Shown: piece after piece, positions 1-33,437 of the stretch
How positions within the stretch are numbered: the stretch's first letter is position 1
Layout: the number at the start of each line of letters is the position of its first letter
Assembly (NCBI GenBank): GCA_013820875.1
Contig: JACDHS010000054.1
Coordinates: 1 to 33,437, forward strand
Direction: 5' to 3'
DNA length: 33,437 bases
Origin: Verrucomicrobiota bacterium
GTDB taxonomy: Bacteria > Verrucomicrobiota > Verrucomicrobiia > Limisphaerales > JACDHS01
Program-made: the position numbers and the translations under genes
Notes under the pieces: generated by a model
What the model was told of the DNA's origin: nothing
Seen by the model: only the letters and a program-made list of their open reading frames with translations
Databases searched by the model: none

Positions 1-4
1 GAAC

Positions 5-323
5 GTGGGCAACACAGTGTGCGGACGTCGTTCCTGGAGTTTTAAAGTGGACAACACACTGTGCGGACGTCGTTCCTGGAGTTTCAAAGTGGACAACACA
101 CTGTGCGGGCGTCGTTCCTGGAGTTTCAAAGTGGGCAACACACTGTGCGGACGTCGTTCCTGGAGTTTCAAAGTGGGCAACACACTGTGCGGACGTCATT
201 CCTGGAGTTTCAAAATGGACAACACAGTGTGCGGACGTCGTTCCTGGAGTTTTAAAGTGGGCAACACAGTGTGCGGACGTCGTTCCTGGAGTTTCAAAGT
301 GGACAACACACTGTGTTGTCCAC
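5..323. repeat. 42-bp tandem-repeat array A
   Basis: Seven full 42-bp units begin at 5, 47, 89, 131, 173, 215 and 257, and an eighth partial unit begins at 299. Units start GTGG(A/G)CAACACA and end CCTGGAGTTT(T/C)AAA. There are no spacers. Each unit holds the palindromic core CACA(C/G)TGTG, whose central base differs between units. The preceding bases GAAC differ from the internal junction AAA-GTGG but match the left edge of the second array at 30164, so position 5 is probably the true left end. The period is a multiple of three and the unit has no stop in several frames, so long open frames appear on both strands; these are most likely by-products. Confidence 0.97.
299..323. repeat. perfect palindrome closing array A
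   Basis: The last partial repeat is followed directly by its own reverse complement. The arms GTGGACAACACA and TGTGTTGTCCAC are 12 bp each around a single central C. The right side continues as CCACGTTC, the reverse complement of the array's first bases (GAACGTGG). Positions 1-21 and 308-328 are therefore inverted copies with one mismatch. Confidence 0.93.
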
Positions 324-383
324 GTTCCGGGAGACCAAAAGCGGAAAACCCCTTATTTTCCGACAATTTGCCCGGATGAAGCT
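319..383. repeat. conserved right flank of array A
   Basis: About 65 bp starting CCACGTTCCGGG and ending GAAGCT match the segment just after the second array (30604-30668) with only scattered substitutions and short indels. The central landmarks AACCCCTTATTTT and CGACAATTTG occur in both. The repeat units of the two arrays differ while this flank is shared, so it marks a common module boundary. A small hairpin follows at 393-407 (GCGTG, loop CGAAA, CACGC). Confidence 0.85.
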
Positions 384-741
384 CCCAGACCAGCGTGCGA
401 AACACGCGAAATCATATTTGACCCACTCCAAGACCGAGTCCTATGGAAAACGCAATTTCGCCGAGAGACTGGAGGAGAATTTGCAATTTCAAGCAAGCGT
501 TGCACGAAATACCGCCAAAAATCCGGAAAAATTATTCGATGTCAACACCCTCAGGCACAGCTACTTACGAGCGTGCAGAGCACCTGTTTCCGGCATTATT
601 TTGCTTCTTTGAAGTTTTATTGCAGCGCTGCATCATTCGTTCTATCAACGACTTACGACGGTTCGAGCCCCTCTTTTTGCCGGTTTTCTTTTTTTCAGCA
701 CCTCTTTTTTTGGGGTCAAAATAAAACTTTTTTTTGCAACG

Positions 742-869
742 AAACCCAATAAAGACGGGCCTCCAGAGGGCGGAGGAAATTTGTGGACAAATTTTCCCCT
801 TATGTGGCCGGTGTCGTTTATGTGAAAAAATACCCGATTCGATTAACGAGTCATTAAACGTCCGATAAA
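742..869. repeat. 128-bp block nearly identical in both modules
   Basis: This 128-bp segment, beginning AAACCCAATAAAGACGGG and ending GTCCGATAAA, matches 31941-32068 with one substitution, at the centre of CCTCC(A/G)GAGG. It is much more conserved than the leader before it and than the coding sequence after it. It contains the inverted repeat AATTTGT-GG-ACAAATT at 778-793 and the motif TTATGTG twice, at 801-807 and 818-824 (the second as TTTATGTG). The nature of the element (promoter, RNA or recombination site) is not known. Confidence 0.88.
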
Positions 870-875
870 ACGGAC
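860..875 (+). promoter_or_regulatory. conserved hairpin before the fn3 gene, copy A
   Basis: GTCCG and CGGAC pair around the loop ATAAAA. In the other module the same place (32059-32085) has GTCCGAT and ATCGGAC around a 13-nt loop. The stem is kept while the loop changes in length and sequence, which suggests that the structure matters. It lies about 75 nt before the chosen start codon. Confidence 0.65.
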
Positions 876-948
876 AAAAAACGGAGTGGGAATGGGCCGC
901 TTATGTGTCCTTTCCGCTGCGTCGCAGAAACAGAAACGGAGTAAAAGT

Positions 949-1860
949 ATGAGGAATACAATCAAAAGAACAATCGGGTTCCTGGCTGACCTCGGGAACA
1001 AAGCAATCGCCGGGATGACGTTGTACGTCGCACAACTCACCCTGCCTAACTCAGTCACGGCGAACCTGCCGGGCAGGCTGGACGCGATGACGGTGGCGGA
1101 TACCGACCACAAGGAGACGATCGTGCAGTTGAAAGCGCGCGGACTCGTCCTGTATGGGGCGAGGCAGTCGGCCACCGAATTCGTGCGGATCGTGCGCGAG
1201 TTGTTGAGGCCGCGTCTTGGTAAGAAGTATTCCCAGGCCTGGGATGCCACTGGGTTGACTGGTTCACTGGCAATCGGAGAAAAAGAAAACGACCTGTTGC
1301 GGGTGCTCTATTCGATGGCGGCCTACCTCACGAGCTATCCGATCGCGGACGCGGGTGCCAATGCCACGGCGTTGCGTGCCTCGGAATTGCATGATGCATT
1401 GGCCGCGGCCAGTGCGGCAGTGGTTCAGCAGAAGGATGCGGTGGACCAGGCGATGAAAAACCGGGATGCAAAAGCGAAGGCGCTGGAATCCGGGCTGCGG
1501 ATCCTGTTGAGCGAACTGCACAAGACATTAACGCCGCTGGATTCCCGTTGGTTGGCCTTTGGCTTCAAAAAACCAGGTGCAAGAGCGACTCCCGATATGC
1601 CGCTGAACCTCCTCGCGGTGTTGATCGGCACCAATGCCATCTCGATGAAGTGGGACCCGGCAGCGCGCGCGGAGTATTATCGTGTGTATAAGAAAGTGAT
1701 CGGTGTGGATGCCGATTTCGTCTCGGTCGGCAGTCCTGCTGACCTGGACTTCACGATCGAAGGGTTGCCCGGCAACTCGCAGGTGGAGGTTGTGGTCTCC
1801 GCTGTGAACAACGGTGGCGAGAGCGTTTGGACCAGTGCGGTCCTCGTTCAGACATTGTAA
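949..1860 (+). CDS. array-associated helical protein with C-terminal fn3-like domain, copy A
   Basis: A 303-aa protein. I start it at the ATG at 949, preceded by ACGGAG. Upstream of this ATG the same nucleotides are read in different frames in the two module copies, so an earlier start at 886 is not conserved. Residues 1-215 look largely helical, with an Ala/Lys-rich, coiled-coil-like stretch near 140-190. Residues about 222-303 resemble a fibronectin type III domain (NAISMKWDPAARAEYYRVYK, then GLPGNSQVEVVVSAVNNGGES). There is no clear signal peptide, transmembrane segment or catalytic motif. It differs from the copy at 32164 at about 21 of 303 residues with no gaps. Its constant position after a tandem-repeat array suggests a role linked to the array or its transcript, but that is inference. 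The function is unknown. Confidence 0.9.
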   Translation: MRNTIKRTIGFLADLGNKAIAGMTLYVAQLTLPNSVTANLPGRLDAMTVADTDHKETIVQLKARGLVLYGARQSATEFVRIVRELLRPRLGKKYSQAWDATGLTGSLAIGEKENDLLRVLYSMAAYLTSYPIADAGANATALRASELHDALAAASAAVVQQKDAVDQAMKNRDAKAKALESGLRILLSELHKTLTPLDSRWLAFGFKKPGARATPDMPLNLLAVLIGTNAISMKWDPAARAEYYRVYKKVIGVDADFVSVGSPADLDFTIEGLPGNSQVEVVVSAVNNGGESVWTSAVLVQTL

Positions 1861-1884
1861 GTTGGATGAAGGAGTTGAATGCAA

Positions 1885-1918
1885 AGCCGCCCGGATTATT
1901 CCGGGCGGCTCTTTTTTT
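1885..1918 (+). terminator. rho-independent terminator of fn3 gene A
   Basis: The stem AGCCGCCCGG/CCGGGCGGCT around loop ATTATT is followed by C and seven T. It starts 25 nt after the stop codon. The same stem, loop and T tract occur after the paralogous gene at 33108-33141. Confidence 0.95.
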
Positions 1919-2058
1919 AACCGCTAATCTTCGCTAATAAGCGCTAATGGAGAAATGGGGGCGGGCCAGGGATTCACCCGAGGAAGTGGTTCGCTTTTGC
2001 GCTACCTCCTCCGCAAGCCCGCTCGGATTAGCGTTTGTGGCGCAGATTAGCGGTTAAA
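1915..2058. repeat. CGCTAAT-type inverted repeat element
   Basis: TTTTAACCGCTAATCT just after the terminator is matched in inverted orientation by AGATTAGCGGTTAAAA at 2043-2058. Further CGCTAAT/ATTAGCG words lie inside (three near 1922-1948, one near 2025). It has the form of a palindromic intergenic repeat. The start of the same sequence follows the second module at 33140-33172. The rest of the gap up to 2178 shows only the upstream region of the next gene. Confidence 0.75.
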
Positions 2059-2178
2059 ACAGGGAACCTTTGAATCCCTGCAAGCCGTTCACAGGATGCG
2101 GCCTCTTGACCGAACGTGGAACTCATCGATTGAACAAAAGTCTTTTGCAGGCAGGCGCCGCGTGCTAAACCGCCAGCC

Positions 2179-3696
2179 ATGAATCAGTCATTCCGGCTCC
2201 TCTTTTTCTGTGCCGCAGTTTTCTGGGCTTCACTTGCGACCTCATTTTCGCAAAACGACTCCACGAACAAAGTGGCCGCCTTTCAGGAGAAGCTAAAAGC
2301 ATTTGTCGAACATCCCCGCTTCGATGCCGCGCTGTTCGGAGTAAAAGTTGAGTCGCTCGATACCGGCAAAGTGATTTACGAAAACGCTGCGACCAAACTT
2401 CTGAAGCCAGCTTCAAATGCCAAAATTTATACTGGTGCGCTCGCGCTGGATCGTCTCGGGGCGGATCACAAGATTCGCACCTCTTTTTACGCAACCGCTC
2501 CAGTCAACAAGTCGGGTACCATCAATGGCGACTTGATCGTTTACGGTCGGGGCGATCCCTCCTTATCGCATCGCTTCAATAATGGCGATTACACCAAAGC
2601 TTTTGATCAACTGGTCGATGCTCTCGCTGATGCAGGGGTCAAGCGGATCAAAGGCAACCTGGTCGGCGATGATAGTTTCTTTCGCGGCGCGCCCTATGGA
2701 TCCAACTGGAGTTGGGAAGATTTCCAGTATTACTACGGCGCGGAAGTCTCTGCATTGACTCTCCAGGAGAATGTTGTGGATTTAGTTTTGACTCCCGGCG
2801 AAAAAATTGGTGATCCGGTAAAAATCACAACCAAGCCGGAATCCGATTATCTCATTTTCTTTAATCGCACGGAAACTGTGGCCGCGGGTGGACGGCGCGG
2901 CATTAGTGTTCATCGCCCGGTGGATCAACGGATCGTTTACCTTTCCGGCACCATGCCGCTCGGCGATTCATCCGAGGAGTCTGTGGCCGTTCACAATGCC
3001 ACTCTCTGGTTCGTTCATTCGCTAAAGAATGCTTTGCAGAAACGCGGCATCCAGGTAAGCGGTGAAACTCGCACCATCAATTGGCTCGACCGTGATACGA
3101 ATCCTTTCGATGCCTCTAAGTACACAGAGATCGCACATGTTGAATCCAGGCCGATGGCGGAAATGGTGAAGAACATGATGAAACCGTCGCAGAATCTTTA
3201 CGCCCAATTGCTCCTGCTGCAAGTGGCGGAAAAATTTCGCACTCCGGAAAACAAAAGAACGAGTTCCGAAAATCTTGGACTCGCGGAAATGAAAAAGTTT
3301 TTGGCCGAGGCAGGGGTGGGTTCGGGCGATGTGTTGCTGGAGGAAGGCTCCGGCTTGTCGCGTGGTTGCCTGTTAAAACCAGCTTCCACCATCCAGTTGC
3401 TGAAATATATGAGCAAACATCGTGACGCCGATGCCTTCATGGATTCGCTGCCGCTTGCCGGAGTGGATGGCACTTTGCGGAGTCGGTTCAAAGGAACGCC
3501 CGCTGAAAATAATCTCCGCGCCAAAACGGGCACGATCCGTTACGTGAGTTCCCTTTCCGGATTTGTCACAACCAAGGCGCGTGAGAGATTGGTTTTCTCG
3601 ATCATGCTCAATAACTACTCCGGAGGCGATGGCCGCAGCTACACCGATCAACTCGGCGGCATGCTCGCGACTTTGGATGAGAAAACCGGGAATTGA
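2179..3696 (+). CDS. dacB: D-alanyl-D-alanine carboxypeptidase/endopeptidase (PBP4, peptidase S13)
   Basis: A 505-aa exported penicillin-binding protein that would trim peptidoglycan peptides in the periplasm. A signal peptide covers about residues 1-25. All three active-site motifs of the family are present: SNAK at 79-82 with the nucleophilic Ser79, SQN at 337-339, and KTG at 449-451. The GSGLSR segment near 390 is also typical. The size fits DacB/PBP4 proteins with their inserted domain between the first two motifs. The ATG at 2179 sits directly before the hydrophobic signal. The gene is transcribed alone and converges on the esterase gene with only 4 bp between stop codons. Confidence 0.95.
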   Translation: MNQSFRLLFFCAAVFWASLATSFSQNDSTNKVAAFQEKLKAFVEHPRFDAALFGVKVESLDTGKVIYENAATKLLKPASNAKIYTGALALDRLGADHKIRTSFYATAPVNKSGTINGDLIVYGRGDPSLSHRFNNGDYTKAFDQLVDALADAGVKRIKGNLVGDDSFFRGAPYGSNWSWEDFQYYYGAEVSALTLQENVVDLVLTPGEKIGDPVKITTKPESDYLIFFNRTETVAAGGRRGISVHRPVDQRIVYLSGTMPLGDSSEESVAVHNATLWFVHSLKNALQKRGIQVSGETRTINWLDRDTNPFDASKYTEIAHVESRPMAEMVKNMMKPSQNLYAQLLLLQVAEKFRTPENKRTSSENLGLAEMKKFLAEAGVGSGDVLLEEGSGLSRGCLLKPASTIQLLKYMSKHRDADAFMDSLPLAGVDGTLRSRFKGTPAENNLRAKTGTIRYVSSLSGFVTTKARERLVFSIMLNNYSGGDGRSYTDQLGGMLATLDEKTGN

Positions 3697-3700
3697 TCCG

Positions 3701-4576
3701 TCAATTCGAACCATCGCGCCAAAGCCATTTCAAAGCTTCAGGCATGATGGCGCCGGCGTGCTTGCCGTTGTGTCCGCCGTCGCCCGTCACAAACTGGTAA
3801 TCATATCCAGCGAACTTTAAAGCGAGTGCCATGTTTTGGTTGGCAAGCCACCAATTGCCGTGCGCATTATCGAGATCATTTGAACCGTCCTGCAGGAAGA
3901 CGCGGATTGGTTTTCGTTCCGTTTTGCGAATCACGAATGGATAAACGTGGCCACCGCGAATATTCACAAAGCTGCCGATACTGCTGAGCACCTTGCTGAA
4001 TTGATCAGGCCGTTCCCAGGCAACTGTAAAGGCACAAATGCCACCTGAACTCGCCCCGCAAATCGCGCGTTCAGAAGCATTGGTCGTGAGATTATATTTC
4101 TTGCCCACCTCCGGAAAAATTTCTTCGAGCAGGAAACGTGAATAAGCATCGCTCAGGGTGTCATACTCAAAACTGCGGTTCTTCGGGCGGTCACCTGCCT
4201 TCGCGTCAGCGGTTTGTCCGGGATTGATAAAAACTCCGATCATCACCGGCAGTTCCTTGCGGGCGATCAGGTTGTCGAACACGATCGGCACGCGGTATTC
4301 GCCATTGGTCCGCACGTAACCGCCACCATCCTGGAAGATCATCACACGTGCCGGTTTGCTGGCGTCATATTGCTTCGGGACGTAGATCCAATAATCGCGG
4401 GTCGTGCCTGGGAATACTTTGCTTTCGTTCCAGGAATGTTTCGTCACCTCACCCTGCGGCACGTTCGGATTGAACTGCGAGTCGGGACCGTGTTTGTAAT
4501 CGTCGGCAGCATTGGCCGCGAAGGCGCTGACGGTAAGCAGGAGGGTTGCGGTCAGTAGGCGGATCTGCGTTGTCAT
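3701..4576 (-). CDS. exported alpha/beta-hydrolase esterase (enterochelin esterase/esterase D-like)
   Basis: A 291-aa protein with a signal peptide (residues 1-23, ending AANAAD). The nucleophile elbow is G-A-S-S-G at 174-178, giving Ser176. Candidate acid residues are Asp230 or Asp234 (LQDGSNDLDN) and candidate histidines are His269 or His273 (GDGGHNGKH). The order and the YWIYVPKQYD/FQDGGGY segments fit the Fes/YieL-like esterase family (COG2382), which hydrolyses esters such as feruloyl-sugar or siderophore esters. The substrate cannot be told from sequence. There is no siderophore or xylanase neighbour. The ATG at 4576 directly precedes the signal peptide. Confidence 0.88.
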   Translation of the reverse strand: MTTQIRLLTATLLLTVSAFAANAADDYKHGPDSQFNPNVPQGEVTKHSWNESKVFPGTTRDYWIYVPKQYDASKPARVMIFQDGGGYVRTNGEYRVPIVFDNLIARKELPVMIGVFINPGQTADAKAGDRPKNRSFEYDTLSDAYSRFLLEEIFPEVGKKYNLTTNASERAICGASSGGICAFTVAWERPDQFSKVLSSIGSFVNIRGGHVYPFVIRKTERKPIRVFLQDGSNDLDNAHGNWWLANQNMALALKFAGYDYQFVTGDGGHNGKHAGAIMPEALKWLWRDGSN

Positions 4577-4588
4577 GAGTTTTAAAAA

Positions 4589-4617
4589 GTATTCAGTGTT
4601 CAGTTTTCAGTATTCAG
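4589..4617. repeat. short ATTCAGT-type dispersed repeat
   Basis: AGTATTCAGTGTTCAGTTTTCAGTATTCAG-type sequence: four TTCAG words at 7-10 bp spacing lie between the esterase start and the next gene. A related inverted form (GAATACTGAATGCTGAACAC and on) lies at 9493-9520 before the sulfatase gene. It looks like a small dispersed intergenic repeat. Confidence 0.6.
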
Positions 4618-4652
4618 ACGCAGGATCGTGTGACCTGGAGACTGAACACTCT

Positions 4653-5741
4653 TCAAGCCGACAAGGATGCAACCAGCGCCCCCAACTGCTCCCGGCTATG
4701 CTCACTGGAAATGACGAACCGAAAATAACCGTCCTCCGGTCCCCCAGGATATTTGATAAACGACGGGAACACTTTGTTTTTGAGACAGCGCTCTTTTATG
4801 CGGTTTGCTTCTGCTGAAGCCTTCGGAGTGATCGCGAGAATGGGGCTTTGTGAATCGGCCAGGGTGTAACCGGCCTTCCTTAATTCCTTTCTAACCCATG
4901 TCACATTCTCGTTCAATCGGCGACGCAGCCCATTTTCCTTTTGTAACACTCCGACCGCAGAGATGGCGGCATTCGCAAGCGGCAATGGCAATGGTGTGTT
5001 ACCAACAAACATTCGACTTCGTGAAATGATTCGTTCGCGCAGTTGGTTCGTGCAAAGAATTGCACCGCCGTAACACCCAAATGCTTTGCTTAAGGTGATG
5101 CACTGAATGACTAGTTCGCGGGAGATCTGCGCAAGTTCGATGGTTCCGCCACCAGCCCTTCCGAGGGTTCCGGCGCCATGCGCATCATCCAGCAGCAGCA
5201 CGCCATTCTTCGGCAGAATTTTTAGATAGGATTGCAGCGGTGCGATGGCTCCATCATGAGAAAACATTCCGTCCGTGAGGAGGATTGGTTTAGCGGACTT
5301 TGGGAGTTTCGCGATAAGGCGTTTCAGATCCAGCGGATCAAGATGACGAAACGTGACCGTATGGCCGCTCAGAATCTGCGCTGCATCTTTCAAACTCGGA
5401 TGCGCCTTTTCATCCATGAGCACGTGGGAAAAATCTCCGGCGAGCGCCTGGGCCACCACCAGGTTCGTTACGTAACCGTTTGAAACCAGCACAGCGGTTT
5501 CTGCCTCGAAAAACTTGGCGAGCGCCGTTTCCAACTTTCCGAACAGTTCATGGTTTCCTGTGGTTAACCGCGATGCCGCCACGTTCAGGCCAAATTTATT
5601 TATACCTGCTACCGCTGCACGGAGCACTTTCGGATGGCTAGCGAGTCGAAAGTAATCGCAACCCGCAAAGTAGGAGAGCTTGCGTCCATTCACACGGACA
5701 TAGGTGCGATCCACCTGCTGAAGCGGTTCAGGAATTTTCAT
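4653..5741 (-). CDS. 8-amino-7-oxononanoate synthase-like PLP enzyme (alpha-oxoamine synthase family)
   Basis: A 362-aa pyridoxal-phosphate enzyme of fold type I. The family marks are DDAHGAGTLG at 185-194 (the Asp that holds the PLP ring nitrogen and the following His), the Schiff-base lysine K219 in TLSKAFGCYGG, and the SNGY segment at 87-90. BioF enzymes condense pimeloyl-ACP or -CoA with alanine in biotin synthesis; glycine C-acetyltransferase and serine palmitoyltransferase are close relatives. No other bio gene is nearby and the usual N-terminal SNSYLGL segment reads CDYFRLASHP, so the exact substrate is open. The chain is slightly shorter than typical BioF (about 385). The ATG at 5741 is the best start visible. 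Confidence 0.85.
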   Translation of the reverse strand: MKIPEPLQQVDRTYVRVNGRKLSYFAGCDYFRLASHPKVLRAAVAGINKFGLNVAASRLTTGNHELFGKLETALAKFFEAETAVLVSNGYVTNLVVAQALAGDFSHVLMDEKAHPSLKDAAQILSGHTVTFRHLDPLDLKRLIAKLPKSAKPILLTDGMFSHDGAIAPLQSYLKILPKNGVLLLDDAHGAGTLGRAGGGTIELAQISRELVIQCITLSKAFGCYGGAILCTNQLRERIISRSRMFVGNTPLPLPLANAAISAVGVLQKENGLRRRLNENVTWVRKELRKAGYTLADSQSPILAITPKASAEANRIKERCLKNKVFPSFIKYPGGPEDGYFRFVISSEHSREQLGALVASLSA

Positions 5742-5748
5742 CTGCTTT

Positions 5749-5847
5749 TTTTAACCACGAAGGAACACCAATGCACACGAATAAAAAGAGCGGATACAAA
5801 ACGAGTCCAATCCATGTTCCTCCTCATTTCCCATTCGTGGTTAAATC
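5749..5847. repeat. ACCACGAA-type inverted repeat
   Basis: TTTAACCACGAA at 5750-5761 is matched in inverted orientation by ATTCGTGGTTAAA at 5834-5846, with further CACGAAT words inside. It fills the gap between the BioF-like gene and the SLBB lipoprotein gene. Its architecture is like the CGCTAAT element at 1915-2058. Confidence 0.65.
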
Positions 5848-5854
5848 ATTCTAC

Positions 5855-6235
5855 TTATCGCAAAATGATGCGGTCACCGGGTTCGAGCAAAACATCTTCC
5901 CCGCGCAACAACGCTTTCGGATTGATCGCGATTGCCTCACCGCGACGATAAATAAAGATTTCCTGCGGTTCCCGGATTCCGCGATAGCCAGCAGCAACAA
6001 TCGCCTGGGCCACGGTCAATCCATCGCTCCATGTGAGATGAGGATACTGCACATCGCCAGTGACCTGGATCTGGTCCCCCGATGGTTGTTGCAACTGCAC
6101 CATTGCTTGTTGTTGTCCTGCGTTGAACGCTTGTTGAGCGTGAAGCCTGGCTTTCGTCTTTGTTGTGCAACCACTCCCCAGAAAACTCAGGGACGCAAAA
6201 ATCAAACAGCAGTAGGTAATACCTTTCATGATCAT
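5855..6235 (-). CDS. SLBB-domain lipoprotein (polysaccharide-export-like)
   Basis: A 126-aa protein with a lipoprotein signal peptide ending L-G-S-G-C (lipobox Cys at residue 23). The C-terminal half (about 55-126) looks like one SLBB/beta-grasp domain as in Wza-type export proteins: VTGDVQYPHLTWSDGLTVAQ, then a GYRGIREPQEIFIYR segment and the end VLLEPGDRIIL. It lacks the poly_export domain of full-length Wza, so it is a small relative rather than a channel. Its ATG overlaps the stop of the PilT-like gene by 4 nt, implying translational coupling; a second ATG lies two codons on. The link to a pilus ATPase hints at a surface or secretion role. Confidence 0.82.
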   Translation of the reverse strand: MIMKGITYCCLIFASLSFLGSGCTTKTKARLHAQQAFNAGQQQAMVQLQQPSGDQIQVTGDVQYPHLTWSDGLTVAQAIVAAGYRGIREPQEIFIYRRGEAIAINPKALLRGEDVLLEPGDRIILR

Positions 6236-7404
6236 GGTTTTTTCAAAATCTTTTCAAAATCTTCATCAGGCTCGATCTCGATTCGTCCCGCTGCTGGAGT
6301 GGAAGTTTTCTGGGCCTTCGCCGGAATAGCGACAGGTTGTCGCGAGGATGGGGCGACCGACGCAGGCGCTACGCGGACAGGGTCATCTTCCACTGCGGAT
6401 GCGGTGTTTTGCGGTAGATGAAAGTTGGTCCGCTTTTCCAACCAGGTGCGATACCGCGCAAAGGTCCACATCCCATGTTCTGCGCCTGTCTCGAGGGCGG
6501 ACGGAATCTTGTAAAAATCACGACTGCGGATAAACGCTTTTACTGGAGTGGTGGCGGTGAGAACTTCGCACTCCGGAATACGGATGTTCAGATCGGATCG
6601 AAACTGGAGCCGTTGCGCGATGGCGCCAATCAGGCAATCCGCCAATTCTGCAGCGATGCTGTTTTGAACCTCAGCCGGGAAAGCAGAAACTATCCGTTGC
6701 AACGCCTCGGCGCAGTTGGATGAGTGCACTGTCGCTAAAACCAGGTGCCCCGTCTCTGCGGCATTGAGCGTCAATCGCATCGTCTCGGGATCACGCAATT
6801 CGCCCACCATCAGAACATCCGGATCCTCTCGCAATGAATCGAGCAACGCTTGCTCAAAGCTCGGGGTGTCGCGCCCGACCTCGCGCTGCCGAATGTAAGC
6901 ACGACGAGGTCGAAACGCATATTCGATCGGATTCTCGATCGTCACAATGTGCCGCGGTTCAGCGAGGTTTATCTCCTGAATCAATGCAGCGAGTGTGGAT
7001 GACTTGCCGCTGCCGGTCGGTCCGCTCACAAGGATCAAACCGTTGTTGTGCCCCACAAACTTTTTCAGGTCAGGATGCAAATTGAGCGATTCGATCGTCG
7101 CGTCAAATGAAGCCAGCAGACGAATGGCAAAGCCAACTCCACGCGCCGTTTGCAGAATGTTGATGCGGCAGCGGATTCCGTGGATTGTTTTTGAAAAATC
7201 AAACGAACGTCGCTCGAGGAAAACGGGCCATTGTTCGGGACCGATCATTTCGCGGGCGGCCTCAAGCAAAGTCTTCGCGGGAATCGGTTCGGTCAAAATC
7301 CGGAGCGTGCCGCGAATGCGAAGCGCCGGGGGCAAGCCCGCCTCAAGGTGCAAATCACTTGCACCCTGTTCTTTTGCCGTCGCGATGAGGGAGTCCAACG
7401 TCAT
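6232..7404 (-). CDS. pilT: PilT-type twitching motility / type IV pilus retraction ATPase
   Basis: A 390-aa secretion ATPase. The start is the ATG at 7404 (MTLDSLIATAKEQGASDLHL), which matches the usual PilT N-terminus; an upstream open stretch to 7497 would overlap the mog gene and is rejected. Walker A is GPTGSGKS at 128-135, Walker B LMVGELRD at 198-205, with the acidic-box region near 157-161 and His221/His227 following. The C-terminal GMWTFARYRTWL segment (311-322) is found in a PilT subgroup. PilT hexamers retract type IV pili at the inner membrane. A further 60 residues rich in Pro/Ala and ending in an acidic/Lys tail extend beyond the usual end. No other pilus gene is in the window; the gene overlaps the SLBB lipoprotein gene. 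Confidence 0.93.
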   Translation of the reverse strand: MTLDSLIATAKEQGASDLHLEAGLPPALRIRGTLRILTEPIPAKTLLEAAREMIGPEQWPVFLERRSFDFSKTIHGIRCRINILQTARGVGFAIRLLASFDATIESLNLHPDLKKFVGHNNGLILVSGPTGSGKSSTLAALIQEINLAEPRHIVTIENPIEYAFRPRRAYIRQREVGRDTPSFEQALLDSLREDPDVLMVGELRDPETMRLTLNAAETGHLVLATVHSSNCAEALQRIVSAFPAEVQNSIAAELADCLIGAIAQRLQFRSDLNIRIPECEVLTATTPVKAFIRSRDFYKIPSALETGAEHGMWTFARYRTWLEKRTNFHLPQNTASAVEDDPVRVAPASVAPSSRQPVAIPAKAQKTSTPAAGRIEIEPDEDFEKILKKP

Positions 7405-7435
7405 GGTTAAACAACACCGTGGGCCGGGAGAAGTT

Positions 7436-7912
7436 TTAGCAACTCGTCGGCACTTCCTGTAAAACTTCCACACAGTGCGGAATTGCGCCAACAACAAAAC
7501 TTAAACACTCCGCTGCACCACTCGGTTTTCCGGGGAGGCAAATCACCAGGGAGCGCTCGACGACAACTGCCAGGTTACGGGAGAGGATCGCGTTCTTCGT
7601 GATCTTCATCGATTCCATTCGCATCACCTCGCCGAAGCCCGGCAATTCGCGCACGGCGATTTCACGAACCGCTTCCGGTGTGACATCGCGTAGCGCAACG
7701 CCTGTTCCGCCAGTGGTTAAAATGAGTTCTGCGCCTTTGGCGATCTGCTCACGAATGGCGCGTTGGATTTCGCGCTTTTCATCTGGGACTAATGATTCGG
7801 CAATCACGTTCCACTTGTAGCCCTGTGCAGCTTCCTTGAGTGCAGGTCCGCCGAGATCGTCGTATTCACCGCGAGAAGCGCGATCGGAAATGGTGATGAT
7901 GCCGATGTTCAT
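7436..7912 (-). CDS. mog: molybdenum cofactor protein, MoaB/Mog family
   Basis: A 158-aa protein of the MoaB/Mog fold. Mog adenylates molybdopterin before molybdate insertion; MoaB is a close relative often of unclear role. Visible motifs are the N-terminal GIITISDRASRG, TTGGTG at 66-71 followed by RDVTPEA, and LPGKPSGAAE at 127-136. The start is the ATG at 7912; an in-frame start at 7939 would add nine unconserved residues. The neighbour moaC on the same strand supports a cofactor role. No moaA, moaD/E or moeA lies in the window. MoaB versus Mog cannot be separated by eye. Confidence 0.9.
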   Translation of the reverse strand: MNIGIITISDRASRGEYDDLGGPALKEAAQGYKWNVIAESLVPDEKREIQRAIREQIAKGAELILTTGGTGVALRDVTPEAVREIAVRELPGFGEVMRMESMKITKNAILSRNLAVVVERSLVICLPGKPSGAAECLSFVVGAIPHCVEVLQEVPTSC

Positions 7913-7913
7913 A

Positions 7914-7995
7914 GTTACATGGTTGAATCGTTGCATCATTGCATAGTGGGGCGGAGTCGGGGCCCCGATGCAACCATGTAACCATTCAACGATTC
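7914..7995. repeat. inverted repeat between moaC and mog
   Basis: GTTACATGGTTG at 7914-7925 and CATC at 7934-7937 are mirrored by GATGCAACCATGTAAC at 7967-7982, and GAATCGTTG at 7925-7933 by CAACGATTC at 7987-7995. It is a palindromic element of about 80 bp in the moaC-mog gap. Confidence 0.65.
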
Positions 7996-8000
7996 ACTCG

Positions 8001-8453
8001 TTATTTCTTTGTTTTAAAAACCAACTCCACATTGGAAATTTTCATCTTCTTATCCACCGCCTTGCACATGTCGTAGATGGTTAGCGCGGCAATGCTTACG
8101 GCGGTCAACGCTTCCATTTCTACTCCAGTCTGCGCCGCGATCTTCGCCGAAGCAGTGATGATGACTCGATCTCCGCTGGACGGGATTTCAAAATTCACTT
8201 CGCAGTGATTGATCGGAAGCGGGTGGCATAGTGGAATCAAATCACCCGTTTTCTTTGCCGCCATGATTCCCGCCAGGCGAGCCGTCGCCAGCACATTGCC
8301 TTTGGCGATTTTGTTTTTCCCGATCAGTTGCAGCGTAGATTTTTGCAAATGAATTTCCCCCCGCGCCACTGCTTCCCGGAGTAAAACGGGTTTGTGCGAA
8401 ACATCCACCATGCTGGCCTCACCGCGCGAATCAATGTGGGAGAGTTTTTTCAC
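8001..8453 (-). CDS. moaC: cyclic pyranopterin monophosphate synthase MoaC
   Basis: A 150-aa protein, the usual length for MoaC, which together with MoaA turns GTP into cyclic pyranopterin monophosphate, the first step of molybdenum cofactor synthesis. Signature segments are FxHxD-like SHIDSRGEASMVDVS near the N-terminus, GDLIPLCHPL at 70-79, and TGVEMEALTAVSIAALTIYDMCKA ending at 132, with the catalytic Asp128 and Lys131. The start ATG at 8453 lies 12 nt after the hicB-like stop, so the two are probably cotranscribed. Confidence 0.96.
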   Translation of the reverse strand: MKKLSHIDSRGEASMVDVSHKPVLLREAVARGEIHLQKSTLQLIGKNKIAKGNVLATARLAGIMAAKKTGDLIPLCHPLPINHCEVNFEIPSSGDRVIITASAKIAAQTGVEMEALTAVSIAALTIYDMCKAVDKKMKISNVELVFKTKK

Positions 8454-8465
8454 TGAAGGCTTTGG

Positions 8466-8627
8466 CTACCGTGGAAGAGTCTCGATGTAGAGTTCGGCAG
8501 CCTCCTTGATATTGGCCATCACCTTTTCAAAGGTGTCGCCTTGCGTTTGGCATCCGGGCAATTCAGGGCAGTAGGCATAATAGCCATCCGCGTCTTTTTC
8601 GATTACGACGTTTAACTTCACAGCCAT
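8466..8627 (-). CDS. HicB-like small protein (orphan)
   Basis: A 53-aa protein starting at the ATG at 8627 (MAVKLNVVIEKD). The segment EKDADGYYAYCPELPGCQTQGDTFEKVMANIKEAAELYI is the classic HicB/UPF0150 partial RNase H-like fold, the antitoxin half of HicAB systems, but the DNA-binding C-terminal part is missing. No HicA toxin (dsRNA-binding fold with a catalytic His) is seen on either side: panB ends 45 nt upstream and moaC begins 12 nt downstream. Orphan short HicB-like proteins are common in bacteria and need not be antitoxins. Confidence 0.85.
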   Translation of the reverse strand: MAVKLNVVIEKDADGYYAYCPELPGCQTQGDTFEKVMANIKEAAELYIETLPR

Positions 8628-8672
8628 ATGTTGAAGATAACCTCCGTCAAGTGCTCTACAAGCTTGCAATCT

Positions 8673-9452
8673 TTATGGCCGCTGGCGGATTTCCATTTTC
8701 CATTCGGCAACGGCCAACCGCATTCGTTCCGCGATTTCAAACTTCGGCCTCACATGCTTCGGGATAAAGCCTGGAGTGGTGCCCCACAGATCGGTCGTGA
8801 CGAGAACATAGCCGTCACAGTGTTTTCCGGACCCAATGCCGATTGTCGGGATCGTGATGCTCTTTGAAATCTCTTCCGCGACAGGTGCGGTTACGAGTTC
8901 GAGAACGATTCCAAAGGCGCCTGCTTCTTCCAGAGCTTTAGCATCTGCGAGCAGGGCTTCCCGTTCCGTTTCGGTTTTGCCTTTTACATGATAACCGCCT
9001 TCCTCAAGAACATGCTGCGGGAGCATTCCGAGATGACCGCAAAAAGGAATGCCGGAAGAAATGATTGCCTGAACCTGCGGTAGAATGTCGCGTCCACCTT
9101 CCGCCTTAACGGCTTCTGCCCCTGCGGAAACGAGTCCCTTCGCATTCGTGACAGCCTGTTCAACTGTCTCGTAAGATTTGTAAGGCAAGTCTGCAACGAT
9201 CAACCCGGCAGGTTTGGCGCGAGCAACCGCCCGGACATGATGTTCCATCTCGTCCATCGTAACATGCGTGGTGTCTGGATAACCGAGCACAACCATCCCA
9301 AGTGAGTCGCCCACTAAAAGGAGGGGAATACCGCATTCATCGAGCAGTCGGGCCATGGCAAAATCATAGGCAGTCAGCACAGGAATGCTTTCCCGACCTT
9401 TCATCGCGCGAATGGCTGCAGCTTTTTCCAGACTCATCGTGCCCAGCATCAC
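8673..9452 (-). CDS. panB: 3-methyl-2-oxobutanoate hydroxymethyltransferase (ketopantoate synthesis)
   Basis: A 259-aa TIM-barrel enzyme of pantothenate synthesis that adds the hydroxymethyl group of methylene-tetrahydrofolate to alpha-ketoisovalerate. The Mg-binding segment LLLVGDSLGMVVLGY (45-59), the GHLGMLPQ segment and the TIGIGSG segment near the C-terminus are all typical, and the length matches the family. The frame can start at GTG 9452, ATG 9449 or ATG 9434 (MSLEKAAA); a purine-rich AAAAGGCAGG lies just before 9452. No panC or panD is in the window. Confidence 0.95.
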   Translation of the reverse strand: MMLGTMSLEKAAAIRAMKGRESIPVLTAYDFAMARLLDECGIPLLLVGDSLGMVVLGYPDTTHVTMDEMEHHVRAVARAKPAGLIVADLPYKSYETVEQAVTNAKGLVSAGAEAVKAEGGRDILPQVQAIISSGIPFCGHLGMLPQHVLEEGGYHVKGKTETEREALLADAKALEEAGAFGIVLELVTAPVAEEISKSITIPTIGIGSGKHCDGYVLVTTDLWGTTPGFIPKHVRPKFEIAERMRLAVAEWKMEIRQRP

Positions 9453-9492
9453 CCTGCCTTTTCAGGGGAACAAGTGTTTTTCGAGATGTTGT

Positions 9493-9520
9493 GAATACTG
9501 AATGCTGAACACAGAATACT
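9493..9520. repeat. short GAATACTGAA-type dispersed repeat
   Basis: GAATACTGAATGCTGAACAC followed by AGAATACT is the inverted relative of the sequence at 4589-4617. It lies between panB and the sulfatase gene, which diverge, so it is in their shared upstream region. Confidence 0.5.
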
Positions 9521-9558
9521 CCTTAACCAAATCCCTCCAGGCTCCGTCTATATCCGCA

Positions 9559-10998
9559 ATGAACCGACTAGTCGCGTTGATCGCGCTCCTCCTCTCCGCT
9601 TTTGCAGCCCAGGCTGCGGACAAGCCGAACATCATCTTCATCATGGCCGACGATCTCGGCTACACGGATATGGGCTGTTACGGCAGCAGCTATTATGAAA
9701 CGCCAAACATCGATCGACTGGCAAAGGAGGGAATGAAGTTTACCAGCGGCTACACCACCTCGCCTAATTGCCAACCCACTCGTGCCGCCCTCATGAGCGG
9801 CCAATACGGACCGCGCACCGGCGTTTACACCGTCGGCAACATTGAACGATTCAATTGGCGGAGTCGCCCGTTGCGTCCGGTGAAAAACGTTCCCGATTTG
9901 CCACTGGATAACTTGACCTTCGCACAGTCTTTGAAGCAGGTGGGATACAGAACGGCCATGTTTGGCAAATGGCACCTCGGTAATCACGGCGCCCATCACC
10001 CCAGCCAACGCGGATTCGACGAAGCCATTGAATCATCCGGCAAACACTTTGATTTTGAAACCGACCCAAAAACCGATTACCCGAAGGGAACTTACCTTGC
10101 CGATTTTCTAACCGACAAAGCCACCGATTTCATTCGCCGCAATAAAGATGAACCGTTCTTCCTCTACCTCCCGCATTTCGGCGTGCATTCCCCAATTCAA
10201 GCCAAGCCGGAGCTGATTGCAAAATTTAGAAAGAAACAGCCAGCAGGCGGACATCATGACCCGGTGTATGCTGCCATGATCGCCAGCGTGGATGAAAGCG
10301 TTGGGCGGATTCTGGCGCTTCTCGATGAACTCAAGATCTCCAAAAACACTCTGGTTGTCTTTACCAGCGACAACGGGGGCGTCGGCGGCTATGTCCGCGA
10401 AGGAGTTAAAAAGGGCAAAGACCTCACGGACAATTCGCCACTTCGCGGCGGCAAAGGGATGCTTTACGAAGGCGGTATTCGTGTTCCTTACATCTTTCGC
10501 TGGCCCGGTAAGATTGCAGCCAACACCACCTGCGACGAACCGATCAACAGCGTGGATTTCTTTCCGACCGTCCTCGATATCAGCGGCGCAAAACGTCCTG
10601 ATAATTACATTCTCGATGGGGTTAATTACACCAAACTCCTGAAGACCAAAGATGGTAAAGGAATATTAAAACGTGACGCGCTCTACTGGCATTTCCCAGG
10701 TGCCCTGGGTGCGCCGGATAACCTTTGGCGGACGCTGCCGGTCGGAGTAATTCGCTCAGGCGATTGGAAGTTGATGGAATTTTTCGAAGATGGCCGGCTT
10801 GAGCTTTACAACCTGCGCAACGACATAGGCGAAACGAAGAATCTCGCTTCTGCTGAACCGAAGAAAGCCAAAGAACTTCATAAGAAGCTGCTGGCATGGA
10901 GAAAAGAAATCAAAGCGCCGATGCCTCAGCCTCATTCCGAGTCTGAAGAAAAGATTAACGAGACTCCGAAGAATAAGAAGAAGAACAAAGCGGCGTAG
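9559..10998 (+). CDS. exported sulfatase (arylsulfatase family S1)
   Basis: A 479-aa sulfatase. The start is the ATG at 9559, directly before a signal peptide (residues 1-20, ending AAQAAD). The metal-binding Asp pair D31-D32 lies in MADDLGYTDMG. The formylglycine motif is C-Q-P-T-R at 71-75, so it is a Cys-type enzyme that needs a formylglycine-generating enzyme, not seen here. K137 and H139 (FGKWHLG), H210 and the D271-N272 pair (FTSDNGG) complete the active site. The lysine-rich C-terminal tail is probably disordered. Verrucomicrobia and Planctomycetes carry many such genes for degrading sulfated polysaccharides. The gene faces ileS tail to tail. Confidence 0.95.
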   Translation: MNRLVALIALLLSAFAAQAADKPNIIFIMADDLGYTDMGCYGSSYYETPNIDRLAKEGMKFTSGYTTSPNCQPTRAALMSGQYGPRTGVYTVGNIERFNWRSRPLRPVKNVPDLPLDNLTFAQSLKQVGYRTAMFGKWHLGNHGAHHPSQRGFDEAIESSGKHFDFETDPKTDYPKGTYLADFLTDKATDFIRRNKDEPFFLYLPHFGVHSPIQAKPELIAKFRKKQPAGGHHDPVYAAMIASVDESVGRILALLDELKISKNTLVVFTSDNGGVGGYVREGVKKGKDLTDNSPLRGGKGMLYEGGIRVPYIFRWPGKIAANTTCDEPINSVDFFPTVLDISGAKRPDNYILDGVNYTKLLKTKDGKGILKRDALYWHFPGALGAPDNLWRTLPVGVIRSGDWKLMEFFEDGRLELYNLRNDIGETKNLASAEPKKAKELHKKLLAWRKEIKAPMPQPHSESEEKINETPKNKKKNKAA

Positions 10999-11030
10999 GC
11001 CGATGGACTTTTTAAATAAGAGCCTGTCTG

Positions 11031-11183
11031 AAATGGGTGGAACGGGCTACCAGCCCGTTGTCGGTGGGCTACTAGCCCGCCGAGTTCAAGAGGGGGCAAT
11101 ACAGGATTGTGCGTGTTGGACGGGCCGAAGAGTCGGTGGCAGGTTGCCACCGACAACGGGCTGGTAGCCCGTTCCACCCATTT
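11031..11183. repeat. 37-bp perfect inverted repeat between sulfatase and ileS
   Basis: Positions 11031-11067 and 11147-11183 are perfect inverted copies of 37 bp, reading AAATGGGTGGAACGGGCTAC at the left end. Inside are small palindromes such as GGGCTACTAGCCC and a 10-bp inverted repeat at 11132-11154 (GTCGGTGGCA, TGCCACCGAC). It sits between two convergent genes. It could act as a two-way terminator, but the size and symmetry fit a REP/MITE-like element. Confidence 0.9.
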
Positions 11184-11209
11184 TCAGTCAGCCGCAGCAG
11201 GTATGGCCC

Positions 11210-14071
11210 TTAACTCGCAGCAGTCGTCACCGCTTCAACGCAACGGTTGCAAAGGGTCGGATGCTCTGCATCCGATCCAACTTCAGTTTCCCAATGCCAG
11301 CAACGTTCGCACTTCTGGCCATCGGCGCGGGTGACGAGGAATTCGGGTTCGCCAGTGCCACTGTTCAAGTCTAATTGAGAAACATTCAGCAATTCGCGCA
11401 AATATTCCTGCGCTGATTTCACCTTTTCCGGGGCATTGTTGAAAACCAGCTTGGCTTCCAAAGCTTTTCCGATGGTTTTCGCCTGACGCGCTTCTTCGAG
11501 TTTCGGCAATGCGCGTTCGCGCAGGTCGAACAATGTCCGCCAGAGGTTTTGTTCCTCCTCAGAGATAGCGGAGGCCAGCACGGTAGCTTTGCTCAAATGA
11601 ACTGAGCTTTCGCTTTTACCGGGCACAAACTCCCACGCTTCATCCGCCGTGAACGCGATCATCGGCGCCAACATCTGGCAGAGGCCAGTCACGATTTTGT
11701 GCAGCGCAGTTTGAGTGGAGCGACGGCGCATCGAATTCGCCGGATCGGTGTAGAGCCGGTCTTTCACCACATCATGGTAAATGGAAGACAACTCAACCGC
11801 GACGAACTGACTGATCTTCTGGTAAACGACGTGAAACTCGTAAGCATCGTAAGCCGCAGCAACCGCCTGCTCCAGCTTGGAAAACTCACCGAGAACCCAT
11901 CGGTCCAACCCTGTGAGCTTGTCGTCAGCGACCGTGTGCCTGGCTGGATCAAAATCGTAAAGGTTCGAGAGTTGATAGCGCAGGCAATTGCGAATGTTGC
12001 GATAAGTCTCGGAAACTTTGTTGACGCGTTCTTCGCTGACGACGATGTCGCTGCGGTAATCCTGTGAAGCCACCCAAAGCCGCACAACATCAGCACCGTA
12101 TTTTTTTACGTAAGCGTCCGCGGTTTGAGGCTTTTCGTAACCGCCCTGACCCTGCTTGCTCTTGGAAATCTTCTCGCGATCGGCATCCACCATGAAGCCA
12201 TGCGTGAGAACCGTCTTGAATGGAGGCGCGCCGTTGCCAGCAAGTGACAGCAAGAGTGAAGACTGAAACCAGCCACGATGCTGGTCGGAACCTTCGAGGT
12301 AAACGTCTGCTTGCCAAAGTAGGACAGGCATCTTGCCTGTCCCATCAGTTGGGGAATCGTTTGCTGTTTGGGACAGGTAAGATGCCTGCCCTGCTTTATG
12401 CTGCAACTCACCACGACGCATCAGCACTGCGCGCGATGAAGAACCCGAATCAATCCAGACATCCAGTGTGTCGTGGGATTTAGCGGTCGGATCCGCGCCA
12501 GTCCAGTTCGCTGGTTTCACCTCGGTCCAAAGTTCGCTCACGCTCTTTTCGAACCAGACGTTGGAACCGTGCTGTTCGACAAGGTTCGCTGTGTTGCGGA
12601 TGATTTGCGGATCCAAAATCGCTTCTCCGTTCGCATCGTAAAACGCTGGGATCGGCACGCCCCAGGTACGCTGACGCGAGATGCACCAATCAGGACGGCT
12701 TTCGACCGCACCTTTGATGCGGTTCATGCCCCAGTCGGGAACCCACTTGACCTGATCGATTGCTTTCAGGGCTTCGCAACGGAAATTATTGTGATCGATT
12801 TTGATGAACCACTGGTCCATCGCGCGGAAGATAACCGGCGTCTTGCTGCGCCAACAGTGCGGGTAACTGTGTGAATAATTTTCCTGGTGGGCCAAAGCAT
12901 TCTTCTCACGGAGCAACGCGAGCACCGCTTCGTTGGCTTCGCTCTTGTTGTTCTTTTCGAGAATGGATTTACCAACCAGTTCGGCAGGCATCTGCTCTTC
13001 GACTGGCAGATCGCTGGTGTGGGCGAGGCGCCCTTCATCATCCACCGGCGAATAGATCGGCAAACCAACCTGACGTCCGAGGTTATAATCTTCCAGACCA
13101 TGCCCCGGCGCGACATGAACGAACCCTGTTCCAGTGCTGCTCTCGACAAAATCGGCAGGATGTAATTTCCCGCGCCGATTACAGAACGGATGTTGGTATT
13201 CCATCTGGCCCAATTCTTCTGCGGTAACATCGCGCACCACTTCGAACTGCCATTTGCATTTGTCCGCGATGGATTGAAGCAGACCGGAGAAAACAATGAT
13301 CTGTTCGTCACCGACTTTCACCAGTTGATAGGTAAAATCTTTGTTGAATGCGACCGCCAGATTGGCGGGCAACGTCCAGGGGGTTGTCGTCCAGATAAGA
13401 ACACTCGTGTTCGGTTGGCCAACGACCGGGAATTTGACGTAGGTACTCTGGCTGATGTGATCCGCATATTCGACTTCCGCTTCCGCCAGTGCGGTGCGAC
13501 ACGGGATACTCCAGTAAACCGGTTTTTTTCCGCGATAAACAAAACCCTTTTCCACAATATCCGCGAACATGCGCAGTTCATCAGCTTCGTATTCTTTGTT
13601 CAGCGTGAGATACGGATTATCCCAATCGCCCAGGACACCGAGGCGTTTGAACTGGCCGCGTTGCAGGTCGATGTATTTGCGGGCGTAAGCTTCGCAAGCG
13701 GTCCGGATGGTTGCGGGGTCGGCGCTGGCATCACCGGCCTTGCGCATCTCCTGGGTAACCTTGAACTCAATCGGCAACCCGTGACAATCCCAGCCCGGCA
13801 CATACGGTGCGTTAAAGCCTTGGAGCGTCTTATACTTGATGATGATGTCTTTGAGAATTTTGTTCAGCGCAGTCCCGATATGGACATCTCCGTTGGCAAA
13901 AGGAGGGCCGTCGTGCAGGACAAATTTTTCTGCATCCTTTCGGCCGTCTTGAATTTTGCCGTAAAGGTTTTCCTTCTCCCACTTGTCGAGTCGTTGCGGT
14001 TCGCGCGTGACGAGATCGGCCTTCATGGCGAAATCGGTGCGGGGCAAATTGAGTGTATTCTTATAGTCCAT
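11210..14071 (-). CDS. ileS: isoleucyl-tRNA synthetase
   Basis: A 953-aa class I synthetase that charges tRNA-Ile. The start is the ATG at 14071 (MDYKNTLNLP); an in-frame TTG four codons earlier is less likely. Landmarks in order: class I HIGH motif as DVHIG at 62-66 within PPFANGDVHIGTALNK, GWDCHGLPIE, the editing (CP1) domain, YLEGSDQHRGWF, the KMSKS motif as KISKS, and a C-terminal zinc ribbon with CERCWHWE and CNRC. About 28 residues near 559-586 are unusual: they are coded by a palindromic repeat element (12316-12397) placed in frame just before the YLEGSDQHRGWF block. The rest looks intact, so the enzyme should be active. Confidence 0.97.
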   Translation of the reverse strand: MDYKNTLNLPRTDFAMKADLVTREPQRLDKWEKENLYGKIQDGRKDAEKFVLHDGPPFANGDVHIGTALNKILKDIIIKYKTLQGFNAPYVPGWDCHGLPIEFKVTQEMRKAGDASADPATIRTACEAYARKYIDLQRGQFKRLGVLGDWDNPYLTLNKEYEADELRMFADIVEKGFVYRGKKPVYWSIPCRTALAEAEVEYADHISQSTYVKFPVVGQPNTSVLIWTTTPWTLPANLAVAFNKDFTYQLVKVGDEQIIVFSGLLQSIADKCKWQFEVVRDVTAEELGQMEYQHPFCNRRGKLHPADFVESSTGTGFVHVAPGHGLEDYNLGRQVGLPIYSPVDDEGRLAHTSDLPVEEQMPAELVGKSILEKNNKSEANEAVLALLREKNALAHQENYSHSYPHCWRSKTPVIFRAMDQWFIKIDHNNFRCEALKAIDQVKWVPDWGMNRIKGAVESRPDWCISRQRTWGVPIPAFYDANGEAILDPQIIRNTANLVEQHGSNVWFEKSVSELWTEVKPANWTGADPTAKSHDTLDVWIDSGSSSRAVLMRRGELQHKAGQASYLSQTANDSPTDGTGKMPVLLWQADVYLEGSDQHRGWFQSSLLLSLAGNGAPPFKTVLTHGFMVDADREKISKSKQGQGGYEKPQTADAYVKKYGADVVRLWVASQDYRSDIVVSEERVNKVSETYRNIRNCLRYQLSNLYDFDPARHTVADDKLTGLDRWVLGEFSKLEQAVAAAYDAYEFHVVYQKISQFVAVELSSIYHDVVKDRLYTDPANSMRRRSTQTALHKIVTGLCQMLAPMIAFTADEAWEFVPGKSESSVHLSKATVLASAISEEEQNLWRTLFDLRERALPKLEEARQAKTIGKALEAKLVFNNAPEKVKSAQEYLRELLNVSQLDLNSGTGEPEFLVTRADGQKCERCWHWETEVGSDAEHPTLCNRCVEAVTTAAS
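12316..12397. repeat. palindromic repeat inserted in frame in ileS
   Basis: Two 29-bp arms, 12316-12344 and 12369-12397, are inverted copies with about three mismatches; the core word is GGACAGGCATCTTGCCTGTC. On the coding strand the element supplies residues resembling GQASYLSQ...DGTGKMPVLLWQ. E. coli IleRS, from memory, has no counterpart at this place. It has the form of a REP-like element that spread into a coding sequence without breaking the frame. Confidence 0.85.
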
Positions 14072-14160
14072 TGCGCTTTCCAAAGAGCGCGCAACCTAGC
14101 AGCAAGCTTTTCCCTTATCAAGGTAGGGGTTCAGCACGGGTGTGATTAAAAGCGACTAAT

Positions 14161-14353
14161 TTCCGCCAGGTCTTGGACGAGACCGCCCTGCGGTCAGCGA
14201 CTCTAGAGTTCTGGCTTCGGCACTCCTGTGCCGCTTTTCGTTCGGTTGCAATGATGACGTGAGGTTCGTCAACAACGGCCCACGCGCAGAAAAAGCGGTA
14301 GAGGGCTACCGAGTTACTGACCGCGTGGCGGTCTCGTCCAAGACCTGGCGGAA
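14161..14353. repeat. palindromic repeat family, copy 1
   Basis: The ends 14161-14187 and 14327-14353 are perfect 27-bp inverted copies starting TTCCGCCAGGTCTTGGACGA; symmetry continues inward with mismatches (GCGGTCAGCGACTC against GAGTTACTGACCGC). The segment 14173-14255 aligns with 26715-26797 in the second copy. It lies upstream of ileS in a gene-free region. Confidence 0.88.
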
Positions 14354-14608
14354 TCTTGTGCCCGGGGGAAATGGAGTGTTGGAGTAGTGGAGAATTGGGC
14401 CGTGAGGTTGCATGACTCCCGAAACCATCGAAACGGAAAACAAGTGAGATGAACAAGAGAAGCTAATCTTCCAATTTGCATCTTTATCGCCATTTTTACC
14501 CCCAAAATTTCCCTCCATCCTCCATGTCTGCGCGACTTTGTGTCATCTGCGGAAGACCCTCTCCGCGTGCGACTTACACAGACTTCAACACGCAAAACAT
14601 AGTATAAA

Positions 14609-14902
14609 ACGCGCCGACGCGGACCCTTTCACAAAAAAACAGGTCCAAATCAGCGCGTTTTGGAGGCCTTTTTAAAAAATAGGATCCGCGTCGCTCCGTT
14701 TTGGAGCCCTTTTTTAAAAATGGCCTCAAAACCGGCCGTCACGGACCCCTTTTTTGAAAAAGGGGCTCAGGAATCTCCGTCGCGAACCCTTTTTTAAAAA
14801 ATCGTTAACAAAACTTTCCGTAAAAAGGCCCTTTTAAAAAATAGGCCTCCAAAACGCTCTGATTTAGACCTGTTTTTTTGTAAAGGGCTTCGCGACGCGC
14901 CG
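14609..14902. repeat. large nested palindromic structure
   Basis: The outer arms, about 14609-14669 and 14842-14902, are imperfect inverted copies containing ACAAAAAAACAGGTC and GCGTTTTGGAGGCC. Between and at their inner edges are five short palindromes of the form CC-T5/6-N-A5-GG, near 14665-14683, 14706-14724, 14746-14765, 14786-14806 and 14827-14847, spaced about 40 bp. No credible gene overlaps it. The whole gap 14072-15130 otherwise holds the 14161-14353 repeat, the ileS upstream region and the terminator at 15066. Confidence 0.8.
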
Positions 14903-15065
14903 TTTTGGACCCTGTTTTGAGTGAAATAGTCGCCGTCGCGCCAACGCAAACTATGTTACGGAAAGCCTCCTCTCCATCACTCTTTCGAGAAGCTCTTCTA
15001 ATGAAGAGCAACCTGTTCTGCTCCGACGAAAAGCCTGTTTGGAGTTTTCGACGCAGCGGCAGCAA

Positions 15066-15096
15066 ACAAAAATGCCGGCGACTTTCGTCGCCGGCA
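15066..15096 (-). terminator. terminator of the amidase gene
   Basis: The stem TGCCGGCGAC/GTCGCCGGCA (15073-15096) has a four-base loop and is followed on the minus strand by TTTTTGTTTG. It lies 34 bp after the amidase stop codon. Confidence 0.93.
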
Positions 15097-15130
15097 CTTT
15101 CCTACCCATTAAAACCCGAATACCCCAAGC

Positions 15131-16540
15131 TTACTGCCACTGAATCGCATCAGCGACGACGATAAACCCTGTAGTCGTCCAACACGAAAGTTTTACCTGA
15201 TTGTTCCCGGCGCTCATTGACCAGTTGCCCAGCAGATTCCACTTTCCGCCGTTGGCTTGCTGGTTCACCGTGACAACGGTGGTTCCGCCGGCGTGTACCA
15301 CATGGTAAGCGGCTGTTTGGGAGCGATTCGATCCTTGCGGCCACCAGGCGTAAACGTTGTACGTTTTGCTGGAAGGCAGGTTGCCGGTCCAAACCGCATT
15401 GTCGCTGACGGCCTGCGTCGAACGATAGCGGTAATCAGCACCATATTTGTCGGCGGACGAAGTGGCGGCAATCCAACTGCTGGAAGCGGCGAATCCAGAG
15501 GAGTTGTTGTCCACGATGACACTTCCCGAGACCACACTGATGCTACCCACTGCGGTGGCGCCGAACCATTCCACGCCATCTTCGACCATTTTCCAGTCAA
15601 AGGCATATGTGCCGGGTGTCGCTGGGGCAGTGCAATTGAAGGTGAACGTGTGATTCTGGTTCGGATTGATGGTGCCGGCCACAGCTACTCGATGCAAACC
15701 CCAGCGAGTATTGTCCTGGGGGCTTTGCGAACCGAGCTTGTGGTTCGTCACGTCGTACCAAACTTTGGAGCCGTTATTTTTCATTGTGATGCTGGCGGAG
15801 AAACTTGCGCCCGCAGTCACTGAACTGGGATGGCTCTTTGAAACGAAGGAGGCGTTATTCACTGATGGAGTGCGGCGTTGTGCCACTGCGTTGCGCATCG
15901 TGCCACCGCTATAGTTTTCCGTGATCAGGTTGGGATGGATATTGTCACCGGGACAAGCAGTGGCTTTTACCTTACGGTGACCATCAAGGAAACCGACGGT
16001 TTTGCTGTTGTAAGTTCCACTACCGTAGGGCGACCATCCGGAAGGCATCCGCCAGGCGATCAAGTCATACAATTGGTTCAGCATGACAGTAGGGGCCACG
16101 TGATTGTAAGGCGAATGAAAATACCCCATCAGACTGGCGCCATGACTATTGGAATTATTTCCGTCATGCGCTCCCCGGATCAAAGCACCGCTCAAACCGC
16201 CGTAACGGGCTTCGAAGATGTTGCCGTGCTTGTCAATCATCCAGTGATACTCGATATCGCAATAGCCGTTGACATCGAGATTGTAGTTTTGCAGTGAACG
16301 GACCATGGCTGCCGAGTCTGAGAGTCCTGTGGAGTTCCACTGGCTGGCGCCAGCGGTGTGATGGACGATTACGCGAGTGAGCGCGGACATCGTTTGGCAG
16401 CCGGAAGCAGCCCTCGCGCCCCAACAGGAGCGGGAGCAAATGGTTGGTTGGGGGCCGGGAGTGGTTTGAGCAAACAAACTAGCGCTAATGCCGAGGGTGG
16501 CAACAGCGATAGTCATTGTGAGTTTTGATGATCGATTCAT
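15131..16540 (-). CDS. secreted PGRP/N-acetylmuramoyl-L-alanine amidase with Ig-like and golvesin-like domains
   Basis: A 469-aa exported protein. The start is the ATG at 16540, followed by a signal peptide to about residue 25. Residues 35-220 form an amidase_2/PGRP domain: VIVHHTAG with His60/His61, EYHWMIDKHGNIFEAR, and DGHRKVKATACPGD with His188 and Cys196, the zinc ligands expected for an active amidase that cuts between muramic acid and L-Ala. Residues about 235-340 resemble the Ig-like domain of NBR1-type proteins (MKNNGSKVWY, TFTFNCTAPATPGTYAFDWK). Residues about 341-469 resemble a golvesin C-terminal or carbohydrate-binding beta-sandwich (YNVYAWWPQGSNR, ending VVADAIQWQ). It may act on the cell's own or on other bacteria's walls. 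It stands alone with its own terminator. Confidence 0.9.
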   Translation of the reverse strand: MNRSSKLTMTIAVATLGISASLFAQTTPGPQPTICSRSCWGARAASGCQTMSALTRVIVHHTAGASQWNSTGLSDSAAMVRSLQNYNLDVNGYCDIEYHWMIDKHGNIFEARYGGLSGALIRGAHDGNNSNSHGASLMGYFHSPYNHVAPTVMLNQLYDLIAWRMPSGWSPYGSGTYNSKTVGFLDGHRKVKATACPGDNIHPNLITENYSGGTMRNAVAQRRTPSVNNASFVSKSHPSSVTAGASFSASITMKNNGSKVWYDVTNHKLGSQSPQDNTRWGLHRVAVAGTINPNQNHTFTFNCTAPATPGTYAFDWKMVEDGVEWFGATAVGSISVVSGSVIVDNNSSGFAASSSWIAATSSADKYGADYRYRSTQAVSDNAVWTGNLPSSKTYNVYAWWPQGSNRSQTAAYHVVHAGGTTVVTVNQQANGGKWNLLGNWSMSAGNNQVKLSCWTTTGFIVVADAIQWQ

Positions 16541-16832
16541 AGTTTTGAGTTGATGTTTCTGTTTCCGGGCGAAAAAAAACATCGCAAAGACTACTTTGCA
16601 TTTTTTGTCCGGGGTTGGTGCAGTTTTGGGAAGTACCGTCTTTGCCGCAATGGAATCCCGTTCCAAAAAAACTATGATTTTGGATTCTGGCGCTAATGAC
16701 TGCCCGCCGAAAGCTTTCTTGTTCTACCGCATTTCTTCTGGGAATAACATCAACCATCGCCGAACGGCCGTTACGCGTTATGAATAACGCGCTAAACGAA
16801 GATTGCGGGAATGAACTGCTGATGAAAAAAAA
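16541..16832. other. amidase upstream region, no gene seen
   Basis: About 290 bp between the amidase start and the tRNA gene. The only structure seen is CGCGTTAT-GA-ATAACGCG at 16774-16791, a perfect inverted repeat with 8-bp arms that could be an operator or a weak hairpin. An A-rich run at 16825-16832 serves as the T tract after the tRNA gene on the minus strand. No convincing coding sequence. Confidence 0.5.
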
Positions 16833-16910
<78 letters not shown>

Positions 16911-17055
16911 CCTGAGAAGTGCAGACGAAAAGTAGGTGAATCGCTTTTTTTTGCAAGTATCTTTTCCTTTCCTGTGGCGTTTCCTTTTTACGGGTCACAA
17001 TTTCCAGCCGCTTCCAGTAGTTGATTCCTAAGAAAGCTCTCGCTATCCATTGCAG

Positions 17056-17970
17056 ATGAATTTCGAGTTGTCCCGCCGTTCGTTCTTGAAAAACTCGCTG
17101 AAAGCCGGTCTCGCGACCTGCGCCCTTGGCGCAGTGACAAATCCCCTGGGCGCCATCGAACCGCTCAACCGCCCCGGCAAACCGCGCTTTATGCTTAGCC
17201 TTGCGGCCTATTCTTTCCGGGATTCTTTTGTCTCAACGGAGCCCGCCGGAAAGCTCGATCTTTTCCAGTTCATTGATTACTGCGCCGACCACGGCTGCGA
17301 CGGAACGGAACTGACCAGTTATTACTTCCCCAAAAATTTGACGCAAGAATTCCTGCTGAAGATCAAACGCCACGTTTATTTGCGTGGCATGGCGATCAGC
17401 GGGACGGCCGTGGGAAACAACTTTGCTTTGCCTCCTGGCGAAAAGCGGAATGAACAAATTGCGCTCGTTAAGAAGTGGATTGATCACTCAGCGGTGATGG
17501 GCGCTCCTCATATCCGGGTGTTTGCCGGGCCGATCCCGAAGAGTATCAGTGAAGCGGAAGCGCGGGGCTTTTGCATCAGCGCCCTGGAGGAATGCTGCGA
17601 CTACGCCGGAAGCAAAGGCGTTTTCCTTGGATTGGAAAACCACGGCGGGATTGTTGCCGAAGCGGATGGCTTGCTCGCCATTGTCAAAGCGGTCCAGAGT
17701 CCTTGGATCGGCATCAACCTGGATACCGGCAATTTCCATACGAAAGATCCTTATGGCGACCTCGAACGTTGCGCGCCTTACGCGGTGAATGTTCAGTTCA
17801 AAGTGAATCTTCGTCAGGACGGCAAAAAGAAAGGGGCCGATTTCCCGAAGCTGTTCGATATGTTGAAGCGAGCGAATTATCAGGGCTACGTCGCGCTCGA
17901 ATACGAAGCAGCGGAAGATCCCTGGAAAGCGATTCCTGAGCTACTCAAACAAATGAAACAATTGCTTTGA
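17056..17970 (+). CDS. Tat-exported sugar phosphate isomerase/epimerase-like protein (xylose isomerase-like TIM barrel)
   Basis: A 304-aa protein starting at the ATG at 17056; a TTG two codons earlier is less likely. The N-terminus SRRSFLKNS followed by a hydrophobic stretch is a twin-arginine signal. The rest is an AP-endonuclease-2/xylose isomerase-like TIM barrel. Candidate metal ligands are Glu194 (GLENHGG), Asp223 and His228 (NLDTGNFH) and Glu282 (ALEYEA). Such Tat-exported members are abundant in Planctomycetes and Verrucomicrobia and are presumed to act on carbohydrates outside the cytoplasm. The substrate is unknown. It follows the divergent tRNA gene. Confidence 0.9.
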   Translation: MNFELSRRSFLKNSLKAGLATCALGAVTNPLGAIEPLNRPGKPRFMLSLAAYSFRDSFVSTEPAGKLDLFQFIDYCADHGCDGTELTSYYFPKNLTQEFLLKIKRHVYLRGMAISGTAVGNNFALPPGEKRNEQIALVKKWIDHSAVMGAPHIRVFAGPIPKSISEAEARGFCISALEECCDYAGSKGVFLGLENHGGIVAEADGLLAIVKAVQSPWIGINLDTGNFHTKDPYGDLERCAPYAVNVQFKVNLRQDGKKKGADFPKLFDMLKRANYQGYVALEYEAAEDPWKAIPELLKQMKQLL

Positions 17971-18201
17971 GGCAGCGTCTTGCTCCCGTTCCCCTGGAAG
18001 ATGATGCGAGAGGTTTCTGGCTGAAACCGGCGGAAATTATTAGCTGCGCCTGACACACCCGGTGTTTCAACCGTCTCCCAAAGAGGCTTGCCCACCGGCA
18101 ACCCTCAGCGTAGTGTTGCTTGGGACACGCAATTAAGCAGGGCGAGTCCCGAGCCTCCATGCCACAGACAACCACTCAATCTGCCAGGAAATACTGACGA
18201 T

Positions 18202-18927
18202 ATGAAACAACTCCTATTGACCGTTTGCCTCGTTCTCGCAGCACAACTGGTTTGCGCCCAGCAAAAAGCCCCGTCTGGCGCCAAACCACAACCGTCCGCC
18301 ATTAACAGCGGCGTCTCCGGAAAAGTGACGGAAGTGCTGAACGCCGCCAGTTACACTTATGTAAAGTTGAACACCGGAAAGAAAGAGGTCTGGGTGGCCG
18401 CAGTAAAGTTTGACGTGAAAAATGGTGATTCGGTCTCCGTTGCTGACCCTATGCCGATGCCGAACTACGAGAGCAAGACACTCAAGAGAACGTTCGACCT
18501 GGTTTACTTTGCCGCTGACGTAACGGTCAATGGGAAGAGCCCGAAGCCGGAACTCCCGGAAGGTCACCCGCCCATTTCAGGGGCAGAGGCCGCACCAAAA
18601 AAAGTGGATCTCTCGGGGATAAAGAAAGCTGCTGGAGGAAAGACCGTTGAAGAGATTCACCTCGGCAAGGCGAAAATCCGCAATCAACCGATTGTCGTCC
18701 GTGGAAAGGTGGTCAAGTATAGCGCCGCGATCATGGGTAAAAACTGGTTGCACATTCAGGATGGAACCGGACGCGCAGGCAATGACGATTTGGTGATCAC
18801 CACCGATGCCACCGCCAAGGTCGGCGACACCGTTTTGGTCACGGGAAAAGTCACCACCGACAAAGACTTCGGCGCGGGCTACAAATACGGCGTTATAATC
18901 GAGAACGCCAAAGTCGTTGTGGAGTAG
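18202..18927 (+). CDS. exported OB-fold (nucleic-acid-binding-like) protein
   Basis: A 241-aa protein. The start is the ATG at 18202, directly before a signal peptide ending VCAQQ. Two OB-like regions are visible: about 38-112 (VSGKVTEVLNAASYTYVKLN, WVAAVKFDVKNGD) and about 150-241 (IVVRGKVVKYSAAIMGKNWLHIQDGTG, then GDTVLVTGKVTTDKDFGAGY). The GNWLHIQDGT-type segment is typical of tRNA_anti/NrfJ-like OB proteins found in the periplasm of many Proteobacteria and Verrucomicrobia. The function of this family is poorly known; despite the fold, binding of nucleic acid is not shown. A Pro-rich linker lies between the two parts. It stands alone, 231 bp after the isomerase gene. Confidence 0.82.
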   Translation: MKQLLLTVCLVLAAQLVCAQQKAPSGAKPQPSAINSGVSGKVTEVLNAASYTYVKLNTGKKEVWVAAVKFDVKNGDSVSVADPMPMPNYESKTLKRTFDLVYFAADVTVNGKSPKPELPEGHPPISGAEAAPKKVDLSGIKKAAGGKTVEEIHLGKAKIRNQPIVVRGKVVKYSAAIMGKNWLHIQDGTGRAGNDDLVITTDATAKVGDTVLVTGKVTTDKDFGAGYKYGVIIENAKVVVE

Positions 18928-19148
18928 TATTCCATTGGGAATAGCTCCACTCGTCTTCGAGATCCTCAAGATAAAAGAAACGGCAAGCGTTCCCGATCCC
19001 CGGAATCGAATCGGCTTCGACTCAGGGGGCCTTGTACTCGTCTGCGGAATTTTCCCTGACTTCCCGCCAAACCTTTAGGTGCCCTGCCGCTTCTCCGATG
19101 GCTTGACGGCAGAAGCATCCATACTGCTGATATGTCGCGAGCCGGGGG

Positions 19149-19176
19149 AACTTACCTTTATCCCTAATGGTAAGTT
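19149..19176 (+). promoter_or_regulatory. hairpin covering the start codon of the PHP-domain gene
   Basis: AACTTACC (19149-19156) and GGTAAGTT (19169-19176) are perfect 8-bp inverted copies with a 12-nt loop that contains most of the ATG at 19167. A purine-rich GGGGGAA lies at the 5' edge. In mRNA this could hide the start site. Confidence 0.5.
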
Positions 19177-22100
19177 TATGTTTATGGCGAGCTACGAGAC
19201 TCGTTGTCGGGGCAGTTTTGTTAACAGCGAGCCTCTATGCTTTTGCTCCGGAGGCCCGGGCGCAAACAGCCAGCTTGAGAATCAACGCCACAGTTCCCGG
19301 CGTCGGCACACCCGTCGCGGTTCGCGCCATTATCCGCCAGTCCAATGGCGCCTTTTACGAGGGCGAATGGGGTGACTCGTCGTGGCCCAACGTCGCCTTG
19401 CGCGGCAAAGCCGTCGGACCTGCCAACACTCTGCAAGTGCCGCCGGGCACCACCGTCATCACCGTCGGCAAAGGACCCGATTACCTTCCGCAAACCGTGA
19501 CGGTCAATCTTCCATCGGGCCAAACCACCACCATCAACGTCGCTTTGCAACCGGTGCTCAACATGCTCGGCAATGGTTGGACGGCGGGCGACATTCACAC
19601 GCATTATAATCATGGGGAAGGCCAGGTCTTCCGCACGCCTCAACAGGTGCATAATGTATCTGCCGCAGGCGGTTTGAATTTCGTTTCTGTCTGCCAGGAG
19701 CATTACGGCGCAACCACGCTGACACGCCGTGAAATGTTCGATGCCTGGTCGCGCTTCGATTCTTCCGAGTGCCAGGTCTGGATCGGCGCTGAGGAACCGA
19801 AGAATGCCTGGGGACATCACGCGAGTATTGTTGACGATCCGTGGCGCATCCGGAGTCCGCTGCCGTATTACACCGGCATCCATGAGGTGCATCGGCAAGG
19901 GGGCGTCACGATTCCGGTTCATCCGTTGCGTTCGTTTCCTGGTAAATCCTACGGGAACAGTTGGATGCTTTATCCATTAAACAATTTTTACAAAGCCTAT
20001 CCACTGCAAGCGCTCACCGGGAACCTGATCGATGGCTGGGGCGGTGTTTCGGACGAAGCACATCAGCCCAACCTCCTGCCGCCTTACTTCGAATTGTTGA
20101 ATATGGGCTATCGCATTCCGCTCATGGCGGATTCCGATATCGCCTTCGACCGGATCAACAACGGGTCCAAAGCTCCGGGTAATTGGATAAACTATTTTCG
20201 AGTGGATGGCGCTTTGAACAAGGCCTCGGTGGTTCAAGCAATAAAACGAGGCCGTGTCATCTCCACCACCGGCCCCATGTTGCTGTTCAATATTGATGGA
20301 GCGCGTCCCGGCGACACCCTGCCCGCCGACGGCGCAAGCCGCACCGCACGGATTCAAGCCAGCTACTTGTTCAATCCGTGGACTCTCGCACAGACCAGTT
20401 TCAACGGTGAACCCTGCCGCGTTGTTCAGGTGGATCTGTTCCGCAATGGCCAGGTTATTCAAACCTGGAATCCCAACACTCCGACCGCCACTCTCGAATT
20501 TCCCATCAACGAAACGTCCGAAGGTTCCCATTATATGGTGCGTGTTCTCGGCAACGACGCCGCCTGGATGGCTGCTTACGCGAGCCCAATCTATTTCGAT
20601 AACACCCCGCGCCCGCGCCAACCCGACGGCTTCACTTCCCTCGTGAACGGACGCGTTTACGATGCCGCCAACAATCATCCAACCCCAGCCTCCGTCAGTT
20701 GTGTGCGTGATGGCGAAACGCTCTGGAACCTGCAGACCGATAGCCAGGGCTTGTTTCGCGCCTACGTTCCGCTTGATGCCAAACTGGTCGCCCGCGACGC
20801 CAATGGCCGCCAGATCGGGCGCGACATCCTGAGCGATGAACGGGTCTATGCGTTCTGCCATAACTTGCCGGAGACTTTTCCCAATCTTACCGGTTCCATC
20901 GCCGCCTTTCGAAATCTTGTGAAGGAAATGACCTGGGAATTTCCGCTCGGCCATCAAAATGCCGCTTCCTACGTGCGACAACCACTGAGCGGCAACGCTG
21001 CCTTCAGCAATTTCAGCATCCAATCCGCCCCGGCACGAACCCCCGGCAAGAACGGCACAGAAATCACCACTCTCCTTGTGGACCGCACCCGCGCGCAACG
21101 GGGTGAAACCATCAATTACGCTGTTCTCTTTCGAACTTCCGGCGGTGCTCCCAATGAGGAACTCTCCGTGGAATGGAAAAGTTGGGATCCCGACTACCCG
21201 CGGCTTTATACAAAACACGGCAAACTGTTTCATCACAACAATGCATCCGATACTCTCGTTTCTCTTGGCAATGGATTTTATCTCCGTCAAGGCTCAGTCG
21301 TTGTTCCTTCGTGGGCCGGGAACGTGAATGACACTTCACCGGGTTTGAAAATGGCGGTCACCGCTCGCGGGGCGGCATCGGAGGAAGCCAACCTCTTGAT
21401 TACTGTTGGCCCGAGCAGGCCCGAACTGCTCGTGAGCTCGACCTGGGATGGATTCCCAGCCACCTGGGGCGAATTCGGCGTTGGCCCATGTTATTTCCAT
21501 CGGCAACTGACGAGCCACATCCGCTACAACGATTATCGGCAACTCCAGTTCTCCATGCAGGTGAACGGTCAAACGGTCACCGTTCATCCGCTCGGCGATA
21601 CCGCTCATGCAAACGATGCCGACAACGCTCTCTTCGAGGATCACTTTTTCTACGATGGCCAACTGGGATCGCAGGGCCGAAATATTCCCTATCGTGATGA
21701 GGTCCGCGGACAACCCGCTGAACCCAACTTTGCGAACGTCGCAATCTTCAATTCACAAGATCAAAAGATCGGTGATGGGGAGAATGATGGCGGTGATTCT
21801 TTGCCAGCCTCCACACCATTGCCGATTGCCAAGACCTGGTTTGGCCCTCACCAGGGAAATGCAAAACTCGTTTTCTGGGAACATAAAAGCGGAAAGACCG
21901 CTGTAACCCATCTGAGCGTCACGAATTTTGTCACGGCCAGCTTTCTGCGCGATGGCCGTCTGGCCGGCGCCGGTTGGCGCGCCCGAACCGTCGCCGACCT
22001 GAACAACGACGGTTCCCCCGACCTGATCTGGAAACATGACAACGGCAAAAGCGCGGCCTGGTTCATGCAAGGCGCGGAATTCGCTTCCGCAATACCCTTG

Positions 22101-22604
22101 CGCAACGGGCACGCCATCGCCGCCAACTGGAACCTCGTCGGCAGCGGCGACATCAGCAACAACGGCAAAGCCGATCTCCTCTGGCAACATGCCGATGGCC
22201 GGCTCGTTGCCTGGTTGATGGATGGCCCCAACTTTTCCAATGCCATTCTGTTGCGGCAAGGTTTGCCTATCGCGAAGCATTGGCGGTTCTCCGGGATAAC
22301 CGACCTCGACCGCAATGGGTCTGGAGACATCCTTTGGCATAATAACGACAACAACACCCTCGCCGCCTGGATGATGGATCGCACCGAGTTCCAAAATGCC
22401 TCCGCCTTTCGATCCGTCGGCTCCTCCTGGAAACTGGTCGGCGCCGCTGATTTCAATGGCGATAATCGAGACGATTTTCTCTGGCAGAATACCGATGGCC
22501 GGCTTGCGATCTGGTTTATGGACGGCACGACTCTGCTCGCCGCCTATCCTTTGATTCCAGGAAACAAGATCCGTCTCGGTTGGCGCATTGTTGGAGCGAA
22601 GTAA
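19167..22604 (+). CDS. secreted PHP-type metallohydrolase with C-terminal FG-GAP/VCBS-like repeats
   Basis: A 1145-aa protein with a signal peptide (residues 1-32, ending ARAQT). A short beta-rich region is followed by a PHP-like (CehA/McbA type) metal-dependent hydrolase domain: GDIHTH with His144 and His146 near its start, then a CQEHY segment, PVHPLR and MADSD further on, all plausible metal ligands. The middle (about 370-900) is beta-rich with Ig-like features. The end (about 930-1145) holds four repeats of about 52 residues with FG-GAP/VCBS-type calcium-loop motifs: DLNNDGSPDLIW, DISNNGKADLLW, DLDRNGSGDILW and DFNGDNRDDFLW. Each repeat also carries a (A/L)AWFM(Q/D)G-like segment. CehA-type proteins hydrolyse phosphate or carbamate esters, but the substrate here is unknown. 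The gene ends 10 bp from the convergent blaR1-like gene. Confidence 0.85.
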   Translation: MVSLCLWRATRLVVGAVLLTASLYAFAPEARAQTASLRINATVPGVGTPVAVRAIIRQSNGAFYEGEWGDSSWPNVALRGKAVGPANTLQVPPGTTVITVGKGPDYLPQTVTVNLPSGQTTTINVALQPVLNMLGNGWTAGDIHTHYNHGEGQVFRTPQQVHNVSAAGGLNFVSVCQEHYGATTLTRREMFDAWSRFDSSECQVWIGAEEPKNAWGHHASIVDDPWRIRSPLPYYTGIHEVHRQGGVTIPVHPLRSFPGKSYGNSWMLYPLNNFYKAYPLQALTGNLIDGWGGVSDEAHQPNLLPPYFELLNMGYRIPLMADSDIAFDRINNGSKAPGNWINYFRVDGALNKASVVQAIKRGRVISTTGPMLLFNIDGARPGDTLPADGASRTARIQASYLFNPWTLAQTSFNGEPCRVVQVDLFRNGQVIQTWNPNTPTATLEFPINETSEGSHYMVRVLGNDAAWMAAYASPIYFDNTPRPRQPDGFTSLVNGRVYDAANNHPTPASVSCVRDGETLWNLQTDSQGLFRAYVPLDAKLVARDANGRQIGRDILSDERVYAFCHNLPETFPNLTGSIAAFRNLVKEMTWEFPLGHQNAASYVRQPLSGNAAFSNFSIQSAPARTPGKNGTEITTLLVDRTRAQRGETINYAVLFRTSGGAPNEELSVEWKSWDPDYPRLYTKHGKLFHHNNASDTLVSLGNGFYLRQGSVVVPSWAGNVNDTSPGLKMAVTARGAASEEANLLITVGPSRPELLVSSTWDGFPATWGEFGVGPCYFHRQLTSHIRYNDYRQLQFSMQVNGQTVTVHPLGDTAHANDADNALFEDHFFYDGQLGSQGRNIPYRDEVRGQPAEPNFANVAIFNSQDQKIGDGENDGGDSLPASTPLPIAKTWFGPHQGNAKLVFWEHKSGKTAVTHLSVTNFVTASFLRDGRLAGAGWRARTVADLNNDGSPDLIWKHDNGKSAAWFMQGAEFASAIPLRNGHAIAANWNLVGSGDISNNGKADLLWQHADGRLVAWLMDGPNFSNAILLRQGLPIAKHWRFSGITDLDRNGSGDILWHNNDNNTLAAWMMDRTEFQNASAFRSVGSSWKLVGAADFNGDNRDDFLWQNTDGRLAIWFMDGTTLLAAYPLIPGNKIRLGWRIVGAK

Positions 22605-22614
22605 AATGGTCAGA

Positions 22615-25600
22615 CTACGGCTTCGCAACCTTAAGCCTGCTCCATTCCGGCAGAACCATTTCCAAAATCACCGGTTTCTCATCGGCAGGCTTGTATTCGC
22701 CTGCTCCGTTCATCGTGTAATTGGCTCCTTCGACGTGAATGCGATAGGAGGTCTCGTGCAAGGTGTCGAAATGGAAGTTGCCATTGGCATCAGTCTTCGT
22801 CCGTTCACTCGGAGCAAGCGAACTGTAGGTTTGCACCGGCGCGTCTGGAATAGGCAACCCCGATTTCTTTTCCACCACCTTTCCGCTGAGTCTCAATCCC
22901 GGCTCCATCTTCACCGAAAGCGGCAACTTCGAAAAGTTGACCGGCACAACCATCGTCTTCATTCCGGGATGATGAAACGTCAGTCGGTATTCTCCCGCGC
23001 CGGGGCTGGCGTTATCGAAACGGAATCGTCCCTGTCCATCCGTGGCAACGGCCTGGTGTCCGAAGCCGGAGTTGTTATGATGCCAATCGATCTTCACGGT
23101 TGAATTCGGAATCGGCCTTCCGTCAGGCGTTAACAATTGCCCTACGATGTCGCGTCCGGGAGTGAATTGTAATTGCACCTCCCGATCGGGCGCCTTTTCC
23201 GTCAAGGTGATCGGTTCACTCAGGCAAACGGAATTGTCGCGGCTCGAGCGCATCTTATACGTGCCACCTAAAGGGAGTGGGCTGGCAATTCCGTCATGCA
23301 TCTCGACGCGCTCCCAATGACTCTCCACCAACGACGGCGACTTCTTCGTTTCGATCAAAGAGTATGAAACTCGATTGGCTGGGCTGCCGTCGGGGTTAAG
23401 TGCGGTTGCGTAAATGGCGCCTGCCGGAATCACCGGAACATTGATGACCAATAAATCGTTTCCTTCCGGAACCTGTAATGCTTCCACTTTAAACCAGTAT
23501 CCCACCGTGCGCGCGGGCTCATACTGGAAGAGGCCCACCATTGCACTGACGCGGGCCTCGCCGTTCTCGATTTTCACCTCTTTGCGCATGAGCGCGTTCG
23601 AGTTTTTATCGGGCACCATAACGTAGATAGTTCCCTTGGGTGGCACACCCGACGGGTGGACGAAGCGGAGAACCACCTCACGACGCTTTAACAGGTTCTT
23701 GTCGGATATTTCAATGTTCCATTCGCCATTCACTATGGCGGGAGGGTCGAATCGCTGCCCGGCAACATCTAATGTTACCGCACTCCCGAACTTATTCGTA
23801 AAAGTAAAATGGCCAACCCCATTCTCGATCTGCACGGGCAGGTTCTCTCCGTAAGAAGCACCACGTTCACCCGATTTTTCACTATATTCAATGCGGGCAA
23901 GTATGGTCAGACCTTTCCAATTGCTGTTCAACTTGCTCAATTCACCGGTGATGGTTCCTTTGAGAACCACTTCCGGAGCAAGCATCGCCCGGAGATTTGC
24001 CTGTCCGGCGCGCACGTCATCAAGGATCGCCTGCGTATATCCCGGCGCATCAACTAAAAGGGAATACCGTCCGGCGGCCGGGAGACTGCTGAGAATGAAT
24101 CGCCCTTGTTCGTCGGTGGTTGTCAGCGGCGCGCCAGGGTTCCACGGATTCACACTGCTAAAGCCGTAAACATCACCTCTTTGATACTGATGTGTTTGTC
24201 CGCCCGGAATGGATCGGATTGCGCGCGGGCCTTCTCCTCGAAAAACGTGGAGAGAAGCCTTCGGAACAGGAGCACCCGTGGTCGCGTCCACAACCACGCC
24301 GCGAACCGGTTCCACTTTCTGCGCGCGGATTTCATACAAACCACTCGGTTCAAGCGAATCGAACTTGAACGCTTCATATTCGTAACCCGCCTTCTCCACT
24401 TTAACGCTGAGCGGATAGTTGTCGCAGTGATTTAAGACCGCAATGCCTTGCGAATCGGTCGTCAGGTGTTTGGACGGAAAGCTTGTTGTGCCGGGATTAA
24501 TTGGAAACCAAAATTGGCATTTTAGAAGTGTGCCAGAAATGGGTTCACCCGACTGCGCATCAGAGACCCGAAAGGAAACCGCGAAACCGCGTTTGAATAC
24601 CAGGTTAAGTTCCGGCACCTCGGTTGTTTTGCGGATGTCTATCGGACCAACGAATGCCGGGGCAAAATCTACATGCGACGCTGAGAAATAAAGATCCCCT
24701 CGCGAGACCTTGCCGGTGTAAACGCCCTTGCCATTATCCTGGACACTATGGGAAGCAGAGCTGCGATCGCGGTTTACAAAGAAAGAGGCATCTACTCTTC
24801 CGGGAACGGGCGACCCATCTTCTGTTCGGATCGTGCCGCGCACCTCAATTTGGTCCTGTTCATCGGGTTCCACTTCCAGTCGCGCCCCTCGTTCCACCAT
24901 TTTCTGCTCGATTTGCACGATGCGTTCAGCCGGCGTTAAGAGTTTTGCCGCAACGCTCACCGTGAGGCGGGTTCCCACTGCTGATAAGAGGAGGAGCAGG
25001 CCGCCGATAAACAACGAGCCGAACAGCGCCTTCCAGGTCAGGCTCATTCCGGGGCGGTAGCCGGGCACAAGAATCCGTTGCACCCGGTCCATCAATGAAG
25101 AGGACTTCCGCTCACCAAACGCGGGCACGCCGCGCGGCGTCACTGCCAGCATACTGGCCGCAACGTGCGCCAGGGTTTCAGCATATTCGATATGGCCACC
25201 CGTCAACTCGATTGCAATTGCATCACAGCACGCCTCGCGCTCATGGCGCATTTGCCGGCTGATCCACCAGATGGCTGGGTTGAAAAAGAGAATCGACTCA
25301 ATCAACAGTTGGCAAAGATTGGCGAGGTAATCACCGCGCCGGACATGAGCCAGTTCGTGGAGGAACACGAATTGAAGCTGTTGCAACGACATGCTCGTCA
25401 CCAGTGACAACGGCAAAATCAAAGTGGGCACAATTATACCCATCACCGCCGGAGTGGAGAGCGTCTCCGTCATCACCACTCGAATGCGACGGATTAGCCC
25501 AAGCCGGAGCCTGGTTTCTTCCAACAGTCGCAGGATCGCCGGATCTTCAACGGGGCGACCACTGCTGCGGATACTTTCCGCACTGGCCACACACACCGCC

Positions 25601-26016
25601 GAACGCGCCAGCATAAGAGCCAATCCCACAAGCCAGACCAGCGCCAGCCACGGAGTCCATGGCACGCTCGAAGTGCTTGGGAGCGGTTGCGTGGTCACTG
25701 CGGCGGGAGCCTTCTGTTCGTTCCCATGAGACACATGGGTCACATGAGACATATAGGTCTCATGCGAAACTTCCGAATAGACGGCAACTTCACGACTCGC
25801 CTGTTCCTGCAACACCCCCCAGGCGATGAGCCCGCCTAAAAAGACAAATGTCATCGCTGCGACGCACCAGCGGTAGCGAACCTCCGGACGCACCGCTCGC
25901 CGCAGCACCACGAACAGTCCGAGTGTCGCTACTCCCCCAATCCAAAGAGTGTGGAGCAGCGCTTGAATAACATGTGACCAACTGTCGCTTGCCAGTGTTT
26001 CCCAAAGAGCATTCAT
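22615..26016 (-). CDS. BlaR1/MecR1-like M56 metallopeptidase with large carboxypeptidase-regulatory-like region
   Basis: A 1133-aa membrane protein. The N-terminal 345 residues follow the M56 sensor plan: membrane segments near 15-37, 50-70, 120-140 and 325-346, and the zinc motif HELAH at 220-224 with the third ligand Glu260 in RHEREACCD. In BlaR1 this domain is activated by a signal from outside and inactivates the repressor BlaI. Here the usual penicillin-binding sensor is replaced by about 780 residues of repeated beta-sandwiches resembling carboxypeptidase-regulatory domains (for example VRGVVVDATTGAPVPKASL, IVGQLLTPDGRPIPNSTV, LSGKVVEKKSGLPIPDAPV). The ligand is therefore unlikely to be a beta-lactam and is unknown. 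Its ATG overlaps the blaI stop by 4 nt. A repeat-derived stretch (SHETYMSHVTHVSH) lies at 84-97. Confidence 0.92.
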   Translation of the reverse strand: MNALWETLASDSWSHVIQALLHTLWIGGVATLGLFVVLRRAVRPEVRYRWCVAAMTFVFLGGLIAWGVLQEQASREVAVYSEVSHETYMSHVTHVSHGNEQKAPAAVTTQPLPSTSSVPWTPWLALVWLVGLALMLARSAVCVASAESIRSSGRPVEDPAILRLLEETRLRLGLIRRIRVVMTETLSTPAVMGIIVPTLILPLSLVTSMSLQQLQFVFLHELAHVRRGDYLANLCQLLIESILFFNPAIWWISRQMRHEREACCDAIAIELTGGHIEYAETLAHVAASMLAVTPRGVPAFGERKSSSLMDRVQRILVPGYRPGMSLTWKALFGSLFIGGLLLLLSAVGTRLTVSVAAKLLTPAERIVQIEQKMVERGARLEVEPDEQDQIEVRGTIRTEDGSPVPGRVDASFFVNRDRSSASHSVQDNGKGVYTGKVSRGDLYFSASHVDFAPAFVGPIDIRKTTEVPELNLVFKRGFAVSFRVSDAQSGEPISGTLLKCQFWFPINPGTTSFPSKHLTTDSQGIAVLNHCDNYPLSVKVEKAGYEYEAFKFDSLEPSGLYEIRAQKVEPVRGVVVDATTGAPVPKASLHVFRGEGPRAIRSIPGGQTHQYQRGDVYGFSSVNPWNPGAPLTTTDEQGRFILSSLPAAGRYSLLVDAPGYTQAILDDVRAGQANLRAMLAPEVVLKGTITGELSKLNSNWKGLTILARIEYSEKSGERGASYGENLPVQIENGVGHFTFTNKFGSAVTLDVAGQRFDPPAIVNGEWNIEISDKNLLKRREVVLRFVHPSGVPPKGTIYVMVPDKNSNALMRKEVKIENGEARVSAMVGLFQYEPARTVGYWFKVEALQVPEGNDLLVINVPVIPAGAIYATALNPDGSPANRVSYSLIETKKSPSLVESHWERVEMHDGIASPLPLGGTYKMRSSRDNSVCLSEPITLTEKAPDREVQLQFTPGRDIVGQLLTPDGRPIPNSTVKIDWHHNNSGFGHQAVATDGQGRFRFDNASPGAGEYRLTFHHPGMKTMVVPVNFSKLPLSVKMEPGLRLSGKVVEKKSGLPIPDAPVQTYSSLAPSERTKTDANGNFHFDTLHETSYRIHVEGANYTMNGAGEYKPADEKPVILEMVLPEWSRLKVAKP
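25728..25766. repeat. CATGAGAC-type repeat inside blaR1-like gene
   Basis: The + strand reads CCCATGAGACACATGGGTCA, then CATGAGACATATAGGTCTCATG, with CATGAGAC twice and the inverted word GTCTCATG once. On the coding strand it gives the repetitive peptide SHETYMSHVTHVSH in the loop between membrane segments. It looks like an intergenic-type repeat that entered the gene in frame. Confidence 0.6.
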
Positions 26017-26417
26017 TTTTTCCCCTTCTTCCGTGGTTCTGGTTTCTGTTCGTGTTCGGAAATCAACCGTTTGATTTCGTCCAGTTCCTCGCGTTCCACC
26101 GTTTTGCCCGAGAGCAGATGCTGCAGTGCCGTCGCCGCATTGCCGCCAAACACCTGGCTCACCAAATTCCTGAGCAAAGGCCCGGCAATCTTGTCGCGGG
26201 TAACGCGCGCTTTATAAACATGCGCATTCCCTTCGGCGACATGAGACAAGAGCCCTTTCTTTTCCATCACCTGGATGACAGAAAGGATGGTGGTGTAGGC
26301 GCGAGTCTTGCCATCCGGCATCGCATCGAGCACTTCACGGACGGTGGAAGGGCCGCGTTGCCAGAGGACCGACAGGACTTGCATCTCGAGTTTGGAAGGT
26401 TCACGAATATTCTTCAT
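26013..26417 (-). CDS. blaI: BlaI/MecI-type transcriptional repressor
   Basis: A 134-aa winged-helix repressor. The start is the ATG at 26417 (MKNIREPSKLEMQVLSVLWQ); another ATG at 26435 lies inside the operator and is less likely. Residues about 5-75 form the winged helix (PSTVREVLDAMPDGKTRAYTTILSVIQVMEKKGLL), followed by a dimerisation segment and a Lys-rich tail. BlaI dimers bind a palindromic operator and are inactivated after the partner BlaR1 receives its signal. The 4-nt overlap with the blaR1-like gene and the strong double operator upstream indicate an autoregulated operon. Confidence 0.95.
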   Translation of the reverse strand: MKNIREPSKLEMQVLSVLWQRGPSTVREVLDAMPDGKTRAYTTILSVIQVMEKKGLLSHVAEGNAHVYKARVTRDKIAGPLLRNLVSQVFGGNAATALQHLLSGKTVEREELDEIKRLISEHEQKPEPRKKGKK

Positions 26418-26421
26418 AGAA

Positions 26422-26459
26422 GCTACTGTGTTCATAGTAGATACTATGAACATAGTAGC
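26422..26459 (-). promoter_or_regulatory. double palindromic operator of blaI-blaR1
   Basis: Two adjacent 16-bp near-palindromes, TACTGTGTTCATAGTA (26424-26439) and TACTATGAACATAGTA (26442-26457), are separated by GA and are inverted copies of each other with one mismatch. GC/GC extends the symmetry to 26422-26459. The TACT-N8-AGTA form fits BlaI-family operators. It lies 5 to 42 nt before the chosen blaI start, where it would cover the promoter or the 5' leader. Confidence 0.88.
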
Positions 26460-26603
26460 CATGTCAAGGGGGCGCCCCGGAAGTATTCTGCCCGTTGGAT
26501 TTCGGTGAATGCGGTTTATGACGGCTCTTCCATAACATGAATGCGGATTCAATTTTCTAGCAATGGCACGGTATCGCTCTAACTCGGTCAAATTGGTTTT
26601 CGA

Positions 26604-26797
26604 ACGAAAAGCGCCAGAGGACTGGACAAGCCAGAACTATAGAGTGGATGACCGCCCGGCGGTCTACTCCAAGACCTTGCGGACTTCTCGGAGTATTCTG
26701 CGGCGCGACAGCGTCTTGGACGAGACCGCCATGCGGTCAACGACTCTCCAGTTCTGGCTTCGGCTGTCCCCTGGCGCTTTTCGTTTGGTTGGAATCG
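26604..26797. repeat. palindromic repeat family, copy 2
   Basis: Arms about 26604-26668 and 26723-26788 are imperfect inverted copies (ACGAAAAGCGCCAG against CTGGCGCTTTTCGT, AAGCCAGAACT against AGTTCTGGCTT). The right half, 26715-26797, aligns over about 83 bp with 14173-14255 of copy 1, including CTTGGACGAGACCGCC and AGTTCTGGCTTCGGC. The remaining gap between blaI and the terminator at 26953 shows nothing else. Confidence 0.85.
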
Positions 26798-26952
26798 AAA
26801 ACATGAATCACCCAAGCCTCTTTCTCGTATTTGACCGCCAGTTGGAATCACACCCGTTCTGTAGTCTGCACCGATTTTGTAAGCGACGGATAAGCTCATC
26901 TCAATGTCCCAAACCACCAAATAGTGACCCCTTTTAAAGACCCCAAAAGCAA

Positions 26953-26984
26953 AACACCCCGCAACGGTTACGTTGCGGGGTGTT
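26953..26984 (-). terminator. terminator of the cadherin-like gene
   Basis: AACACCCCGCAAC/GTTGCGGGGTGTT is a perfect 13-bp stem with a six-base loop, about 22 bp after the stop codon of the minus-strand gene. On the minus strand TTGCTTTTGG follows, a weak T tract. Confidence 0.85.
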
Positions 26985-27005
26985 GCGAATAATATTTCTG
27001 GCTGT

Positions 27006-29654
27006 TTAGTCTGCCAGCAGCGTTACGGAACCAACGCTGTCCGAGGTCCTCCAGTAGCCGATTGCCTTGTTCTGGTTCTGCAAAACAACCACCCTGACCG
27101 ACATCGCTTCGGAGGTGGTCGGATGCGTTACAGTCCCGCTAATCCGGCCGTATTTGGGGAAACGGCGTTCATATTTAAAAGCAGGATTCAAGAGCGGTGC
27201 CAGCAGATCTCCACCCGCAAAGACGGAGTCTCCGGTCGAGAAGGTGGGGAAGGCCGCTGCCGGATTCAATCGCGAACTGACTGATGTAAGGATGTTCGTA
27301 AACCCAGCAGGGAAAAAGACGGAGCCCGGCAGTCTGATCAAGGAGAAGTCCCCTGAAACGTTTCCGTCAATGGCAAGCGTCAACCATCCGAGGAGCGAAC
27401 CTTTTCCATAGAGAGCTGAATAGACCGGGATCTGTCCATTGGGGCTGATGATACTTACTGAACGGGCGGTGATGCCTTCCGCCAGGAATCCTCCGATCCC
27501 GACTCTGCCATTGGCTTTGACGCGCATGAACAAGACGGCTGAACCTTCAGGAGTGCCTGGTGTGAGTGCGCCATTTTCCAGACTGAGCGTGTAAACGCCA
27601 GTGAATGGTGATGGATTCGTTTTAGAATAGAGGTTCTTGTAGGCAAACAATTCGGTTGTCCATGAGGAACTGCTGATCGTGCCGCTAATCGTGGCGGTGC
27701 TGTTGTCTACTGTCATCGTCAAAACATAACCGGTACTATTCGTTTTGGTGACGCTGCCCAAATCGCCCATTTTCCCTGAGAAACGTCGAGTCACGCCGCC
27801 AACCACCGCGCTGGCGGAAAACGTTCCCAAGCTGGTGATCGAGACGTAGAATCTGCCAGAGCTCGCATGTCTCACTTCGTCCGCTTCGTTGAAAAGCCCC
27901 ATGTAAATGCCTTTTGCCTCTTCGAAAAGAGCCCCGCCGTCCACAACGTCCAAAACGTTGATCGTAAGCTGCTTTTCAAAGCTCGCACCGCCTGCATCGG
28001 TAGCGCGGACGCGGATGCTGAGACTGCTCTTTTCTTCGTAATCAAGGGCTTTGGACGTCTGGAGCGACCCGTTGCTGATTGAGAACGAGGCGTTGTCTGT
28101 ATCACCTGCGCCGGAAACCAGGGCGAAGGTATGGGTGTCGCCCACTTCATCCAGTGCGGAAAGAACGCCGACAACCGTTCCAGCGGCTTGGTTTTCTGCG
28201 ACGGAATTATTGCTCAGCAGGATATCTGTCGGGGCTGCATTGGAAGCAGTGATTTGCAACGTAACCGTGGCGAACAAGCTGTAGGTCGAGCCATTGTAAG
28301 CGCGATAGCGGAACTCATCTGAACCGGTATAGCCGGCTTCCGGGGTATAGACGAAGGAACCGTCTGGTTGCAGGTTGACGGTGCCGTGCTTTGGGATACT
28401 GGACAACACCGCGGTCAGGGAATTATTCCCTTCGTCTTCGTCATTGGCCAAAACTCCGGGTGCTGGAACGGTAAGAGCGGTGTCTTTCGGCGTCGCATAG
28501 CTGTCGTTCCCGGCAGTGGTCGCTCCGCTGATAACGTTGATGGTCATGGAACCAAGCGTCTGCAGGCCGGTTTCGTCCGTGACGGAGAAGGTGATGCCGT
28601 GGGTCCCGACCTGTGCCAGCGTGGGAGTCCAGTTAAATGTGCTGCTCACGTTCGTGCTTCCGATGAGCGGGAGCTGCGGAGTCATCACGGCACCCGCCGG
28701 CAGGCCTCCTGCGTTGAGGATTAGGGTGTTATTCGGGTCAATATCTGATGCCTCCACGGTGAGAACCGCCAGGGTATTGGCCACGACAGTCAGCGGCCCG
28801 TGCGCGTTGCCAGGATCGGTCGTGTGGACTTCCAATTCAGGTGCGGTGCCGGTCTGGGCTCCGATCTTCAAAAGAATGTCAACCGGAGAACGGGTCTTGA
28901 CGTTCCCGTTCAAATCAACGTCTTCGATCATAAACTGAACCGTGTAAAAACGCGTTTGATCGAGGGTGGAAGTGTCCCATGTCACTTGTCCTGTGGTGGG
29001 GTTGATGGTTATGCCTGCAGGAGAAGTATTGCCGAAACTGGAACCGACGGCTTCAAGATCGGTTGCCACTCGCCAACGCAATGAATCGCCATCCGGATCG
29101 ATTGCAGGAACAAAGAACGAGGCATTGGTGCTTGCCGGCAGATTAACAATCGGGACCATGCTGCTCACCGGAGAGCTGTTTCCGTTAAAAGGAGTGATGA
29201 TCGATTGCGCCAGGAGGTTGCCATCTCCCCGGTTTGCCAGGGATGACAAACGACAGCAGCTATTGAAACCTGCGGTGAATGGACCAGGGCCACTGTAGGT
29301 CTTCCTCACTGGAACCTGATCCTGCGGACTGACCACCATCTCGCCGACTATCCAATTCTCTGCAATATCCAGGGCAGTGACTTTGATGTAGAGGGTAGTA
29401 TGAGTACCATCTCCAAAGAAAAAATTATCAACGTATACGACATCGCCAATTTGAGCATTCCCACTTCCTACGGTATTACGTGCCACGCCGAATTGAAAGT
29501 TGAACTCGACTTCCCCGGGGTTACTTGTTGGTTTCCAGGCCATGTTTGCATATCGAAAATGCGCAGCCTGCATTTCTGTGGTAAATCCGCCTACTCCTAA
29601 AAGGATGCCTAACTTGGCAATCGCAAGATTGCGCCAGAATGGTTGTTTTCTCAT
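27006..29654 (-). CDS. secreted cadherin/Ig-like multidomain protein
   Basis: An 882-aa exported protein with a signal peptide (residues 1-30, ending EMQAAH). Regions in order: an N-terminal domain (about 31-265) containing an Ig-like PAIDPDGDSLRWRVATD segment; an Ig-like region (about 270-380) with FNWTPTLAQVGTHGITFSV; a tandem-95/bacterial cadherin-like repeat (about 385-470) with GVLANDEDEGNNSL and GSFVYTPEAGYTGSDEFRY; a cadherin-like repeat (about 475-570) with VAENQAAGTVVG and LDYEEKSSLSIRVRATD; and a C-terminal region of 300 residues that I cannot assign. It is probably an extracellular adhesion or structural protein. The ATG at 29654 follows a run of A and has no Shine-Dalgarno site. 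Confidence 0.85.
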   Translation of the reverse strand: MRKQPFWRNLAIAKLGILLGVGGFTTEMQAAHFRYANMAWKPTSNPGEVEFNFQFGVARNTVGSGNAQIGDVVYVDNFFFGDGTHTTLYIKVTALDIAENWIVGEMVVSPQDQVPVRKTYSGPGPFTAGFNSCCRLSSLANRGDGNLLAQSIITPFNGNSSPVSSMVPIVNLPASTNASFFVPAIDPDGDSLRWRVATDLEAVGSSFGNTSPAGITINPTTGQVTWDTSTLDQTRFYTVQFMIEDVDLNGNVKTRSPVDILLKIGAQTGTAPELEVHTTDPGNAHGPLTVVANTLAVLTVEASDIDPNNTLILNAGGLPAGAVMTPQLPLIGSTNVSSTFNWTPTLAQVGTHGITFSVTDETGLQTLGSMTINVISGATTAGNDSYATPKDTALTVPAPGVLANDEDEGNNSLTAVLSSIPKHGTVNLQPDGSFVYTPEAGYTGSDEFRYRAYNGSTYSLFATVTLQITASNAAPTDILLSNNSVAENQAAGTVVGVLSALDEVGDTHTFALVSGAGDTDNASFSISNGSLQTSKALDYEEKSSLSIRVRATDAGGASFEKQLTINVLDVVDGGALFEEAKGIYMGLFNEADEVRHASSGRFYVSITSLGTFSASAVVGGVTRRFSGKMGDLGSVTKTNSTGYVLTMTVDNSTATISGTISSSSWTTELFAYKNLYSKTNPSPFTGVYTLSLENGALTPGTPEGSAVLFMRVKANGRVGIGGFLAEGITARSVSIISPNGQIPVYSALYGKGSLLGWLTLAIDGNVSGDFSLIRLPGSVFFPAGFTNILTSVSSRLNPAAAFPTFSTGDSVFAGGDLLAPLLNPAFKYERRFPKYGRISGTVTHPTTSEAMSVRVVVLQNQNKAIGYWRTSDSVGSVTLLAD

Positions 29655-29860
29655 TTTTTTTTTGGTTTTGAATAGATGCCCTGATGCTGGGCATCAGCTT
29701 TCTTACTAGCTATCTGAATGTATAAGGAAATTACTTACGCATGTCTAGAGGTTTTCGGCATTCAAATTCTTGTTGATTCGGGATAACCAGGCTTCATCGC
29801 GGGTGCGGCGAACCATTTGATTAACAGAATACTCCATCGCTGCGCATCGTTAAACCGTAC
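29655..29860. other. region upstream of the cadherin-like gene
   Basis: About 200 bp containing the 5' region of the minus-strand gene. I see no gene, repeat or hairpin of note here. Confidence 0.5.
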
Positions 29861-29896
29861 AAGAAAAATCCTCTCCACGTTTAGTGAGGAGAGGAA
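29861..29896 (-). terminator. terminator of the broken gene
   Basis: TCCTCTCC and GGAGAGGA (29869-29896) form a perfect 8-bp stem with a 12-nt loop. On the minus strand TTTTTCTT follows. It lies 28 bp after the stop codon of the gene remnant at 29925. Confidence 0.8.
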
Positions 29897-29924
29897 AAGG
29901 ACTCTCAATGATTGAGTGTGGGTC

Positions 29925-30106
29925 TATCCCAGATCCGGCGCCGCAAAGGTCAATGCATCGAAAGTCCTCGTAGTACCGTCGAAGCGATCTGTCACGACCG
30001 CAGTCGATGCCGTGATGGTATCGAAGAAGGAAATCTCCGAGTCGTCCTTGCGCATCGCGTAGAACTGGGTGGCCGCATAGAGCAATGCATTTGTATTACC
30101 TGTTGG
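29925..30106 (-). pseudogene. 3' fragment of an unidentified gene, cut short near array B
   Basis: On the minus strand an open frame without a start at its beginning reads PTGNTNALLYAATQFYAM, continues RKDDSEISFFDTITASTAVV and TDRFDGTTRTFDALTFAA, and ends PDLG and a stop at 29925. Codon use and composition look like real protein, unlike the other frames here, and a good terminator follows at 29861-29896. Upstream the frame meets a stop at 30107, 57 bp before the array edge at 30164. The simplest reading is a gene whose 5' part was lost or displaced when the module came in. I do not recognise the family. Confidence 0.65.
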
Positions 30107-30163
30107 CTATTGTCGATCGCCCACGTCTATGCCGCGCCACGCCGAATTGAGTTTCCCGGGAAC

Positions 30164-30604
30164 GTGGACTTGAGACCATCCAGGCCGTTTCCGGATGATC
30201 CTGAAGTGGGCTTGAGACCGTCCAGGCGGTTTCCGGATGATCCTGAAGTGGGCTTGAGACCATCCAGGCGGTTTTCGGATGATCCGAAAGTGGACTTGAG
30301 ACCGTCCAGGCGGTTTCCGGATGATCCGGAAGTGGGCTTGAGACCATCCAGGCGGTTTTCGGATGATCCGAAAGTGGACTTGAGACCGTCCAGACGGTTT
30401 CCGGATGATCCTGAAGTGGGCTTGAGACCGTCCAGGCGGTTTTCGGATGATCCGAAAGTGGGCTTGAGACCGTCCAGACGGTTTCCGGATGATCCTGAAA
30501 TGGACTTGAGACCATCCAGGCGGTTTTCGGATGATCCTGAAGTGGGCTTGAGACCATCCAGGCGGTTTCCGGATGATCCTGAAATGGGCTTGAGACCGTC
30601 CAGC
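30164..30604. repeat. 42-bp tandem-repeat array B
   Basis: Ten full 42-bp units begin at 30164 and every 42 bp to 30542; an eleventh, partial unit starts at 30584. Units read GTGG(G/A)CTTGAGACC(A/G)TCCAG, then (G/A)CGGTTT(T/C)CGGATGATCC. The period equals that of array A, but only about 20 of 42 positions agree in register, mostly at the GTGG(G/A)C start. Units contain the inverted repeat CCGTC-CA-GACGG (or near forms). From unit 2 to unit 10 GTTTCC and GTTTTC alternate strictly, a higher-order period of 84 bp. The left edge is CCCGGGAACGTGG and the right edge CCCACGTTCCGGG, inverted forms of each other. Long open frames on both strands follow from the period and are not taken as genes. Confidence 0.97.
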
Positions 30605-30668
30605 CCACGTTCCGGGCGACCTAAAGCGAAAAACCCCTTATTTTTCGACAATTTGTCCGGAAGAAGCT
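30604..30668. repeat. conserved right flank of array B
   Basis: CCCACGTTCCGGG to GAAGCT matches 319-383 after array A with scattered changes. Before it, the last partial unit shows TGGGCT (30585-30590) mirrored by AGCCCA (30602-30607), so this array also ends with an inverted copy of its unit start. Confidence 0.85.
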
Positions 30669-30713
30669 TTTGAACCTGCCGCGAAAATCAAATTCGAGAA
30701 ATTTATGGATGCC

Positions 30714-31575
30714 AAATAGCAACACGCACGTACCAGGCTTGGTGAAGATTTGCGGAAGGCAGAAATTAGGGTTTTCACACAGGAAAACCCCACCGATTAG
30801 TCGACGAACCGCTCCCGCGGTTACGCAAAACCCCAGCCTTTATTACCAATGGTAAGTCGGAGAGCTGTAGGCCTTGTTTCGGTGCGGAAGCACCTCCAAA
30901 ACCGGTGGGGTTTTCCTGTGTGAAAACCCTGACTTCTGCCTTCCGCAATTCCTCGTGAAGTTTGGTGTGTGCGTGTTTAGTTTTGAAATTTGTGGATGGC
31001 TATTGCTTTGAAATAGCAACACGCACGTACCAGGCTTGGTGAAGATTTGCGGAAGGCAGAAATCAGGGTTTTGGCTCAACAAAACCCCACCGGGTTTTTG
31101 GACGCTGGCGCGGAACGGACCGCGCCTTTGGATTACCTTGCGGTGGTTCGGAGGCGGGTGGCTTCGGGGCCGTGTTCCTGGAATTTCGTTGGAGCGGCTA
31201 CGTGTAAGTCCCAGCCTTTATTACCAATGGTAAGTCGGGGCGCGGTAGGCTGTGTTTCGGTGCGGAAGCACCTCCAAACACGGTGGGGTTTTCCTGTGTG
31301 AAAACCCTGACTTCTGCCTTCCGCAAATCCTCGTGAAGTTTGGTGTGTGCGTGTTTGGTTTTGAAATTTATGGATGCCAAATAGCAACACGCACGTACCA
31401 GGCTTGGTGAAGATTTGCGGAAGGCAGAAATCAGGGTTTTGGCTCAACAAAACCCCACCGGTTTTTTGGTCGCTGGCGCGGAACGGACCGCGCCTTTGGA
31501 TTACCTTGCGGTGGTTCGGAGGCGGGTGGCTTCGGGCCGTGTTCCTGGAATTTCGTTGGAGCGATAACGTGTAAG
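30714..31575. repeat. complex of direct and inverted repeats inserted in module B
   Basis: AAATAGCAACACGCACGTAC and the following 45 bp occur three times, at 30714, 31011 and 31379. The copies at 31011 and 31379 continue as near-identical direct repeats of about 195 bp. A second unit starting CCAGCCTTTATTACC occurs at 30833 and 31211 (about 160 bp). The segment near 30758-30802 (TTTGCGGAAGGCAG and on to AACCCCAC) is repeated in inverted orientation near 30903-30947 and again at 31281-31325. TTACC-AAT-GGTAA is a small palindrome inside. Module A has no counterpart: there only about 55 bp separate the array flank from the leader. No credible gene. Confidence 0.88.
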
Positions 31576-31940
31576 TGCCGAAAATTCACGGCTTTGCCTC
31601 ATCACGGTTTTGATTCGGGCGCATTCGTCTCCCAACTCCCTACGGAAAACGCAATTCCGCGGAGAAACTGGAGGAGGAATTGAACTTTTAAACCAGCGTT
31701 GCACGAAATACCGCCGAAAATCCGAAAAAATATTTCGTTGTCAACACTCTCAGGCTCAGCAGCTTACGACCGTGCAGAGCACCTGTTCCCGGTGTTATTT
31801 TGCTGCTTTAAAGTTTCGACACAGCGCTGCATCCCGCCTTCTATCAACGACTTACAACAGGTCGAACCCCCCTTTTTGCCGGTTTCCTTTTTTTCAACGC
31901 CTCTTTTTTTAGGGTCAAAATAAAACTTTTTTTTGCAACC

Positions 31941-32068
31941 AAACCCAATAAAGACGGGCCTCCGGAGGGCGGAGGAAATTTGTGGACAAATTTTCCCCTT
32001 ATGTGGCCGGTGTCGTTTATGTGAAAAAATACCCGATTCGATTAACGAGTCATTAAACGTCCGATAAA
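31941..32068. repeat. 128-bp block nearly identical to 742-869
   Basis: One substitution in 128 bp relative to the block in module A, while the leader 5' of it differs at roughly one base in five. Confidence 0.88.
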
Positions 32069-32085
32069 CACAAAAAACATCGGAC
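32059..32085 (+). promoter_or_regulatory. conserved hairpin before the fn3 gene, copy B
   Basis: GTCCGAT and ATCGGAC form a 7-bp stem around a 13-nt A-rich loop. Copy A (860-875) has a 5-bp version of the same stem with a 6-nt loop. The insertion falls in the loop and leaves the pairing intact. Confidence 0.65.
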
Positions 32086-32163
32086 AAAAACGGAGTGGAA
32101 AATGGGCCGCTTAAGTGTCCTTTCCGCTGCGTCGCAGAAACAGAAAAGAAACGGAGTAAAAGT

Positions 32164-33075
32164 ATGAGAAACATCATTACAAGGACAATCGGGTTCCTGG
32201 CTAATCTCGGGAACAAAGCAATCGCAGGGATGACGTTGTACGTCGCACAACTCACCCTGCCTAACTCAGTCACCGCGAACCTGCCGGGCAGGCTAAACGC
32301 GATGACGGTGGCGGATACCGACCACAAGGAGACGATCGTGCAGTTGAAAGCGCGCGGACTCGTCCTGTATGCAGCGAGGCAGTCGGCCACCGAATTCGTG
32401 CGGATCGTGCGCGAGTTGTTGAGGCCGCGTCTTGGCAAGAAGTATTCCCAGGCCTGGGATGCCACAGGGTTGACGGGTTCACTGACAATCGGAGAAACAG
32501 AAAACGACCTGTTGCGGATCCTCTATTCGATGGCGGCCTACCTCACGACCTATCCGATCGCGGATGCGGGCGCCAATGCAACGGCGTTACGCGCCTCGGA
32601 ATTGCATGAAGCGTTGGCCGCGGCCAGCGCGGCAGTGGTTCTGCAGAAGGATGTTGTGGACCAGGCCATGAAGGATCGGGATGAAAAAGCGAAGGCGCTG
32701 GAATACGGTCTGCGCATCTTGTTGAGCGAATTGCACAAGACGTTGACGCCGCTGGATTCCCGTTGGTTCGCGTTCGGTTTCAAGAAACCGGGCGCTCGTG
32801 CCACTCCAGATATGCCGCTCAACCTGAGAGCGGTGTTGATCGGCGCCAACGCCATCTCGATGAAGTGGGACCCGGCAGCGCGCGCGGAGTATTATCGTGT
32901 GTATAAGAAAGTGATCGGTGTGGATGCCGATTACGTGTCGGTCGGCACTCCTGCTGACCTGGACTTCACGATCGAAGGGTTGCCCGGCAACTCGCAGGTG
33001 GAGGTTGTGGTCTCCGCGGTGAACAATGGCGGCGAAAGCGTCTGGACCAGTGCGGTCCTCGTTGCGACATTGTAA
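32164..33075 (+). CDS. array-associated helical protein with C-terminal fn3-like domain, copy B
   Basis: A 303-aa protein of the same length as the copy at 949, with about 21 substitutions spread over the chain (for example D45N, G70A, S180Y, L223R, F257Y) and no gaps. The start is the ATG at 32164 after CGGAG; an open extension to 32095 reads in a different frame from the other copy and is rejected. The helical, Ala/Lys-rich N-terminal two thirds and the fn3-like end (about 222-303) are both kept, so both copies look intact and under selection. No export signal or catalytic motif is seen. It again follows an array with the same period. The function is unknown. Confidence 0.9.
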   Translation: MRNIITRTIGFLANLGNKAIAGMTLYVAQLTLPNSVTANLPGRLNAMTVADTDHKETIVQLKARGLVLYAARQSATEFVRIVRELLRPRLGKKYSQAWDATGLTGSLTIGETENDLLRILYSMAAYLTTYPIADAGANATALRASELHEALAAASAAVVLQKDVVDQAMKDRDEKAKALEYGLRILLSELHKTLTPLDSRWFAFGFKKPGARATPDMPLNLRAVLIGANAISMKWDPAARAEYYRVYKKVIGVDADYVSVGTPADLDFTIEGLPGNSQVEVVVSAVNNGGESVWTSAVLVATL

Positions 33076-33107
33076 GCTGATGTCGGTTTGAAGAAGTTGG
33101 AATGCAA

Positions 33108-33141
33108 AGCCGCCCGGATTATTCCGGGCGGCTCTTTTTTT
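33108..33141 (+). terminator. rho-independent terminator of fn3 gene B
   Basis: Identical stem AGCCGCCCGG/CCGGGCGGCT and loop ATTATT as at 1885-1918, followed by C and seven T; then AACCGCTAATCTTCGCTAAT, the start of the CGCTAAT-type repeat also found after module A. Confidence 0.95.
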
Positions 33142-33273
33142 AACCGCTAATCTTCGCTAATAGTCGCTAATGGAGAAGTGGTTATGCGAAACAAGGAGGT
33201 TCTTCGCTGTTTTCGGTGGAATAGCCATGCGCCTTTCCGAAGGTAAAGTTTATTGTTCCAATTCGAAACCGCA

Positions 33274-33402
33274 TTTTGGACTGCGCTGGCAGAGCGCAGC
33301 GGCGACAGCGCTTTTGGGCGCAGTAAGCACCAGGAAATTGAAAACTCCGCATTGAGCGTCCGAAAGCGGTGTCGCGCTTCGCTTGCCACCGCAGTCCAAA
33401 TT
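33274..33402. repeat. palindromic repeat TTTGGACTGCG type
   Basis: Arms about 33274-33317 (TTTTGGACTGCGCTGGCAGA and on to CGCTTTTG) and 33361-33402 (CGAAAGCGGTGTCGCGCTTC to CAGTCCAAA) are imperfect inverted copies of about 42 bp with a central spacer. The region after the terminator to the window end has no credible gene. Confidence 0.8.
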
Positions 33403-33437
33403 CGTCTCCTCCTCGACCCAAGGTTAAAAAATGGGCT

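Follow-up and report, generated by a model that had tools for sequence, protein, structure and literature searches.

Tandem arrays of conserved period and variable sequence upstream of an FN3-domain gene family in Verrucomicrobiota

Among described systems, the type III toxin-antitoxin systems (ToxIN, CptIN, TenpIN) are one of the closest to the locus analyzed here. They are small mobile modules in which a tandem array lies directly upstream of one protein gene, and the 41–43 bp units of the arrays described below fall within the range of type III antitoxin repeats. Type III systems are defined by a ToxN-like endoribonuclease fold and a terminator between array and gene (PMC5086642). At our locus the array is similarly placed (52 of 70 homologues). 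However, the protein consists of a helical bundle and an FN3 domain instead of the endoribonuclease fold, the period of the array is fixed while its sequence is free, many arrays have no gene, and a terminator-like hairpin separates array and gene at only 4 of 26 loci. Membership in the type III class therefore fails: the position of the array agrees, but the ToxN fold is absent and the terminator is rare.

REP elements and BIMEs, associated with RAYT (TnpA_REP) proteins, are dyad-symmetric intergenic repeats that form many dispersed families per genome and sometimes occur in tandem, as do the arrays considered here. GTAG/CGTC tags are a feature of REP elements (PMC3733652). The arrays differ from these elements in their fixed period of 41–43 bp and in their linkage to an FN3 protein. 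The genome under study has seven matches to the Y1 transposase family PF01797, and the 1.5-kb flanks contain an array at one of these seven loci; an assignment to REP/RAYT was rejected. CRISPR arrays also consist of regular, short, partly palindromic repeats, but here there are no unique spacers and whole 41–43-bp units repeat. The abundance of gene-less copies only where gene copies are abundant is reminiscent of MITEs and other non-autonomous elements, except that the copies are tandem arrays of unrelated sequence with no single common terminal inverted repeat. Searches of the open-access literature found no description of period-conserved, sequence-free arrays tied to an FN3 protein. On these grounds we regard the array and protein as a putative system that is new in kind.

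The stretch of DNA analyzed (the window) is a 33,437-nucleotide contig from a 5.7 Mb draft genome of a Verrucomicrobiota bacterium (G000). It holds the module twice in the same orientation, at 5–1918 (copy a) and 30164–33141 (copy b). A first-pass annotation had proposed this layout from the sequence, and it is borne out by TRF and by the sequence itself, with arrays, genes and terminators at the positions given in Table 1. Its figure of about 93 percent identity between the neighboring genes, both of 303 aa, also holds. DNA homology between the copies extends from approximately -509/-525 upstream to past the gene ends at 90% identity, and a separate 64-bp block at the right edge of the arrays is 91% identical. 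Flank, leader and gene align in BLAST comparisons of the two copies, whereas the units of array a and array b are unalignable. Module a starts at base 1 of the contig, and its left edge is an assembly break.

Several further elements occur in the window. The pair of 368-bp units accounts for 745 bp of extra sequence between array b and leader b that copy a lacks. These units have a GGTTTTCCTGTGTGAAAACC core and relatives near other arrays in G000 (L093, L103), and represent a separate MITE-like family. The decayed array is 86% identical over 290 bp to an array in L091. Directly after terminator a there is an inverted pair, AACCGCTAATCTTCGCTAATAAGCGCTAAT ... ATTAGCGTTTGTGGCGCAGATTAGCGGTT (1919–2056), the left half of which also follows terminator b.

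The leader had been described as structured. It is conserved, but its folding energy does not bear out the description (z = -1.24), and a search for covariation in a ten-sequence alignment gave one pair with double changes; a riboswitch-like RNA was rejected on these results. No Rfam 15 family scores above its gathering threshold in array or leader, the only matches being tRNAs, and no terminator-like hairpin is found on the gene strand at 300–960 of the window. The short frame upstream of the gene (window 32080–32164) overlaps the ATG in copy b, whereas copy a and Verrucomicrobiaceae have it fused to the gene in frame. A conserved motif, ARFGQAFFGDGSRF or similar, opens this upstream part of the frame in many Verrucomicrobiaceae, and MPNWDEGTWDSGFWD does so in others. 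Loci L179–L189 have a conserved block (TTCGTCCTTTAT.ACATCGGAC..GTCCGGCGGGGGGAGG) at about -170 to -85 of the gene, where a Shine-Dalgarno-like GGAGG could pair with CCTTT; the pair with double changes in the ten-sequence alignment belongs to this block.

Table 1. Positions in the window of the parts of the two modules and of related repeats
Feature	Positions	Strand	Basis and remarks
Array a, 42-bp tandem array, 7.4 units	5–315	+	TRF; consensus GTGGACAACACACTGTGCGGACGTCGTTCCTGGAGTTTCAAA; left side cut by contig end
Right terminal flank of array a (CCACGTTCCGGG...)	316–375	+	Common to array b and gene-less array elements
Leader a, common to copy b	440–948	+	Conserved; folding no better than shuffles
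Gene a, 303 aa	949–1860	+	N-terminal helical bundle (two ~50-residue helices), C-terminal FN3 domain
Rho-independent terminator a (GCCGCCCGG-ATTATT-CCGGGCGGC and T run)	1883–1918	+	Read from sequence; identical in copy b
Third, decayed array of 41-bp period, without gene	14656–14841	.	TRF: 14703–14802, period 40
Array b, 42-bp tandem array, 10.5 units	30164–30603	+	TRF; consensus GTGGGCTTGAGACCGTCCAGGCGGTTTCCGGATGATCCTGAA
Right terminal flank of array b, matching the flank of array a	30604–30660	+	Sequence comparison
MITE-like insert, two 368-bp units in tandem carrying long inverted repeats	30832–31576	.	TRF
Leader b, with short open frame MGRLSVLSAASQKQKRNGVKV	31639–32163	+	Stop of frame overlaps gene b ATG; homology to leader a
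Gene b, 303 aa	32164–33075	+	93% identical to gene a
Terminator b	33106–33141	+	Read from sequence, alignment

Searches of Pfam, NCBIfam and PADLOC gave no family at cut-off for the 303-aa protein. Its AlphaFold2 model (pLDDT 94) consists of helices, including two of about 50 residues, followed by an FN3 domain, and Foldseek returned FN3 relatives only (E 2e-6, TM-score by target 0.79–0.85 against FN3 structures). An immunoglobulin-like FN3 fold is confirmed in this predicted structure. The C-terminus had earlier been called fn3-like, a label that Pfam alone leaves below its cut-off (PF00041, E 0.0005–0.006, below the gathering score) and that the predicted fold supports. Profile and structure searches recognized no nucleic-acid-binding domain.

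At least 51 copies of the gene are present in G000 (own-genome search). A genome of another genus in the same family (G001) has at least 60, and an alignment search of apparently the same MAG gave 82. Elsewhere the gene family is patchy and usually present in one to six copies; long matches occur in about 27 of the 383 genomes sampled from the class, and there are homologues in Verrucomicrobiota MAGs of several classes as well as in one MAG labelled Armatimonadetes. Comparison of genes a and b gives dN 0.037 and dS 0.27 (dN/dS about 0.14). The ratio is 0.12 for gene a against L021 and 0.03–0.04 for the pairs L182/L183 and L179/L180. Gene copies are mostly intact, and the protein is under purifying selection. 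Broken or fragmentary copies on contigs C54, C130, C167, C159, C83 and C204 of G000 suggest module turnover.

A collagen-like gene adjoins the FN3 gene in 12 of 36 loci, mostly in Verrucomicrobiaceae (L179, L180, L181, L182, L183, L184, L187, L188, L189, L199, L200 and L204); the window has none. It lies 3' of the FN3 gene on the same strand, and its product (MPYDPNWPQNGQNIDADRFR...) has Gly-X-Y stretches and a C-terminal LNELINALRR. FN3 and Gly-X-Y proteins side by side, together with weak PHROG matches to tail proteins, recall phage-tail or surface fibre genes. However, collections of phage, plasmid and viral contig sequences yielded no homologue of the FN3 gene, which led us to reject a viral, plasmid or phage-cargo origin, and there are no recurrent tail-gene neighbors. 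The FN3 and collagen-like proteins resemble a fibre or surface system that may be unrelated to the mechanism of the array.

The association of array and gene extends beyond the window. For each distinct homologue in other genomes, the 1250 bp on either side were scanned for tandem repeats of period 20–70, with simple repeats left out. An upstream array was identified for 52 of 70 homologues, with a period of 41 (24 loci) or 42 (28 loci), while none of 67 homologues has a downstream array of period 41–43 (Fisher p ~1e-22, upstream versus downstream). Apart from two arrays of period 32, the scanned upstream regions contain no other tandem arrays. The distance from array end to gene start is 31–840 bp (median 231), and at 18 of the 70 genes no array is detectable. 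Three differently fetched locus sets agree on the linkage, and in G000 and G001 an array lies upstream of 17 of 42 genes and downstream of 0 of 51. The sequences of the units differ between loci, near relatives excepted. As controls we took about 750 kb of random stretches from genomes with few or no gene copies. They contain no arrays in G003 (100 kb), G013 (80 kb), G022 (80 kb) and G020 (62 kb), and one array in G017 (27 kb); the 400 kb taken from G331/G332 have one weak case and another that looks coding. A coding role of the arrays was rejected, as the common periods 41 and 43 are not multiples of three. Two gene copies in G000 (L047/L048) are 95% identical from -259 to +960 and have no adjoining array, having either lost it or never had one.

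These results support the proposal of the first-pass annotation that array and protein belong together, with one qualification. It had reasoned that the link would fall if homologues were generally found without an array or arrays generally without the gene. Homologues mostly have the array, always upstream, and the two move jointly (see below); in G000, by contrast, most arrays have no gene, so that the second half of that reasoning does apply in this genome.

Gene-less arrays form dispersed elements. The 617 kb of G000 that we scanned contain about 27 arrays, nearly all of period 41–43 (one or two simple repeats aside), against six genes, and genome-wide array numbers for G000 are extrapolated from these 617 kb. 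Eight gene-less arrays are present in 249 kb of G001. The arrays are intergenic, with no recurrent neighbor gene. Genome-wide, G000 contains about 24 relatives of array b, about 25 of array a, and at least 13 of a third type, nearly all gene-less. Most arrays in this genome lack the gene and belong to dispersed families of elements with copy numbers above 20. Many of its draft contigs end in such arrays, so the arrays evidently disturb assembly.

Elements of the array-b type have a shared left flank that is cut at varied points and a fixed right end at ...AACTGCCGTTTTTAGG. The varied left ends and fixed right end of L302–L312 are reminiscent of 5' truncation in target-primed insertion. At L315, L317 and L324, a-type units lie between left and right flanks that are the same as those of array b, which extends to further loci the earlier observation that array units change within constant surroundings. 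The right flank common to arrays a and b, correctly noted as present at both copies, accordingly belongs to the dispersed array elements rather than to the gene module. The edges GAACGTGG/CCACGTTC, which the annotation had raised as a question for homologues in general, are specific to the array family of the window and not to the gene family.

Comparison of modules in different surroundings indicates how much is transferred. The modules at L179, L180, L182 and L183 are 82–94% identical at the DNA level. L182 and L183 are 94% identical over 1.5 kb in different surroundings, with homology beginning at the outer edge of the array, and L022/L055 of G000 have the same left homology border, at the array start. 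In L179, L180 and L182, where the contig allows this to be seen, the homology ends with the collagen-like gene, at its stop codon. Exceptions are L060/L062 and L066/L069, whose homology runs beyond the array, and L180/L182, which have upstream DNA in common. Because homology between modules starts at the array's outer edge, the array is part of what is transferred with the gene or genes. A promoter region outside the array is not carried along regularly.

Over 84 distinct units, dyad symmetry across the whole unit far exceeds that of shuffles (z = 22.7). Purine autocorrelation has its peaks at lags 10 and 20–21, the helical repeat of DNA. Four helical turns correspond to 41–43 bp. Taken individually against their own shuffles, 27 of 62 gene-linked arrays have significant dyad symmetry, and the two arrays of the window are not among the strong ones.

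Units also fold into hairpins at many loci. This raises the possibility, which we consider rather unlikely, that the array is transcribed towards the gene and that the resulting string of hairpins is bound or processed by the FN3 protein or regulates how this protein is expressed, much as in type III systems without being one. The constant position of the array upstream of the gene fits such a role. In addition, single changes at paired sites within arrays, read on the gene strand, favor G-U over A-C (400:287; 40 arrays versus 18, p = 0.005). The bias survives folding of either strand and removal of near relatives, and the unpaired-site control gives 252:262. This asymmetry, whose cells are not independent by descent, is a hint that favors an RNA role. 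However, the wobble asymmetry of array consensuses is not significant after correction for composition, folding z-scores are alike for sense and antisense (p = 0.32), terminator-like hairpins rarely separate array and gene, and transferred modules lack a conserved promoter region outside the array. Hairpins would need no period fixed at 41–43, and hundreds of arrays (by extrapolation) have no gene. A selfish array that serves as the end or recombination substrate of a mobile element and is moved by an unrelated enzyme of host or element, with the FN3 and collagen-like genes as cargo, is an unlikely reading as well, despite the array forming the left border of transferred modules and the existence of array-only elements with common flanks on both sides and more than 20 copies per family. 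The varied left cut and fixed right end of the array-b type and mixed combinations such as L315, with a-type units in b-type flanks, also agree with it. Outside the expanded family, however, arrays occur essentially only beside the FN3 gene, a proximity that a selfish element could do without; no transposase is linked (one of seven Y1_Tnp matches in the genome is near an array), and the fixed period is left unexplained.

It is quite improbable that the arrays are cis-regulatory and govern downstream surface or fibre genes as repeated operators, insulators or anti-silencing sites, with no direct link to the protein. Their position upstream of the conserved leader, at a median of 231 bp from the gene, would suit this role, but one regulator would be expected to conserve a motif and the units have none in common, and gene-less arrays have no recurrent neighbor gene. 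An origin in chance or misassembly is suggested by the many contigs that end in arrays, and is refuted, with next to no probability left to it, by tens of independent assemblies that agree in placement and period, one contig among them being 2.7 Mb long.

We tentatively favor, at somewhat less than an even chance, a mobile protein-array unit in which the array is recognized by spacing and symmetry and not by sequence. It is usually a low-copy chromosomal module comprising a 41–43-bp array and a gene for a helical-bundle and FN3 protein, to which many genomes add a collagen-like fibre gene. The array may work by geometry: with four helical turns to a unit and dyads approximately every two turns on one face of the DNA, it would offer a series of equivalent sites, most simply in duplex DNA, to the partner protein or to a host factor on which the usefulness or mobility of the module depends. 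Recognition by spacing would hold the period constant and leave the sequence free to drift by concerted evolution. Where there are dozens of gene copies, a product acting in trans could allow arrays to be copied and kept without the gene, in the manner of non-autonomous elements beside an autonomous one. Binding of the array by the protein is a prediction, made for a protein in which no nucleic-acid-binding domain is recognizable. Array-less genes (18 of 70), the limited share of arrays that are individually dyad-symmetric, the G-U bias, with its hint of RNA, and the fibre- or surface-like look of the FN3 and collagen-like proteins count against this geometric reading. The wider proposal, which we regard as possible but short of probable, is that Verrucomicrobiota possess an undescribed kind of protein-repeat system whose arrays are known by period and symmetry (four turns, dyads every two), evolve freely, move with the gene and, in some lineages, spread in trans.

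Tandem repeats are normally conserved for their sequence or coding content, whereas here the repeat length is kept across the phylum and the sequence is not. If confirmed, the proposed system would be a clear case of selection or mechanism acting on the geometry of a repeat, and it would explain a large class of dispersed minisatellites in Verrucomicrobiota. An uncharacterized FN3 family, which reaches about 80 copies in a genome, would likewise gain a testable function.
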